DNA from: an uncultured Oscillospiraceae bacterium
GTDB taxonomy: Bacteria > Bacillota > Clostridia > Oscillospirales > Oscillospiraceae
Reading direction: 5' to 3'
DNA: 60,228 nt
NCBI GenBank assembly: GCA_947589545.1
Contig: CANQBA010000017.1
Location: 1 to 60,228 of the forward strand
A program made the position numbers and the translations under genes. Under the pieces are notes generated by a model. It was not told where the DNA came from. It ran no database searches and saw nothing but the letters and a program-made list of their open reading frames with translations. Numbering within the stretch: the first letter of the stretch is position 1; each line of letters starts with the position of its first letter. Below, in pieces: positions 1-60,228 of this stretch.

Positions 1-330
1 CTTTAGCTGCAAGCATCGAGCGAAGCGAGCCACTAATAGAAAGCTTTCGTTAGAACAGCGATCGCCCGTTTACGGGCTGCGGGGCAATGATGCGAATGAA
101 ATGAATTTCAGTGCGTCTTAAGACGTATGCCGGTAATATGCCCTTCTAGGGCTTATTCAAGCCTCCGGCTTCGCCGGAGGTTTTGACTATTTTCCTGGTT
201 AGCAAAGATCACCTTCCGTCTGTAATCATAGTGGAGGCGCTCAATATGATAACTGCACATCAGATTGGAAAAGGGACTGGGCTGGCGGGCAGTCTGGCAG
301 ACAAATGCATAAAGATGAGGAGGAAAAAGG
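1..330. other. Non-coding left edge
   Basis: I see no convincing gene here. The stretch holds several short hairpins and a rho-independent terminator at 162-184. It is probably the 3' flank of a gene cut off by the window edge and the leader of the small gene that begins at 331. Confidence 0.4.
162..184 (+). terminator. Rho-independent terminator
   Basis: Perfect 8-bp stem CCTCCGGC / GCCGGAGG with a TTC loop followed directly by TTTT. It would end a plus-strand transcript coming from beyond the left edge. Confidence 0.7.
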
Positions 331-681
331 ATGCGTAAAGAATACACTCCCGAGGAGATTCTTGCTGCCTGGGAGCGGAACGAGGATTTCTACGGACGAT
401 GTGACAACATGGAAAAAATCAGACTTTATCAGGAGGTGAAAGCCGACCTGATAAAGCTCATGGAACACTGTGAGGAAGTGCTGCTGGTGGACGGCTTTGA
501 TCCTAAGATCAGGGAAAAACACGCACTTTTATGGATTGACTTCCACCCCGCCGCTATTTTGGACAAGGAGGAGACGGCGATGCTGGCAACTATCATCCGC
601 AAGACGGACGGTATGGTCATTTCTGCCATAGAAGGTCACGTCCGCATTTCTCTCGATATCAAAAACATCTGGGATGACTGA
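331..681 (+). CDS. Hypothetical protein of the mobile element
   Basis: A 116-residue acidic, soluble protein that I do not recognise. It starts at an ATG preceded by a strong AGGAGG site with 8-nt spacing. There is no signal peptide or membrane segment. The N-terminal half is rich in charged helices (EEILAAWERNEDFYG), and a beta-rich stretch follows around residues 55-100. The small size, lower GC and place upstream of the integrase fit element cargo of unknown role. Confidence 0.55.
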   Translation: MRKEYTPEEILAAWERNEDFYGRCDNMEKIRLYQEVKADLIKLMEHCEEVLLVDGFDPKIREKHALLWIDFHPAAILDKEETAMLATIIRKTDGMVISAIEGHVRISLDIKNIWDD

Positions 682-1231
682 GAATTGATTTTCTAACGCT
701 TTGTAAAATGCAGAATCTTAAACTGGTTTATAATTGCCGTAAAGTTCCCATTTCGTTCACAATCTGGTCATTTCACTTGCAATTTATGGCCGGGCGTGGT
801 ATCACAAAAACTGAATATGCGCACTAACAAGGAGCAAATACAGCAACGAATTAATGGGGAAAAGACGTGCTATTTAGGCAGTTCACATTGTCGTTGTTTT
901 TTGCGTTCAAAATCAGGAGGAGGTGATATTCGACAAAGTTGGCAGACCATCACAAGACCAGATATGCTGGTTGTATGACATTGCAGCCCAGAGGAGCTGG
1001 GGTGGGCTACGATCCGCCCCATCCCACTGGCATTGATGAGCGCACGAACCACATATAGCCAAAACATTAGCGTGCTAAAATGATGCCAAGTGTCGATGGT
1101 TGTCGATGTTTTGACGAAGTAGCCAACGATCACGCGCAATCGCCGAAAGGCTCAATTATTAGAAATGGGGTGATATAATGTGACAAAAACGCAAAAATGT
1201 GCCAAAATATTATTAAAACCACGTGAAAAAG
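682..1231. other. AT-rich intergenic stretch before the integrase
   Basis: About 550 bp without a supportable gene. The only candidate is a 37-codon GTG frame at 923-1036 behind a GGAGGAG site, too short to call. I see no clear excisionase gene, no helix-turn-helix protein, and only short direct repeats (GTCGATG near 1091-1107; CAAAAA-rich words at 1182-1250) that could be integrase arm-binding sites. Confidence 0.35.
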
Positions 1232-1260
1232 TTGACAAATCAGCAAAAACGGGTTATAAT
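1232..1260 (+). promoter_or_regulatory. Consensus sigma-70/sigma-A promoter of the integrase
   Basis: TTGACA at 1232-1237 and TATAAT at 1255-1260 with a 17-bp spacer, a perfect consensus. Transcription would begin near 1267, so the integrase must start at the ATG at 1303, not at the earlier in-frame codon at 1180. Confidence 0.85.
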
Positions 1261-1302
1261 AAACATGGTAGCGGTTCGGCTTGTCTGAGGGAGGTTATAG
1301 AC

Positions 1303-2487
1303 ATGGCAGGCCAGCCAAAAAAGCGAACAGTATCAGCGTCGCTGGTTGAAGATCACGGATATTGGGTCGTCCGTGGGCGGGTATATGACCCGGAAAGCAG
1401 CAAAACACGGCAGCGGTCAAAATCTACGGGATATCGCGTGGAGCCAGGGAAAAAACGGAAAGCACAACAGGCTATGCGTGAGATTATCGCAACTTGGGAG
1501 AAAGAAGCAAACTTGATCAAACCCCAAAATGACCCTCTGTTTTCAGAGACCGTAGAACTGTGGATCAAGCATAAGGCTGTATCTTTGCGGGAAAGCACTA
1601 TATCAGCGTATCAATTGAATATCAACGGCTATGTGCTCCCACGTTTTGGAAAAATGCGGACACAAGCAATCACGATGTATGATATCCGTAATTATTATGA
1701 CGAACTTCTTAAAAGTCTCTCTCCGAAAACTGTGCGGAAGATTCACCTGGTCATTCTTGGGGCTATGGAAGATGCGGTTATCGCTGGTATAAGGCCAGAT
1801 AACCCGGCTGCAAGAATCAAACTTCCTACCGCAAAAAAGTTTGAAGGCAAGGCATACACGGCAGAACAAGCGGCGAAGTTGCTGGAGATTATCGAGCAAG
1901 AGGGGGAGCCGATTAGATCGGCGGTCACTTTGGGACTAGTGTACGGTTTGCGGAGGTCTGAAATTTGCGGCTTGCGATGGAAAGATATCGATTTTGATGC
2001 TGGCACGATACACATTTGCAATACAGTCGTAGAAAATGCCGGGAATATATGGGAAACCGAGGCAACGAAGACTGCCAAAAGCAACCGGATATTAGCTATC
2101 GGAAATTATTTCTCACAGTATTTGCGAGACTTAAAAGATTCTCAGCAGGCGGCGGGACTGGTGCTCGACAAAGTATGCCGCAATCCTGATGGAACGGATG
2201 TAAGACCCTCGTACTTATCACACCTTCAGCAGCGAGTTTTGAAGAAGTACGGCCTTGAGAAACTACGGCTTCAAGATTTGCGGCACAGCGCGGCGTCATT
2301 GATGGCAAAGCAGGCCACCCTTAACCAAGTGCGGGATTTTCTTGGGCACTCTGATATCAGTACGACCTACGGAATTTACGTCCATTCTGACAGTACCGAT
2401 AGGGATGTTGTAGCCGGGATCATGGATGAAATTCTGGAGAAAGCCGAAAAGTGTTCGGAAAAGTGTTCGGAAAGCGTAGAATCATAG
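1303..2487 (+). CDS. Tyrosine recombinase / integrase
   Basis: A 394-residue site-specific recombinase that would integrate and excise the element. The start is the ATG at 1303, behind GGGAGG and downstream of the consensus promoter. An N-terminal AP2-like DNA-binding part (residues 1-75) precedes a SAM-like core-binding domain (about 80-170) and the catalytic domain. Visible active-site residues are Arg217 (GLRRSEICGLRW), Arg327-His328 (DLRHSAAS), His349 (LGHSD) and the nucleophile Tyr359 (IYVH). The first His of the HxxR box is Gln324 (QDLRH), a substitution tolerated in some integrases but worth noting. The C-terminus ends in a charged KCSEKCSE tail. The family is certain; the target site is inferred from the adjacent tRNA-Leu. 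Confidence 0.93.
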   Translation: MAGQPKKRTVSASLVEDHGYWVVRGRVYDPESSKTRQRSKSTGYRVEPGKKRKAQQAMREIIATWEKEANLIKPQNDPLFSETVELWIKHKAVSLRESTISAYQLNINGYVLPRFGKMRTQAITMYDIRNYYDELLKSLSPKTVRKIHLVILGAMEDAVIAGIRPDNPAARIKLPTAKKFEGKAYTAEQAAKLLEIIEQEGEPIRSAVTLGLVYGLRRSEICGLRWKDIDFDAGTIHICNTVVENAGNIWETEATKTAKSNRILAIGNYFSQYLRDLKDSQQAAGLVLDKVCRNPDGTDVRPSYLSHLQQRVLKKYGLEKLRLQDLRHSAASLMAKQATLNQVRDFLGHSDISTTYGIYVHSDSTDRDVVAGIMDEILEKAEKCSEKCSESVES

Positions 2488-2543
2488 CTGCTTGAGTGCA
2501 TCGGTATTTTTTAGAAAGAGGGCTAAAAAGTTGCAGGAATAGC

Positions 2544-2574
2544 AAAAAAGACCCGGAATCTTTCGATTCCGAGC
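2544..2574 (-). terminator. Terminator of tRNA-Leu
   Basis: Read on the minus strand, a stem CGGAATC / GATTCCG with a GAAA loop is followed by a T-rich run (2544-2549). It also has a weak T-run on the plus side, so it may terminate the integrase too. Confidence 0.75.
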
Positions 2575-2582
2575 CTCTTTGT

Positions 2583-2670
2583 TGGTGCGCGAGGCGGGAC
2601 TTGAACCCGCACGTGCGTAATGCACACTAGAACCTGAATCTAGCGAGTCTGCCAATTCCACCACTCGCGC
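2583..2670 (-). tRNA. tRNA-Leu(CAG)
   Basis: An 88-nt class II tRNA with encoded CCA. The acceptor stem is GCGCGAG / CTCGCGC, the anticodon stem is CTAGA / TCTAG with loop TTCAGGT giving anticodon CAG, a long variable arm follows, and the T arm is GCGGG TTCAAGT CCCGC. It is the likely integration target of the element on its 3' side. Confidence 0.96.
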
Positions 2671-2680
2671 GTGCCCAAGT

Positions 2681-2709
2681 ATAATACCATAGCTTCCCCG
2701 GGCTGTCAA
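2681..2709 (-). promoter_or_regulatory. Promoter of tRNA-Leu
   Basis: On the minus strand TTGACA (2704-2709) is separated by 17 bp from TATTAT (2681-2686), 10 bp upstream of the tRNA 5' end. Confidence 0.8.
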
Positions 2710-2744
2710 GTGCTTTTTTCGATTTTTTTCAAATTTTCAATTTT

Positions 2745-4124
2745 TCAAATTCCCAGCAGGAGCCTGGCCACCTGGAAGTAGATAAGCAAACTCAGGGCGT
2801 CCACGATGGTGGTGATGAAGGGGCTGGCCATCACCGCCGGGTCGAAGCCCAGCTTCTTGGCCAGGAGCGGGAGCGTACAGCCCACAAGCTTTGCGCAGAC
2901 GATGGTGAAGGCCAGGGTGATGCAGATCACCAGATTCACCGTCACCGTCACGGAGGTGTTGTGCATCAGCCACACGTCCACCAGCTGGATCTTCAGGAAA
3001 TTCACCACCGCCAGGGAGACGGCGCACAGGACTGCCACCCGCAGCTCCTTCCACACCACCCGGAAGAAGTCGGAGAACTCCAGATCCCCCAGGGACAGGG
3101 CGCGGATGACCGTGACGGACGCCTGGGAGCCGGTGTTGCCGCCGGTGTCCATCAGCATGGGGATAAAGGCCGTCAGCGCCACCCATTTGGCCAGGGCGCT
3201 CTCAAAGGAGCTGATGATAAGGCCGGTGAACGTGGCGGAAACCATCAACAGCAGCAGCCAGGGGATGCGGGATTTCCAGATCTCAAAGGGCGAGAGCTTC
3301 AGATAGGGCTTGTCCGTGGGCATGATGGCGGCCATCTTCTCGATATCCTCTGTGGCCTCCTCCTCCATGACGTCGATGGCGTCGTCTACGGTGACGATGC
3401 CCACCAGGCGCGCCTCCTTGTCCACCACCGGCAGGGCCGACAGGTCGTACTTGGAGAAGGTGTTGGCCACCTCCTCCTGGTCGTCGGTGGTGGTGACGGA
3501 GATGGTATCCGTCCCCATGATCTCGGTGATCTGGGTATCGTCCTCGGCCAGAAGCAGGGATTTCAGGGTCACATACCCCACAAGCTTCCTGTTTTTGTCC
3601 GTCACATAGCAGGTGTAGATAGTCTCCTTGTCCACCGCGCCCCGGCGGATGCGCTTGATGGCCTCCTCCGCCGTCATCTCCGGCCGCAGGGAGACGTACT
3701 CCGTGGTCATGATGGAGCCGGCGGAGTCCTCCGGGTAATTCAAAAGCTCGTTGATGGTGCGGCGCATCTCCGGGTCGGCGGATTTGAGGATCCGCTTCAC
3801 CACATTGGCCGGCATCTCCTCGATCAGATCCACCGCGTCGTCCACGTAGAGCTCGTCCACCACGTCCTTCAGCTCCGCGTCGGAAAAGCCCCGGATCAGG
3901 AGCTCCTGCTCCTCCGGATCCATCTCGATAAATGTCTCCGCCGCCAGCTCCTTGGGCAGGAGCCGGAACATCAGCGGCAGCCTGTTCTCCCCCAGCTCCC
4001 CCAGCACCCCGGCGATGTCCATGGGCTGCATGGTGACAAAAATGTCCCGGAGTGTGGCGTATTTCTTGTTTTCGATCAGCGCCTCCAGGGTGGAGGATAA
4101 GATCGTCGTATTTGTCTCTGCCAT
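2745..4124 (-). CDS. mgtE: MgtE magnesium transporter
   Basis: A 459-residue Mg2+ channel/transporter of the inner membrane, the usual family length. The N domain of helical repeats (residues about 15-130) is followed by two CBS domains (about 135-255, with SIMTTEYVSL and IVTVDDAIDVMEEEA) that sense cytosolic Mg2+. The five-helix pore domain runs from about 285 to 459. The family signature GGNTGSQAS opens the second membrane segment and the pore aspartate lies in the conserved FDPAVMASPF region. The ATG at 4124 sits behind GGAG. It is a single gene on its strand, with a 320-bp upstream region that may be a regulatory leader. Confidence 0.95.
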   Translation of the reverse strand: MAETNTTILSSTLEALIENKKYATLRDIFVTMQPMDIAGVLGELGENRLPLMFRLLPKELAAETFIEMDPEEQELLIRGFSDAELKDVVDELYVDDAVDLIEEMPANVVKRILKSADPEMRRTINELLNYPEDSAGSIMTTEYVSLRPEMTAEEAIKRIRRGAVDKETIYTCYVTDKNRKLVGYVTLKSLLLAEDDTQITEIMGTDTISVTTTDDQEEVANTFSKYDLSALPVVDKEARLVGIVTVDDAIDVMEEEATEDIEKMAAIMPTDKPYLKLSPFEIWKSRIPWLLLLMVSATFTGLIISSFESALAKWVALTAFIPMLMDTGGNTGSQASVTVIRALSLGDLEFSDFFRVVWKELRVAVLCAVSLAVVNFLKIQLVDVWLMHNTSVTVTVNLVICITLAFTIVCAKLVGCTLPLLAKKLGFDPAVMASPFITTIVDALSLLIYFQVARLLLGI

Positions 4125-4360
4125 TTACCTTGTCTCCTTTCATATAACAGCGTTTTCCCGCCGCGCCGGGATCCGCCAAGGAACCAAGGCACTATGGATC
4201 GTTAACTGTAAGACCCCACGCGGGCCCTACGCCGTTCTCGACCCACTGTGCCCGTACTGCCCGCGTCCATCGTCTCACCTCACAGAACCATTTTTCCGGC
4301 CTCTGCCGTACTATTTAATTTACACCATTTGCCTCACTAAGTCAACCCCGCGAAAGGGCT
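4125..4360 (-). promoter_or_regulatory. Possible structured leader of mgtE
   Basis: The region upstream of mgtE has no gene but a strong folding potential on the minus strand. A long-range pairing CTGT..GAGAC with GTCTTACAG (4206-4214 against 4272-4285) encloses a GCGGGC / GCCCGC stem, and an upstream word TTAGTGAGGC resembles the TTAGGTGAGGC start of M-box Mg2+ riboswitches. I could not line up the rest of the M-box consensus, so this is a guess at a Mg2+-responsive leader, not an identification. Confidence 0.3.
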
Positions 4361-4444
4361 TCCAACGGATATTTTTTGCCGAAAAGCGCAGTTCATACGC
4401 ATACCCGGCGGCGTCTTCGGGAAAGCTCTCTCCGAGGTGATCTT

Positions 4445-4651
4445 ATGCTCTACAACGAGCTTTACAACGACGGGCTTCCCCTGGGCTTCGGCATGGTTCT
4501 GGCCTCCAACGCGGTGGCCATGAACCGGTTCTCCGCACTGAACCAGCGCCAGCGCGAGGAGCTCATCGCCCGCGCCCACGGCGTCAGATCCCCGGAGGAG
4601 ATGCAATATCTCGTCTCCGAATTCGGCAAAAACGGGCTGGGGATCCTGTGA
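4445..4651 (+). CDS. Small conserved-looking protein of unknown function
   Basis: A 68-residue protein whose start I place at the ATG at 4445, behind GAGGTGAT; the longer frame from 4376 has a poor site and an odd basic extension. It begins with a hydrophobic aromatic segment (LYNELYNDGLPLGFGM), then has a helical middle with LNQRQREELIARA, and ends in LVSEFGKNGLGIL. It stops 2 bp before the convergent regulator gene. No function can be assigned. Confidence 0.55.
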   Translation: MLYNELYNDGLPLGFGMVLASNAVAMNRFSALNQRQREELIARAHGVRSPEEMQYLVSEFGKNGLGIL

Positions 4652-4653
4652 AC

Positions 4654-5736
4654 CTACTCCCCCTCCGTCCGCAGCTGGCGGCGCACCCGATTCAGGTGGC
4701 GCTCAAAATGGCCCCGGTCGATGAACCGGGCCAGTACATACTGGTCAAATACCGGCACCGGGCAGGAATAAAATCCCAGCTTCTCCTGGTAGAGCCTGAA
4801 AAGCTCGTCCGGCAGGATCATGTACCCGATGCGCATGGACGGCGCCAGGGAGTGGGAAAAGGTGTTCAGATAGACCACCCTCCCGCCGCGATCCATGGAG
4901 AAAAGGGGCTCCTGGGGCCTCCTGGCCGGGGAAAATTCCGAATCGAAATCGTCCTCCACCACATACCGGTTCCCCCTGGCCGCCCAGTCCAAGTACTCCC
5001 GCCGTTTCTCGTGGGAGGCGGTGATGCCCGTGGGGAAGCTGTGGTAGGGCGTGACGTGCAGGATATCCGCGTCCGTGGCCGCCAGGGCCCGGGAGCTGAC
5101 CCCGTCCCCGTCCAGGGGCAGGAGGCGGCAGGCCGCGCCCATGGACTCGTAGACCTTGCGGATCTTGGCGTACCCCGGCTCCTCCACGGCGAAGATCCGC
5201 TCCCGGCCAAAGAGCTGCGTCAGCATCCCGTAGAGGTATTCCGCGCCGGAGCCCACGATGACCCGCCCCGGCTCCACCCGCATCCCCCGGTAGCGCCGCA
5301 GAAAGGCCGCGATGGCCCGCCGCAGCTCCGCACACCCGAAGGCCGGCGGCTTGGCCAGCAGCTTCTCCCCCCGCTCGGAGATGACCTCCCGCATGATCTT
5401 CCACAGCGCCGCGTACCGGAAGCCGTAGTCCGTCCCGGCCTCCGTCTCCTCCTCCAGGGGCTCCCCCGCCGTCTCCGGCGTCCTGGGCGCGGCCTGGCCC
5501 AGACGCGCCGCGAAATAGCCGCTGCGCTCCCGGCTGGTGACATATCCCTCGTCGATGAGGCACCTGTACGCCCCATCCACCGTAATGACGCTGACGCCCA
5601 GGTGCTCCGCCAGCGTCCTCTTGGAGGGCAGGCGGCTCCCCGGCTCCACGGCCCCGGAGCGTATGTCCTCCCGGATCTGCCGGTAAAGCCGCAGATACAG
5701 GGGCCCCGTGCCCTCCTTCAAATCATAGGTCAACAT
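4654..5736 (-). CDS. MocR/PdxR-type GntR regulator with aminotransferase-like domain
   Basis: A 360-residue fusion of an N-terminal GntR winged helix (residues about 10-80: LPSKRTLAEHLGVSVITV) and a fold-type I aminotransferase domain (about 95-355). Members such as GabR and PdxR bind PLP and control vitamin B6 or GABA genes. The divergent ECF S-component gene, 92 bp away, is the obvious target. The PLP-binding lysine expected in the family motif TFSKxLAPSxRxGY is His295 here (TFSHSLAPSMRIGYM), so the usual internal aldimine cannot form. Other PLP-pocket features remain (DDFDSEF). The regulator type is secure; vitamin B6 as effector is inferred from family and neighbour. Confidence 0.88.
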   Translation of the reverse strand: MLTYDLKEGTGPLYLRLYRQIREDIRSGAVEPGSRLPSKRTLAEHLGVSVITVDGAYRCLIDEGYVTSRERSGYFAARLGQAAPRTPETAGEPLEEETEAGTDYGFRYAALWKIMREVISERGEKLLAKPPAFGCAELRRAIAAFLRRYRGMRVEPGRVIVGSGAEYLYGMLTQLFGRERIFAVEEPGYAKIRKVYESMGAACRLLPLDGDGVSSRALAATDADILHVTPYHSFPTGITASHEKRREYLDWAARGNRYVVEDDFDSEFSPARRPQEPLFSMDRGGRVVYLNTFSHSLAPSMRIGYMILPDELFRLYQEKLGFYSCPVPVFDQYVLARFIDRGHFERHLNRVRRQLRTEGE

Positions 5737-5787
5737 TTGGTTATAAAAACTTCTCCTTTTTTGGTGATTTTCATATGCCCAAAAGCG

Positions 5788-5816
5788 ATTATAATAGGGA
5801 CAATTCCACTTGTCAA
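5788..5816 (-). promoter_or_regulatory. Consensus promoter of the MocR-like gene, overlapping the divergent start region
   Basis: On the minus strand TTGACA (5811-5816) and TATAAT (5788-5793) are 17 bp apart. A plus-strand TATAAT at 5790-5795 overlaps it without a good -35 box, as expected for a divergent gene that needs the activator. The two promoters would exclude each other. Confidence 0.75.
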
Positions 5817-5828
5817 GGAGGAAATCCC

Positions 5829-6341
5829 ATGAAATCGAAAGACATCAAAAAACTCACCCTCACCGCCATGCTGATGGCCATGAATATCGTGCTGAGCATG
5901 GAGATCCTGTCCATCCCCGTCCCCGGCGGACATCTGTACGCCAACGACATCATCATCTGCACGGCGGCGCTTCTGCTGGATCCCTTCTGCGCCTTTGTGG
6001 TGGGCGGCGTCGGCGCCTTTTTGGGGGATCTCTTATTCTACCCCGCGCCCATGTACGTCTCCCTGGTGACCCACGGCCTTCAGGCGGTGGCGATCTCCCT
6101 GCTGGCCCACAAGCTCCTGGGCGGCAAAAAGCCGGTGCTCTCCTCCACCGTCGCCATAGCCCTGGGCGCCGTCATCATGGTGGTGGGCTACACCCTGGGC
6201 CGCGCCTACATCTACTCCACCCCGGAATACGCCGTGACCAAGCTGCCCTTCCAGATCCTCCAGGCGCTCCTGGGCTTTATCGCCATCCCCCTCACCTACG
6301 CCTGCGGCATCAAAAAGGCGTATGAGAAGATCATGAAATGA
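5829..6341 (+). CDS. ECF transporter S component, probably for vitamin B6
   Basis: A 170-residue integral membrane protein with about six hydrophobic segments, the size and pattern of substrate-binding S components of energy-coupling-factor importers. The start at 5829 is chosen for its AAGGAGG site 8 nt upstream; the longer frame lies across the promoter. It has the N-terminal motif LTLTAMLMAMNIVLS, where a short AxxxA-type helix contacts the shared EcfT. The ATPases and EcfT are not in the window and must be shared from elsewhere. The divergent MocR/PdxR-type regulator suggests a pyridoxine or pyridoxal substrate (PdxU-like); substrate choice is inference. Confidence 0.8.
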   Translation: MKSKDIKKLTLTAMLMAMNIVLSMEILSIPVPGGHLYANDIIICTAALLLDPFCAFVVGGVGAFLGDLLFYPAPMYVSLVTHGLQAVAISLLAHKLLGGKKPVLSSTVAIALGAVIMVVGYTLGRAYIYSTPEYAVTKLPFQILQALLGFIAIPLTYACGIKKAYEKIMK

Positions 6342-6380
6342 GCTTTCGAAAAGCTCTGACAGGCTTTTTCCGGCATACAT
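6341..6380 (+). repeat. Fragment of the structured repeat family (copy E)
   Basis: Directly after the stop codon of the S-component gene, in the gene's orientation, a hairpin GAAAAGC / GCTTTTTC with a loop containing TGAC is followed by CCGGCAT. It matches the first hairpin of the copies at 30722, 46539 and 56003, which all lie after stop codons. Only this hairpin is recognisable. Confidence 0.45.
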
Positions 6381-6543
6381 CCGCCCGTGTATAGGGAATT
6401 GTGAACCTGCCCATATAGTGTTTTCGTTCAGGAGTCCGTGGGGAACACGGGCTCCTGAAGCGCTTATACGGCATCCCCGTCCATTTCGTCTATTCGGGGC
6501 ATGTCGTCTGATCCCGGGAGTGGATTTGGTAAGAACAGGGATG
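6381..6543. other. Intergenic region with a strong hairpin at 6427-6459
   Basis: A 14-bp stem TTCAGGAG.CCGTG / CACGG.CTCCTGAA with a GGGAA loop stands 85 bp upstream of the regulator promoter. No T-run follows on either strand, so it is not a standard terminator. Its place upstream of a signalling operon makes an RNA element or a protein-binding palindrome possible. Confidence 0.5.
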
Positions 6544-6572
6544 TTGACATGCGTAATTTTCTTTGTTAAAAT
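6544..6572 (+). promoter_or_regulatory. Promoter of the two-component operon
   Basis: TTGACA at 6544-6549, 17-bp spacer, TAAAAT at 6567-6572. It would give a 5' leader of about 45 nt before the TTG start at 6623. Confidence 0.8.
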
Positions 6573-6622
6573 ATAAAGTTATCACCTATCACCGCGGTTA
6601 GATCAGAAAAGGGGCGAAGACC

Positions 6623-7369
6623 TTGCGGATTGCATTATGCGACGATGAAAAAGCATACCACGAAACGGTCAAAACCATGATCGGACAGTACAAGCAGGCC
6701 AATCCTGACCGCTCGCTTTCGCTGTCGTCCTTCTATTCCGGGAAGGAGCTTTTGAACCATGTGGACGAATACGGCGGCTTCGACCTCTATATCCTCGATT
6801 GCATCATGCCTGAGATGGACGGCATAGAGCTCGGGACGGCCCTGCGCAGGCGCGGCGATCAGGGGATGTTCTTCTTTCTGACCACATCTCCCGACTTTGC
6901 GCTGGACTCCTACCGGGTGGACGCCCTTGATTACCTCTTAAAGCCTGTGGATAAGCAGCTCTTCTTCCGCAGTCTCGACAAGGCGTTTTCCTCCCTCTCC
7001 CGAACCGCGCGGGAGATGGTTTCCGTCAAAACCGCGGGCAGTATCCGTGTCCTTCCCGTTGCCGATATCCGGTACGCGGAACGTACCGGAAAACGGATCT
7101 GCTACTATATGACGGACGGCAGCGTTATACCCGGCATCACCTTCAACGGCTCCTTTAACGACGCGGTATCGAACCTCCTCTCCCATAGCGGGATGCTCCT
7201 TGTGGGTTCCTCCTTCGTGGTAAATCTGGCCCACGTCACGGAAGTAACGAAAACGGACATGGTTTTAACGGGAAGCCTGCGCGTTCCCATCCCGCGCCGT
7301 ATATATGACGCCGTCAAGAGGGAATGGGCGGCCTTTTGGCTGAACGGAGGAAAATACCGTGCTTTTTGA
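6623..7369 (+). CDS. LytTR-family response regulator
   Basis: A 248-residue AgrA/LytR-type regulator. The receiver domain (1-125) has the acidic pair CDDE, phospho-acceptor Asp59 (LYILDCIMPEMDG), the Thr/Ser switch (LTTSP) and Lys in YLLKPVD. A LytTR DNA-binding domain fills residues about 135-240 (IRYAERTGKRICYY, SFVVNLAHVTEV). The start is TTG behind AAGGGG. Its last 11 bp overlap the first kinase gene, so the three genes form one operon. It would bind paired direct repeats at target promoters. It is the only regulator here for two kinases. Confidence 0.93.
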   Translation: MRIALCDDEKAYHETVKTMIGQYKQANPDRSLSLSSFYSGKELLNHVDEYGGFDLYILDCIMPEMDGIELGTALRRRGDQGMFFFLTTSPDFALDSYRVDALDYLLKPVDKQLFFRSLDKAFSSLSRTAREMVSVKTAGSIRVLPVADIRYAERTGKRICYYMTDGSVIPGITFNGSFNDAVSNLLSHSGMLLVGSSFVVNLAHVTEVTKTDMVLTGSLRVPIPRRIYDAVKREWAAFWLNGGKYRAF

Positions 7370-8492
7370 GGATAATCCCGCTTTTTTCGTCCTGAAAGTC
7401 CTGATCACCCTTGCGGGCACGGTCGCCATGATAGCGTCCACCACCAGCTTTAAGATGGTTCGGCCGTTGGCGAAGCTTGTCTCTACCGGGGCCACACATA
7501 TCCTGGTTTCCCTGTACATTTCCGCCACAGTTACCCTGATGAATACCGCCCTGCGCGGAACCGGGCTGTCGGATATCCTGCTGCGCCTGCTTGCCTACCT
7601 GCTGGCGGCGCTGTTTGATTTTCACTTTGTGCGACGTATCTGGCTCGATTTTGCCGGCATGATCAAAAAGGGCTGGGGCGTCCTCTCCCTGATCCCCTGC
7701 GCGTTCATCATCCTTTCCGTGACAGTCGCCCTATACCCGGAGCGTTATACGAAACGGCCCTTAAGCATCGTTACCATCTACCTGCTGGGCGCCGTCATTA
7801 TTGCCGTCTACTTTTCCATCGGGAGCTACCTGTCCATGCAGTACGGCAGAGCGCAGTCGGAGCGGAACAGGGAAATCCTGGAGCTCCAGCTGGTAAACAT
7901 ACGGCGGGAAAACGCCGATCTTGAGGCCCTTGAAAAGCAAACGAGGATCCTTCGGCATGACCTACGCCACATTCTCACAACAGTCGCCGCCCTCGCGGAG
8001 GGCGGCGACACGCAGGCGATCCTTGATTTTGTGGAAAATACCGCGGGACTGTCCGAAGAGGCTCCGGAGCCCCGCCGGTACTGCGACGATCCCCTTCTGG
8101 ACGCCACGATCTCCGGTTATCTGGCGTCCGCAAGGGAGGCGGGCATCGCGCTTGAGACATCTGTTTCCGTTCCGAACGTCCTTCCGGTGGACTCTTCCGA
8201 GCTTTCCGTCTGCTTTGCCAATATGCTGGAATGTGCCATCCATGCCTGTATGAGGCTTCCTCAGATGGAGCGGAAGATGAGCGTCCGGTGCGTCCAAAGT
8301 CCGAAGCTGACGATGGATGTCGTTTTTCCCTTTCACGGTAAAACAGCTTTCGATAAAAAGGGCCTTCCAAAACCGCCGGACGGAGGCTCAAACAGCAGTC
8401 TCCGCTCCATAGCGGCCTTCTGCGAGAGGCACAACGCCGTTTATGCGTTTACGGCTGAAGACGGCCGGTTCCGGATCGCGGTGGCAGTATAA
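7359..8492 (+). CDS. AgrC-like GHKL sensor protein with intact His but degenerate ATP-binding domain
   Basis: A 377-residue membrane sensor with a GTG start behind GGAGG. Five or six N-terminal membrane helices (residues about 5-160, with GWGVLSLIPCAF) precede a coiled helix and the dimerisation box LRHDLRH, with phospho-acceptor His200. The C-terminal GHKL domain is damaged. The Mg2+-binding Asn of the N box is Cys292 (ANMLECAIHAC), the IxN element reads VVF, and the GxGxG box is GGSNSSL from Gly342. It is homologous to the next gene. By itself it should not bind ATP normally, but it can still be a phosphate acceptor. The signal is unknown; no processed peptide gene is seen nearby. Confidence 0.88.
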   Translation: MLFEDNPAFFVLKVLITLAGTVAMIASTTSFKMVRPLAKLVSTGATHILVSLYISATVTLMNTALRGTGLSDILLRLLAYLLAALFDFHFVRRIWLDFAGMIKKGWGVLSLIPCAFIILSVTVALYPERYTKRPLSIVTIYLLGAVIIAVYFSIGSYLSMQYGRAQSERNREILELQLVNIRRENADLEALEKQTRILRHDLRHILTTVAALAEGGDTQAILDFVENTAGLSEEAPEPRRYCDDPLLDATISGYLASAREAGIALETSVSVPNVLPVDSSELSVCFANMLECAIHACMRLPQMERKMSVRCVQSPKLTMDVVFPFHGKTAFDKKGLPKPPDGGSNSSLRSIAAFCERHNAVYAFTAEDGRFRIAVAV

Positions 8493-8509
8493 GGGGAAGG
8501 GAGAAGGGC

Positions 8510-9796
8510 ATGATTTTTGATAACGATACCGCATATCAGGCATACAGGATCCTTGTCTCCATCTTCGGCACGCTGGGCATGGTGGTTTCCGTCAGCAGAC
8601 TGAAGGAAACCAAAAGGAAAAATCTGCTGATTATCGGCGGATACGCTGTTTATGCCATTGTTTTTTCCGTCCTCTGCATACGTTTCCTGGGCTTCCTGTC
8701 TTTTCTGCGCGGCGCCATCTTCACGATTTCCATCCCCGGAGTCGTCATAACCTTTCTGATCGCGGACGAGTCCCTTTCAAGGCATATTTTCTTCTGCCTG
8801 ACACAGCTTCTCATATCCCTTTACCTGATCGTCGGCGTGACGCAGCTCAGTTCGCTGTTCGGCGGCGGCCCAGCGACGGATCCCCTTCTGCTTTTTGCCG
8901 CCTATCTGGCCGTCATTTTACTGGATGTTTTCCTCCTGCGCCCTGTCTTTTTAACGGTCGCGGACACGGTTACCGGGGGCTGGGGGATCCTCGCCATGAT
9001 CCCCTGCTCCTTTTTCGTTCTCACCATGGTGCAGGCGCTCTACCCGGCGCATTATACGCAGAACGCGTCCTTTCCCACCCTGTTTGTCCTGTCCGGCGCG
9101 GTTCTTCTCATCATCTACTATGCCATCTTTCAATACCTGTGGCTCCAGTACCGATACCGGATGGAGGAACAGGATCGCGATCTTTTGAGACTGCAGATCG
9201 GGAACATCAGGAAACAGGCAAAGGACAACGAAAGAAAGGCGCGGGAGCTGAGGGACGCACGGCGGGACGTCCGGCAGATGCTGTCTGATATCGCCGGGCT
9301 TGCGCGGGAAGGAAACGCCGAGGCGATCCTTGCGTACATAAAAGAAGCGTCCATGCGGATCGACATCGCCGCGCCCGTCCAGTATTGTAACGATCCCATC
9401 TTAAACGCCACCCTCGCCGCGTATTTAGGCCGCGCGAAGCGCTCCGGCATCGCGGTGGAGGAGCGGCTCTCCTTTCCGGAGACGCTGCCCGTGGATTCCG
9501 CCGAGCTTGCGATCTGCTTTTCCAACGCCCTGGAAAATGCCATAAACGCCTGTGAGCGGCTCCCGGAAGATCAGCGGAAGATCGTCATCCGGTGCATCCA
9601 TGAGCCGCAGTTCATGTTTGAGATCAAAAACGCCTGCCGCGGACGGATCTCCTTTGGGCGGAACGGACTCCCGCAATCGCGTAAACCCGGCCACGGGATC
9701 GGCACGCGCTCCATTATGGCCTTCTGCGAAAAGCATAACGCCTTTTATTCGTTCAGCGCGGAGGACGGCTGGTTCAAGCTTGTGATCGCGTTATGA
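8510..9796 (+). CDS. AgrC-like GHKL sensor kinase with intact ATP site but no phospho-acceptor His
   Basis: A 428-residue paralogue of the preceding sensor, 17 bp downstream. About six membrane helices fill residues 1-215 and share the GWGILAMIPCSFF motif. The ATP-binding half is complete: N box NALENAINAC (Asn339 and Asn343), IKN element, and G box GHGIGTRSI (Gly394, 396, 398). In the helix where the partner has RHDLRH this protein has RRDVRQ, so Arg252 replaces the phospho-acceptor and Gln256 the second His. It could therefore only phosphorylate another protein, most plausibly the partner kinase. Its end overlaps the convergent cstA gene by 6 bp. Confidence 0.9.
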   Translation: MIFDNDTAYQAYRILVSIFGTLGMVVSVSRLKETKRKNLLIIGGYAVYAIVFSVLCIRFLGFLSFLRGAIFTISIPGVVITFLIADESLSRHIFFCLTQLLISLYLIVGVTQLSSLFGGGPATDPLLLFAAYLAVILLDVFLLRPVFLTVADTVTGGWGILAMIPCSFFVLTMVQALYPAHYTQNASFPTLFVLSGAVLLIIYYAIFQYLWLQYRYRMEEQDRDLLRLQIGNIRKQAKDNERKARELRDARRDVRQMLSDIAGLAREGNAEAILAYIKEASMRIDIAAPVQYCNDPILNATLAAYLGRAKRSGIAVEERLSFPETLPVDSAELAICFSNALENAINACERLPEDQRKIVIRCIHEPQFMFEIKNACRGRISFGRNGLPQSRKPGHGIGTRSIMAFCEKHNAFYSFSAEDGWFKLVIAL

Positions 9797-11230
9797 GAGC
9801 TCATGCTTTTTTGCGCGTCCCGAACGGATCGCATACAGCAAAAATACGGTAAACAGGAGAGCCGCCGCCGCGACGCCCGCCGGATAGGCTATTTTGGTGG
9901 AAAGCCGGAAGCCCTCGTCCGCCATGAGGATGTATGTGACGGAAACCGCGCTCATAAACGATGCCGGGACCGCCGAAATCAGGGAATACCATCCTTTTTT
10001 CGCGTTTTGGACCAGATAGACCGCCATCGCCCACAGCACGATCATCGCCAGCGTCTGATTCGACCAGGAAAAATACCGCCAGATGATGTCAAAATCGATC
10101 TGCGTCAAAACAGCGGCTGTCCCGATCAGAGGGATCGCTAAAATTAGCCTTTTTCCCAGGCTTGCCTGATCCAGCTTCAGCCAATCCGCCAGGGTGAGCC
10201 GCGCGCTCCGGAACGCCGTGTCCCCCGTAGAGATCGGGCAGACGACCACGCCGATGACAGCCAGCGCCCCGCCGGCCTTTCCCAGCACGCCCACCGAAAT
10301 ATCATACACCACGCCCGACTGCCCCCGCGACGCCAGCGCCCCCAGCAGGCCCTCTGTATTGCCATAGAATCCCAGGCCCGCCGCCGCCCATACCAGGGCG
10401 ATCACGGCCTCCACGAGCATTGCGCCGTAAAAAACCGCGCGTCCCTGCTTCTCGTGCTCCATGCACCTTGCCATCATGGGCGACTGCGTGGAATGAAAGC
10501 CCGATACCGCGCCGCAGGCTACCGTGACGAACATATACGCCCAAATCGGCTTCCCTTCCGGATGCAGGTTGGCAAAGGTCTCGGAGGTGAGCTCCGGAAG
10601 GGTATACCCTCCGAAAACAAGGCCGCCGACGATCCCAGCCGCCATAAACATAAGCACCACGCCGAACACGGGATAGAGCTTTCCGATCACCTTGTCAATG
10701 GGAAGGAGCGTCGCCAGCACATAATAGGCCATGATGACGACGATCCAGAATGTGGTGTTCATAAAACCCGGCGTAAGGCTCGCAAGGAGCGTGGCCGGGC
10801 TCGTGGTAAATACCGCGCCAACGCATACAAGCAGGACGACCGAAAAAATACGCATGACCTGCTTGGCGGCTTTGCCCAGGTATTTCCCGACGATCTCCGA
10901 TATGGACGCGCCGTCATTTCTGACGGACGCCATCCCGGACAGATAATCATGCACGGCTCCGCCAAGTATGGAGCCAAGCACGATCCACAGGAATACCACC
11001 GGGCCAAAGACCGCCCCCATCAGCGGCCCGAAAATCGGCCCCGTTCCGGCTATATTGAGAAGCTGGATCAAAAACACCCGCCATTTTTTCATGGGCGTAA
11101 AGTCCACCCCATCCGGGTGGGCCATCGCCGGCGTGGGCTCGTCGCCGGGAGCGACGATCCTTTCAACCAGGCGCCCATAGAGGTGATATCCCGCCAGCAA
11201 AACAAGCAGGGCGATAAGAAATGTGATCAT
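9791..11230 (-). CDS. cstA: CstA-family carbon-starvation carrier (pyruvate/peptide transporter)
   Basis: A 479-residue polytopic membrane protein, the short form of the family (E. coli CstA is about 700). It keeps conserved family segments such as LLNIAGTGPIFGP, GGAVHDYLSGM and STQSPMMARCMEHE. E. coli members carry pyruvate or peptides with protons. The gene lies 22 bp behind the 5'-nucleotidase gene and shares its direction, so it may be last in that transcript. It is convergent with the LytTR operon. In enterobacteria a LytTR-type system (BtsSR) controls a CstA relative (BtsT), which makes a regulatory link plausible but unproven here. Confidence 0.9.
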   Translation of the reverse strand: MITFLIALLVLLAGYHLYGRLVERIVAPGDEPTPAMAHPDGVDFTPMKKWRVFLIQLLNIAGTGPIFGPLMGAVFGPVVFLWIVLGSILGGAVHDYLSGMASVRNDGASISEIVGKYLGKAAKQVMRIFSVVLLVCVGAVFTTSPATLLASLTPGFMNTTFWIVVIMAYYVLATLLPIDKVIGKLYPVFGVVLMFMAAGIVGGLVFGGYTLPELTSETFANLHPEGKPIWAYMFVTVACGAVSGFHSTQSPMMARCMEHEKQGRAVFYGAMLVEAVIALVWAAAGLGFYGNTEGLLGALASRGQSGVVYDISVGVLGKAGGALAVIGVVVCPISTGDTAFRSARLTLADWLKLDQASLGKRLILAIPLIGTAAVLTQIDFDIIWRYFSWSNQTLAMIVLWAMAVYLVQNAKKGWYSLISAVPASFMSAVSVTYILMADEGFRLSTKIAYPAGVAAAALLFTVFLLYAIRSGRAKKHELS

Positions 11231-11252
11231 ATTTTTTCCCCCGTCTTTATCT

Positions 11253-12947
11253 TTATTTGATCAATATACGTCCCTGTGGCAGAGCGTACTCCTCTCCCAC
11301 CGTTCCGTTCAGTCCATCCATGAGATAAGTCATAAGTATCTCATAATCTATCATTCCCTCGTCGACTGTCAGCTCATTGTCCATGAACATATTCAGCCCG
11401 TCCCCGCCTTCCTTGATCAGGTAATTGTGGGACGCCACAGTATATATCTCATCCGGCACAAGCGCCGTATAGCTTCCGTCCTCCCCGAGGATCATGACGT
11501 CCTTTACTCGCCGGCTGTCCCCGCAGGAGAGGAAATTGCCCTGCTCATCCGTCTCCACCGTGGAGTCCACAGAGGTGTCGACGGTATATTTAAGCCCCGA
11601 CACCTGCAAAAAGCCTCCGTTTTCCCCCAGGGCGTTTTCCCCGTCGTCCGCGTCGGGCAGGCAGGAGCGGCTGGCCATCTCCAGGGCGTCCAGTATTTCC
11701 TGTCCCGTGGCTTTCACCACGCAGAGCGTATTGCCGTAGGGGTGCACGCTCAGGATATCCCCATAGGTGACTTCTCCCGCGGAAATATCCGCCCGGATGC
11801 CGCCGCCGTTCACAAGCGCGATATCCGCCCCCGATACGGCCCTGTACGCGTCCGCGCAGAGATCCCCCAGATTGGTCTCCCTGTTCCGTATGAGACGCAT
11901 ACCGGAATCGGAAGACGTTGTAAGCGCCACCTCCGATACGGCGACGGTTTTTGTCAGCTCGGCTTCAAACCTCTCCTCCATGCTCTCTATGCAGCCGGCC
12001 ATCTCGCTGTCTGTCTCCGGGTACGTCCCGATCAGCCCTGTCTGGATATTCCCGCCGGCGGTAATGGTAAGGCGGCCGATATTGCAAAGCTTCGTGCCCG
12101 TGGAGGACAAAAGCACATTCTCCCCATCCGCGTTTTTCACAATATCACAGGGAATCACGCTGTGGGAATGGCCGTCCAGCACGGCGTCGATCCCCCTTGT
12201 ATTGGCGATCAGCTCAGGGGAGGTAAACGGCGAGGACGACGCGTCCGTCCCAAGATGCGCGAGAACCACCACATGATCCGCGCCGTCCTTCACACAGGCG
12301 TCCACGTTTTCCTGCACGCGCCGGTATAATTCCTCCCCGCTCTCCCCATAGAAATCGTATACATAGTTCCCGTTCTCATCGCAGAAGTATGCCGGAACGG
12401 ATTTTACGATGCTCTCCGGCGTGGACACCCCGATAAAGGCCACCTTCACCTTGCCGTAGGATACGATCTTATACGGCAGGAGCCGGGATAGGGGCGCCGC
12501 GTCCTCCGTCCCCGTATAGCGAATATTGCAGCCAAGATACTGAGCGCCCGTCATCTCCATAAGACGGCCCAGCTGCTCCATCCCATAGTCAAATTCGTGG
12601 TTTCCAAGCACCGCGAAGTCATATCCCGCGCGGTTCATAAGCTCCGCCGGATATTCCCCGTCGGAAACAGCTCCGATCACGTCCCCCTGCAGGGCGTCCC
12701 CACAGTCCACCAGCGTGACATAAGGGGTATTTTGCTCACACCACCGCTTGTATGCCACAAGTCCGGCATAGCCGATGTCCTCATCCACGGCACAGTGCAC
12801 ATCATTGGTGTATAAAATGACGATGTCGTCCGCCTTCGCCTTACCCGTTAAAACGATCACAGCGGCGCACACGCCCAAAATCAGCACGGCCGCCAGTATA
12901 ACGGCCAGAAGGCGCCGCTGTTTTTTCTTATTTGTCCTGATATCCAT
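11253..12947 (-). CDS. Membrane-anchored 5'-nucleotidase / metallophosphatase
   Basis: A 564-residue extracellular enzyme of the UshA/YfkN type that removes phosphate from nucleotides or related esters. I use the ATG at 12947, preceded by GGAGAGG, not the upstream TTG at 12962, whose codons make up that ribosome site. An N-terminal basic stretch and one hydrophobic helix (residues about 13-33) anchor it. The metallophosphatase domain follows with LYTNDVHC, DCGDALQGD, GNHEFDYG, and GHSHS. The C-terminal nucleotidase domain (from about 325) has ETNLGDLCADAY and NGGGIRADI. It lies between the ABC transporter and cstA genes, suggesting nutrient scavenging. Confidence 0.9.
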   Translation of the reverse strand: MDIRTNKKKQRRLLAVILAAVLILGVCAAVIVLTGKAKADDIVILYTNDVHCAVDEDIGYAGLVAYKRWCEQNTPYVTLVDCGDALQGDVIGAVSDGEYPAELMNRAGYDFAVLGNHEFDYGMEQLGRLMEMTGAQYLGCNIRYTGTEDAAPLSRLLPYKIVSYGKVKVAFIGVSTPESIVKSVPAYFCDENGNYVYDFYGESGEELYRRVQENVDACVKDGADHVVVLAHLGTDASSSPFTSPELIANTRGIDAVLDGHSHSVIPCDIVKNADGENVLLSSTGTKLCNIGRLTITAGGNIQTGLIGTYPETDSEMAGCIESMEERFEAELTKTVAVSEVALTTSSDSGMRLIRNRETNLGDLCADAYRAVSGADIALVNGGGIRADISAGEVTYGDILSVHPYGNTLCVVKATGQEILDALEMASRSCLPDADDGENALGENGGFLQVSGLKYTVDTSVDSTVETDEQGNFLSCGDSRRVKDVMILGEDGSYTALVPDEIYTVASHNYLIKEGGDGLNMFMDNELTVDEGMIDYEILMTYLMDGLNGTVGEEYALPQGRILIK

Positions 12948-12968
12948 TCTTTTCCTCTCCAAGCGGTC

Positions 12969-15900
12969 TTAAAATACAACGGTCACCGTGTTGACTCCGC
13001 CGGCATAGGCGTGAGCGCTGCTCCTGGTTCGGCTGACGGCCAGAGCCGCGCTCAGCCGGTCTCCCTGGGTCAGCGGATCGAACGCCTCCCCCTTCCAGCG
13101 GATGACAGCTTCACATTCGCTCCCGTCCTCACTGCAAAGGGCGTCGAAGCTCAGACTGCACCCGTCGTCCGGCAGGACCGGCAGGATGCTGGTCACGCAC
13201 AGCTCTTCAAAAATCTGCTGGTACTTGAGCGACTGCTGTGCGCCCAGCAGCTGCTTGCGGGCAAAGCGGTCGATGTCCGTGGCCGCGCCGATAAAGTCAA
13301 ACTCCTTGGAGGCAATATCGAGATGGAGGGTCTTCAGGCGGTGGACAAACGCCCGGCAGCGGTCGGTCTTCGGGTGATCAAACACCTGCTCCGGCGACCC
13401 CTCCTCGTAAACAACGCCTCCGTCCATGTAAAAGACCCGCGTGGATACATCCCGGGCGAACTTCATCTCATGGGTGACGATCAGCATGGTCAGCCCCTGC
13501 TCGGCCAGGCTGCGTATGACTGCCAGCACTTCTCCTACCATGGTGGGATCCAGCGCGCTGGTGGGCTCGTCAAAGAGCACGATCTCCGGCTGCATGCCCA
13601 GCGTGCGGGCAATGGCGACACGCTGTTTTTGACCGCCGGAAAGCTCATCCGGATAGTTGAGCGCCTTTTCCGCCAGGCCCACGCTGGCCAGCAGTCGCAT
13701 GCCCCGCTCGTAAGCCTGCTGCGGGGTGCGGCCAAGCAGCTCCACCTGCCCCAGCATAATATTTTCGATCACCGTCAGATGGGCGAACAGGTTAAAGCTC
13801 TGGAAGACCATGCCCATGCGGCGGCGCACGGCGCCAAGCTGCGCCGGCTTCACGCCGGTCACCGGCTGACCGAACACCCGGATCTGTCCTTCCGTCGGCG
13901 TTTCCAGCCGGTTGATGCATCGCAGAAGGGTGCTCTTTCCCGTACCGGAAGGCCCGATGATGGAGATAACATCCCCCCGGTTTATGACGGCGTTGACGTC
14001 CTTCAAGGGAGTCGCGTTGGGAAATACCTTCTTCAAATGGGAGATGGTGATCACCGGTTCCCCGTTTGGCGCGGCCTTGGGTTCCTCCGGGATCTCCGCC
14101 AGGGAGATGTTCCTGTCGATCCCCTTGAGCTCCCTCTGCCGGCGGCGGGGATCGATCTTCCTTTCCGCCAGTCCCAGCAGAAGTGTCAGGCACCATGCCA
14201 GCAGGAAATACAGAACCGCCGTCAAAATCAGCGGGAAAAACGCCTCAAAGGTACGGCTGCGGATAAGGTCGGTGGCCTTGGTCAGATCCTGCACCGTGAT
14301 ATACCCCACCACGGACGTCATTTTTATCATGGAAATAAATTCGCCCTTGTATACCGGCAGGATATGCCGCGCCGCCTGGGGCGCGATGATCTTTGTAAAG
14401 GTCTTGACCCGTCCAAAGCCCATGGCGGACGCCGCCTCCCACTGACCGGCGTCCACGGCGTCGATGCCGGTGCGGATCATCTCGGAGACATAGACGCCAA
14501 AGTTGACGGAGAAGCCGATGATGGCCACGACGATCCCGTTAAGTCTCGTGCCGGCGAATACGATGTAGAACAGCACCATCAGCAGCACCAGCACCGGGAT
14601 CCCCTGGACGAGCCTCACAAAGGCCGCCGTGACCCCGGAGGCGATCCTGTTGCGGCTGCGGCGCAGCAGGCACAGGCCGAAGCCCAGCACCGTGCCGAAC
14701 AAAGCCGAAAAGATCGATATGACAAACGTGACGGCAAGGCCGGAGAGAATCATTTTCCACCGGTTTTCCTGGATGAAGTTCTTATAGAAGCTGTTTTTCA
14801 GCCCGTCCCAGAAGCCCGTTTTTTCCGTCTCGACGGCCTGGCCCATATCTTCGCCCCGAACAACGAGCATCATGCCGCCCACATAGTGGGAGGTGGGGAA
14901 ATCTATGCTCTCCTTCCGCTCGTCGGTAATGCTCATGGCGCCGGATACGATATCCGCCCGTCCGCTGACCAGCATCTGGATCAGCGAATTGAAGGTGCTT
15001 TGGGTGATCTCCAGCTTCATCCCCAGCTCCTTGGCGATAAGCGCGACCAGCTCCACCTCATATCCAAGGGATTGCCCGTTGCCGCCCACATAGCTCATGG
15101 GCTCCAGGGTGGAGTCATGGGCATAATGCAGGGTGCCGTTGGGGGCGTCGTATTCCCCCACGTCGATGGTCTTTTTGCTGTCGTCGGCGCTCGTCCATTT
15201 TTCCCGAAGGGCGTCCAGCGTGCCGTCCCCGGCGTATCTCTCAATGATGGCGCTGATCTTATCCGTCAGCGGACTGTCCTTTTGAAGGCCGAGGCCGTAG
15301 GTGTCGGGAGCCACCGTTTCGGGGAATACCGCCAGATCGGGCTGCCTCGCCGCCGCCAGCCGGGCCACGGGCATATCGTGCGCCACGGCGTCAACTATGC
15401 CCGACTGAAGCGCCAGGAATGAAGCGGAAGCGTCGTCGTAATACTTAAATTCACAGCCGCTTACGACGGCGCTCACAAGCTCGTCCGAAATGCTGCCCGA
15501 CATAACACCCACGGTCGTACCCGCGAAATCTTCAAGCGTTTTGAAGCGCGCCTCAAATTGCCCGTGGTTTGCCACCACCGCCACCACGCCGCCGGTGTAA
15601 TTCGGCTCGGCAAAATTCACGCTTTCCGCCCGCTCCGCCGTCACAGTCATACCGGTGGCCGATACGTCGTATGTACCGGTGGCAAGCCCCGCGAAAATAG
15701 ACGCGATCTCCGCGCCGGTCACCTCCAGCCCGTAGCCGCGGGCCTTGCAGAAGCGAACCATGATATCGATATCATATCCGACGACCTGATTGTCCTTGAT
15801 ATAGCTGAAGGGCGCCACGTCGGTTTTTACCGCCATTCGGATGACGCCGTTCTCCGCCGGGAAGGATGTCCAATCCTCCACCACCTTTTTACTTTCATCA

Positions 15901-16364
15901 GCGCCCAGCCAAATGCCGTCGATTTCCTCCAGCGTGCCGTCCGCCTTGATTTGCGCCAAAAATTCGTTGTACTCGTCTCTCAGCGCCGCGCCGCGCCGGG
16001 TTTTTGAAAAAGCGGCGGCGTAGCTCTCTTTCACCAGCACATCGGGGAGATAGGTCACCGCCGGATCCTCCAGGCAAAGCAGACGGGCGATGGGCTCGTC
16101 CATCAGAAACCCGGCTATCTTCCCCTGCTCCACCGCCAGCGCCAGATCCGGGACCCGGTCGTAGTACTGCTTGTCCGCGTCCTCGATCAGATTGTCGGTA
16201 TGTACGTCAAAGCTGGAGCCGGTCATCACGCCGATGGCCTGTCCGTCCAGCTGGCGGACGTCGGTGATCTGCCCGCCTTTTTCGCCGTTTTTCGCACACC
16301 CTCCAAGCAGCAGGCTTATCAGAATGACCGGCAATAAAAGATAAAAGCAGAATTTCTTTTTCAT
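12969..16364 (-). CDS. Single-chain polar amino-acid-type ABC importer (binding domains, permease and ATPase fused)
   Basis: An 1131-residue protein that joins all parts of a family-3 amino-acid importer. A lipoprotein signal with Cys23 (LLLGGC) is followed by binding-protein modules in unusual order: a lobe-II half (about 30-155), a complete two-lobe module (about 170-395), then a lobe-I half (about 400-505). The permease domain spans about 535-745 with five helices and an EAASAMGFG loop. The ATPase (about 775-1015) has Walker [10 protein letters not shown], signature [13 protein letters not shown] and Walker [13 protein letters not shown] last stretch of about 115 residues weakly recalls an anti-sigma/GHKL ATPase fold ([17 protein letters not shown]) and has no sure identity. 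The substrate is unknown, possibly a polar amino acid. Confidence 0.9.
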
Positions 16365-16430
16365 TTATATCGCTCCTCTTTTTTCTAAGCATGGTACTTG
16401 CTTTTACGGTTGATGGGATCCTTCGCGGTT

Positions 16431-17147
16431 TTAATTTCCCGCATGGGTCATTAAATAGTCTACAAACTCATCTGTCGTTAAGGTGAACGCGATCCGCGTC
16501 CGTGACGGATCGCGCACCAGAAATTCCGTCAGCCCATATTCCTGCGTCCCGCCCCAGTCGTAGGTATAGCCCAGTCTTGTCCAGGGGTAATCGCTTTCAA
16601 AATAGGAAAAAAGGATGTTGGCGTCAAACCATTCCTTCCACTCCCCGGTGACCAGGCTGTAATCATTTACCATTTGCTCCGTCACATCGGTGACAAAAGC
16701 CGGACGTACAACATCCTCCGGAAATACCCAGAAAGCGGTAAATCTGGTGTATCCCTCATCCTCGTGCACGCCGAGAAGCTGAGAAAACCGAAGCTCCCAA
16801 TCCGTTATCTTTTCTCCGTTATCTATAAACCAGCTCTTCATCTCGCCCAGCGAAGTTGCCCAAATATCGCCGTATTCTCCGATAGCTGTTCCGGGATCAC
16901 ACGCGCCCGGATAATCATGCCATGTTAAGAGCAGAACCTTTTCACGGGCATCGTCCCAGATCGTCCGGCTGTCCTCGGTTGTCAGGGTGACGAGAGGATG
17001 AATTTCCTCATCCTCGGCGAATACCGCGTCGCTCATAGCCATTTGCCACCGGGAAACAGCCGCAGTATTCGTTTTCTGCCCACAGGAAGCCAAAAGCGTC
17101 ATCAGCAGAAGCATCGCCATCCAAAGCCTACACAGTTTCTTCATCAC
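16431..17147 (-). CDS. Putative lipoprotein, unknown function
   Basis: A 238-residue exported protein with a typical lipoprotein signal (hydrophobic stretch LWMAMLLLMTLL, lipobox LASC at about residue 22). The mature part is acidic and rich in Trp and Tyr (WHDYPGACDPG, WELRFSQLLGV), suggesting a compact extracellular beta fold. I do not recognise the family. It is 66 bp upstream of the fused ABC importer and overlaps the preceding small gene, so it probably belongs to the same transcript and may act with the importer at the cell surface. Confidence 0.75.
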   Translation of the reverse strand: MMKKLCRLWMAMLLLMTLLASCGQKTNTAAVSRWQMAMSDAVFAEDEEIHPLVTLTTEDSRTIWDDAREKVLLLTWHDYPGACDPGTAIGEYGDIWATSLGEMKSWFIDNGEKITDWELRFSQLLGVHEDEGYTRFTAFWVFPEDVVRPAFVTDVTEQMVNDYSLVTGEWKEWFDANILFSYFESDYPWTRLGYTYDWGGTQEYGLTEFLVRDPSRTRIAFTLTTDEFVDYLMTHAGN

Positions 17148-17409
17148 TCTTCACCTTCTGTCTCAACAGCATCTGATCCGTTTTATGCCTCAGAAGCAGC
17201 AGCATATCCAGCTGATTTGCGTCAATGACCAATCCGTTTTTCCGAAATAACAGCAGGAGCTTCCTCTGGTATTCTTTTTCGCTCAAGGTTGAATATTGTT
17301 TCGCAAGCTCGTCCAGCTTATTCCTCAATTCGGCGTTCGTATCCAATTCCCAGTTGAATTTCGCGGCTTCCTCAAAGGAAAGCGTTTTCTTCTTCCAAGG
17401 CCATTTCAT
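17128..17409 (-). CDS. Small charged helical protein
   Basis: A protein of about 93 residues. I prefer the ATG at 17409 (MKWPWKKK), preceded by GGAGAGG, over the ATG at 17430, which has no clear site. It is predicted to be soluble and helical, with heptad-like LRNKLDELAKQYSTLSEKE and LDMLLLLRHKTDQMLL. It overlaps the lipoprotein start by 20 bp, so the two are translationally coupled. No family is recognised. A short minus-strand frame just upstream (17440-17607) has no ribosome site and is left out. Confidence 0.55.
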   Translation of the reverse strand: MKWPWKKKTLSFEEAAKFNWELDTNAELRNKLDELAKQYSTLSEKEYQRKLLLLFRKNGLVIDANQLDMLLLLRHKTDQMLLRQKVKSDEETV

Positions 17410-17622
17410 ATCAGATTTCCTCTCCGCCATTTTTCCGATTTATTGGTCTTCCTCTTGCAGCATTTTAACGACAGCGCTCATTTTATCAGAAATACCCTCC
17501 AAAAAAGTTTTTATGGCGAATTTGGTATCATTTTTTGCAAATATGGTAAAAACGGCGGCCAATGTGACCCAACAAGGCACATGCCGCCGAAAAAAATACG
17601 AATTCATTTTTTGACAAGCAGT

Positions 17623-17656
17623 AAAAAAGACCCACCCTATCGGGTGGATCTTTTTT
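17623..17656 (-). terminator. Terminator of tRNA-Gln, bidirectional
   Basis: Stem CCACCC / GGGTGG (17632-17647) with T-runs on both sides (17623-17628 read on the minus strand, 17651-17656 on the plus strand). Confidence 0.85.
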
Positions 17657-17657
17657 A

Positions 17658-17731
17658 TGGCAGCGGGAGAAGGATTCGAACCCTCACATACGGAGTCAGA
17701 GTCCGCTGTGCTACCTTTACACAATCCCGCT
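17658..17731 (-). tRNA. tRNA-Gln(CTG)
   Basis: A 74-nt cloverleaf with encoded CCA. The acceptor stem is AGCGGGA / TCCCGCT, the anticodon stem GCGGA / TCCGT has loop CTCTGAC and anticodon CTG, and the T arm is GAGGG TTCGAAT CCTTC. Confidence 0.95.
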
Positions 17732-17744
17732 AAACGCAAGTGCT

Positions 17745-17773
17745 ATTATACCCACGCGAGGCGGGGTTGTCAA
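17745..17773 (-). promoter_or_regulatory. Promoter of tRNA-Gln
   Basis: On the minus strand TTGACA (17768-17773) and TATAAT (17745-17750) are spaced by 17 bp, a perfect consensus. Confidence 0.85.
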
Positions 17774-17816
17774 GGATTTTTTTCAAAAAAACAAAAATTT
17801 TTATGGCCGCAGGGGA

Positions 17817-20204
17817 TCACGCCCCGAAAACATCCGCCGCGATCCGCGCCGACTCCTGGGCGTCCTTAGCGTAAAAGTCCGCGCCCACAAGCCTTGCGTA
17901 CTCCTCGTTCAGGACCGCGCCGCCAACCATGACCTTGCAGTCCGCCCCGGCGGCGCGCAGCTTCTCCACCGTCTCCGCCATGGCCTTCACCGTGGTGGTC
18001 ATCAGCGCCGAAAGGCCCACCAGCTTAATGTGCTCCCGCAGGGTCACCTCCACCACCGTGCCGGGATCCACGTCCCGGCCCAGATCCACGATCTCATAGC
18101 CGTAGTTGGACAGGAGCATTTTGACGATGTTCTTCCCGATGTCGTGGATGTCGCCCTTCACCGTGGCCAGCAGGATCTTCCCCTTGCTCACCACCTCCCC
18201 GGTTTTGGCCCTGTCCCGGATCACGTCAAAGCCCAGCTTCACCGTCTCCGCCGACGCCATCAGCTGGGGCAGGAAGAACTGCCCCTTCTCAAACCGCTCC
18301 CCCGCGGCGTTGATGGCGGGGATCAACAGGTCGTTGATGACCTCCATGGGCGGCCGCTCCTCCAGCGCCCTGCGCACAGCGTCAGCAATGAACATCTTCC
18401 GCCCGGACAGGACGATTTGAGTTATGTCAACTTCCTTGTCGGTCGACATAACATCGCTTGTTGACATAACATTATCTGTCTTTTTGTTTACATAACTTTG
18501 GTATGTGACGGTCTTGTTGACATAACTTTCTATATACTGCCCCGCGTTTTTGTCCTGGCCGCTGAGGACGCGCCAGGAGGCCACCACGTCCATGTACCGC
18601 TGGGACAGGGGGTTCAAGATGGGCAGTGTCAGCCCCTGGGCCAGGGCGCCCGCCAGGAAGGCGGCGTTTATCAGCTCCCGGGCGGGCAGGCCGAAGGAGA
18701 TGTTGCTGACGCCCAGCACCGTCCCCACGCCCAGCCTTTCCGTCACCAGGCGCACGGCCCGCAGGGTCTCCCCCGCCAGCCGCTGGTTGGTGGACACCGC
18801 CATGGTCAGGCAGTCGATGAGCACGTCCTCCCGGGGGATGCCGCAGGCCAGGGCGCGCTCCAGAATCTTTTTGGCGATCCTCAGCCTGTCCTCGGCCCTG
18901 TCGGGGATGCCGTTCTCGTCCAGGGTCAGGCCCACCACCGCCGCGCCGTACTTCTTCGCCAGGGGCAGGATGACCCGCAGGCTCTCCTCCTTGCCGTTGA
19001 CGGAGTTGATGATGGGCTTGCCGGCGTACACCCGGCAGGCCCTGTCCACAGCCTCCGGGTCGGCGCTGTCGATCTGCAACGGCAGGGGCGTCACCGCCTG
19101 CAGGGCCGTCACCAGCCTTGTCAGCGTCCCCGGCTCGTCGATCTCGGGAAGACCGGCGTTCACGTCCAAGATCTCCGCCCCGGCCTCCTCCTGGCTGATG
19201 GACTCGCTGAGGATATGGTCAAAGCACTGACTGCGCAGGGCCTCCTTGATTTTCTTCTTCCCCGTGGGGTTGATGCGCTCGCCGATGACGGCGATGCCCC
19301 CCTCCGGGCAAACCAGCCTCTGGGCGCTGGTGAAGACGGTGCGTCTTTTTACGCTTCTCTCCACCGGCGCGCGCTTTTCCATCTCCGCCCGCAGGAGCCT
19401 GATATGCTCCGGGGTGGTGCCGCAGCACCCGCCGGCAATGAGGACGCCCGCTTCCAGCATCCGCCCCACGGTCCGGGCAAATTCCTCCGGCCCCACGGGG
19501 TACACCGTCTCCCCGCTTGTGGCGTCAGGCAGGCCCGCGTTGGGCTGGACGATCACCGGGACGGTGGCCCACTCCAGCATCTCCCGGGCGAAGGGGATGA
19601 TCTCCTCCGGCCCCAGGGAGCAGTTGATGCCCACCGCGTCCGCCCCGAGAGCGGACAGCGTCACCGCCGCGATTGCGGGGCTGGTGCCCAGGAACGTGCG
19701 CCCGTCCCGGTCAAAGGTCATGGTCACATACACCGGCAGATCGGAGTTCTCCTTCACCGCCAAAAGCGCCGCCTTGGCCTCCAGAAGATCCGACATCGTC
19801 TCAATCAGCACCAGATCCGCCCCGGCCTCCATGCCGGCGGCCACCTGCTCCCGGAAAAGCCCGTAGGCCTCCTCAAAGCTCATGGTGCCCATGGGCGCCA
19901 GCATGGCCCCGGTGGGGCCCAGATCCAGCGCCACGCGCCCCGCGCCCGCCTCTCTGGCCAGCCGGATCCCGGCGGCGATGACCTCCCGCACGCGCTCTTC
20001 GCTCCCCAGCTTCCGGGCGTTGGCCCCGAAGGTGTTGGCGGTGATGATATCCGCCCCGGCGTTTACATAATCCTTGTGAACCGCCCGCACGATCTCGGGA
20101 TCGGTGAGATTAAGCAGCTCCGGCAGAGCGCCGGTTTTCAGGCCGCGCTTTTGAAGCTCCGTCCCCATGGCCCCGTCCAGGAGGGTAAATCCGTTAACCG
20201 CCAC
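17817..20204 (-). CDS. metH: Cobalamin-dependent methionine synthase, core domains
   Basis: A 795-residue enzyme that moves a methyl group from methyl-tetrahydrofolate through cobalamin to homocysteine. I take the GTG at 20204, 9 nt after GGAGG, rather than the GTG at 20231. Domains in order: homocysteine methyltransferase (1-290, zinc ligands in GGCCGTTPEH), pterin-binding TIM barrel (about 310-570, GERINPTGKK), B12 cap, and B12-binding Rossmann domain (about 660-795, motif DIHDIGKNIV). The reactivation domain of the long form is absent and supplied by the overlapping upstream gene. The linker before the cap carries an unusual repetitive insert (YVNK and DVMST words). Confidence 0.94.
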   Translation of the reverse strand: MAVNGFTLLDGAMGTELQKRGLKTGALPELLNLTDPEIVRAVHKDYVNAGADIITANTFGANARKLGSEERVREVIAAGIRLAREAGAGRVALDLGPTGAMLAPMGTMSFEEAYGLFREQVAAGMEAGADLVLIETMSDLLEAKAALLAVKENSDLPVYVTMTFDRDGRTFLGTSPAIAAVTLSALGADAVGINCSLGPEEIIPFAREMLEWATVPVIVQPNAGLPDATSGETVYPVGPEEFARTVGRMLEAGVLIAGGCCGTTPEHIRLLRAEMEKRAPVERSVKRRTVFTSAQRLVCPEGGIAVIGERINPTGKKKIKEALRSQCFDHILSESISQEEAGAEILDVNAGLPEIDEPGTLTRLVTALQAVTPLPLQIDSADPEAVDRACRVYAGKPIINSVNGKEESLRVILPLAKKYGAAVVGLTLDENGIPDRAEDRLRIAKKILERALACGIPREDVLIDCLTMAVSTNQRLAGETLRAVRLVTERLGVGTVLGVSNISFGLPARELINAAFLAGALAQGLTLPILNPLSQRYMDVVASWRVLSGQDKNAGQYIESYVNKTVTYQSYVNKKTDNVMSTSDVMSTDKEVDITQIVLSGRKMFIADAVRRALEERPPMEVINDLLIPAINAAGERFEKGQFFLPQLMASAETVKLGFDVIRDRAKTGEVVSKGKILLATVKGDIHDIGKNIVKMLLSNYGYEIVDLGRDVDPGTVVEVTLREHIKLVGLSALMTTTVKAMAETVEKLRAAGADCKVMVGGAVLNEEYARLVGADFYAKDAQESARIAADVFGA
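18421..18526. repeat. Cluster of short GTTGACATAAC repeats inside metH
   Basis: Five near-identical 11-bp words, GTnnACATAAC, at 18442, 18460, 18486 and 18516, plus an inverted copy at 18421. They stay in frame and encode the linker between the pterin and cobalamin domains. Local base composition is much more AT-rich than the rest of metH. Confidence 0.75.
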
Positions 20205-20883
20205 AGCCGAAGCCCTCCTTTCTGAACTCACAGTGCTCGTAATTTTCGCATGTCTCGCAGGTGGAGCCGCCCCGGCGGATCCCCTCCCCGGCGGGATAGA
20301 GGCCGATCAGCGCCGAGACGCTCTTTTTCGGCACCATCAGCAGGGAGTCGGTCAGGGTGATACCCAGCCTTGTTCCGGCCTCCACGGCCCCCAGGATCTC
20401 CGTCTGCTGCTCCAGGGGGAAGTCCCCGTACCCCGGACTGTACCGGTACCCGGCGGCAAACCCCCGCCCCTTGGCATAAGCGCGGATCTCCCCCTCGCAG
20501 ACGTCGGCCACGCTCTCGATGAGGGCCGTACATGCCGCGTTGAAGACGATCTCCCCGGTGGTGGAGCGCCGCCCGATGCGCAGCATCTCCCGCTCCGGCT
20601 CCAGGCCCAACGTGGCTGCCATCACCGCGCAGGCCACGCCCCGGTCCAGGTGCTTTTGGATATCCCGGCCACGAAGGACGATCCCCGTCCCGCCAAGCTC
20701 CGGCTGTCCGCTCTCCGCCGTCAGTGGGAAGACCCGCCAGACATACCGGGGCCGCGCGCTCTCCAGGCACCTTTGGCTCATCTCGTCCAAAAGCCCCTCC
20801 AGCTCCGGCCCCAGCTCCTGGCCCCGGTAGCCCAGATACCGCAAAACCTCGCTTCTCTCCACGGAAAACTCAGAAGCCGGCAT
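20194..20883 (-). CDS. Methionine synthase activation-domain-like protein
   Basis: A 229-residue protein similar to the AdoMet-binding reactivation domain that is the C-terminus of long MetH enzymes. It would re-methylate oxidised cob(II)alamin using S-adenosylmethionine and an electron donor. The family motif RYSPGYGDFPLEQQ is clear at about residue 138, and the C-terminus has a Cys cluster (CETCENYEHC). It overlaps metF upstream by 14 bp and metH downstream by 11 bp, so the three are translationally coupled and the enzyme is split over two chains. Confidence 0.88.
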   Translation of the reverse strand: MPASEFSVERSEVLRYLGYRGQELGPELEGLLDEMSQRCLESARPRYVWRVFPLTAESGQPELGGTGIVLRGRDIQKHLDRGVACAVMAATLGLEPEREMLRIGRRSTTGEIVFNAACTALIESVADVCEGEIRAYAKGRGFAAGYRYSPGYGDFPLEQQTEILGAVEAGTRLGITLTDSLLMVPKKSVSALIGLYPAGEGIRRGGSTCETCENYEHCEFRKEGFGCGG

Positions 20884-21733
20884 CCCGCAGCGCCCCCATC
20901 TCGAATTTCGCCACCTCGGGCTTGTTCATGGTGTAGATATGGATCCCGCTGACCGCGCCGCTCTCCGCCAGCTCCACGATCTGCCGGGCGGCGTACTCCA
21001 TCCCGGCCTTCAAGAGGGACGCCGGGTCGTTCTCGTACCGGTTCACCATCCGCACCACCGCCGAGGGCAGGCTGGCCCCGCACATGAAAACCATCCGGGT
21101 GATCTGGCTCTTGCCCATGATGGGCATGATCCCGGCGTCCACGGGCACGGTGACCCCCGCCGCCCTGGCCCGCTCAATGAAGCGGTAAAAGGCGGTATTT
21201 TCAAAGAAAAGCTGGCTCAGAAAGAACTCCGCCCCGGCGTCCTGCTTCTCCCGGAGATGCCGGATGTCCGCGTCAAAATCGTCGCACTCCACATGCCCCT
21301 CCGGGTAGCACCCGCCGCCCACGCAAAAGTCTGTCCTCTCCCGGAGATACCGCACAAGCTCCGCGCCGTAGCGGAAATCCCGTGTCTCGCTCCCCGGAAG
21401 CTTGTCCCCCCGGAGGGCGAAGACGTTGGTGATCCCCTGGGCCTTGATGTCCTCGATGACCCCGTCCACATCGGCCCGGGTGGAGTTGACGCAGGTCACG
21501 TGGGCCACCGCCGGGATGCCGTACTCCCGCTCGATGATCCCCGTCAGCGCCGCCGTGTTCTTCCCGTTCCCGGAGCCCCCGGCGGAGCAGGTGACGGAGA
21601 TAAAATCCGGCTCCGTCCCTGTCAGCGCCGCCAGCGTCCCCCGCAGCTCCTCCACCCGCAGTTCCCCCTTGGGCGGAAAGATCTCATAGGAGACAGGCAG
21701 CTTTTTCGATTTGTATATGTCACGGATGTACAT
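20870..21733 (-). CDS. metF: Methylenetetrahydrofolate reductase
   Basis: A 287-residue flavoprotein TIM barrel that reduces methylene-tetrahydrofolate to methyl-tetrahydrofolate for MetH. Conserved parts include the start SYEIFPPKG, SVTCSAGGSGNG, the long helix with AHVTC, FALRGDK and the flavin-binding FLSQLFF. Length is normal. The ATG lies behind GAGAGG and a TTTACATAA spacer. It is first in the metF / activation / metH operon. Confidence 0.94.
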   Translation of the reverse strand: MYIRDIYKSKKLPVSYEIFPPKGELRVEELRGTLAALTGTEPDFISVTCSAGGSGNGKNTAALTGIIEREYGIPAVAHVTCVNSTRADVDGVIEDIKAQGITNVFALRGDKLPGSETRDFRYGAELVRYLRERTDFCVGGGCYPEGHVECDDFDADIRHLREKQDAGAEFFLSQLFFENTAFYRFIERARAAGVTVPVDAGIMPIMGKSQITRMVFMCGASLPSAVVRMVNRYENDPASLLKAGMEYAARQIVELAESGAVSGIHIYTMNKPEVAKFEMGALRDAGF

Positions 21734-21753
21734 ATTATGTAAACCTCTCTATG

Positions 21754-22209
21754 CTATTTCAGCAGCTCCACCCACCGGCCTTTCTCCCGGTAGAAAAACT
21801 GCTCGGAAAGTCCGTCCTCCAGAAAGAGCCTCAGCATCGTCTCCATGCCGCCGGCAAGCCGCAGCCCCGGCAGCTCCCGGAGGGGAACCCAGCGAACCTC
21901 CCCCTCCTGAGAGGAGGCGAGAACGCCGGAAAACCGGCACGTCTTGTAACAAAGCACCATGTACCGCGTGCCGTCCTCCCGCGTCCAGTCCTTAATGCCG
22001 CACAGCGTAAGGCCGGATACTGTCAGGCCCGCCTCCTCCCGAACCTCGCGGATGACCGCGTCGGTGAAGGACTCCCCTCTCTCCACATGGCCGCCGGGAA
22101 AGGCGGCGCCGGGCCAGTCCGGATCTGTCCGATCCTGGATCAGCACATTTCCCGCGCCGTCCGTGATCATGCACATGTTGGTGAAGATCACCTTTTCCGT
22201 CCTGCCCAT
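21754..22209 (-). CDS. NUDIX hydrolase
   Basis: A 151-residue pyrophosphohydrolase of the MutT/YtkD type. The Nudix box is complete (GGHVERGESF, then REVREEAGL, residues about 38-60). The start SNMCMIT-like strand and the late WVPLRELPGL motif fit enzymes acting on oxidised or canonical nucleoside triphosphates. Substrate cannot be set from sequence. It follows the GyrI-like gene by 3 bp. Confidence 0.88.
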   Translation of the reverse strand: MGRTEKVIFTNMCMITDGAGNVLIQDRTDPDWPGAAFPGGHVERGESFTDAVIREVREEAGLTVSGLTLCGIKDWTREDGTRYMVLCYKTCRFSGVLASSQEGEVRWVPLRELPGLRLAGGMETMLRLFLEDGLSEQFFYREKGRWVELLK

Positions 22210-22212
22210 GCT

Positions 22213-22854
22213 TCACGCCCCCACCGGCCTCACGGGATGCCGGATCACGGTTTTCAGCTTCTCCGGCGCGCATTTGCGCGGGTCGGAGAGGTAAATCTCG
22301 TGGTGGAGCCGCGCGTCGGAGAAATCCGGCTGAAGGCCCTGCTCCTCCATATATTCGCGCATCAGCCCCACGGTGGCGGGCTCCGCGTCATAGGGCCCCA
22401 GGTGCATACATTGGACGCACAGCCCCTCCCGGACGGGGAGAAATTCCACCTTTGAAAAATCCGTTTTTTTCTTTCTTGCCGCCTCGCCCACGGCCCAATC
22501 GAATTCCTCCCTCGTCACGAAATCCGGCAGCCGTATACAGGAGATGAATTCCAGCTCGTCCTTGCGGGTGTAGTCGATGGAGCCGGAAACGCCCTCCTGC
22601 CGCCAGAACCCCTCCAGCGGCGGCACGACGAAGTCGAAATAGCCCTCCATCCGGTGCCCGCCCATTTTGCTCATCTTGAAGGTGAAGGCGACGGCGTAGA
22701 GAAGCCCGATGGACGCCTTGTATTCCCCGTCCTCCGCGTTGGGATCCCCCCGCCCCCGCACGGCGATATACTTCATGGGCGGCACGTCCACAACCGCCGA
22801 CTTATTTTTCGGCAAATAGAATTCCTTATATTCCTTTTTAAAATCAAACGCCAT
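22213..22854 (-). CDS. GyrI-like small-molecule-binding domain protein
   Basis: A 213-residue stand-alone ligand-binding protein of the SOUL/GyrI-like superfamily, with no DNA-binding domain. Recognisable are the opening VDVPPMKYIAVRGRGDPN, the GHRMEGYFDFVVPPLEGFW centre and the end LHHEIYLSDPRKC, which match GyrI-like proteins of COG4832 type. These often bind or hydrolyse hydrophobic compounds. The tight gap to the NUDIX gene suggests co-transcription; the physiological ligand is unknown. Confidence 0.75.
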   Translation of the reverse strand: MAFDFKKEYKEFYLPKNKSAVVDVPPMKYIAVRGRGDPNAEDGEYKASIGLLYAVAFTFKMSKMGGHRMEGYFDFVVPPLEGFWRQEGVSGSIDYTRKDELEFISCIRLPDFVTREEFDWAVGEAARKKKTDFSKVEFLPVREGLCVQCMHLGPYDAEPATVGLMREYMEEQGLQPDFSDARLHHEIYLSDPRKCAPEKLKTVIRHPVRPVGA

Positions 22855-22893
22855 CGTGACGCCTCCTTATCTCAGCCGCGGCGGTTCCCACAA

Positions 22894-23904
22894 CTACGGC
22901 GTGACCCTCTCAACAGTGAGGTCGGGAATATTGCGCTGGACAAATCTGACCCCGGAAAGGGCAAATTCCCTTTGCAGGATCCTGATATTATCACGTTTTT
23001 GGCCGGTGGCGGCGGAGATCCTGCCGGGGCTTACGGCGAACAGGATCTCCCTGCCGCCATCCTCCTCCGACAAAAGCGCCCGCTCCCGCGCCAAATACCG
23101 TCTGGCCAGCACCAGCTCCCCCAGCGCCGGGTGGTACGCCCCGGCGGCGGCGCCGCCGTGGGTCAGCTCATCCGTGGGATTCAGGCCCAGGCGGATCACC
23201 GGGATCCCGGCGCCGTCAAAGATATCGCAGAGGGCGGCGCAAAGCTCCGTGGCTTCCTCCACCGTGTGTTCCCGATACGCGCCGGCCCGCCACAGGTCAT
23301 AAAGCGGCGTATCCCGGATGACCACGGTGGGGTAGATCCGCACACCGTCGGGCCGGAGCTCCACAAAGCGCCGGGCCGTCTCCAGACTTTTCTCCGGCGT
23401 GTCGCCGGGAAGGCCGGTCATCATCTGCAAAATCAGCTCAAAGCCCGCGTCCTTCACCGCTTTAGCGGCTCTGACGGCGTCCTCGGGCGTATGGCCCCGG
23501 CGGGAAAGGCGCAAAACCTCCCCGTCCATGGACTGGACGCCCAGCTCCACGGTGCGCACCCCGTAGGCTTTCAGGAGGGCCAGGATATCGCCGTCGATGG
23601 CGTCGGGCCGGGTGGACAGGCGCAGCTCCCGGATTTTTCCCGCCTCCAGATAGGGCCTGGCCGCCCCCAGCAGAGCCTTCTGCTCCTCCAGGGGGATGGC
23701 GGTGAAGCTCCCGCCGTAAAAGGCCAGCGCTGGGCAAGTCCCGGGCTTTAAGCGGGCAAGTCCCTCCTCGACGGCCCGCGCCACATCCTCCGGCCGCGCC
23801 GGACGCAGGGCCCCCGAAATGCGCCGCTGGTCGCAGAAAACGCATTGGTGGGGACAGCCCAGATGGGGCACAAAGACGGGGATGACACTGCGCCTGGGGG
23901 TCAC
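22894..23904 (-). CDS. Elp3-like radical SAM protein
   Basis: A 336-residue radical S-adenosylmethionine enzyme. The cluster motif is CPHQCVFCDQRRISG at about residue 17 (Cys-x3-Cys-x2-Cys). The TIM-barrel signature includes FYGGSFTAI and MTGLPGDT. This clade, often called oxygen-independent coproporphyrinogen oxidase-like or Elp3-like, is commonly beside rnc in Clostridia and has no firm role. A GTG start overlaps the rnc stop (GTGA), so it is translationally coupled to rnc. Confidence 0.88.
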   Translation of the reverse strand: MTPRRSVIPVFVPHLGCPHQCVFCDQRRISGALRPARPEDVARAVEEGLARLKPGTCPALAFYGGSFTAIPLEEQKALLGAARPYLEAGKIRELRLSTRPDAIDGDILALLKAYGVRTVELGVQSMDGEVLRLSRRGHTPEDAVRAAKAVKDAGFELILQMMTGLPGDTPEKSLETARRFVELRPDGVRIYPTVVIRDTPLYDLWRAGAYREHTVEEATELCAALCDIFDGAGIPVIRLGLNPTDELTHGGAAAGAYHPALGELVLARRYLARERALLSEEDGGREILFAVSPGRISAATGQKRDNIRILQREFALSGVRFVQRNIPDLTVERVTP

Positions 23905-24569
23905 GCCAGGGCCTCCAGGGCCTTCAGGGCGGCGTGCTGTTCCGCGTCCTTCTTGCTCCTGCCCTCCCCGGAGGCGATCGCCTGGCCGTTGAGCCAGACC
24001 TCCGCGGTAAAGACCTTCTGGTGGTCGGGGCCGGACTCCCCCACATGGCGGTACTCCAGCACCTGGCCGCTCTTGCGCTGAATAAGCTCCTGGAGCTCGC
24101 TTTTGGCGTCCCGGTCGGGTCTGGCGTTGCCCGCCTCAAAGTCGTCCAGGATGTACCGGCGGATAAAGCCCGCCGCCGGGGCAAGCCCGCCGTCCAGATA
24201 CATGGCGGCGATGACGGCCTCCACCGCGTCGGCGTTGATGGAGGGCCGTTCCCGGCCGCCGGTGGCCGTCTCCCCCCGGCCCAGCCGCAGATACGCGCCC
24301 AGGCCCAGCTTTTCCGCCACGCGGCTGAGGCTGTGCTCGCACACCAGCTCCGCCCGCAGGCGCGTCATCCTGCCCTCCGGCAGGTCGGGAAAGCGGTTGA
24401 AGAGATACTCCGCCGTGACGAAGCCCAGCACCGCGTCCCCCAGAAATTCCAACCGCTCGTTGCAGACGCCGGAGCGGTTCTCATTGGACCAGGAGCTGTG
24501 GGTCAGGGCTGTCTCCAGCAGCTCCCGGCGGGTGAAGGTGTAGCCCAAGCTGTTTTCAAGCGTCTCCAT
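23901..24569 (-). CDS. rnc: Ribonuclease III
   Basis: A 222-residue double-strand-specific endonuclease for rRNA and mRNA processing. The catalytic signature ERLEFLGDAVLGFV (residues about 39-52) contains the metal-binding acids. The second acidic set is in ADAVEAVIAAMYLDGG, and a double-stranded RNA-binding domain fills about 155-222 (SGEGRSKKDAEQHAA). It overlaps plsX by 14 bp. Confidence 0.95.
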   Translation of the reverse strand: METLENSLGYTFTRRELLETALTHSSWSNENRSGVCNERLEFLGDAVLGFVTAEYLFNRFPDLPEGRMTRLRAELVCEHSLSRVAEKLGLGAYLRLGRGETATGGRERPSINADAVEAVIAAMYLDGGLAPAAGFIRRYILDDFEAGNARPDRDAKSELQELIQRKSGQVLEYRHVGESGPDHQKVFTAEVWLNGQAIASGEGRSKKDAEQHAALKALEALA

Positions 24570-25608
24570 GGCCGTCCTCCCGGGAAGGCTCTTTGACCTT
24601 CATATACTCGATATTTTCCGCGATCAGCGCCGCCGTATCGCTCTCGGCGGCCTTGACGGCCTGCCGGATGGCGGAGCGGATGGCGTAGGCGTTGCTGGAG
24701 CCGTGGGCCTTGATGACGGGCCGCTGGATGCCTAAGAGCGCCGTACCGCCCACCTCCTCGGAGGACACCAGCTTTTTCAGGCCCTTCAGATCCTTTTTCA
24801 GCGCTAGATAGGCCATTTTGGTCATGAAATTTTTGGTGAACATGCCCTTGAGGGCGCCCATGAAGAAGATCCCCATGCCCTCGATGGATTTCAGCAGCAC
24901 GTTGCCGGTGAAGCCGTCGGCCACCAGCACGTCGCAGACGCCGTTCATGACCTCCCGGGCCTCCACGTTGCCGATGAAGTTGATGCGCCCCTCCTCCGAG
25001 GCCGTTTTCAGCAGCTGATGGGCCTCCTTGTAGAGGGGATTCCCCTTGGTCTCCTCCGTGCCGATGTTGAGAAGGCCCACTTTAGGGTTCTCCACGCCCT
25101 TGCAGCTTTTCACAAAGAAGCTGCCCATGAAGGCGAATTGCAGAAGGTATTCCGGCGTGCACTCGGCGTTGGCGCCCACGTCCACCATCAGCGTGCCGCC
25201 GTTGGCGGGTGTGGGGAGCATGGGGGCCAGACAGGCCCGGCGGATGCCGCGGATCCGCTTCACCACCAGCGTCGCCCCCGACAGGAGCGCCCCGGTGGAG
25301 CCGGCGGAGACCATGGCGTCGGCCTTGCCGTCGCGCAGGAGCTTCAGACCCACCGTCATGGAGGAATCGGACTTCACCTTTGTCACCGTGGCGGGATCGT
25401 CCTCCATCTCCACCACCTGGGTGGCGTTGGCGATCTCCACGTTGGCGGGCAGGTTCCCCTCGCCCAGCTCCTCCAGGGAGCGCAGGATGTCCTCGCCCCG
25501 GCCCACCAGTGTGATATCCGTCCGGAAGTCCCGCGCGGCCATCAGCGCGCCCTTGACGATCTCCAGGGGGGCGTTGTCGCCGCCCATGGCGTCCACTACG
25601 ATCTTCAT
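24556..25608 (-). CDS. plsX: Phosphate acyltransferase PlsX
   Basis: A 350-residue enzyme that makes acyl-phosphate from acyl-ACP for phospholipid synthesis. I use the ATG at 25608 behind GAAGGA, since the TTG at 25629 adds an unlikely leader. The N-terminus IVVDAMGGDNAP is diagnostic, with GRGEDI and SAGSTGALL further in. In this genome plsX is followed directly by rnc, with no acpP between as in many Firmicutes. Confidence 0.94.
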   Translation of the reverse strand: MKIVVDAMGGDNAPLEIVKGALMAARDFRTDITLVGRGEDILRSLEELGEGNLPANVEIANATQVVEMEDDPATVTKVKSDSSMTVGLKLLRDGKADAMVSAGSTGALLSGATLVVKRIRGIRRACLAPMLPTPANGGTLMVDVGANAECTPEYLLQFAFMGSFFVKSCKGVENPKVGLLNIGTEETKGNPLYKEAHQLLKTASEEGRINFIGNVEAREVMNGVCDVLVADGFTGNVLLKSIEGMGIFFMGALKGMFTKNFMTKMAYLALKKDLKGLKKLVSSEEVGGTALLGIQRPVIKAHGSSNAYAIRSAIRQAVKAAESDTAALIAENIEYMKVKEPSREDGHGDA

Positions 25609-25673
25609 AAGCGATCCTTCTCTCTTCAATGAATTTGAGGGAAATCAATATACGAGCATATGTAGGGGCCCCG

Positions 25674-26969
25674 TCACGCCTCGATCCCCGCCAAAATCTC
25701 CAGACTCCTCTGAGAGATGGCGGCGTTCTTATTGCGCTTGCCGCGCACCCGGTGATCCAGGGGCGCGATGAGGCCGAAATTGATGTTCATGGGCTGGAAA
25801 TCCCCCACGCTCCCGCCGGAGATGTACAGCGCCAGAGCGCCGATGGCCGTCTCCCGGGGAAAATCCGCCGGGGCCTGTCCCAGAAGCTCCCGGGCCGTCT
25901 CGATGCCAACCAGCATCCCGGAGGCGGCGGATTCGATGTAGCCCTCCACCCCCGTCATCTGCCCCGCGAAGGAGACGCGAGGCTCAGAGCGCAGGCGGTA
26001 GTACCGGTCCAGAAGCGCCGGAGAATTTAAGTACGTATTGCGGTGCATGACGCCGAAGCGCACAAACTCCGCGTTTTTCAGGGCGGGGATCATGGAGAAC
26101 ACCCGCCGCTGTTCCGGGAACCTCAGATGCGTCTGAAAGCCCACCAGATTATATAGCGTGCCCTCGGCGTTGTCCCGCCTGAGCTGTACCACCGCGTATG
26201 GCTCCCGCCCCGTCCTGGGATCCCGGAGGCCCACGGGCTTCAGCGGCCCGTAGCGCAGGGTGTCCAGCCCCCGCCGGGCCATCACCTCCACAGGCATACA
26301 CCCCTCGAAGACCCGGTCGTCCTCAAAGCCGTGCAGCACGGCCTCCTGGGCCTGTTGGAGCTCCGTCACAAAGGCGATATACTCGTCCTTTTCCAACGGG
26401 CAGTTAACATAATCCGCTGTCCCCTTGTCGTAGCGGGAGGCGAACCAGGCGGACTCCATGTCCACGCTCTCCAACGTGACGATAGGGGCCACGGCGTCGA
26501 AGAAGTGGAGGGCGGTATCGGGGCACAGGCGCTCGATCTGCGCGGCCATAGCCCCCTCGGTGAGGGGGCCGGTGGCGATGACGACCCGGCCCTCCGGGAT
26601 CGACGTGACCTCCTGACGGAGCACGGTGATGCGTGGGTGGGCCAGGATCCGCTCCGTGACGGCCCTGGAAAAGCCCTCCCGATCCACGGCCAGGGCGCCC
26701 CCGGCGGGGACGCGGCGCTCGTCGGCGCACGCCATGATCAGCGAGCCCAGCCGGCGCAGCTCCTCCTTGAGAAGCCCCACGGCGTTGGTCAGCTCGTCGG
26801 AGCGCAGGGAGTTGGAGCAGACCAGCTCCGCGAAGGTGTCAGCCACATGGGCGGGCGAGCGCTTTTGGGGCTTCATCTCACAGAGGGTGACGTCGATCCC
26901 GCGCTGGGCCAGCTGCCAGGCGCACTCACTGCCCGCCAGCCCCGCGCCCACCACGGTGACGCGGCTCAT
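25674..26969 (-). CDS. trmFO: tRNA (uracil-54-C5)-methyltransferase, folate-dependent
   Basis: A 431-residue flavoprotein that makes ribothymidine-54 in tRNA using methylene-tetrahydrofolate. The FAD-binding start VTVVGAGLAGSECAWQLA and the signature FAELVCSNSLRSD (residues about 45-58, including the reactive Cys) identify TrmFO. Its ATG overlaps the topA stop by 4 bp (ATGA). The length is as expected. Confidence 0.95.
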   Translation of the reverse strand: MSRVTVVGAGLAGSECAWQLAQRGIDVTLCEMKPQKRSPAHVADTFAELVCSNSLRSDELTNAVGLLKEELRRLGSLIMACADERRVPAGGALAVDREGFSRAVTERILAHPRITVLRQEVTSIPEGRVVIATGPLTEGAMAAQIERLCPDTALHFFDAVAPIVTLESVDMESAWFASRYDKGTADYVNCPLEKDEYIAFVTELQQAQEAVLHGFEDDRVFEGCMPVEVMARRGLDTLRYGPLKPVGLRDPRTGREPYAVVQLRRDNAEGTLYNLVGFQTHLRFPEQRRVFSMIPALKNAEFVRFGVMHRNTYLNSPALLDRYYRLRSEPRVSFAGQMTGVEGYIESAASGMLVGIETARELLGQAPADFPRETAIGALALYISGGSVGDFQPMNINFGLIAPLDHRVRGKRNKNAAISQRSLEILAGIEA

Positions 26970-29389
26970 TCGCTCTCCTCCGTTTTGGCGGAGGCGGCCT
27001 TCTTGGCCGTGGAGGCCGTCTTTTTCGCGGTAGACGTGGTCTTTTTGGTAGTAGACGCGGTCTTTTTGGTAGTAGACGCGGCCTTTTTGGTAGTAGACGC
27101 GGCCTTATTAGTGGTAGAGGCCGATTTCTTTGCCGTACTTGCGCTCTTTTTCGCCGTAGAAGCGGTCTTTTTCGCGGTTGACGCGCTCTTTTTCGTCGTA
27201 GAGGCGGTCTTTTTCGCGGCGGCGGGTTCGGCGGCAGGCGCGTCCTCCCCGGCGGGAGCCGTCCCCTCCGGGGCTGCGGCGGGCTTGCGCTTGTAGCCGC
27301 GCTTGTCCTCCGGGACGAAGCGGGAGCACTTCTCGTTGACGCAGAAGGGCCTCTGGAAGCCCCGGCCGTTTTTCTTGAAGAGGGTGTGGCCGCACTCGGG
27401 GCAGTTGTCCTTGGTGGGCACGTCCCAGGTCATGAAGCCGCACTCGCGCTTCTCACAGGCGTAGTAGGTGTAGCCGTTCCGGCTGGTCTTTTTCAGGATC
27501 CGGGAGCCGCAGCTGGGACACCGGCCCGGCATCTCGATGACGATGGGCTTGGTGAAGGAGCACTCCGGATAGCCCGGGCAGGCCAGAAAGCGCCCGAAGC
27601 GGCCGGATTTGACCACCAGATGGCGGCCGCAGTTGGGGCAGATCTCCTCCGTCTCCTCGGCGGGGATCTTTAAATGCGTGCCCTCCAGGGCCTTTTCGGC
27701 GCTCTCCAGGGACTGGGCAAAGCCGCCGTAGAAGTCGCCCAGCACCTGCTTCCAGGGCCGCTCGCCCTTCTCCACACTGTCCAGGGTGGCCTCCATGTTG
27801 GCGGTAAAGCCGGGGGAGACGATATCGGCAAAGCGCTCCTTCATGAGCTTCGTCACCACCTCCCCCAGGGGGGTGGGCTTCAGGCTCTTGCCGTCCTTGG
27901 CCACATATTCCCGATCCAGGATGGTGGAGACGGTGGGGGCGTAGGTGGAGGGGCGGCCGATGCCCGTCTCCTCCATCTCGCGGATCAGCGTGGCCTCGGT
28001 GTACCGGGCCGGCGGCTGGGTAAATTTCTGCTCGCGGATAAGCTCCAGAAGCGTCACCGTATCCCCCACGTTCAGATCGGGCAGCGGGATCTCCCGGGTG
28101 TCGGACTCCTCGTCCCGGCCCTCCTCGTAGACGGCGGTGAAGCCGGCAAATTTCAAGGACTGGCAGGTGGAGCGGAAGATGTGTCCGGCGCTCTGGAAGT
28201 CCATGGTGACGCTGTCGTAGACGGCGGAGGCCATCTGGCTGGCGATGAACCTGTTCCAGATGAGCCGGTAGAGCCGGTACTGATCCGGCTGGAGACTGCT
28301 CTTCACCCGCTCCGGGGTCAGCTCCGGGGACGAGGGCCGGATGGCCTCGTGGGCGTCCTGAGCGGAATTTTTATTCTTGAACCGGCGGGGGGAGCCGTTG
28401 TAATATTCCTCGCCGTAGCGGCCCCGGATGAGGCCGGCGGCGGCGCGCAGGGCGTCCTCGGACAGGCGCAGGGAGTCGGTACGCATGTAGGTGATCAGGC
28501 CCACGGCGCCCTCCCCCTGGATATCCACGCCCTCATAGAGCTGCTGGGCCACGGACATGGTGCGCTTGGGGGTCATGCCCAGCTTGCGGCTGGCCTCCTG
28601 CTGGAGAGTGGAGGTGATGAAGGGGGGCGCGGGGGAACGCTTGGCGTCCTTGCGCTTGACATCATGTACCGTAAAGGGGGCGTTTTTCACGTCCGCCTCC
28701 ACCGCGTCCACGTCCCCGGCGTTGTGGAGCTCCGCCTTCTTCCCGTCCCGGCCAAAGTACCGGGCGTTGAAGGCGGGGCCGTCCCCGTGGCGCAGACGCG
28801 CCTCCAGATTCCAATATTCCTCGGGCACGAAGGCGCGGATCTCCTCCTCCCGGTCCACCACCAGCCTCGTGGCCACGGACTGGACGCGGCCGGCGGAGAG
28901 GCCGTATTTCAGCTTCGTCCACAGGAGCGGCGACAGCTTATAGCCCACGATGCGATCCAGGATCCGTCGCGCCTGCTGGGCGTCCACCAGATCCTGATCG
29001 ATGGCGCGAGGGTGCTGGATCCCCTCGGTGACCACGCGCTTGGTGATCTCGTTGAAGGTGACCCGGTAGACCTGATCGTCCGGGATGTGCAGAAGCTCCT
29101 TCAAATGCCAGCTGATGGCCTCCCCCTCCCGGTCCGGGTCGGTGGCCAGGTAGACGCGCTTGGCCGCGCCCGCCTCCTTCTGGAGCTCGCGGATCGTCTC
29201 CTCCCGCCCCTTGACGGGCCGGTAATCGGGGATGAAGCCGCCCTCGATGTCCACGCCCATGGTGGACTTGGGCAGATCCCGGAGGTGTCCCATGGAGGCC
29301 GTCACCCGGTAGTCCGGGCCCAGATATTTACCGATGGTCTTCGCCTTGGCGGGCGACTCCACGATCACGAGATTTTTCGCGTTTGCCAT
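26966..29389 (-). CDS. topA: DNA topoisomerase I with a repetitive Lys-rich tail
   Basis: An 807-residue type IA topoisomerase that relaxes negative supercoils. I use the ATG at 29389 (MANAKNLVIVESPAKAKTIG), not the far upstream codon that would overlap dprA. A Toprim domain (1-150) leads to the strand-passage domain with SAGRVQSVATRL and active-site Tyr in LITYMRTDSLR. Three C-terminal zinc modules follow (CPNCGRHL, CPSCGSRI, CPECGHTL). The last about 85 residues are a tandem Lys/Ala/Ser/Thr repeat, TASTAKK-like, resembling histone H1-type or HupB tails. The tail probably adds non-specific DNA binding. Confidence 0.95.
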   Translation of the reverse strand: MANAKNLVIVESPAKAKTIGKYLGPDYRVTASMGHLRDLPKSTMGVDIEGGFIPDYRPVKGREETIRELQKEAGAAKRVYLATDPDREGEAISWHLKELLHIPDDQVYRVTFNEITKRVVTEGIQHPRAIDQDLVDAQQARRILDRIVGYKLSPLLWTKLKYGLSAGRVQSVATRLVVDREEEIRAFVPEEYWNLEARLRHGDGPAFNARYFGRDGKKAELHNAGDVDAVEADVKNAPFTVHDVKRKDAKRSPAPPFITSTLQQEASRKLGMTPKRTMSVAQQLYEGVDIQGEGAVGLITYMRTDSLRLSEDALRAAAGLIRGRYGEEYYNGSPRRFKNKNSAQDAHEAIRPSSPELTPERVKSSLQPDQYRLYRLIWNRFIASQMASAVYDSVTMDFQSAGHIFRSTCQSLKFAGFTAVYEEGRDEESDTREIPLPDLNVGDTVTLLELIREQKFTQPPARYTEATLIREMEETGIGRPSTYAPTVSTILDREYVAKDGKSLKPTPLGEVVTKLMKERFADIVSPGFTANMEATLDSVEKGERPWKQVLGDFYGGFAQSLESAEKALEGTHLKIPAEETEEICPNCGRHLVVKSGRFGRFLACPGYPECSFTKPIVIEMPGRCPSCGSRILKKTSRNGYTYYACEKRECGFMTWDVPTKDNCPECGHTLFKKNGRGFQRPFCVNEKCSRFVPEDKRGYKRKPAAAPEGTAPAGEDAPAAEPAAAKKTASTTKKSASTAKKTASTAKKSASTAKKSASTTNKAASTTKKAASTTKKTASTTKKTTSTAKKTASTAKKAASAKTEESE
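26985..27220 (-). repeat. 21-bp tandem repeat encoding the topA tail
   Basis: About eleven imperfect 21-bp units (7 residues, K-K-x-A-S-T-x) at the 3' end of topA. Units differ mainly at third codon positions on one side and are nearly identical in the run 27040-27105, which suggests recent expansion. Confidence 0.8.
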
Positions 29390-29420
29390 TTGATTTACCT
29401 TGCCTTTATCGAAATTATCC

Positions 29421-30701
29421 TTATGCTTTGGGTGGGATCCGGGGGATATAATACCGCCCCGGCTCCTGGGCGACAAGCCCCAGGATCTCCAGCGTGGTGA
29501 GGGCGGACAGCGCCGCCTGGGACGGAAGGCCGGAGGCGGTGATGATCTCGTCCAGGTGCGTCCGGCCCTTCAGGGCGTCCAGCACCGTCCGTTCGTCCAG
29601 TGTCAGGGCTTTGGGGTCGAACTCTATGTCACTATACCCCGCGGACGGGGCGTTGTCAATCTCTTTTTTTGTCGTCTCCCGGCGGTTTTCGCGGCTGGCC
29701 TCCGGCTCTTTCGGAGTCTTCCCGCCCCGCCGGGGGCGGCTCCGGGCCCCCTCTCCCACCTCGCTGTCCACCAGCTCCCGCAGCAGAGCCGGATCCGGCG
29801 AGCGGAACGAGCTCTCATCGGGACGGCGGATCCGGTCGGGGAACAGCGGAGCGTAGAGGCTCATGATATCCCAGCCCGACAGGGCCGGATTGGCCCCCTC
29901 CTTCAGAAGCCCGTTGGAACCCTGACAGGAGGGCGCGTCGATATTGCCGGGGACGGCGAACACGTCTCTCCCCTGTTCCAGGGCCAGAGCGGCGGTGATC
30001 AGCGCCCCGGAGCGCTCCGGGGCCTCCACAACGGCGACGCCCAGGGAGATCCCGGAGAGGATCCTGTTGCGGAGAGGAAAATTGTGGCGGAGGGGCGGCG
30101 TCCCCGGCGGAAATTCGCTGATCAGCGCCCCGGAGGCGGCCACGTCCTCAAAGAGCAGGCCGTTGGACTTTGGGTAGACCGTGTCCACGCCGCAGCCCAG
30201 GACGCCGATGACCCTCCCGCCGGCCCGCAGCGCGCCCCTGGCCGCCGCCGAGTCGATGCCTCTGGCCAGGCCCGTAGCCACAACGCCGCCGCACCGGGCC
30301 GTCTCGTACCCCAGCTTCTCCGCCGCCGCCACCCCGTAGGAGGTACAGCCCCGGGTGCCCACCATGGCGATGACCGGCTCCCCGTCCAAATCGGGCAGGC
30401 GGCCCTTCACATAGAGCGTCAGGGGCGGGTCGAAGATGTTTCTCAGCCGGTCGGGATAGCGGGCGTCGTGGAGGGTGATCAGATCACAGCCCGCCTCCTC
30501 GCACCCCCGCAGGATGCGCAGGGGCTCCGCCACGGACTTGTCCAGAAACGGCTCGAAGCCCGTCGCCAGGACGCGGCGCAGATCGTTCTCATCGGCGAAA
30601 TAGATATCGTCTGGCGCGCCGAAATGCTCCAGCAGCGCCAGGGCGTCCCGCCGTTGGCCCCGCCGGGTGGCGAGCCACAGCCAGTATTTCAGTTCGGCCA
30701 T
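29421..30701 (-). CDS. dprA: DNA-processing protein DprA
   Basis: A 426-residue protein that loads RecA on incoming single-stranded DNA. The ATG at 30701 is chosen since GAGG lies 8 nt upstream, while the GTG at 30710 directly abuts that site. A helical N-terminal domain is followed by the Rossmann-like core (about 100-300) with MVGTRGCTSYG, VVATGLARGIDSAAARGAL and FPLRNRIL. A basic linker (about 305-355) and a C-terminal winged helix (about 360-426) complete it. It is upstream of topA as in many Firmicutes. Confidence 0.94.
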   Translation of the reverse strand: MAELKYWLWLATRRGQRRDALALLEHFGAPDDIYFADENDLRRVLATGFEPFLDKSVAEPLRILRGCEEAGCDLITLHDARYPDRLRNIFDPPLTLYVKGRLPDLDGEPVIAMVGTRGCTSYGVAAAEKLGYETARCGGVVATGLARGIDSAAARGALRAGGRVIGVLGCGVDTVYPKSNGLLFEDVAASGALISEFPPGTPPLRHNFPLRNRILSGISLGVAVVEAPERSGALITAALALEQGRDVFAVPGNIDAPSCQGSNGLLKEGANPALSGWDIMSLYAPLFPDRIRRPDESSFRSPDPALLRELVDSEVGEGARSRPRRGGKTPKEPEASRENRRETTKKEIDNAPSAGYSDIEFDPKALTLDERTVLDALKGRTHLDEIITASGLPSQAALSALTTLEILGLVAQEPGRYYIPRIPPKA

Positions 30702-30721
30702 CCAGTTCACCTCATTTTCTT

Positions 30722-30790
30722 TGGAAAAAGCCTACGGCGATAAAAGCGTTTCCCTTTGTCGGAAAAGCCCGTCAGGGCTTTCGAGCCAGT
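30722..30790 (-). repeat. Structured repeat family, short copy D
   Basis: In minus orientation it begins ACTGGCTCGAAAGCCC with a TGAC loop and GGGCTTTTCCG, then AAAGGGAAACGC. It shares its first 40 nt with copy B (56003-56202) and C (46539-46641) and lacks the internal stems. It supplies the last codons and stop of the upstream methylase gene. Confidence 0.65.
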
Positions 30791-31539
30791 GTGTGTTTCC
30801 CCATCTCCCACATGAGCACAGAGGCCGCCACGGCGGCGTTGAGGGATTCGCACCGGTCGGTCATGGGGATGAGGACGGTGCCGGCGCACAGGGCCAGAAG
30901 CGCCTCCGAAAGGCCGGCCCCCTCGTTGCCCACCGCCACGGCAGCGCCCTCTAAGGGGAGCGTCCGCAGATCAGCGGAGTCCCTGTGCAGGGCCGCGCCG
31001 TAGAGAGGCGCCGTTTTGGCCAGAGCCGCCAGCTCCTCATAGGTCACGATCACAGCCCTCTGGCGGAACACGGCCCCCATGGAGGCCCGGACGGTCTTGG
31101 GGTTATAGAGATCGGCGCAGTCGCCGGTCAGCAGGACGGCGGGGATGCCAAAGGCGTTGGCCGTGCGCAGGATCGTCCCCACGTTGCCGGGATCCTGAAG
31201 ATTTTCCAAAACCAGCGCCCCGGCAAGGCCGTCCACCGCCTCCGCATGACGCATCCCCACGGAGAACAGCACGGTCTGGGCGGTCTTCAGGGGCGAGGCG
31301 TAAGCCACCAGCTCACGGCTTGTCCGGTACACCCTGGCATCAGGGGGCAGCTTAAAGGGCAGGGGCTCGCTTGTGAGCACCTCGCGGATGTCCGCGCCCC
31401 ACCGGACGGCCTCCTCCAAAAGCTTCGACCCGTCGCACAGATATTCCCCGGCCTCCCGGCGGTAGTCCGCCGACGCGCCCAGCCTTTTCAAATGGCAAAG
31501 CCGCGGATTTTGGCGGCTTGTGACGCTCAATTCAGTCAT
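30772..31539 (-). CDS. TrmH/SpoU-family RNA 2'-O-methyltransferase
   Basis: A 255-residue SPOUT methyltransferase, probably acting on 23S rRNA or tRNA. The ATG at 31539 overlaps the stop of the HAD gene; the longer frame is spurious. An N-terminal substrate-binding domain (1-95) precedes the knot domain with motif 1 LVLENLQDPGNVGTILRTA, motif 2 VGNEGAGLS and motif 3 IPMTDRCESLNAAVA. The last five residues LARKP and the stop come from the repeat copy D, and are the same as the end of UppS in this window. Confidence 0.92.
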   Translation of the reverse strand: MTELSVTSRQNPRLCHLKRLGASADYRREAGEYLCDGSKLLEEAVRWGADIREVLTSEPLPFKLPPDARVYRTSRELVAYASPLKTAQTVLFSVGMRHAEAVDGLAGALVLENLQDPGNVGTILRTANAFGIPAVLLTGDCADLYNPKTVRASMGAVFRQRAVIVTYEELAALAKTAPLYGAALHRDSADLRTLPLEGAAVAVGNEGAGLSEALLALCAGTVLIPMTDRCESLNAAVAASVLMWEMGKHTLARKP

Positions 31540-32158
31540 CCGTGCGCACCCCCAGCGCGGCCAGGGCCTCCCGGGCGGCCCCGGCGTCGGTGAAAAGCGC
31601 CGTCCGCAGTCCCACGGCTTCGGCCCCCCGCAGATTGCGCTCCATATCGTCCAGAAAGACGCTCTCGGCGGGGTCGATGCCCGCGCGGGCGAAAAGCGCC
31701 TCATAGATGCGCCTGTCGGGCTTTGTGACGCGGAGCTCGAAGGAGGCCACGCCGTCCAGGAAGAGGTCGCGAAGCCCCCGGCCCACGAACTCCTGCCACA
31801 GATCCCGGGGCATGTTGGTGAGGTAATAGACGTTGTACCCCCCGGCTCTCAGCGCCTTCACCAGCGCCACGGTGTCGTCCTTTGTCCGCATGTGCTCCGG
31901 CCACCGGGCCTGCACCAGCTCCATCTGGGGGCCGAAGCCGTCCTCCCGGGCCTTTTTCAGAATGACCTCGTTGCACGCGGCCCTGTCGGCCCTGTCCTCG
32001 TCAAAGAGCCGCCAGTATTCGCTTTCAAAAAGATGCTCCATAATGTAATTGACGGTTCCCGCGTCGGGAAACAGGCTCTCCAGATACCCCTGCGGGTCGT
32101 AGTTCACCACCACGCCGCCAAAATCGAAGATGATGTTTTTGATGGGTCTTTCCGTCAT
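31532..32158 (-). CDS. HAD-family hydrolase
   Basis: A 208-residue haloacid-dehalogenase-like phosphatase of the IA subfamily (YihX-like). Motif I is FDFGGVVVNYD at the N-terminus, motif II is YLTNMP, motif III Lys lies in VTKPDRRIYE, and motif IV is FLDDMERN. Start ATG at 32158 overlaps the upstream stop (ATGA). Substrate unknown; sugar phosphates are usual for close relatives. Confidence 0.88.
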   Translation of the reverse strand: MTERPIKNIIFDFGGVVVNYDPQGYLESLFPDAGTVNYIMEHLFESEYWRLFDEDRADRAACNEVILKKAREDGFGPQMELVQARWPEHMRTKDDTVALVKALRAGGYNVYYLTNMPRDLWQEFVGRGLRDLFLDGVASFELRVTKPDRRIYEALFARAGIDPAESVFLDDMERNLRGAEAVGLRTALFTDAGAAREALAALGVRTDD

Positions 32159-33000
32159 ATGTCTCCTCCATCCTCCCAGCCGCACCGGCGGCGTGTCTCG
32201 GCACAGGCATAGAGCCCTTGTGCCTCCTGCCCCAGGCCGTCCAGAGCCGCTTTTCCGCTCTCCCCGCCGCCGGCAAGACATTCCACAAAGGCCGCAAGGC
32301 ACGCAAGGCGCACCTTTTCCAGTCTCTGTTCCTCCCCGTCCCCGGCCTGGGCCAGAAGCCTCCGGGCGTCCTCCGCCCTGCCCTCATAGGCCGCCCGGGC
32401 CGCCCCGGCCCGGAGGGCGAACTGCCCGATCGCCTGCCGCGCGGCACTGCCGTCCTTCTCCGTAAGGCCGTCCCGGAGCCTGCCAAGCTCCTCCACGCGC
32501 TTATCCGCGCCCTCCCGCTCCCCCAGACAGTACAGAAGCCGCGCCATCTGGAGCAGGGCCTTGCCGTAGATCCGCTTCCGGGATCTGACGGACGGGTCAG
32601 ATAAGACCGCCTCCAAACCCTCGGCTGCCCGTTGGACGTCCCCCGCCTCGGCCAGGGCGCAGGCCTCGTTCATGCGAATGGCACAGCCCACCGTGGTGCG
32701 GTTCAGCTCCGGGTGGGCCTCCAGGCGCTTGAGAAGGGGGGCGTTGGCCTTCCGAAAGCCCGCCACGTCCAGATCCCGGGACAGCGTCAGCGCCACCGAG
32801 ACATATTTCCGGTCGGCGGCGAGCCTGAACCCCAGCGCCAGCGCCAGATCCAGCGGGATCAGCGCCAGGATCACCCACGGGTTTATGGCGGCGATGCCGG
32901 CTTCCATGGTCCGGAGGGTACAGGCCAAAAGCAGGATATTGACCGCCGCGGTCACCGCCAAAAACGCGGAATTGAGAGATTTGAAAAGCTTGAAGGTCAC
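32155..33000 (-). CDS. Membrane-anchored helical-repeat protein
   Basis: A 281-residue protein with two N-terminal membrane helices (residues about 12-30 and 40-60) and a cytosolic helical part of about 210 residues. The latter has the A-rich, TPR-like periodicity of a repeat solenoid (EACALAEAGDVQRAAEGLEAVL; ALLQMARLLYCLGEREGADK). I do not recognise a family. It is coupled by ATGA to the HAD gene, so the two may act together. Confidence 0.7.
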   Translation of the reverse strand: MTFKLFKSLNSAFLAVTAAVNILLLACTLRTMEAGIAAINPWVILALIPLDLALALGFRLAADRKYVSVALTLSRDLDVAGFRKANAPLLKRLEAHPELNRTTVGCAIRMNEACALAEAGDVQRAAEGLEAVLSDPSVRSRKRIYGKALLQMARLLYCLGEREGADKRVEELGRLRDGLTEKDGSAARQAIGQFALRAGAARAAYEGRAEDARRLLAQAGDGEEQRLEKVRLACLAAFVECLAGGGESGKAALDGLGQEAQGLYACAETRRRCGWEDGGDI

Positions 33001-33099
33001 GGTTTATCCTCCCCGAAAAACTCTCTAAAGGAATATTATACATTAAACAAACACCGTTTACAAGGTTTTCAGAAATTTTTCCCACCGGCCCGGAGCGCG

Positions 33100-33124
33100 A
33101 AAAAGCGCCGGAAATCCCGGCGCT
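33100..33124 (-). terminator. Terminator after recR
   Basis: On the minus strand stem AGCGCCGGG / CCGGCGCT with an ATTT-type loop precedes a TTTTT run. Confidence 0.75.
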
Positions 33125-33133
33125 TACAGCTGA

Positions 33134-33733
33134 TCAAATTTCCTGCCGTCCCTCCATGGCGCGCATGAGGGTGGCGTCGTCGGCAAACTCCAGGCTGGCG
33201 CCCACGGGGATGCCGTAGGCAAGGCGTGTGACCCTGACGCCGAAGGGCTTCACAAGGCGGGAGATGTATTTGGCCGTAGTCTCGCCCTCGGTGTCGGGAT
33301 TCATCGCCATAATGACCTCCCGCACGCCGCCGGCGGCCACCCTGTCCACCAGCTCCCGGATGCGGATGTCGTCTGGGCCGATGCGGTTCAAGGGGGAGAT
33401 GACGCCGTGGAGCACGTGATAGCGCCCCCTGTACTCCCCCGCCCGCTCGATGGCCGCCACGTCCTTGGGGGTGGCCACCACGCAGATAAGATCCCCCTCC
33501 CGGGCGTCGGAGCGGCAGATGGAGCACTCCTCGGCGTCCGTCAGATTCTGGCAGATACGGCAGGTGTGCACCTTCTCCCGGGCCGTCACAATGGCCGCGG
33601 CGAAGGCCCTGGCCTCCTCCTCCGGCAGATCCAGGATATGAAAGGCCAGCCGCTGGGCGGACTTGTAGCCGATGCCCGGCAGGGAGGCGAATTTTTCAAC
33701 AAGCTCGTCAAGAGCGGAGGGAAAAAAGCTCAT
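33134..33733 (-). CDS. recR: Recombination mediator RecR
   Basis: A 199-residue protein that forms a DNA clamp and works with RecF/RecO in recombinational repair. Shown are the helix-hairpin-helix start (LPGIGYKSAQRLAFHIL), the zinc motif CRICQNLTDAEECSIC at about residue 57, and the Toprim domain with MAMNPDTEGETTA. Its start lies 1 bp after the rpe stop. Confidence 0.96.
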   Translation of the reverse strand: MSFFPSALDELVEKFASLPGIGYKSAQRLAFHILDLPEEEARAFAAAIVTAREKVHTCRICQNLTDAEECSICRSDAREGDLICVVATPKDVAAIERAGEYRGRYHVLHGVISPLNRIGPDDIRIRELVDRVAAGGVREVIMAMNPDTEGETTAKYISRLVKPFGVRVTRLAYGIPVGASLEFADDATLMRAMEGRQEI

Positions 33734-33734
33734 A

Positions 33735-34382
33735 TCAGATACCTCTCAGAAGCCGGATCTCTTCCGCCCGGTCCGGCGCTTTGAAGATGTGGCTGCCCGC
33801 CACCAGCACGGTGGCTCCGGCCTCCCGGCACAGGCGGGCGGTCTCACGATTGACGCCGCCGTCCACCTCGATGTCGCAGTCGACGCCCCACCGGCGCACC
33901 AGCGCGGCGGCCTGGGCGATCTTCTCCGGGGCGTTTTCCATAAAGCTCTGGCCGCCGAACCCCGGCTCCACGGCCATAATCAAAATGTTGTCCAAAAGCC
34001 CTGCGTAGGGCTCGCAGGCCGAGACGGGGGTGGCGGGCTTTATAGAGAGGCCGGCCCTTTTGCCCCGCGCTTTGATACGAAGGAGGGCCTCCCGGATCCT
34101 GTCCGGCTCGTCCGCCTCCGCGTGGACGGTGACGATATCGGCCCCCAGGTCGCAAAAGCGCTCCACGAAATTGAGGGGCCGCGTGATCATCAAATGCACG
34201 TCCAGGGGAAGCGCCGTCACAGGCCGCAGGGCCTTGAGCACGGGCAGGCCGAAGGAGATATTGGGGACAAAGACGCCGTCCATCACGTCAAAATGGAGAA
34301 GGTCGCCGGAGCTGACCGACTCGACCTCCCGTCCCAGGTTCGTAAAATCCGCCGACAGAATGGACGGCGCTATTTTGACCAT
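33735..34382 (-). CDS. rpe: Ribulose-phosphate 3-epimerase
   Basis: A 215-residue TIM-barrel enzyme of the pentose phosphate pathway. The true start is the ATG at 34382 (MVKIAPSILSADF), with GGAGG upstream. Metal ligands and signatures are visible: LLHFDVMDGVFVPNISFG, LDVHLMI, VEPGFGGQSF and DGGVN. The gene heads the run rpe-recR. Confidence 0.95.
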   Translation of the reverse strand: MVKIAPSILSADFTNLGREVESVSSGDLLHFDVMDGVFVPNISFGLPVLKALRPVTALPLDVHLMITRPLNFVERFCDLGADIVTVHAEADEPDRIREALLRIKARGKRAGLSIKPATPVSACEPYAGLLDNILIMAVEPGFGGQSFMENAPEKIAQAAALVRRWGVDCDIEVDGGVNRETARLCREAGATVLVAGSHIFKAPDRAEEIRLLRGI

Positions 34383-34431
34383 ACTTGTCCTCCCAGGTAA
34401 CCCGCGCCAGGGACGCGGCATAAAATTTAGT

Positions 34432-34453
34432 AGCCGGCCGGCGCCGGCCGGCT
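34432..34453. repeat. 22-bp perfect GC palindrome upstream of rpe
   Basis: A self-complementary word built from GCCGGC units, in the 246-bp gap between rpe and the cyclase-like gene. A second GC-rich near-palindrome (GGCGGCGCGCCGCC, 34477-34490) lies close by. No T-run follows, so it is not an ordinary terminator. The rest of the gap shows nothing I can name. Confidence 0.6.
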
Positions 34454-34628
34454 TTCATATAGGGGCGCGGGAGACCGGCGGCGCGCCGCCCCTCCCCGTC
34501 CCACCGGGCCTTCGATCTTGGCTCATCCTCATTATACACCCAAAGAGGGGCTTGTCAAGAAGTGAACGTACCCGAAAGCAAAGGCCGTGTGGGCCCGGCG
34601 CATACGCCCCGCGTCCGCGGGCTGAAGC

Positions 34629-35642
34629 TCACGCCCGGAGGCCCCTGTACCAGGCCCTTACCCTTTCGTAGTAATCCGTTATGTCTCCCATCCCCTCCCG
34701 GTCTATGTGATCCGGCCAATCCTCGTGCTCCCTTGAAAAATCCGAAAAGCGGATCGCCCCATCGTAGTACTGTGAAAAGGCCGGATCGGTGTTCATTTTA
34801 CGGATACTGTCCGAGATCGATAATTTTCCGAACTCCCCGTGCTCTCTCCAAAAGCGGGGCCAGTCAAGCGCCATGGGGCTTAAATAGGCCGCCTTTTTGT
34901 CATTTTCCTTTATGTGATCCATATAGGGGATAAAAAACCTGTTGTACGCCGGGTGATAATTGTTAAAGCTTCTTCCGAAGGAGACGCCGATGCAGTTTTG
35001 CGCCGGCTCGCCCCTGGCGGCCTCCACCAGCGGCTTCCCGAAAAAGATCGAATCGCCCGTATTCATCGTGGCCATTCCGGTGGAAATGCACCCGCGCAGG
35101 GGGATCCCGCTTTGGAGGGCCTGGCAGAAGAACTCCGCGCAGATCTGCAAAAAGGATATGTAAATATGATGCCTATCCCAGAACAGGGGGGAGTACTCCG
35201 TCCCCTTTTCCATAATGAGCAGGGGGTATTTTTCGTAATACGAATCTCTCAGCCACCAGGCGGGTCTTTCAAAAATATAATTTACGTAGATGATAAACGT
35301 ATCGCTGAAATGGCACGCGCGGATATAGCCGTTGGCGTCCGCGATCAGCTGATTGTATTTCCAATCCGGCGATGTGGGAACCGGCGCGACCGCACCGGAC
35401 GCGGGGACGCCGCCGCTGAAGGTCGATTCAACGTTGTGAATGATCTCAACCAGTTTTTTGTATAGATCCAGAACGGCTTTTGTCCCATGATGCTCGACCA
35501 GATTAGAAAAACCCAAAATGTCAAATAGCGCGATAGAGTAAAGCTGCTCCTCCTTCTCGACCTCACGGACGGCTTCTTTCATCTGTTCTTCCGTTGAGAT
35601 ACGCCGCTTTTCCTCCGGAACAGGCCCGCTCGCTTCTTCCAT
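34629..35642 (-). CDS. Orphan class III nucleotidyl-cyclase-like protein
   Basis: A 337-residue soluble protein starting at the ATG at 35642 (MEEASGPVPEE), behind AAAGG. Three parts line up with class III adenylate/guanylate cyclases: LFDILGFSNLVEHHG (first metal Asp), HFSDTFIIYV (second metal Asp) and LRGCISTGMATMNTGDSIFFGKPLVEAA (the end of the catalytic fold). The usual substrate-specificity residues cannot be assigned, so it may be a divergent cyclase or a cyclase-fold sensor. No effector gene of a CBASS or Pycsar type is adjacent. Base composition is lower in GC than its neighbours, and it sits between repeat copy A and a palindrome, which suggests acquisition. Confidence 0.65.
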   Translation of the reverse strand: MEEASGPVPEEKRRISTEEQMKEAVREVEKEEQLYSIALFDILGFSNLVEHHGTKAVLDLYKKLVEIIHNVESTFSGGVPASGAVAPVPTSPDWKYNQLIADANGYIRACHFSDTFIIYVNYIFERPAWWLRDSYYEKYPLLIMEKGTEYSPLFWDRHHIYISFLQICAEFFCQALQSGIPLRGCISTGMATMNTGDSIFFGKPLVEAARGEPAQNCIGVSFGRSFNNYHPAYNRFFIPYMDHIKENDKKAAYLSPMALDWPRFWREHGEFGKLSISDSIRKMNTDPAFSQYYDGAIRFSDFSREHEDWPDHIDREGMGDITDYYERVRAWYRGLRA

Positions 35643-35697
35643 CGTACATATCCTTTCTGATCCCGCAAGCAAAAGCCGGCGGCCAAAGAGGCCGCCG

Positions 35698-35906
35698 CAG
35701 CTTGTCAAAAAACTCAAATTCAATATTTTTCCCGATGACATGTGCGTCGGGAAAATCCCTTTTGTCACGGGGAGTGTGCCGCCTCCGGCGGTGCGCGAAC
35801 CGTGACGGCAGGAAGGCCCTGGCCGAATTTCACAAAATTCGGATCAGGCCTTCCGCACGTTCCCCCTTGGCATAAGAGGGCCGCGCTGCGGCCCTCTTAT
35901 ACCAGT
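35698..35906 (-). repeat. Structured repeat family, full copy A
   Basis: A 209-nt element just after groEL. Hairpins in plus coordinates: TTTTCCCGA / TCGGGAAAA (near 35727-35754), GTCACGG / CCGTGAC (35764-35807), GGAAGGCC / GGCCTTCC with inner CCGAATTT / AAATTCGG (35810-35853), and AAGAGGGCCGC / GCGGCCCTCTT (35874-35899). It shares loops and spacers with copy B but the stems differ in sequence while pairing is kept. Confidence 0.75.
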
Positions 35907-35910
35907 TTTT

Positions 35911-37551
<1,641 letters not shown>

Positions 37552-37557
37552 CTAATT

Positions 37558-37842
37558 TTACTCAACTATTGCGAGGATCTCGCTCTGCTTGACGATGGTA
37601 TATTCCTCGCCCTCAAACTTGACCTCGGTGCCGGTGTACTTGCCGGTGATGACCTTATCGCCGACCTCCACCTCCATGTCCACCTCGTTGCCGTCCACAA
37701 AACCGCCGGGGCCCACGGCCACGACCTCGTAGACCTGGGGCTTCTCCTGGGCGGAGCTGGTGAGGATCAGACCGGACTTGGTGGTCTCCTCAGCCGGAAC
37801 GCGCTTGATGACGACTCTGTCTGCCAAAGGTTTGAGCTTCAT
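37558..37842 (-). CDS. groES: Co-chaperonin GroES (10 kDa)
   Basis: A 94-residue lid protein for GroEL. It starts MKLKPLADRVVIKRV and contains the mobile loop (EETTKSGLILTSSAQEKPQ) and VGDKVITGKYTG. First gene of the operon. Confidence 0.97.
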   Translation of the reverse strand: MKLKPLADRVVIKRVPAEETTKSGLILTSSAQEKPQVYEVVAVGPGGFVDGNEVDMEVEVGDKVITGKYTGTEVKFEGEEYTIVKQSEILAIVE

Positions 37843-37889
37843 GCTGAAATTGCCTCCTATATACGTTTAATGATTACCCTTTTCATGTT

Positions 37890-37916
37890 TTAGCACTCTT
37901 TTTGTAGGAGTGCTAA
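37890..37916. promoter_or_regulatory. CIRCE operator (HrcA binding site)
   Basis: Perfect TTAGCACTC-N9-GAGTGCTAA between promoter and groES. HrcA binding here represses the operon at normal temperature. HrcA itself is not in the window. Confidence 0.97.
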
Positions 37917-37925
37917 ATTGTCTAT

Positions 37926-37954
37926 ATCATACCGCAGTTGGCGGATTTAAGCAA
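37926..37954 (-). promoter_or_regulatory. groESL promoter
   Basis: On the minus strand TTGCTT (37949-37954), 17-bp spacer, TATGAT (37926-37931). The CIRCE lies immediately downstream, over the transcription start. Confidence 0.8.
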
Positions 37955-37962
37955 TAGTTATT

Positions 37963-38928
37963 TTACACATATTCGCGGCGTTTTTGCACCGCTTCGGCGG
38001 TCATTTTGATGATTTCCGAGATTTTCCGGCATCCCTTGGGGTAGATCAGATTGACCCCGCCGGGGATCAGGCGGAAGACGGCGCGTTTGGTATAGAGTGC
38101 CTCGCCGTCGATGCTGACGCCAAACTCCCTGTCGTCCTCCACGGTGAGGTGCCGGCCCGAGACATATTTTATGATATCCGGCCGCGTGGCATACCCGCCG
38201 GAGGCATAGACCTTCAAAAGCCGCGCCAGGGTGAAGCGGGAGACGGCCTTGACAATGAGGATATCCATGGCCCCGTCCTCCGGGGTGGCGATCCGGGAGG
38301 GGTTGAAGCCGCCGCCGTAATACTGGCCGTTGCAGGCGCATATGAGGGCGTACTGCCCCTCCAGCTTCTCCCCCTCCACGGTGATCCGGAAGTGGCTGTT
38401 GATCCCCTTGATGACGTTGACCAAAAGGGAGATCACATACCCGCCCGCGCCGCCCACAACGGGCAGCTGGGAGTATTTATGTACGTCCAGGCCCACGCGG
38501 GCGTCGATGCCGATGGAGGCTATGTTCAGGCACTTGCGGCCGTTCACGTCCACGATATCCACCGGCTCGCTTTTCCCGTCCAGCAGGGCGTCCAGATCCG
38601 AAAAGAGGGCGGCGTCCGGGCCGAACATGCGCACGAAATCGTTGCCGGTGCCGCAGGGGTAATGGGTCACGGCCACGTTTCTGAATCCCGCCGCCCCGTG
38701 GGCGCACTCGGACAGCGTCCCGTCCCCGCCGCAGGCGATGACCCGCAGCTCGTCCCCCTTGATAGCCTCCCGCTTGACCTTCTCCGCCGCGTCCATGAGG
38801 CCCACCGTCTCGTAGAGCTCGAAGCTCTCCCCCCGCTCCGCCATCACGGCGCGGATCCTCTGCCGGACGGCCTCCTTGTCAGTCTTTTTTCCGCCCGCCA
38901 CGGGGTTCAGGATAAAGAGCGTTCTCAT
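37963..38928 (-). CDS. Diacylglycerol kinase-family lipid kinase
   Basis: A 321-residue DagK/YegS-type enzyme that phosphorylates diacylglycerol or a related lipid. Motifs are FILNPVAGGKK at the N-terminus, CGGDGTLSE (about residue 66) and PCGTGNDFVR. The C-terminal beta-sandwich follows with GGGFNPSRIATPEDG. It would recycle diacylglycerol released by lipoteichoic acid or other envelope synthesis. Start ATG has AGAAGGA upstream. Confidence 0.92.
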   Translation of the reverse strand: MRTLFILNPVAGGKKTDKEAVRQRIRAVMAERGESFELYETVGLMDAAEKVKREAIKGDELRVIACGGDGTLSECAHGAAGFRNVAVTHYPCGTGNDFVRMFGPDAALFSDLDALLDGKSEPVDIVDVNGRKCLNIASIGIDARVGLDVHKYSQLPVVGGAGGYVISLLVNVIKGINSHFRITVEGEKLEGQYALICACNGQYYGGGFNPSRIATPEDGAMDILIVKAVSRFTLARLLKVYASGGYATRPDIIKYVSGRHLTVEDDREFGVSIDGEALYTKRAVFRLIPGGVNLIYPKGCRKISEIIKMTAEAVQKRREYV

Positions 38929-38978
38929 AGCAATTCCTTCTTTTTTCTATGTCTTTTGAGGCAGATTTTCCTCGGCTC

Positions 38979-40085
38979 TCACCGGAACATGTAATACTGG
39001 CACCGGATCATGCCGTTATAGAGCTTTCGCGTCTTGGCCGCCCGCTGGCCGTAGGCCCTTTCCAGCTCCTCGTCGGAGGAGATGATGTTCACCTGCCAGC
39101 CGGGGCAGGCCCGCACGGCCCGGCCGAAGTCCCGCATCAACCGCTGGGCCTCGCGAAGATCCCCCAGGCGCTGTCCGTAGGGGGGATTGGTCACCAAAAT
39201 GCCCCGCTCGGTGGGCCGGTCAAAGCGGGCGGCGTCCGCCACGGAGAACCGGATAAACCTGTCCACGCCGGCCCTTTTGGCGTTCCGGCGGGCCGTCTCC
39301 ACGGCCTTTTCATCCACATCGGAGGCGAAGAGAACGTAGTCCCGGTCAAATTCCCCGGCCCGGGCCTCCTCCCGGGCGTCGTCCCAGCGGATATCGAAAT
39401 TGAGCCAGCTTTCGGCGGCGAAGGAGCGGGCAAGGCCCGGGGCGCGGTTTTTCGCCGCCAGGGCGGCCTCGATGGCGACGGTGCCGCCGCCGCAGAAGGG
39501 GTCGCAAAAGTCCCCCCTGCCCCGGTACCCGGCGATATCCACCAGCGCGGCGGCCAGGGTCTCCCGGAGGGGCGCCTCCACCTGGGCGGGGCGGTAGCCC
39601 CGTTTATGGAGGCCCGGCCCGGAGGTGTCGATATACAGCGTGGCCTGGTCGCGAACCAGGGCGAACTGGATCTGATAGAGGGCCCCCGTCTCCGGCAGAC
39701 GCTCCAGCCGCCAGGCGCCGCCCAGCCGCTGGGCCACGGCCCTGTTGACGCAGCGCTGGAGGGCCGGCAGGGACGTGATGGCGGAGCCGTGGGAATAGCC
39801 CTTCACGGGGAAGGCGCCGTCCCGGGGGACGAACCGCTCCCAGGCCATGGCCCGGACGCCCTCAAAGAGGCTGTCGAAATCCGCCGCCGGGGTGCGGCCC
39901 ACCACTAAAAGCACCCGCTCGGCAAAGCGGCTTTTAAGGTTGACCCGGGCCACGTCCTGCTCCGTGCCGGTAAAATAGACCCGCCCGTCCTCGGCCCGCA
40001 CGTCCGAAAGGCCCAGATGTCTGAGCTCGTTGCTCAGCGGTCCCTCCAGGCCGAAGAGGCAGGGGGCGCAAAATTCAAGTGTCAT
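38979..40085 (-). CDS. THUMP-domain RNA (guanine-N2) methyltransferase
   Basis: A 368-residue protein of the YpsC/RlmL-N type. Start ATG at 40085 behind AAGGG; the longer frame crosses the divergent promoter. A THUMP RNA-binding domain (about 45-155) precedes the Rossmann methylase with FCDPFCGGGTVAIEAAL and the catalytic ILVTNPPYGQRL. Target is probably 23S rRNA by analogy; the exact guanine is not known. Confidence 0.9.
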   Translation of the reverse strand: MTLEFCAPCLFGLEGPLSNELRHLGLSDVRAEDGRVYFTGTEQDVARVNLKSRFAERVLLVVGRTPAADFDSLFEGVRAMAWERFVPRDGAFPVKGYSHGSAITSLPALQRCVNRAVAQRLGGAWRLERLPETGALYQIQFALVRDQATLYIDTSGPGLHKRGYRPAQVEAPLRETLAAALVDIAGYRGRGDFCDPFCGGGTVAIEAALAAKNRAPGLARSFAAESWLNFDIRWDDAREEARAGEFDRDYVLFASDVDEKAVETARRNAKRAGVDRFIRFSVADAARFDRPTERGILVTNPPYGQRLGDLREAQRLMRDFGRAVRACPGWQVNIISSDEELERAYGQRAAKTRKLYNGMIRCQYYMFR

Positions 40086-40112
40086 GACAGTTTCCCTTCG
40101 CGAAGAATGTGA

Positions 40113-40141
40113 TTGCATTTGCCGGCGTGATTTGGTATGAT
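40113..40141 (+). promoter_or_regulatory. Promoter of the DUF362 gene
   Basis: TTGCAT (40113-40118), 17-bp spacer, TATGAT (40136-40141), 35 bp before the start codon. Confidence 0.7.
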
Positions 40142-40176
40142 AGGATCGTATGAAATAACATCCCGGAGGTGCCGAA

Positions 40177-41304
40177 ATGTCAGTTGTCAACGCGGTTCTT
40201 ACGCCGTCCTATGAGGCGGACGCGGTATTTGAGGCGGTCTCAAAGCACTTTGAGGCTCTGAACGTGGCGCGGGAGCTGTCCCCCGGCACGCGGATCCTCT
40301 TAAAGCCCAACCTGCTCTACGGCAAAAAGCCGGAGGCGGGGGTCACCACCAACCCCGCCATCCTGCAGGCGGTGATCCGCTGGCTCACCCAGCGCGGCTT
40401 CACCAATATCGTGGTGGCGGAGAGCTCCGGCGGGCTCTACAACGCCGAGTACATGCGGGGGGTCTACGGCGCGTCGGGCCTGCGGGTTCCGGGGATCCAG
40501 GAGTATCTGAACCGGGACTACACCTTCAAGGCCGTCCCCACCCGGGAGGGCTTTCAGACCCGCGTCTTCAACCTGATCACGCCGGTGACCGAGGCGGAGT
40601 ATATCATCAACCTGCCTAAGCTGAAGACCCACGCCATGACCACCGTGTCCTGCGGGGTGAAGAACCTGTTCGGAACCATCCCCGGCCTTCAGAAGCCGGA
40701 CATGCACCGCCGGTATCCCCGGACGGAGGACTTTACGCGGATGCTCTGCGAGCTGTGCGAGACGGTGAAGCCCGCCCTCACGCTCCTGGACGCCGTGGAT
40801 TCCATGGAGGGCAACGGCCCCGGCGGCGGCACGGTGCGGCACACGGGCCTGACGCTGTGCTCCCGCGACGTGTACGCCTTAGACGTGACGGCTGTAAAAT
40901 TCATGGGCCTGGATCCCGGCGCCATGCCCCATCTGCGGGCCGCCCGGGACATGGGCCTTCTGCCGGAAAAAATCGACGTCACCGGGGATGAGCTCGTCCC
41001 CTGCTTCCCCGCCTTCCGGCTCCCGGACGCGGTAAAGAGCACCGGCTTCGACGATTCGGTGCCCAGGCTTCTGCGCAAGCCGGCGGAGCTTGTGATGGAC
41101 CGGCTCCTGCGCTCCTACCCCCATGTGGACAGGGCAAAGTGCGTGGGCTGTGGCAAATGCGCCGAGAGCTGTCCCCAGAAGATCATCAGGATCACGGACA
41201 AAAAGGCCGGGATGCCCCGGAAAAACTGCATCTCCTGCTTTTGCTGTCAGGAGATGTGCCCCGTCCACGCCATCTCCGTCCGGCGCGGTCTTCGGGGCTT
41301 ATAA
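40177..41304 (+). CDS. DUF362 iron-sulfur protein
   Basis: A 375-residue protein with an N-terminal DUF362 domain (about 1-290: LLKPNLLYGKKPE, NLPKLKTHAMTTVSCGVKN) and a C-terminal bacterial ferredoxin domain with two 4Fe-4S motifs (CVGCGKCAESCP and CISCFCCQEMCP, residues about 315-365). It is likely an anaerobic redox protein; its partner is unknown. It is a plus-strand gene alone among minus-strand neighbours and ends 12 bp from the convergent gtrA-like gene. Confidence 0.88.
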   Translation: MSVVNAVLTPSYEADAVFEAVSKHFEALNVARELSPGTRILLKPNLLYGKKPEAGVTTNPAILQAVIRWLTQRGFTNIVVAESSGGLYNAEYMRGVYGASGLRVPGIQEYLNRDYTFKAVPTREGFQTRVFNLITPVTEAEYIINLPKLKTHAMTTVSCGVKNLFGTIPGLQKPDMHRRYPRTEDFTRMLCELCETVKPALTLLDAVDSMEGNGPGGGTVRHTGLTLCSRDVYALDVTAVKFMGLDPGAMPHLRAARDMGLLPEKIDVTGDELVPCFPAFRLPDAVKSTGFDDSVPRLLRKPAELVMDRLLRSYPHVDRAKCVGCGKCAESCPQKIIRITDKKAGMPRKNCISCFCCQEMCPVHAISVRRGLRGL

Positions 41305-41316
41305 GCGGCCTTTACG

Positions 41317-41739
41317 CTATTTTTTGAAGATGAAAAACCGGCTGGCCGCGTAGTTGAGGACGGTGACCACCACATTGGAAATGATCTTCCACACCACGCC
41401 GTTCCAGCCCATCCGCTCCACAGCCAGGAACATGATGAGCACGTCCAGCGCGCCCGTCAGGAGCCGGCAGGCAAAGAAGGACGCCGCCTCCCGCCAGAAG
41501 GCCGCGCCGCGGGCAACCCGGCTCTCAAACACCAGGAGCTTGTTGGTGAAAAAGGCGAAGATCACCGCGGCCAGAAAGGCCAGGACGGTGCTGGGGGTGT
41601 TCCCCAGGCCCGCCTTCTCGTACAAAAGCCAGTAGCAGACGATGTTCAGCAGAGCCGCCAGCGCACCGTAGAAGACGTAGACGATCAGCCGGCGGTATTT
41701 GCGCGCAAGCGCTCTCACAGTATCCCAAAGCTTTCTCAC
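41317..41739 (-). CDS. GtrA-family membrane protein
   Basis: A 140-residue protein with four membrane helices typical of GtrA, thought to flip or help flip polyprenyl-phosphate sugars across the membrane. Motifs: VYVFYGALAALLNIVCYWLLY, and FFTNKLLVF. It is last in a three-gene operon with a family 2 glycosyltransferase and a large membrane glycosyltransferase, the classic Gtr cassette layout. Confidence 0.9.
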   Translation of the reverse strand: MRKLWDTVRALARKYRRLIVYVFYGALAALLNIVCYWLLYEKAGLGNTPSTVLAFLAAVIFAFFTNKLLVFESRVARGAAFWREAASFFACRLLTGALDVLIMFLAVERMGWNGVVWKIISNVVVTVLNYAASRFFIFKK

Positions 41740-41749
41740 CGCGTCCCCC

Positions 41750-43357
41750 TTATCCCAGGCCCAGGGCGGAGCGCAGGGCGGCGAGCTTTTCGGGGTAAGA
41801 ATAGTAGGCGAAGCTCACGTACTGCAGATACGCCGAGAGCAGTGCCAGCAGGGCAAAGACCGACACGGCGAAGGCGGCGGTGTTTTTCTCCCGCTCCCCC
41901 CGGGTGCAGATCCACAGGCCCAGGGCAAGAAAGCACCCGATCCCCATCAGGAAATAGACGTCCATGTGGTACCGCTCCAAAAGGTAGGGCGACCACAGGA
42001 TATCCACGGCGGTGACTGCCAGCACGGCGGCGGCAAAACCGATCATCAACGGCGGGAGCTTCTCCCGCCGCGCTTTTTTCAGGGCGGCGGGGCCCAGGCC
42101 GGCAAGCCCCAGCAGGAGGATGGGGAAATTGAAAAAGATGCCGTTGTAGGCAAACCCTCCCCCGAAGACATAGGGGAAGCTCGTTTTGACCGGCCCCACG
42201 CGGAAGAAGGTGTCGGCGGTGTTGACCACCACCCGCCAAAGCTCCTTCCCGCTGACGGACAGGTTGTAGCCGGACTGATCCGCCACGGTCAGCTGATACG
42301 CCTGGCCGAACTCAAAGGGGTCGTCAAACCGGACATAGTTATAGACCATCAGCCCCGCCGCCACCAGCGCGTAAGGCAGAGCGGCCAGGCACAGCTTGCC
42401 GAAAAGCTTTGCCGTCAGCTTCCGCTCCTTCAAAAAGACCGCCAGCATGGGGAGGACAAGGAGATTGGCAACGCCGATGGAGGGGCGGCAGGCGAAGGTC
42501 AGCGCTCCCAGGAGCGCCCCCAGAAAAGCCCGGGCGATGCGCTTATTCTCGCTCCCCTGCCCCCAGACGGCCAGGATGAAGAAGAAAAGGCTCCAGATCT
42601 CCATCGCCACGGCGGAGGAGATGGCCGTACAGTAGAGGGCCGGCTCCGCCACGGCGTACCAGACGCTCATGACGGAAAAGGCCGTGGACAGCAGTATAAG
42701 CACGCTTAGGGGCATCTTTCGGAAAAAGCGCCGCCCCAGCACGGTAAAAAGGGCGAAAATGCCGATGACGGCGAGGCCCGTGAAGATTTGCGTGGCGTGG
42801 TAGGTGGTCAGGCTCCGGCCCGTCAGCGCCCGGTAGGGCAAAAAAAACAGGAGCACCGGGGCCACGCCGAAATACATGTAGTAATGGCCGTTATACCAGG
42901 CGTGATCCCAGTGGTACACCACGCCCTTTTCCTTCCGCTCCACGGGATCGTAGGGGTTTTTAAGCGTCAAAAGCCCCTCCTCGTCCCCGTAATCCAGGGA
43001 CAGCCGGCCCTCCAAAAACGCCTCCGCCGTCAGCTCATACTGGTTGCGGTGTCCGGGCTGTTGTCCGTTCCAGATGGGCATATCCCCCATGGGGACAAGG
43101 CAGGAGACGGTAACGGCGGCGCACACCGCCGCGATCACGGCCCCCTTCAGGGCCGTCATGGGCTCCAACGTGGCTTTGTGGAGCAAAGAACCCGGCCGCA
43201 GGGCGTACACCGGCAGGGCCGCCAGGCACAGATACCCCCAGATATTCCCGCCCCCCATACGGCGCGCCGCGCTCCAGACCAGGACTGTCACCGCCAGCCA
43301 CACGGGATAGAACAGCATCGCCGGACGCAGGAAAAAGGCGCGTATCCGCTCAGTCAC
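41750..43357 (-). CDS. Large polytopic membrane protein, probable glycosyltransferase
   Basis: A 535-residue protein with about eleven membrane helices. The GTG start at 43357 overlaps the GT2 gene stop and has GGGAGG at 8 nt. A long outer loop after the first helices (NQYELTAEAFLEGRLSL) is shared with family 39-like or Gtr-type transferases that take sugar from a polyprenyl carrier and add it to a surface polymer. Sequence alone does not show the substrate. The operon order GT2, transferase, GtrA supports surface glycan modification. Confidence 0.8.
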   Translation of the reverse strand: MTERIRAFFLRPAMLFYPVWLAVTVLVWSAARRMGGGNIWGYLCLAALPVYALRPGSLLHKATLEPMTALKGAVIAAVCAAVTVSCLVPMGDMPIWNGQQPGHRNQYELTAEAFLEGRLSLDYGDEEGLLTLKNPYDPVERKEKGVVYHWDHAWYNGHYYMYFGVAPVLLFFLPYRALTGRSLTTYHATQIFTGLAVIGIFALFTVLGRRFFRKMPLSVLILLSTAFSVMSVWYAVAEPALYCTAISSAVAMEIWSLFFFILAVWGQGSENKRIARAFLGALLGALTFACRPSIGVANLLVLPMLAVFLKERKLTAKLFGKLCLAALPYALVAAGLMVYNYVRFDDPFEFGQAYQLTVADQSGYNLSVSGKELWRVVVNTADTFFRVGPVKTSFPYVFGGGFAYNGIFFNFPILLLGLAGLGPAALKKARREKLPPLMIGFAAAVLAVTAVDILWSPYLLERYHMDVYFLMGIGCFLALGLWICTRGEREKNTAAFAVSVFALLALLSAYLQYVSFAYYSYPEKLAALRSALGLG

Positions 43358-44312
43358 GGCCGTCGCCTCCCCGCTCCTTAAGGCTTTGCCGGTAGAGCCA
43401 GTTGATTCGGATCCGCGCCAGCTCAAAGTCCTGCCTGTTTTTCTGGACGGAGGCCTGCAGCTGCAGGCCCGTGAACAGGGACAGCAGCGCGGCGATGGCC
43501 GTAAAGCCGCAGACGATCAGCGTGGGGAAATTGGGTACCAGCCCCGTTTGGAAATAGGTGACCAGCACCGGGATAAAGAAGGCCGCCGCTAAGAGGGCCA
43601 GCAGAAGGCTGATGAGCCCGAAAAAGCCGCAGGGCCTGTAGCCGCGGTAGAGCCGCAAAATGGTGCGGATGACCCGCAGGCCGTCGGGGATGGTGCTGAG
43701 CTTGGACGCGCTCCCGGCGGGACGGTCCCGGTACGGGATCACCACCTCGGCGATGCTCAGATTCTTGTCCAGGGCGTGGATGGTCATCTCCGTCTCGATC
43801 TCAAAGCCGGCGGAGAGCACCGGGAAGGTCTTGACGAATTCAAAGCTGAAGGCCCGGCACCCGGTCATGATGTCGTGGATGTGGGCGTGAAACAGCATGT
43901 TGATGGCGGAACGCACCAGGGTGTTGCCGAAGTTATGGAACCGCCGCTTGTTCTCGGTGAAATAGGTGGACGAGAGCCTGTCCCCCACCACCATGTCCGC
44001 CTGGCGCTCCAGCACCAGGTCGGCCATCTCCCGGGCCTTGTCGGCGGGGTAGGTGTCGTCCCCGTCCACCATCAGATAACATTGGGCGTCCACCTCCCGG
44101 AACATCCGGCGGATGACGTTGCCCTTCCCCTGCTCAAACTCGCGGCGCACCACGGCGCCGGCCTTCTCGGCGATCTCCGCCGTGCCGTCGGTGGAGTTGT
44201 TGTCATAGACGTAGATCACCGCCTCGGGCAGGGCCCGTTTCCAGTCGGCCACCACTCGGGCCACCGTCAGCCCCTCGTTGTAGCAGGGGATCAAAACCGC
44301 TGTCTTGTCCAT
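43350..44312 (-). CDS. Family 2 glycosyltransferase, polyprenyl-phosphate sugar synthase type
   Basis: A 320-residue GT-A enzyme with the start VLIPCYNEGLTVARVV, the DDxD-type metal motif (VDGDDTYPAD) and KLSTIPDGLRVI near the end of the catalytic part. Two C-terminal membrane helices (about 225-290) fit GtrB-like enzymes that load a sugar on undecaprenyl phosphate. It starts the three-gene operon. Confidence 0.9.
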   Translation of the reverse strand: MDKTAVLIPCYNEGLTVARVVADWKRALPEAVIYVYDNNSTDGTAEIAEKAGAVVRREFEQGKGNVIRRMFREVDAQCYLMVDGDDTYPADKAREMADLVLERQADMVVGDRLSSTYFTENKRRFHNFGNTLVRSAINMLFHAHIHDIMTGCRAFSFEFVKTFPVLSAGFEIETEMTIHALDKNLSIAEVVIPYRDRPAGSASKLSTIPDGLRVIRTILRLYRGYRPCGFFGLISLLLALLAAAFFIPVLVTYFQTGLVPNFPTLIVCGFTAIAALLSLFTGLQLQASVQKNRQDFELARIRINWLYRQSLKERGGDGRD

Positions 44313-44346
44313 TGTCTTACCCTTTCGCGGGCCCGCTTACAGCCCG

Positions 44347-46482
44347 TCAACGCCAGCCTTTTTCGCGCATGTAGGCGTCGATGAAAGTGCTGTTTGCTTT
44401 CTCCGTCTGGTTGAAGGAGCCGTAGACCACGCTGTTGGAGGATGTCACGGGCTTGTACCAGGCCTGGCCCTCAAAATACTCCCGGATGTAGTCGGTCTTG
44501 AAGATGTAGCCGTGGCGGGCGTAGATCTCGTTGAGCATCAACGTGACCTCCCGCTGGGTCTTTCCCTCCAGGTCGGCGCGGGTAACAAGCTGCTTGTCGC
44601 TGGGGAAGATGGTCACATCGCTCTTGCCCGTGGTGTCCGGCGGCGTTGTATCGGGCGAGGTGGTATCCTTGTTCCCGGTGGTGTCCGGCGGCGTGGTGTC
44701 CTGATTGGTGCCGGTGGAGCCGTTATTGCCGCCCCGCCAGCCCATCTCCTTCTGGTAGGCGATGATGGTGGCGATGTTGGCGCTCTCGATGGCGTTGAAC
44801 TCGCTCACCACCTTGGCGGAATCCTTTGTGACGGGCGTGTACCACTTCTGGGAGCTGAAATACTGCTGGGTGGTGCTGCCCTCGCCGCCGAAGATGTAGC
44901 CGTGGCGGGCGTAGATCTCGTTGATGAGCATGGCGCTCTCCTGCCGGGTCTTGCCCTCCAGCTCGGCGCGGGTGATCCGCTGGGTATCCGAGGGATAGAG
45001 GTAGTCGTTATTCTCCGGCGGGGTGACGTCGGAGGTATCCTGCGGGGTGGTGTCCGGCGCGGAGGTATCCGGGTTGGAGGTATCCGGGTTGGACGTATCC
45101 GGGTTGGAGGTGTCCGAAGTATCCGAGGTGTCGGACGTGTCGGGGCTGTCAGAGGTGTCCGGGGCATCCGTAGAATCGGAGGTGTCGAGCCGGTCGGAGG
45201 TGTCGGACGGATCGGTGGTATCCTCGGAGTCTGGGTTCTTCCAAGGGCTCCACAGGAGGGCGATGACGGCCAGGATGACCAGGAGCGCAACGAAGGCCAC
45301 AATCCACCCGGCCTTGGAGGAGCGCCGCTCGGCGGCTCTGCGCTCCCTGGTGGAGATCTCGGTGTTGATATCGGTGAAGTCGTATGTCTCCGGCCGTTCG
45401 GAGGGCTTCTCCGCCACGGCGGCGGCCGGCTTTGACGGCGCCGTTTGGGCTTGGGCCGGCGTCTTCCGGGCGGCGCCCTCCGGCTTGTTCTTCCCGGTTA
45501 TTTTATCCTGTTTTCCGGCTTTTCTTCCCTTGCCCGCGTCCATTTCCGGCGCGGAGGCGGCGGGGCGGGTCAGGACGGCGCCGCCGTTGCGCTTGACGGC
45601 GTCGAAAGCCGCGGCGGCGGCCATCGCCCTTCTGGGCTGTTTTTTCACGATGTTCAGCCGCGTCAGATCCAGCTTGATCTGGGCGGCGCTCTGATAGCGC
45701 TGGGCGGGGTCGGCGGCCATAGCCCGCCGGATGACGGCGGCCAGCCCCTCGTCGATGCCCCGGATCTTAGTGGGGTCGCCGTGCTCGAGCATGGAGCACC
45801 CGTTTGCCACATAGCACATGACCGCGCCCAGGGAATAGATATCCGACTGGGCGGTAACGGCGCCGTCCCTGCCCGTGCTCTCCGGGGCGGCGAAGCTGTT
45901 CTCCTCCGCGCCGAAGATGCCGCTCCCCGCCTTCTCCAGGGTACGGCGGATGGCGTAGTCGGAAAGGACGTAGCTCCCCGCGTCGGTGACCATCACGTTG
46001 GAGGGGGTGACCTCCCCGTGGACAAGGCCGTACTGGGCCAGGGCGTCCAGGGCGGAGGCGATGTCGATGCCCAGCCTTGCCGCGTCCTCGCCGGTGGGGG
46101 CGGCCTTCTCAAAATAGACGGACAGCGGCGTATAGATGCCCGTGCGGATATAGCCCGTCCAGCCGGGGCCGTCGTTGTCCACGCACTGCACGTCCTCCAC
46201 CGCGGCCAGATTGGCGCAGCGGAGGTTGCCGTACATAGCCAGCTCCCAATTCAGATCGTTCTTGAACTTGGTGAAATAGGTGGTCAGCAGGTCGCGGCTG
46301 ATGCCCAGCTTCACCGCGTTGTCGATGGCGTCGGTGCTGGGGGGCATCTTCACCAGGCGCATGGCGGAGAAGGCCCCGCTCTCCTCGTTCCGGATGAGGT
46401 ACACCGTCCCGAAATCGCCGGTGCCCAGGATCCCCTCGGCGCTCCAGCCGGGCATGACTTTACGCAGATCGATTCCGTTCAT
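44347..46482 (-). CDS. Membrane pseudokinase with two external YARHG domains
   Basis: A 711-residue protein. The N-terminal part (1-285) has a Ser/Thr kinase fold with intact Gly loop (GTGDFG, 20-25), but the core is altered: Arg42 for the VAIK lysine (SAMRLV), HGE at 155-157 for HRD, Thr159 for the catalytic lysine and DYA at 175 for DFG. Asn162 and Asp175 remain. A Pro/Ala-rich linker leads to one membrane helix near 392-413. Outside, a Asp-Thr-Ser-Pro repeat precedes two YARHG domains (INEIYARHGYIF twice, about 505-585 and 632-711). It likely senses cell-wall or surface signals and acts as a scaffold. It shares direction with polC and is separated by repeat copy C. Confidence 0.88.
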   Translation of the reverse strand: MNGIDLRKVMPGWSAEGILGTGDFGTVYLIRNEESGAFSAMRLVKMPPSTDAIDNAVKLGISRDLLTTYFTKFKNDLNWELAMYGNLRCANLAAVEDVQCVDNDGPGWTGYIRTGIYTPLSVYFEKAAPTGEDAARLGIDIASALDALAQYGLVHGEVTPSNVMVTDAGSYVLSDYAIRRTLEKAGSGIFGAEENSFAAPESTGRDGAVTAQSDIYSLGAVMCYVANGCSMLEHGDPTKIRGIDEGLAAVIRRAMAADPAQRYQSAAQIKLDLTRLNIVKKQPRRAMAAAAAFDAVKRNGGAVLTRPAASAPEMDAGKGRKAGKQDKITGKNKPEGAARKTPAQAQTAPSKPAAAVAEKPSERPETYDFTDINTEISTRERRAAERRSSKAGWIVAFVALLVILAVIALLWSPWKNPDSEDTTDPSDTSDRLDTSDSTDAPDTSDSPDTSDTSDTSDTSNPDTSNPDTSNPDTSAPDTTPQDTSDVTPPENNDYLYPSDTQRITRAELEGKTRQESAMLINEIYARHGYIFGGEGSTTQQYFSSQKWYTPVTKDSAKVVSEFNAIESANIATIIAYQKEMGWRGGNNGSTGTNQDTTPPDTTGNKDTTSPDTTPPDTTGKSDVTIFPSDKQLVTRADLEGKTQREVTLMLNEIYARHGYIFKTDYIREYFEGQAWYKPVTSSNSVVYGSFNQTEKANSTFIDAYMREKGWR

Positions 46483-46538
46483 AATAATTATGTAAACCTC
46501 CTTGCTCTGTCTGTGTGAGGGTCAATGGCTTGAATGTA

Positions 46539-46641
46539 GTCAAAGAGCTCAAATCTGATATATTTTCCGGCGGCATGTGCGTCGGAAAAAACATGCACGC
46601 TTCCCTTGGCATCGGAAGCCCGTCAGGGCTTTCGGGCCGGT
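46539..46641 (-). repeat. Structured repeat family, intermediate copy C
   Basis: About 103 nt right after the polC stop. It keeps the first hairpin (CGAAAGCCC / GGGCTTCCG with TGAC loop), the spacer ATGCCAAGGGAAGCGTGC, and the last hairpin TTTTTTCCGACG / CGGAAAA with loop CACATGC, but lacks the two middle stems seen in copies A and B. Confidence 0.7.
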
Positions 46642-49600
46642 CAAAACAGAGATATCTGGCTGGTCTCCGGCATGGCGCCGAGGGCGCCCAGGGCCTTGAG
46701 CTCGGCGATGTGGGTCTTGGAGACCTTGGGACAGCTGGCGGCCAGCTCCTCCATGGAGACGAACTGCCCGCCCCGGCCGTGCTCGGCCAGATCCTGGGCC
46801 GCCGCCTCCCCCAGGCCGGAAATCGCCACGAAGGGGGGCCGCAGGGCGCTGCCCTCGACTTTAAATTTTACCGCATCCGACTTATAGAGGTCAATAGGTA
46901 AAAACGTAAAACCGCGTTTATAAAATTCCCAGCACGCCTCCAAGGTGGTCATCAGGTCGTCGTCCTTGTCGGTGGCGGCGGGGTTTTCTTTGATCCTCCG
47001 GATGGCGGCGTGGGCCGTCTCCTCCCCCATGCACATGAGCCTGGCGTCGAAGCCGCCCTTCTGACTGCGGCGGTAAAAATACGCCGCGTAGAACTCCAGC
47101 GGCCTGTGCACCTTGAACCATGCGATGCGGAAGGCCATCATCACATAGGCCACGGCGTGGGCCTTGGGGAAAAGGTAGGCGATCTTGGCAAGAGATTCAA
47201 TGTACCAGTCGGGCACGCCGTGCTCCTTCATGGTCTCCACCCAGCCGTCCTGGAAGCCGCCCTTTTTCACCCGGCCCTTGCGGACGTTCTCCATGATCTT
47301 GAAGCTCAGCTTGGGATCCAGCCCCTTGGAGATGAGGTAGAGCATGATGTCGTCGCGGCACCCCACCGTCTCCCGGACGGTGGCGGTCTTGGAGGTGATG
47401 AGATCCTTGGCGTTGCCCAGCCACACGTCGGTGCCGTGGGAGAAGCCGGACAGCCGCACCAGGGTGTCGAAATTCTCCGGCTGGGTGTCCACCAGCATCT
47501 GGCGGGTGAAGCCGGTGCCGAACTCCGGGATGCCGATGGTGCCTGTCTTGCCGATGATGGGGTCGTCGTCCGAAAGCCCCAGAGGGGCGGCGGATTTGAA
47601 GATGCCCATGGTTTCCGGGTCGTCCAGGCGGATCTTCTTGGCGTCCAGGCCCGTCATATCCTCCAGCATACGGATCATGGTGGGGTCGTCGTGGCCCAGC
47701 TCGTCCAGCTTTAAGAGGTTGTCCTCCATGCAGTGATACTCAAAATGGGTGGTGATGATATCGGTGTCCTTGTCGTCCGCCGGGTGCTGGGCGGGGCAGA
47801 AATCGCAGATCTCCATGTCCTGGGGGATGACCACCAGGCCCCCGGGGTGCTGGCCGGTGGTGCGCTTGACGCCCACACAGCCCATAGCCAGGCGCGTCTC
47901 CTCGGCCTTGGAGGCGGTGCGGCCCGTCTTTTCCAGGTATTTTTTTACATATCCGTAGGCCGTCTTCTCCGCCACGCCGCCGATGGTGCCGGCGCGGAAC
48001 ACGTGGTCGGAGCCGAAAAGCTCGTTGGTGTACCGGTGGGCGTTGGCCTGGTATTCGCCGGAGAAATTGAGGTCGATATCCGGCACCTTGTCGCCGCCGA
48101 AGCCCAGGAACGTCTCAAAGGGGATGTCGAAGCCGTCCTTCACGTATTCCGTGCCGCAGACGGGGCAGACCTTGTCCGGCATATCCGCGCCGCAGCCGTA
48201 CCCCTGGCCGGTGACGAACTCGGTGTGCTTGCACTGAGGGCAGCGGTAGTGGGGCGGCAGGGAGTTGACCTCGGTGATCCCGGACATAAAGGCCACGATG
48301 GAGGAGCCCACGCTCCCCCGGGAGCCCACCAGATACCCGTGGGCCAGGGAGTCCTGCACCAGCTTCTGGGCGGACATATAGATCACGTCGTAGTGGCGGG
48401 AGAGGATGTCATGGAGCTCCTGCTCCACCCGGGAGGTGACGATCTCCGGCGGCTCGTCGCCGTAGAGCTCGTGCATCCGGTTGTAGACCAGATCCTTCAG
48501 CTGCTGTTCGGAATTCTCGATCTTGGGCGGGTAGAGCACCCCGGCGGGGGGCAGGGGCCGCACCACGTCGCACAGCTCCGCGATTTTTTGGGGGTTGTCC
48601 ACCACCACCTCCTTGGCCCTGTCCCCCAGATAGGAAAACTCCTCCAGCATCTCGTCGGTGGTGCGGAAGTAGATGGGCAGGGGCTTGTCCCCGTCCTCAA
48701 ATTCCTTGGCCACCAGCAAAACATGGCGGTAAATCTCGTCCTCGGGATCCAGGAAGTGGACGTCCCCGGTAGCCACCACGGGCTTTCCCAGCTCGTCCCC
48801 CAGCTCCAGAATCCGGCGGTTGAAGCTCCGCAGCTCCTCCTCGTCCCGGGCCTTGGGCTTGTCCCCCCGGAGCATGAAGGCGTTGTTGCACAGGGGCTGG
48901 ATCTCCAGGTAGTCGTAAAATTCCGCCACGCGCCGCAGCTCGAAGCGGCTGCGGCCGTCCACCAGCGTCTGGAACACCTCGCCGGCCTCGCAGGCGGAGC
49001 CGATGATGAGTCCCTCCCGGTGCTCCATGATCAGGGACTTGGGCATGATGGGGTTCACGTGCAGGTGCTCCAGATGGCTGGCGGTGACTATTTTGTAGAG
49101 GTTCTTGATCCCCGCCTGGGTGCGGGCCAGGACGATGATGTGCTGGGGCCGCTGACGGCGGCGGGCGGCGGCCTTACGGCGGCCCTCCCGGATGGCGGGG
49201 TCGATGTCGGAGAGACTTTTGGCCCCCCGCTCCGCCAGCCGCAGGGCAAAGCGGGCGAAGATGAGCCCGCAGGTCAAAGCGTCGTCGGAGGCCCTGTGGT
49301 GGTTGAAATCGGGCAGGCCCAGATTGCCGGCCACCATGTCCAGCTTGTGGGCGCGCAGCTCCGGCATCATCCCCTGGGCCATGGTCAGGGTGTCGAGATA
49401 GGTAGGGGCGAAGGGGATCCCGGCGCGGCGGCACGCCTCGTCGATGAACCCGATATCGAAATTGGCGTTGTGGGCCACTAAGGGCAGATCGCCGGCAAAG
49501 GCCAGAAAATCCCGGACGGCGCTCTCCTCCCCCGGCGCGCCGGCCACCATCTCGTTTGTGATGCCCGTCAGGTTCGACACCTCGGCGGGGATGGGCCGCC

Positions 49601-50645
49601 CGGGATCCACGAAGGTCTGGAACCTGTCCACCTCCGCCCCGCCGGAGAAGCGCACCGCGCCGATCTCGGTGAGGGCGTCGCGCTGGGAGGAAAGGCCGGT
49701 AGTCTCGATGTCGAAGGCCACGAAGTCCCCGGACAGGGGGCCGTCGCCGGGGCCCATCAGGGCCACCCGGTCGTCCACGTCGTTGATGTAGTACCCCTCC
49801 ACGCCGTAGATGACCTTGATTTTGTCCCCCGCCGCCTTCATGGCGTCCGGAAAGGACTGGCACACGCCGTGGTCGGTGATGGCGATGGCCGGATGGCCCC
49901 AGCTGATGGCCCGCTTCACGGCCTCCTTCACGTCGGTGACGGCGTCCATGGCGCTCATCTTGGTGTGGAGATGGAGCTCCACCCGCTTTTCCGCCGCCGT
50001 GTCCTGACGGGGCGGCTTTTCCTGGGCCAGGGCGATGGCCGTGGGCTCCAGAACGGTGTCCTTTTCAAACTGGTTATAGCTCATAAAGCCCTGGCAGGTG
50101 ACGGTCATGCCTGTCTCGATGGTTTTCACCGCCGCCTTGACGGGCTCCTCTTTGACAAATTTGGAGACGCGCACGGAGCCCGTGCCGTCGGTCATATCGA
50201 AGCTTAAAACCACCGCGCCGCTTTTCACGTCCCTGCTGTTCACGGCGAAGATCTTCCCCGTGACGGTGACCCGGCCCGAATCCAGGCTCAGCTCCCCCAT
50301 GGGCGTCTCGTTTCCCTTGGAAAGCTTGCCGAACAGGGGTTTTCCCGCCCGGGGGTTGGGGGCGCTCTTTTTCCCGGCCTTTTCCGGTGCCCGTCCCGGG
50401 TAGGCGCTCTCCGGCGCGGAGACGTTCAGGGTGCACCGGGCAAGTCCGTAGTCCCGCTCCACCTTCCGCTCCACCATGGAGGCGTAGACCGGGGGCAGGC
50501 CCCGGTCAAACCGGACGTTCAGCGTCATCGTCCGCTTCTCCCGCTCCACCGTGGCCCCGGTGACCTTCCCCTGCCGGAGCGTCTCCTGAGGCGCGCCGCA
50601 GTCTACGAGGGACGGGAACATCTCCAAAAGCTCAACGTAGTCCAT
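46641..50645 (-). CDS. polC: DNA polymerase III alpha subunit, Gram-positive PolC
   Basis: The 1334-residue replicative polymerase. Domain order is that of PolC: N-terminal domain, OB fold (about 125-200), PHP domain (from VELHLHTKMSAMDAV) split by a DEDD exonuclease (FVAFDIETTGLSSQ, about 315-485), then the polymerase palm with PDIDLNFSGEYQ and fingers, and the C-terminal helix-hairpin-helix. The zinc motif CPQCKHTEFV with CPVCGTEY is present. It follows ispG by 3 bp. Presence of PolC points to Firmicutes. Confidence 0.97.
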   Translation of the reverse strand: MDYVELLEMFPSLVDCGAPQETLRQGKVTGATVEREKRTMTLNVRFDRGLPPVYASMVERKVERDYGLARCTLNVSAPESAYPGRAPEKAGKKSAPNPRAGKPLFGKLSKGNETPMGELSLDSGRVTVTGKIFAVNSRDVKSGAVVLSFDMTDGTGSVRVSKFVKEEPVKAAVKTIETGMTVTCQGFMSYNQFEKDTVLEPTAIALAQEKPPRQDTAAEKRVELHLHTKMSAMDAVTDVKEAVKRAISWGHPAIAITDHGVCQSFPDAMKAAGDKIKVIYGVEGYYINDVDDRVALMGPGDGPLSGDFVAFDIETTGLSSQRDALTEIGAVRFSGGAEVDRFQTFVDPGRPIPAEVSNLTGITNEMVAGAPGEESAVRDFLAFAGDLPLVAHNANFDIGFIDEACRRAGIPFAPTYLDTLTMAQGMMPELRAHKLDMVAGNLGLPDFNHHRASDDALTCGLIFARFALRLAERGAKSLSDIDPAIREGRRKAAARRRQRPQHIIVLARTQAGIKNLYKIVTASHLEHLHVNPIMPKSLIMEHREGLIIGSACEAGEVFQTLVDGRSRFELRRVAEFYDYLEIQPLCNNAFMLRGDKPKARDEEELRSFNRRILELGDELGKPVVATGDVHFLDPEDEIYRHVLLVAKEFEDGDKPLPIYFRTTDEMLEEFSYLGDRAKEVVVDNPQKIAELCDVVRPLPPAGVLYPPKIENSEQQLKDLVYNRMHELYGDEPPEIVTSRVEQELHDILSRHYDVIYMSAQKLVQDSLAHGYLVGSRGSVGSSIVAFMSGITEVNSLPPHYRCPQCKHTEFVTGQGYGCGADMPDKVCPVCGTEYVKDGFDIPFETFLGFGGDKVPDIDLNFSGEYQANAHRYTNELFGSDHVFRAGTIGGVAEKTAYGYVKKYLEKTGRTASKAEETRLAMGCVGVKRTTGQHPGGLVVIPQDMEICDFCPAQHPADDKDTDIITTHFEYHCMEDNLLKLDELGHDDPTMIRMLEDMTGLDAKKIRLDDPETMGIFKSAAPLGLSDDDPIIGKTGTIGIPEFGTGFTRQMLVDTQPENFDTLVRLSGFSHGTDVWLGNAKDLITSKTATVRETVGCRDDIMLYLISKGLDPKLSFKIMENVRKGRVKKGGFQDGWVETMKEHGVPDWYIESLAKIAYLFPKAHAVAYVMMAFRIAWFKVHRPLEFYAAYFYRRSQKGGFDARLMCMGEETAHAAIRRIKENPAATDKDDDLMTTLEACWEFYKRGFTFLPIDLYKSDAVKFKVEGSALRPPFVAISGLGEAAAQDLAEHGRGGQFVSMEELAASCPKVSKTHIAELKALGALGAMPETSQISLF

Positions 50646-50648
50646 GCC

Positions 50649-51692
50649 TCACGCCTCCGTCCCTTCGATCAGCTCCATGAGCCCGTCGGCCAGGCGGTCA
50701 TAGGGCAGCTTGGCCACGATCTTCCCCTTTTGGAAAAGGATGCCCTCCCCGTCGCCGCCGGCCACGCCGAAATCGGCCTCCCGGGCCTCGCCGGGGCCGT
50801 TGACGGCACAGCCCATCACCGCCACGGTGATGTCCTTCCGGCATCCGCGGAGCCTCCCCTCCACCTCATGGGCCAGGGCCACAAGGTCGATGCGCGTCCT
50901 GCCGCAGGTGGGACAGGACACGAATTTAACGCCGCCGGAGCGCCTTCCCGCGGCCTTCAAAATGGCGATGCCGGCCTCCACCTCCCGTTCCGGGTCGGCG
51001 GTGAGGCTGACGCGGATCGTGTCGCCGATGCCCTCATTGAGGAGCGTGCCGATGCCAACGGCGGAGTTGACAGTCCCCAGATATTCCGTCCCCGCCTCGG
51101 TGACCCCCAGATGCAGGGGGTAGTCGCATTTTTGTGCCAGGAGCCGGTACGCTTCCACGGTGCGGCTGACGGTGGAGGATTTGACGGATATGGCGATATC
51201 GGAAAAGCCCACGTCCTCCAGGATCCGGGCGTGGTTCAGGGCGCTCTCCACCATGGCCTCCGCCGTGGGGCCGCCGTATTTTTCCAAAAGCTCCCGCTCC
51301 ACACTGCCGGAGTTGACCCCGATGCGGATGGGGACGTGCCTTGCCTCGCAGGCCCGCGCCACGGCCCGGACCCGGTCGACCGTGCCGATGTTGCCGGGGT
51401 TCAGGCGCACCTTGTCCACCCCCCCGTCCAGAGCGGCCAGGGCCAGGCGGTAATCAAAATGGATATCGGCAACTAAGGGGATGTGGATGCGCTTTTTGAT
51501 TTGGGCGACCGCTCTGGCCGCCGGCATGTCCGGCACGGCGACCCGGATGATGTCGCAGCCGGCCCGCTCCAGACGCAGGATCTGCGCCACAGTGGCGTCC
51601 ACGTCGTCGGTGCGGGTGTTGCACATGGACTGGACGGATACGGGCGCTCCCCCGCCGATCTCGATGCTTCCTACGGTTATCTTACGTGTCAT
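50649..51692 (-). CDS. ispG: 4-hydroxy-3-methylbut-2-enyl diphosphate synthase
   Basis: A 347-residue iron-sulfur enzyme of the non-mevalonate (MEP) isoprenoid pathway. It begins with a TIM barrel (SVQSMCNTRTDDV, RLNPGNIG) and ends in the cluster domain with CPTCGRTRIDL and GCAVNGPGEA, whose Cys residues hold the 4Fe-4S cluster. It has its own promoter and runs into polC. Confidence 0.96.
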   Translation of the reverse strand: MTRKITVGSIEIGGGAPVSVQSMCNTRTDDVDATVAQILRLERAGCDIIRVAVPDMPAARAVAQIKKRIHIPLVADIHFDYRLALAALDGGVDKVRLNPGNIGTVDRVRAVARACEARHVPIRIGVNSGSVERELLEKYGGPTAEAMVESALNHARILEDVGFSDIAISVKSSTVSRTVEAYRLLAQKCDYPLHLGVTEAGTEYLGTVNSAVGIGTLLNEGIGDTIRVSLTADPEREVEAGIAILKAAGRRSGGVKFVSCPTCGRTRIDLVALAHEVEGRLRGCRKDITVAVMGCAVNGPGEAREADFGVAGGDGEGILFQKGKIVAKLPYDRLADGLMELIEGTEA

Positions 51693-51720
51693 TGCGCGTT
51701 CCTCTGTGTCTCACATGTTC

Positions 51721-51749
51721 AGTATACTACGGATTATCTCGTTTGTAAA
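51721..51749 (-). promoter_or_regulatory. Promoter of ispG-polC
   Basis: On the minus strand TTTACA (51744-51749), 17-bp spacer, TATACT (51721-51726), giving a short leader before ispG. Confidence 0.75.
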
Positions 51750-51761
51750 GATGTAACATTA

Positions 51762-51777
51762 ACTAAATTTAATTAGT
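51762..51777. promoter_or_regulatory. Candidate operator upstream of ispG
   Basis: Perfect inverted repeat ACTAA-N6-TTAGT, 13 bp upstream of the -35 box, inside a wider AT-rich palindrome framed by TGTAAC and GTTACA. It does not match a regulator box I know. Confidence 0.4.
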
Positions 51778-51810
51778 CCAGTTACATTTATTTTAGTTAG
51801 CTTGCACAGG

Positions 51811-52872
51811 TCATTTCACGTATTTCAACACGTCGCTGACCATAATGACGGCCATCAGGCCCAGCAGGGCCACCATGCCGGCGGCGTGTACCCAGCCCTC
51901 GTACTTGGGGTCGATCTGCTTTTTGAACAGCAGCATGGTGACGGCGTTAAGGAGGACGAAGAGGAGCCGCCCGCCGTCCAGAGCGGGGATGGGCAGCAGG
52001 TTCATGACGGCCAGGTTCACGGCGATGAGGGCGATGAAGTTGAAGACGTATTCCAGGGCGGCGGCCCGGGAGTTGGTCTCCTGCTCCACCTGCTGGCCCG
52101 CCTCGTTGATAGCGCCCACGATGCCCACCACGCCGGACATGTCCCGCAGGCCCACGGCGCCGGTGACAAGGTCTGAGAGGCCCATCCAGACGGAGCGGAC
52201 GTAGTTCCAGGAGGTGTACCAGGTGTAGCGGAGCTTCTCAACGGCGCCGGCCTTCACGGTGCCGAAGGTGACGCCGTAGCGGAAGCCGTCGGCGTACTGG
52301 GCGGGCTTCAGGGCGTAATCCTCCAGCCTGACCTTCTTCCCGTCCCGGATGACCACCATATCCACCGTATCCCCGGCCCGATCCATATAGATGGAGAAAT
52401 CGGAGGAGTAGTAGACCCGGTGCCCGTCGATGGAATAGATATAGTCCCCGGCCCGGATGCCGTTTTCCGCGTAAAGGAACCCGTCCACCGTCTCCACCAC
52501 CTGATTGGTGACAAAGGCCTGGGCGGAGGAATAGAGCACGGCCACGATGACAAAGCCGATGAGGAAATTCATAGCCGCGCCGGCCACGAGAATAAGGGCC
52601 TTCTGCCACCAGGGCTTGTTGACGAAGGCCCTGGGGTCGGCGCTCTGCCCGTCGGGCTGTCCGTCCTCCCCCTCCATGGCGCAATAGCCGCCGATGGGCA
52701 AAAGGCGCAGGGCGTAGAGCGTCTCCTCCCCCTGTTTTTTCCAGATGGCGGGGCCCATGCCGATGGAGTACTCGTTGACCTTCACGTTGCATGCCTTGGC
52801 GGCCAGAAAATGGCCCAGCTCATGGAGAGCGATGAGAACGCCGAAGGCCAGGATGGCGATGATGATATACAT
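51811..52872 (-). CDS. rseP: Site-2 intramembrane metalloprotease
   Basis: A 353-residue RasP/RseP-type protease that cleaves membrane-embedded anti-sigma factors and signal-peptide remnants. Zinc motif HELGH at residues about 18-22 and the third ligand in LPIPALDGGRLLF near 285. One PDZ domain lies between (about 120-205). Four membrane helices. It sits 9 bp after dxr, the usual neighbour. Confidence 0.94.
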   Translation of the reverse strand: MYIIIAILAFGVLIALHELGHFLAAKACNVKVNEYSIGMGPAIWKKQGEETLYALRLLPIGGYCAMEGEDGQPDGQSADPRAFVNKPWWQKALILVAGAAMNFLIGFVIVAVLYSSAQAFVTNQVVETVDGFLYAENGIRAGDYIYSIDGHRVYYSSDFSIYMDRAGDTVDMVVIRDGKKVRLEDYALKPAQYADGFRYGVTFGTVKAGAVEKLRYTWYTSWNYVRSVWMGLSDLVTGAVGLRDMSGVVGIVGAINEAGQQVEQETNSRAAALEYVFNFIALIAVNLAVMNLLPIPALDGGRLLFVLLNAVTMLLFKKQIDPKYEGWVHAAGMVALLGLMAVIMVSDVLKYVK

Positions 52873-52881
52873 TCCTTTACG

Positions 52882-54018
52882 TCACACCTCTATCGATGCC
52901 CGCGTCAGCGCGTCGGCGGAGAGGATGTCCTCTACCGTGTCCGCGGGGGCTTTTCCATAGTCGGAAACGGCCCGCTCCACGATCTCGGGGATGGCGGAGA
53001 AGCCGATTTTTTCCTGTAAAAAGGCCCTGACCGCCACCTCGTTGGCGGCGTTCATCACGGCGGGCGCGGCGTCACGCCGGGGCGCTGTGTCCAGGGCCAG
53101 CTTCAAGCACCGGAACTTATGGAGATCCGGCTTTTCAAAGGTCAGGATCCCCATCGCCGTCAGATCCAGCTCCCCGGCCAGGGAGGGACAGCGGGCGGGG
53201 TACGTCAGCGCCAGCTGGATGGGCAGGCGCATATCCGGCACGCCCAGCTGGGCGATGACGGCGTTGTCGGTGAACTCCACGGCGGAGTGGACGATGCTCT
53301 GGGGGTGGATCAGGACAGAGATCTGCTCCGGTCTTACGTCAAAGAGGTGCATGGCCTCGATGACCTCCAGCCCCTTGTTCATCATGGAGGCGGAGTCGAT
53401 CGTCACCTTGGCCCCCATGTCCCAGTTGGGGTGCCGCAGGGCCCGGGCGGGGGTGACGGCGGCCAGCTCCTCCCTGGAGAGGGTGCGAAAGGGGCCGCCG
53501 GAGGCCGTCAGCAAAATGCGCTTGACCTCGCCCCGCTCCCCTGCGCGCAGGCACTGGAAGATGGCGGAGTGCTCGGAGTCCACGGGGATAAGCTCACAGC
53601 CGTGGGCCGCCAGCTCCCGCCTGACGATGCGCCCGGCGCAGACCAGCGTCTCCTTGTTGGCCAGGGCGATGCGGCGGTTCCCGGCGCGGATGGCGGCCAG
53701 GGTGGGCAGGAGCCCCGCCACGCCCACCAGAGACGACTCCACAATGTCCGCCTCCATGGCGGCGCAGACCAGCACGCCCTCCGTTCCGGAGAGCACCCGC
53801 ACGGCGGTGTCCGCCAGCCGGGTCTTCAGATCCCGGGCGGCCTCCACGTCCGCCAGAGCCACGGCCCTGGGGGCGAATTTTCGGGCCTGGGCCTCTAAGA
53901 GCTTTACGTTTTTGTTGGCCGTCAGGGCGATTATGGGAAGTCCCAGCAGCTCCGCCGCCTCCAGCGTCTGTGTCCCGATGGAGCCGGTGGAGCCCAGGAC
54001 GGTGAGGGTCTTATTCAT
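52882..54018 (-). CDS. dxr: 1-deoxy-D-xylulose 5-phosphate reductoisomerase
   Basis: A 378-residue NADPH-dependent enzyme, second step of the MEP pathway. The NADPH loop GSTGSIGTQTLE opens the protein, the metal site is IPVDSEHSAIFQ (about 150), and NMGAKVTIDSASMMNKGLEVIEA is the flexible catalytic loop. With ispG and uppS close by, the cluster feeds undecaprenyl synthesis. Confidence 0.97.
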   Translation of the reverse strand: MNKTLTVLGSTGSIGTQTLEAAELLGLPIIALTANKNVKLLEAQARKFAPRAVALADVEAARDLKTRLADTAVRVLSGTEGVLVCAAMEADIVESSLVGVAGLLPTLAAIRAGNRRIALANKETLVCAGRIVRRELAAHGCELIPVDSEHSAIFQCLRAGERGEVKRILLTASGGPFRTLSREELAAVTPARALRHPNWDMGAKVTIDSASMMNKGLEVIEAMHLFDVRPEQISVLIHPQSIVHSAVEFTDNAVIAQLGVPDMRLPIQLALTYPARCPSLAGELDLTAMGILTFEKPDLHKFRCLKLALDTAPRRDAAPAVMNAANEVAVRAFLQEKIGFSAIPEIVERAVSDYGKAPADTVEDILSADALTRASIEV

Positions 54019-54067
54019 AGGATACCTTCTTTAAGCGGGCCGGCCCGATGTCCGGCTCCTACGGAAA

Positions 54068-54889
54068 TCAAAACGCCGGGAGGGCGCTGACCAGCAGATA
54101 CACCAGCGGGGCGGTGAAGATGATGGAGTCAAACCGGTCCAGCACGCCGCCGTGGCCGGGGATCAGGTTGCCGTAGTCCTTGATGCCGTGCTCCCGCTTG
54201 ATGACGGAGAAGGCCAGATCCCCCAGCTGGGTGGTCACGTTGCCCAGGACGGCGTACAGGACAAGAAGGCCGTAGTTTACGGGTATGCCCGCGGCCTTGT
54301 CCATTATGACGCCGAAGATCAGGATCCCCAGGATGCCGAAGAGGAAGCTGCCGATGAAGCCCTCCAGGGACTTGTGGGGACTGCACTTCAAAACGCCCTT
54401 ATGTTTTCCGAAGAACATGCCGCCGAAATAGCCGCCGGTGTCGGACATGGCGGTGATGACGAAGGCCATGATGACCAGCGCCCCGCCCTGCTCCCGCATC
54501 CGCAGCTGCAAAAGGGCGGACAGGCACAGGGGGATCAGCAACCCCCCGAAAAAGCCGGACAGGACGGTCTGGAATTTGACGGGCTTCTCCGTGCCGTAGG
54601 TGAAGATGGCCTCGGCAAAGAGGATCACCATCAGGAAGGTGAGCGAGACGCGCAAAACCAGCTCCGCGCGGTCAAAATAGAAGCCCAGAGGGATGGCGGC
54701 GGCGGTGAGGCCGGGCCAGATAAAGTGGCGGGGATTTTTGGTGTCGCCCACGGTGCGCATCAGCTCGTAGACGCCGATGAAGCCCAAAAGCGCGATAACG
54801 GCGGCCATCCACACCGGCTCCAGCCACAGCGCCAGCACCAGCAGCAGGGCGATCATCACCGCCGCCATGATCGTTCTTGTCAAAAGCAT
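54068..54889 (-). CDS. cdsA: Phosphatidate cytidylyltransferase
   Basis: A 273-residue membrane enzyme making CDP-diacylglycerol. Around eight helices and the C-terminal signature, KDYGNLIPGHGGVLDRFDS, are clear. Length is normal. Confidence 0.96.
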   Translation of the reverse strand: MLLTRTIMAAVMIALLLVLALWLEPVWMAAVIALLGFIGVYELMRTVGDTKNPRHFIWPGLTAAAIPLGFYFDRAELVLRVSLTFLMVILFAEAIFTYGTEKPVKFQTVLSGFFGGLLIPLCLSALLQLRMREQGGALVIMAFVITAMSDTGGYFGGMFFGKHKGVLKCSPHKSLEGFIGSFLFGILGILIFGVIMDKAAGIPVNYGLLVLYAVLGNVTTQLGDLAFSVIKREHGIKDYGNLIPGHGGVLDRFDSIIFTAPLVYLLVSALPAF

Positions 54890-54915
54890 AAGTTAAACCT
54901 TCTTTTTTAAGTCAA

Positions 54916-55962
54916 TTAAACCGCCGCGGCGGGCTCCAACAGCGTCAGCGTTTTCCTGTCCGCGTCCAGACGGGCGCGGACGCCGATGGGGAGGACGCCG
55001 ATGGGCTCCGCGTGGCCGACGTTCACGTTGTACAAAATAGGAAGCTCCGGGTGATGGGCCTCAAAGCCCACCACCTTGCGGTAGACCTCTTTGTAGGGCT
55101 CGTATTTGCTCCGTCTGGCGGGCTTGCCCACGAGGAGGCCCCGGATCACATCAAAGAGCCCCTGGGCGGCGAAGTTGCGAAGGTACCAGGTGAGCATTTC
55201 GCAGGAGGGGTCGTCCTCGCTGGTCTCCAGGAACATGAGCTTTCCCGCCCACTGCTCCTTTGCGGGCCAGAGGGACGTCCCCAGAAGCTCCACAAAGACA
55301 TCGATGCACCCGCCCAAAAGCTCCCCCTCTACGGCCCCTGTCCCCTGGAGGATCTCATAGCCGGTCTCCTCCGGGTGGTAGAGCTTCAGGGTGTGCATGT
55401 TCTCCTCGCTCCACCAGATCTTCGGATCCTCGTCGTCGTACCAGTAGGGGGCCGACGGGATCTCCAGCGCCGCCGGTGGGTCAAAGAGGGTCTTGCGGAT
55501 CATGGTTTCCGTGTAGTCGTTGATTTTGACATACTCGGAGAAGTTGGTCATGACGCTGGCCCCGTAATAGGAGACAAGGCCGGCCTTGAACATCATGAAG
55601 TGGTTGGCGGTGGTGTCGGAAAAGCCCGTGAAGATCTTGGGATTTTCCCGGAGAACGTCAAAGTCGATGTAGGGCAATAGCCTTATGGTGTCGTCCCCGC
55701 CGATGGCGTTGAAGACGGCCTTGACGCTTTTGTCCCGGAAGGCGTCCATGAGGTCGGCGGCTCTCGCCTCCGGGTGTTCGTAGAGGTACTGCCTGCCCCG
55801 GAGGGCGTTGGGCATGACCCGGACTTTAAGGCCGAAGTCCCGCTCCAGACGTTCCCTGGCGATAGCCAGCTTGTGGATGGCCCAGGGCTCCCCCAACGTC
55901 CCCTCGGAGAGGCTGACGATGGCGCAGGTGTCGCCCGGGCGCAGACGCGGGGGCTTTATCAT
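54916..55962 (-). CDS. S66-family peptidase (LD-carboxypeptidase / MccF-like)
   Basis: A 348-residue cytosolic serine peptidase. The ATG at 55962 is chosen because GGAG lies 8 nt upstream; the GTG at 55971 is inside that site. The N-terminal lobe has the nucleophile region GFSDTTANHFMM and the C-terminal lobe the Glu/His region (ELLGGCIDVF, NVNVGHAEP). MccF-like members cleave peptides from self-immunity substrates such as microcin C; LdcA trims murein tetrapeptides. The close MccF similarity in length and the FTGFSD motif make either role possible. It lies between uppS and cdsA, an uncommon place. Confidence 0.85.
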   Translation of the reverse strand: MIKPPRLRPGDTCAIVSLSEGTLGEPWAIHKLAIARERLERDFGLKVRVMPNALRGRQYLYEHPEARAADLMDAFRDKSVKAVFNAIGGDDTIRLLPYIDFDVLRENPKIFTGFSDTTANHFMMFKAGLVSYYGASVMTNFSEYVKINDYTETMIRKTLFDPPAALEIPSAPYWYDDEDPKIWWSEENMHTLKLYHPEETGYEILQGTGAVEGELLGGCIDVFVELLGTSLWPAKEQWAGKLMFLETSEDDPSCEMLTWYLRNFAAQGLFDVIRGLLVGKPARRSKYEPYKEVYRKVVGFEAHHPELPILYNVNVGHAEPIGVLPIGVRARLDADRKTLTLLEPAAAV

Positions 55963-55980
55963 GGGCTCCACTCCTTACTT

Positions 55981-56002
55981 TTTCACACCGCCGTAGCGGC
56001 GG
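55981..56002. repeat. 22-bp direct repeat, left copy (ancestral uppS end)
   Basis: Identical to 56203-56224. Read on the minus strand it encodes RYGGVK and continues AAG TAA, an in-frame stop followed by the ribosome site of the next gene. It looks like the original 3' end of uppS left behind by insertion of copy B. Confidence 0.75.
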
Positions 56003-56202
56003 CGGTTTCTCAAAAACTCATTATCTAATATTTTTTCCGGCGGCATGTACGTCGGAAAAAATCCCTTTTGTCGCCCAAGTGTGCGCTCTGCGTGCGCGCA
56101 GGGTGACAGCAGGGGAATTTTCTCTGAATTTCGCAAAATTCAGAGAAAATATCCCGCACGTATCCCCTTGGCATCGAAAGCCCGTCAGGGCTTTCGAGCC
56201 AG
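56003..56202 (-). repeat. Structured repeat family, full copy B, flanked by direct repeats
   Basis: A 200-nt element. In plus coordinates it holds TTTTTTCCG / CGGAAAAAA (56030-56060), GTCGCCC / GGGTGAC (56070-56107), a long stem TTTTCTCTGAATTT / AAATTCAGAGAAAA (56118-56149) and CGAAAGCCC / GGGCTTTCG (56175-56196). Spacers AATCCCTTTTGTC, GCACGTATCCCCTTGGCAT and the end GAGCCAG agree with the other copies. Confidence 0.8.
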
Positions 56203-56931
56203 TTTCACACCGCCGTAGCGGCGGTCGCGGGATTGGTAGGCCAATATCGCGGCGTCCATGTCCTTTTCGGTGAAATCCGGCCAGAGGGTGTCGGTGAAGT
56301 AAAACTCCGCGTAGGCCGACTGCCAGAGGAGGAAGTTGGAGATCCGCTCCTCCCCGCTGGGCCGGATGACCAGGTCCGGATCCGGCATCCCGGCGGTGTA
56401 GAGATATTTGGAAAGCTCGCCTTCCGTAAGCTCCCCGTGATCAGGGTCGGCCTGCCAGGCCCGGACGGCGTGGACGATCTCGTCCCGGCCGCCGTAGTTG
56501 ACGCACAGGTTGGCCTGGGTGTGGGTCACAAGCGTCTCGTCGATGGCCTCCACCCGGTGGATGAGCGCCCGCAGCTCCGGGGACAGGGGGGTGAGATCCC
56601 CCAGGATCCGGATGCGCACGTTCTCCCGGCGCATTTTCTCGATGGCCTCCTCCAGGTACTTCTTGAGAAGACCCATGATGGCGGAGACCTCCTCCTGAGA
56701 GCGCTTCCAGTTCTCCGTAGAGAAGGCGTAGACGGTGAGGTATTCCACGCCCAGATCCCGGCAGTAGGAGGCGATCCGCCGGAAGGTCTCGGCCCCGGCG
56801 GCGTGGCCCGCCGTGCGGGGCAGGCCCCGCTTTTGCGCCCAGCGCCCGTTGCCGTCCATGATGATGGCAATATGACGGGGCAGAAGCGCCCCCTGCCCCG
56901 CCGTCTTTAGTTTTCTGTCCGCGTTCGCCAT
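56185..56931 (-). CDS. uppS: Undecaprenyl diphosphate synthase
   Basis: A 248-residue cis-prenyltransferase that makes the C55 carrier for cell-wall synthesis. The ATG at 56931 overlaps the frr stop by 1 bp (TGATG). Signature IAIIMDGNGRWAQKRG with catalytic Asp near residue 25, TVYAFSTENWKR, and the late DLVIRPSGEERISNFLLWQ. The last residues LARKP are encoded by repeat copy B; the likely original ending, VKK-stop, survives 200 bp downstream. Confidence 0.96.
   Translation of the reverse strand: MANADRKLKTAGQGALLPRHIAIIMDGNGRWAQKRGLPRTAGHAAGAETFRRIASYCRDLGVEYLTVYAFSTENWKRSQEEVSAIMGLLKKYLEEAIEKMRRENVRIRILGDLTPLSPELRALIHRVEAIDETLVTHTQANLCVNYGGRDEIVHAVRAWQADPDHGELTEGELSKYLYTAGMPDPDLVIRPSGEERISNFLLWQSAYAEFYFTDTLWPDFTEKDMDAAILAYQSRDRRYGGVKLARKP
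56203..56224. repeat. 22-bp direct repeat, right copy (inside uppS)
   Basis: The matching copy of 55981-56002, still read as part of uppS (RYGGVK). Its centre CCGCC-GTAGC-GGCGG is an inverted repeat, so the insertion target was a small hairpin. Confidence 0.75.
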
Positions 56932-57494
56932 CAGATGGAGGTCAGTTCCTTTTCCTTCTTGGCGATGCACTCGTCCACCTTCTTGATGTAGTCGTCGGTC
57001 ATGGTCTGGAGATCCTTCTCCATGATCTTCAGGTCGTCCTCGGTGACATCCGACGCCTTCTGCATCTTCTTGAACTTCTCATTGGCGTCCCGGCGCACGT
57101 TGCGCACGGCGGTCTTGGCCGTCTCGGCGTATTTGCGCACCTGCTTGATGAGGTCGGCGCGGCGCTCTTCGGTGAGCTGCGGGAAGGCCAGACGGATCAC
57201 GGAGCCGTCGTTCTGGGGGTTGATGCCCACGTCGGAGGCCAGAATGGCCTTCTCGATGGGCTTTAACAGGGACTTGTCCCAGGGCTGGATCACCAGGGTG
57301 CGGGGATCCGGGGAGGAGATGGTACCCACCTGGTTGATGGGAGTGGGCACGCCGTAGTAGTCAACTCTCAGGTGGTTGAGCACGGCGGCGTTGGCGCGGC
57401 CGGCTCTGACGGTGGCGAACTGGCTCTCCAGCGCCTCGATGGTCTTGCTCATCTTGTCAAGATATTCCTTAAAAGCAGCGTCGTCGGTGTACAT
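56931..57494 (-). CDS. frr: Ribosome recycling factor
   Basis: A 187-residue protein that splits post-termination ribosomes with EF-G. The family pattern ATVRAGRANAAVLNHLRVDYYG and LTEERRADLIKQVRKYAE is clear; two-domain length is normal. It lies between pyrH and uppS, the standard order. Confidence 0.97.
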   Translation of the reverse strand: MYTDDAAFKEYLDKMSKTIEALESQFATVRAGRANAAVLNHLRVDYYGVPTPINQVGTISSPDPRTLVIQPWDKSLLKPIEKAILASDVGINPQNDGSVIRLAFPQLTEERRADLIKQVRKYAETAKTAVRNVRRDANEKFKKMQKASDVTEDDLKIMEKDLQTMTDDYIKKVDECIAKKEKELTSI

Positions 57495-57522
57495 GGTTTA
57501 TCCTCCTTATAATGAATTAAAT

Positions 57523-58242
57523 TTACTTCACTACTGTGCCAATCTTCTCCCCCAGGACGGCCCGCTTGATGTTCTCGGGATCCTTCAGGGCGAAGAGCAG
57601 GACGGGGATGCTGTTGTCCATGGACAGGCTTGTGGCGGTGGAGTCCATGACGGCCAGGTGCTTGGCCAGCACGTCGTCGTAGGAGATGTGGTCGAATTTC
57701 ACCGCGTCGGGATCGAGCTTGGGGTCGGCGGAGTAGACGCCGTCCACGTTCTTGGCCAGGAGGATCACGTCGGCGTTGATCTCGGCGGCGCGGAGGACGG
57801 CGGCGGTGTCGGTGGAGAAATAGGGGCTGCCGGTGCCGCAGCCAAAGATGACAATGCGGCCCTTTTTGAGGTGGCTGTCGGCCTTGAGCCGGATGTAGGG
57901 CTCGGCGATGGAGCTCATCTGCACGGCGGTCTGCACCCGCACCTGGGCGCCCATGTGCTCTAAGACGTCCGCCACGGCCAGACAGTTCATGACGGTGGCC
58001 ATCATGCCCATGTGGTCGGCGCGGGTGCGCTCCATGAGGCCCCCGCCGTCCTTGACGCCGCGCCAGAAGTTGCCGCCGCCGATGACGATGCCGATCTCCA
58101 CGCCCATATCGGCGCACTCCTTGATCACCCGGCAGACGCTTTCGATGACCTTGAAATCCAGGCCGAAGCCCCGCTCCCCCGCCAGCGCCTCGCCGGAGAG
58201 CTTTAAAAGTACCCGCTTGTAGACAGGCTTTCCGTTGTCCAT
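57523..58242 (-). CDS. pyrH: UMP kinase
   Basis: A 239-residue amino-acid-kinase-fold enzyme. Start ATG at 58242 behind [24 protein letters not shown], the GGGNFWRGV nucleotide loop and [16 protein letters not shown] are diagnostic. First gene of the pyrH-frr-uppS series; the usual rpsB-tsf pair is not upstream. A -10 like TATAAT lies at 58292-58297 on the minus strand with only a weak -35. Confidence 0.96.
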
Positions 58243-58373
58243 GCTCTGTTCCTCCCACACAACATTTTGGGTCTTATGCGCAGTTACACTCATTATAGCC
58301 CATCTTCGCCAAAATTGGAAGTGGGTATTTGGATATTTACAAAAAATTCGGTTTTGATTTCTCTAAAATTATA

Positions 58374-58402
58374 TTGATATCCCGGCGCGGCCGTGGTATA
58401 AT
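58374..58402 (+). promoter_or_regulatory. Promoter of the toxin-antitoxin operon
   Basis: TTGATA (58374-58379), 17-bp spacer, TATAAT (58397-58402), about 30 bp before the antitoxin start. Antitoxins of this type usually bind such a promoter. Confidence 0.8.
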
Positions 58403-58431
58403 AATCCCACAGCAGGAAAGGAGGAGATTTT

Positions 58432-58713
58432 ATGCCGCGGATCATACCGATCAGGGATCTGAAGGATACGGCGGAAATATCGAGGATGTGCCACGAGGCG
58501 CCCGACGAGCCGATCCTGGTGACGAAAAACGGGTATCAGGACATGGTCATCGTCTCACCGGAGTTTTTCGAGGAGATGGAGAAGCTCCGGCGGGAAAAAT
58601 GGCTCAAGGACGTTCGCCGGGAGATCTCCGAGGGACAGCGGGCCATCGACGAGGGCCGCACGGTAGACGCCTTTGCGCACCTGGAGGAGCTGAGGAAGAA
58701 ATATGAGCTATAA
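58432..58713 (+). CDS. Phd/YefM-like antitoxin
   Basis: A 93-residue antitoxin. N-terminal DNA-binding part (IIPIRDLKDTAEISRMCHE, VTKNGYQDMVIVSPEFFEEM) fits the Phd/YefM fold and the C-terminal charged helix (HLEELRKKYEL) would clasp the toxin. The ATG has AAAGGAGGAG upstream. It overlaps the toxin gene by 11 bp. It would repress its own promoter. Confidence 0.88.
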   Translation: MPRIIPIRDLKDTAEISRMCHEAPDEPILVTKNGYQDMVIVSPEFFEEMEKLRREKWLKDVRREISEGQRAIDEGRTVDAFAHLEELRKKYEL

Positions 58714-59014
58714 GGTGCGCGAATCCGAGCCCGCCAGGGGGGATCTTGACCGGATCCTTTCCTACATAGTGGACACTCTGAAAAACGTCATCGCCGCACG
58801 CGCTCTGTTTAATTCCATTTAGAAGGCGTTTGTTGAGCTTTCCTCAACGCCGAAGAAATATATGCTCGTTGAAGACCCGGAGCTGAGGGCGGCGGGATAT
58901 CGCAAGCTCTTTGTCAAAAACTACGTGATCATTTACACGGTGGACGACACAACTTCCACCGTACAGATCATCCGCTATTTCCACACCTCCCAGGACTATG
59001 AAAAGTATCTGTAA
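58703..59014 (+). pseudogene. RelE/ParE-type toxin interrupted by a TAG codon
   Basis: A 103-codon reading frame with one internal stop at 58820-58822 (codon 40, after ALFNSI). Before it lies MSYKVRESEPARGDLDRILS, after it KAFVELSSTPKKYM, YRKLFVKNYVIIYTVDD and IIRYFHTSQDYEKYL, all typical of the ParE/RelE fold. No frameshift is present, so the lesion is a single nonsense change (a GAG Glu codon would restore it). The antitoxin remains intact. Sequencing error or stop readthrough cannot be excluded. Confidence 0.85.
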
Positions 59015-59040
59015 TTTCCAGCCCTGCCAACCATTTGTCC

Positions 59041-59069
59041 TTTAAAAATCCGCCCTTCTGACGTATAAT
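59041..59069 (+). promoter_or_regulatory. Possible promoter of the MecA-like gene
   Basis: TATAAT at 59064-59069 with a poor -35 (TTTAAA, 59041-59046) at 17 bp. Confidence 0.45.
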
Positions 59070-59111
59070 GGTTCTACCCGTATCAGCGGGGACACGTCAG
59101 GAGGGTTTTTT

Positions 59112-59606
59112 ATGGACATTCAGGCCATCGGCAGCAGGGCCTTTGCGGTTTATATCGGCGAACCGGAGCTGCACAAAAGACACATCGAGCCCCGGAACGT
59201 CACCGTCAGCACCGCCAGGGAGCTGGTGCGGAACGTGCTGGACTGCCCGGACACGGGCACCGTGAGTCTGGAGCTCTTTCCCGGGCGGCACGAGCTGCTC
59301 ATCTTCGTCCGGCGCAGCGACGGCGAGCCGGAATTTTACGAATTCACAGATCTGGAGGCGGCGCTGTCGGCCCTGGCCGTTCTCCCGCGGGACGCCGCCT
59401 CGTCGCTTTACTACCTGCGCGGAGTCTACATACTGGCGGTCTGGCCATGCGACGGGGCGCGTATCCAGTCCCTGTGTGAGTTCGGCAGGGCGGTAAAGCG
59501 CCCGCCCGCGTACCTTCTCCATCTGCGGGAGCACGGGGCCGCCATCGCCGACGGGGACGCCGCCGAGACGCTGGGACATTACTTTTTCCCCGTCTCCGAT
59601 TCATAA
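59112..59606 (+). CDS. MecA-like adaptor protein
   Basis: A 164-residue acidic protein. The opening MDIQAIGSRAFAVYIGEPELHKRHI resembles the N-terminal substrate-binding part of MecA adaptors, and the C-terminal half has the alternating strands and helices of the ClpC-binding domain (FYEFTDLEAALSALAVL, YLLHLREHG). MecA-type proteins hand substrates such as ComK to ClpCP. The likeness is moderate, so I give no symbol. DprA elsewhere in the window is the only competence gene seen. Confidence 0.55.
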   Translation: MDIQAIGSRAFAVYIGEPELHKRHIEPRNVTVSTARELVRNVLDCPDTGTVSLELFPGRHELLIFVRRSDGEPEFYEFTDLEAALSALAVLPRDAASSLYYLRGVYILAVWPCDGARIQSLCEFGRAVKRPPAYLLHLREHGAAIADGDAAETLGHYFFPVSDS

Positions 59607-59685
59607 AAAATTCCCTTTTCCCCCTTTTATTTTTTCTTTCAATATGGTATAATCCCCTTACCGCGAAAAAGAAGGGGGTGACTCC

Positions 59686-60153
59686 ATGCCGAGGCAGAAG
59701 GGCGTGAAGCCCGTGGCGCAGAACAGGAAGGCCTACCACGACTACTTCATCGAGGACAAATTTGAGGCCGGGATCGAGCTTTTCGGCACGGAGGTCAAGT
59801 CCATCCGGGCGGGCAATGTGAATCTGAAGGATTCCTTCTGCACCGTCAAGGACGGGGAGCTTTTCGCCCACGGACTGCACATCTCCCCCTACGAGAAGGG
59901 CAACATCTTCAACCGCGACCCCCTGCGTCCCAAAAGGCTCCTGATGCACAGGCGGGAGATCGCCAAGCTCCAGGCCAGGACGCAGCAGGACGGCCTGACG
60001 CTGATCCCCCTGTCGCTGTATCTCAAGGACTCCCGGGTCAAGGTGGAGCTGGGCCTCGCCCGGGGCAAGAAGCTCTACGACAAGCGGGACGCCGCCGCCC
60101 GGCGGGACGCCGACCGGGAGATCGACCGCACCATGAAGGAAAAATTCAGATAA
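59686..60153 (+). CDS. smpB: SsrA-binding protein
   Basis: A 155-residue tmRNA partner in ribosome rescue. Typical segments: [38 protein letters not shown] and the Lys-rich C-terminal tail that enters the mRNA channel ([20 protein letters not shown]). AGAAGGGGGTG precedes the ATG. ssrA is not within the 75 bp that follow. Confidence 0.96.
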
Positions 60154-60228
60154 AAGTCTAATGGTGTGAAGTCAAGAATGCAATAAGAGAAAATTTGCGA
60201 AAGAAGTACCCCACAAGAGTAGTAACCA
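60154..60228. other. AT-rich right edge
   Basis: The last 75 nt turn abruptly AT-rich after a GC-rich gene. No terminator, RNA gene or frame is evident. It may be the start of an acquired segment next to smpB/ssrA, a common insertion site, but too little is visible. Confidence 0.3.

Follow-up and report, generated by a model that had tools for sequence, protein, structure and literature searches.

A tandem pair of membrane sensor kinases with reciprocal lesions, probably one divided histidine kinase, in an uncultured Oscillospiraceae bacterium and its relatives

Histidine kinases act as homodimers as a rule, and the complementation of one half-dead mutant by another is a laboratory trick, familiar from EnvZ. 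A kinase divided between proteins has a precedent in the mycobacterial three-protein system Rv0600c/Rv0601c/TcrA. In the Fas system of group A Streptococcus, according to those portions of the report that deal with its two kinases (PMC12675982, 2025), FasB and FasC form a heterodimer by two-hybrid assay; the kinase domain of FasC is dispensable (FasC 1-286 works), FasC His246 is essential, and the kinase domain of FasB is needed. The DHp histidines of FasB are still present in that account; H241 is not needed, and H284 is untested in the paper. For Rhodobacter sphaeroides, the passages on CheA3 and CheA4 in PMC3591291 state that neither protein autophosphorylates alone. The pair described here would work like FasB/FasC and CheA3/CheA4, and the principle is therefore known already. 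What is new is that two membrane kinases in tandem have undergone reciprocal losses, the stages of which are preserved across species.

The window analyzed is the whole stretch of 60,228 nucleotides. Positions 6623 to 9796 encode one LytTR regulator and, behind it, two membrane kinases of the GHKL kind that are paralogues of each other; the order is regulator-HK1-HK2 (Table 1). The kinases are 40% identical and of a type that we take to be HPK10/AgrC. The traits of a GHKL/LytTR sensor kinase (multi-helix membrane N terminus, RHD H box, Pfam PF14501, and LytTR partner) are found in the pair jointly and by homology, and in neither protein alone. The comparative set, from a group of gut bacteria, comprises the window and 14 further loci; the 15 have a common ancestry and cannot be counted as separate events. 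The regulator matches Pfam Response_reg (3.5e-14) and LytTR (5e-06), the Asp of its DCxMP motif is kept in 15/15 regulators, and the 11-nt overlap between its 3' end and the start of HK1 is the same at all 15 loci. In an upstream alignment of these loci, inspected by eye, TTGAC[ACT] occupies the aligned place in eight, TTGAT in three, and neither in four; a search of the same alignment for a regulator-binding site common to the loci brought out the promoter alone. A gene for a CstA-family transporter adjoins the triad at 10 of the 15 loci, and we would guess that it is a target of the regulator. In the BtsSR system of Escherichia coli, a LytTR regulator is reported to control a CstA-family pyruvate transporter; BtsSR differs in having a single, LytS-type kinase.

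Table 1. Features of the regulator-HK1-HK2 locus and its surroundings, in window coordinates
Feature	Position	Strand	Details
Likely sigma-A promoter of operon	6544..6572	+	TTGACA, 17-nt spacer, TAAAAT, extended -10 (TGnTAAAAT); consensus match only
LytTR response regulator (receiver + LytTR DNA-binding domain)	6623..7369	+	TTG start; phospho-acceptor Asp59
HK1, membrane sensor kinase paralogue	7359..8492	+	GTG start, 377 aa; His present, ATPase domain degenerate
HK1 His200, predicted phospho-acceptor	7956..7958 (CAT)	+	RHDLRH; RHD in 15/15 HK1
HK1 Cys292 at second N-box Asn position	8232..8234 (TGT)	+	N box NMLECAIHAC; Asn in 83/83 outgroup kinases
HK1 Phe323 at IxN Asn position	8325..8327	+	VVF; Asn in 83/83 outgroup kinases
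HK1 ruined G box GGSNSSLRS	8382..8408	+	GGSNSSL replaces GHGIGT; middle G in 82/83 outgroup kinases
HK2, membrane sensor kinase paralogue	8510..9796	+	428 aa; ATP motifs intact, phospho-acceptor His absent
HK2 Arg252 at phospho-acceptor position	9263..9265 (CGG)	+	RRDVRQ; H in 83/83 outgroup kinases
HK2 intact N box NALENAINAC	9524..9553	+	both Asn kept in 15/15 HK2
HK2 intact G box GHGIG	9689..9703	+	HGxG kept in 15/15 HK2
CstA-family transporter	9791..11230	-	tail to tail with HK2; Pfam CstA 2.4e-54

The residues on which a preliminary description of this DNA had built (His200, Cys292, VVF, and GGSNSSL in HK1; Arg252, NALENAINAC, and the further ATP elements IKN and GHGIGTRSI in HK2) are each present, and the complementary lesions that it saw in them are a real pattern. 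At the functional level the pattern is reciprocal at 15/15 loci, and not one of the 15 HK1 or 15 HK2 has the His and a complete ATP site in one polypeptide, whereas none of 83 related (outgroup) kinases lacks the His, either N-box Asn, or the IxN Asn, and only one of them lacks the G-box middle G. The check that it proposed, a comparison of orthologous pairs in related genomes, thus came out in its favor, with three HK1 lacking the ATPase domain altogether, and the 14 further loci rule out chance or one bad genome. That tandem GHKL pairs are generally divided is ruled out for the two such pairs seen among the outgroup (L097 and L105), which are intact in all motifs. Of 34 genomes of the same genus, not all of them complete, 6 carry both kinase genes, and none of the others carries an intact single gene; in one of the genomes, G024, a C-terminal scar of HK2 is all that is left, and the closest regulator there shows 33% identity.

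HK1 keeps an open frame at all 15 loci, and it is the ATP site that has been lost. The window HK1 has no Pfam match to the GHKL ATPase domain at E 1, and each of the 12 HK1 with such a domain has lost at least one ATP element. The IxN Asn is missing in 11 of the 12 and the G-box middle G in 10; the G box is altered in 11, the exception being L055, with its three glycines. The preliminary description had stressed the N-box Asn; Cys292 is indeed there, but this is a less constant lesion than the other two, the second N-box Asn being replaced by C, S, or T in six HK1 and kept in the other six. Pfam bit scores for the domain are graded (L063, 37.9; L064, 32.9; L053, 24.8; L058, 22.8; L054, 17.2), with no match in L052, L062, or the window and the domain itself gone in L059. 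In L059, L060, and L061, which form one clade, HK1 ends at 294 aa, just before the aligned start of the ATPase domain, with RHD kept and 64, 64, and 70 nt, respectively, between HK1 and HK2; autophosphorylation by these HK1 alone is therefore not possible, and their HK2 partners keep NALENAVNAC, IEN, and GHGIG. Two HK1 count against a divided kinase: that of L063 has lesions confined to G-box residues, the two N-box Asn and the IxN Asn being in place, and that of L055 has lost the second N-box Asn and the IxN Asn with all G-box glycines in place. Judging from these motifs, some HK1 may have residual nucleotide binding. Crude hydropathy predicts seven helices in 12 of 15 HK1 (window, four; L055, six; L060, eight). 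Alone among the 15, the window HK1 also has an in-frame gap of 54 residues in its membrane part, which the preliminary description could not have seen; around this gap (window positions 7380 to 7520) no direct repeats were found.

HK2 is the converse case. In the window its GHKL ATPase domain matches PF14501 (E 1.5e-14), and the position of the lost His is occupied by Arg in 11 and Gln in 4 of the 15. The next residue, usually Asp, has been replaced by N, S, or G in five of the 15, which we count against a divided kinase; a drifting DHp domain fits a role in pairing only, but it also fits loss of all DHp function. Crude hydropathy predicts seven to eight helices in the four HK2 examined.

HK1 forms one clade in the tree (100/99), HK2 another (100/100), and the two jointly a third (100/100), which indicates a single duplication. 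Lesions on both sides predate the deepest split, L063/L064. Given the shared ancestry, the loss of the His in HK2 represents at least one event, not 15. Over 10 loci, dN/dS is 0.162 for the HK1 DHp domain, the lowest among six domains compared, and 0.265 for the HK1 ATPase (CA) domain; the corresponding values for HK2 are 0.241 and 0.179. The interaction contrast at the amino-acid level is 0.149 (95% range, 0.052 to 0.244; zero or below in 0.17% of 10,000 resamplings). Such crossed constraint, with HK1 conserving DHp and HK2 conserving CA, fits a division of labor. Against it stand the three pairs of the CA-less clade, in which the HK1 DHp domain (dN/dS, 0.21 to 0.31) is not the slowest part, the membrane part being at 0.09 to 0.19.

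How does the pair compare with the described systems? The preliminary description likened the layout to Fas and knew of no such division of labor there; the findings of PMC12675982 given above, a FasB/FasC heterodimer in which the kinase domain of FasC can be spared but its His246 cannot, bear on this point. Fas also has two multi-helix sensor kinases and one ComE-like regulator per locus, a likeness in layout and, we propose, in working, and the CA-less HK1 of L059 to L061 (membrane part plus DHp) have the make-up of the engineered FasC 1-286. On the same partial account, the differences are that the His of HK2 is gone in 15/15 whereas FasB retains its DHp histidines, that the truncation of FasC was made in the laboratory whereas that of HK1 is natural, and that the gene order is fasBCAX and not regulator-HK1-HK2. 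The output of Fas runs through the small RNA FasX; an Rfam scan of window positions 4000 to 13000, covering described families, gave no match. CheA3/CheA4, as presented in the relevant passages of PMC3591291, likewise place the phospho-acceptor on one protein and the ATPase on the other, which here is read from sequence alone; they are, however, CheA proteins from a cytoplasmic chemotaxis cluster, with P1 on one side of the division and P3/P4 on the other, and not GHKL/LytTR membrane kinases. Synechocystis Hik36/Hik43 are also a split histidine kinase with one regulator, and they interact by two-hybrid, but the source, so far as it describes them, makes them a CheA homologue in two distant genes and not a tandem paralogous membrane pair (PMC7656254). 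Sensor kinase heterodimers with one modulating or inactive partner are likewise described for GacS/RetS (PMC12675982) and ChrS/HrrS (PMC9491836), where the partners also homodimerize and the passages describing them contain no reciprocal loss. Counting against a divided kinase is the CA-truncated ChrS of Corynebacterium glutamicum, for which the relevant passage reports no significant heterodimerization by two-hybrid (PMC9491836).

In total, the gene order, the reciprocal lesions at 15/15 loci, the single duplication, the clade of CA-less HK1, and the crossed constraint, all of them features of the sequences, support the division of labor between HK2 and HK1 read in the preliminary description: phospho-acceptor and ATPase lie on different proteins at 15/15 loci, the HK1 ATPase domain being absent in 3 of them. 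We put at roughly 85% the probability that regulator, HK1, and HK2 are a three-protein signaling system with one histidine kinase divided between tandem paralogues. In the proposed mechanism, HK1 would contribute a membrane sensor and the DHp domain whose His200 takes and then passes on the phosphate; HK2 would contribute the sole working ATPase domain, together with a membrane sensor of its own and a DHp domain retained for pairing. The two would pair via their DHp domains, HK2 would phosphorylate His200 of HK1 in trans, and phosphorylated HK1 would in turn phosphorylate the LytTR regulator at Asp59. We infer the heterodimer, this direction of phosphate flow, and an obligate dependence of each kinase on the other. 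It further seems to us a reasonable bet that a homodimeric kinase became an obligate heterodimeric membrane receptor by reciprocal loss after one tandem duplication, such that two different sensor domains must meet before any phosphate flows (an AND gate). Living species would display the stages: intact outgroup pairs, loss of the His in one partner and of the G box in the other, loss of the IxN Asn and sometimes of the N box, and, in one clade, loss of the whole ATPase domain.

Both proteins descend from one ancestor that dimerized, as members of this family do, and HK2 retains a DHp domain. These points weigh against a sub-case of the divided kinase in which HK1 and HK2 are separate homodimers and cross-phosphorylation takes place in passing contacts, like that of CheA3 by CheA4, a stable HK1-HK2 dimer never being formed. 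Sequence cannot separate a heterodimer from transient contact, and the passages on CheA3/CheA4 call their contact dynamic (PMC3591291), whereas the Fas two-hybrid, in the portions of that report concerned with it, gives hetero- and not homodimers (PMC12675982). We regard this sub-case as unlikely. Slightly less likely still is a regulatory pseudokinase pair, with HK1 mainly a phosphatase or docking platform, HK2 an ATP-gated modulator, and the phosphate of the regulator coming from acetyl phosphate or another kinase. CA-less HK1, retaining DHp alone, would suit a phosphatase or scaffold, and in the passages on C. glutamicum the pseudokinase ChrS aids HrrS without a His of its own (PMC9491836), but such a pair would hardly keep RHD in 15/15 HK1 and the ATP motifs in 15/15 HK2, one per protein.

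Could HK1 instead bind ATP via an unusual pocket and autophosphorylate, with HK2 inhibiting it in the way that RetS inhibits GacS? The second N-box Asn kept in half of the 12 HK1 and the ATPase domains of L063 and L064, above the Pfam cut-off, lean this way; the IxN Asn lost and the G box altered in 11/12 each lean the other, and in L059 to L061 the absence of the domain makes it impossible. We consider this very improbable. That HK1 is a decaying, functionless gene and the window lesions noise is scarcely credible, for although its ATPase domain does decay and the window copy has the membrane-part gap, the frame is open with RHD in 15/15, the regulator overlap persists in 15/15, and the DHp domain is the most constrained of the six (0.21 to 0.31 even in the CA-less clade).

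Other searches bear on how singular the divided kinase is. In genome G673 (L175/L188), the upstream kinase has RRDMRRQ and its ATP motifs are intact; the downstream one has RHDMRHQ and runs off the end of its contig. What may be the rest of this downstream kinase is a fragment on another contig (L196), in which the N box is intact, IEN is present, and the G box reads GVG; we rejected a second independent division here, as these motifs suggest one-sided loss of the His and not a reciprocal pair. Relatives of the G673 kinase were found in 1 of 38 family genomes (E 1e-25) and 1 of 51 order genomes (E 1e-40), both being G673 itself. A profile of HK2/HK1 matched no solved structure at E 0.01, and three HK1 and two HK2 matched no NCBIfam family at E 0.01. 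Among titles and abstract starts, with subscription papers mostly outside coverage, we found no membrane kinase pair in which one partner had lost the His and the other the ATP site.

For this clade as a whole, the complementation of half-dead kinases seems to be the natural condition, and living genomes show the stages of the division. The Fas model, a heterodimer with one dispensable kinase domain, gains a natural counterpart in species from which that domain is absent. There is also a warning for annotation, in that the window HK1, missed by the Pfam ATPase model, could pass for a dead or truncated kinase. Does duplication followed by reciprocal loss produce a receptor with two inputs, and what does each partner sense? 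These questions are now testable.

The regulator, HK1 and HK2 of the window lie in tandem, and the two membrane GHKL sensor kinases are 40% identical across their aligned part. Read from the sequence, every residue that the preliminary description had named in them is where it was said to be, including His200 as phospho-acceptor in HK1 and Arg252 at the His position of HK2. A Pfam search (E 0.01) places the GHKL ATPase domain PF14501 at 15 places in the window's own genome, HK2 included, and HK1 is not among these matches. Elsewhere in the same genome, a kinase-like stretch (G000:C19:38635-39369) carries two in-frame stops and is perhaps a pseudogene.

Features of the triad locus in the window
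Feature	Position	Arrangement
Promoter-like site TTGACA/TAAAAT	6544-6572	
LytTR response regulator	6623-7369	Same direction as HK1 and HK2
HK1	7359-8492	Same direction as regulator and HK2; its start overlaps the regulator's 3' end
HK2	8510-9796	Same direction as regulator and HK1; 17 nt between HK1 end and HK2
CstA-family transporter gene	9791-11230	Tail to tail with HK2; 6-nt overlap with HK2 end

Scanning genome contigs with HK2 gave 14 loci, seven of them those of genomes G004, G018, G019, G021, G030, G129 and G314, and the order regulator-HK1-HK2 holds in all 14; with the window there are 15 distinct triad loci. Carriers among the 14 are labelled uncultured Oscillospiraceae, Lachnospiraceae, Clostridia, Ruminiclostridium, 'Roseburia hominis' and an Eubacteriales bacterium, and 12 have isolate names starting with 'Lapin'.

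Across these loci, the damage falls on opposite halves of the two kinases. The RHD of the H box is kept in 15/15 HK1, and each of the 12 HK1 with an ATPase (CA) domain has a loss in at least one of the N box, IxN element and G box (at least two in 11). Eleven of the 12 lack the IxN Asn (the exception is L063, in which the G box is the sole damaged element of the three) and 10 the middle Gly of the G box (L055 and L065 retain it); the second N-box Asn has become Cys, Ser or Thr in six and is Asn in six, and the first is lost in one (L062). The other three HK1 (L059, L060 and L061) end at 294 residues, just short of where the ATPase domain would start, and since only 64, 64 and 70 nt, respectively, precede HK2, the domain does not lie in another frame. 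Pfam scores for the HK1 ATPase domain decay from 37.9 bits (L063) through 32.9 (L064), 24.8 (L053) and 22.8 (L058) to 17.2 (L054, below the cut-off of 22), and no match was obtained in HK1 of L052, L062 or the window; besides the window's, this series covers eight of the other 14 HK1, counting L059, which is without the domain. HK2 has Arg (11/15) or Gln (4/15) at the His position, followed by Asp in 10, Asn in three, Ser in one and Gly in one, while none of the 15 has lost either N-box Asn, the IxN Asn or HGxG.

Related kinases provide the baseline. A search with an HK1-plus-HK2 profile (E 1e-25) returned 90 places, namely, six in triads, a scar in genome G024 and 83 others. We read 80 regions, two being triads (L095 and L096); the remaining 78 span 82 of the 83 other places and, with one neighboring kinase (L097, 9261-10928), give a sample of 83. 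In the alignment of this sample, drawn with a profile that would under-sample kinases without an ATPase domain and not those without the His, the His, both N-box Asn, the IxN Asn and the last Gly of the G box are each present in 83/83 and the middle Gly in 82/83. One baseline kinase (L162) has an apparent frame break past the IxN element; the kinase at the one remaining place, in G046, shows the His, the two Asn of the N box, the Asn of IxN and GxG; and both members of the tandem pairs L097 and L105 have all motifs intact. Separately, another GHKL kinase of G004 (L042, G004:C9, 5490-6913) is split over two overlapping reading frames, with its DHp (H-box domain) separated from its ATPase part, through either a frame break or an assembly error.

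In a tree of the 15 HK1, 15 HK2 and 18 outgroup kinases, HK1 (support 100/99) and HK2 (100/100) each form one clade and jointly form another (100/100), so that they stem from one duplication. The deepest pair of loci, L063/L064, already has lesions on both sides. On the regulator-plus-HK2 tree, loss of the ATPase domain takes one change and the HK1 N-box Asn at least four lost/kept changes, the latter a soft figure because few inner forks are firm (4 of 12 starred).

Do the two kinases also travel together? At E 1e-30, both were found in six of the 34 genomes of the window's genus, some of them incomplete, and no intact single kinase (HK1 or HK2 alone) in the remaining ones. Matches above 400 bits, the level of HK1 and HK2, occur at the order level (394 genomes) only in G000 (the window's genome), G129 and G314, plus the G024 scar, and at the class level (391 genomes) only in G000 plus that scar. 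The scar (L037, G024:C21, 6115-6591) is a C-terminal HK2 fragment, 79% identical, that adjoins CstA; because the site retains nothing of the regulator, of HK1 or of the remainder of HK2 and the best match to the triad regulator in G024 is 33% identical, the three genes were lost as one unit.

Selection was compared by dN/dS over ten loci (the window, L052-L058, L062 and L065; 45 pairs), with L063, L064 and L059-L061 omitted. Means for the DHp, CA and membrane parts are 0.162, 0.265 and 0.250 in HK1 and 0.241, 0.179 and 0.208 in HK2. The crossed contrast in amino-acid differences is 0.149 (95% interval, 0.052-0.244, a guide because the pairs share descent and are not independent), and 0.17% of 10,000 column resamplings give a value of zero or less. 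HK1 is constrained in its phosphate-carrying part and relaxed in its would-be ATP-binding part, and HK2 the opposite. Among the three pairs of the clade whose HK1 lack the ATPase domain, the HK2 CA domain evolves slowly (dN/dS 0, 0.11 and 0.12); the HK1 half of the pattern is not repeated there (HK1 DHp, 0.21-0.31, versus membrane part, 0.09-0.19).

The ATPase domain of a GHKL kinase binds Mg-ATP via the N and G boxes and phosphorylates the H-box His, either in cis or on the dimer partner. The HK1 of L059-L061, with no ATPase domain, are incapable of self-phosphorylation, and HK2, without the His, lacks a usual acceptor of its own; as both are kept together, a heterodimer is the simplest account. 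We posit that HK1 and HK2 form this heterodimer, that HK2 would phosphorylate His200 of HK1 in trans, and that the regulator would then accept this phosphate from HK1 on Asp59, a phospho-acceptor Asp present in 15/15 regulators. We put the probability of such a division of labor by trans-phosphorylation at about 85%.

There are precedents. In a study of Fas from group A Streptococcus (PMC12675982), FasB and FasC are reported to form heterodimers and no homodimers in two-hybrid assays, FasC 1-286, without the kinase domain, is functional from the native locus, FasC His246 and FasA Asp60 are required, and FasC is proposed to be a pseudokinase. In its mode of action the triad would work alike, its extra step being an HK2 without its own His. 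A second source (PMC3591291) describes CheA3/CheA4 of Rhodobacter sphaeroides as a characterized split kinase and finds that, of 42417 HisKA proteins, 1556 lack a HATPase domain. Given these two systems, the split histidine kinase is already known; what is new here is reciprocal loss in a tandem membrane GHKL pair, in graded stages.

Input and output may be considered briefly. HK1 of the window, alone among the 15, has a 54-residue in-frame gap in its membrane part, around which no direct repeats were found. A crude hydropathy prediction gives it four helices versus seven in 12 of the 15 HK1, and the gap spans two helices predicted in its relatives; in this species HK1 may therefore sense differently. 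On the output side, CstA adjoins HK2 in 10/15 loci (the window, L052-L056, L058, L061, L062 and L065) and was not found in the stretches examined around L057, L059, L060, L063 and L064; among loci without the HK1 ATPase domain, it is thus present at L061 and not found beside HK1 of L059 and L060. In Escherichia coli, a pyruvate transporter of the CstA family is reported to be under the control of LytTR regulators, and CstA as the triad regulator's target is our guess. The window's cstA starts 22 nt past a co-oriented 5'-nucleotidase gene and so may share its promoter. A more distant regulator-kinase pair with intact motifs (L110, G370:C1, 5842-10694) also lies near a CstA gene (65.8% identical), and an open reading frame between them carries DALTGLYNR, GGDEF-like by eye.

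Eleven additional kinases that contain an ATPase domain were read at the class level; 10 have the His and one, in G673, has Arg. The latter is the upstream member, with intact ATP motifs, of a separate tandem GHKL pair from another taxonomic order (L188, G673:C49, 1-2268), whose downstream member retains its H box and runs off the end of the contig. This one-sided loss of the His may show the beginnings of such kinase divisions.
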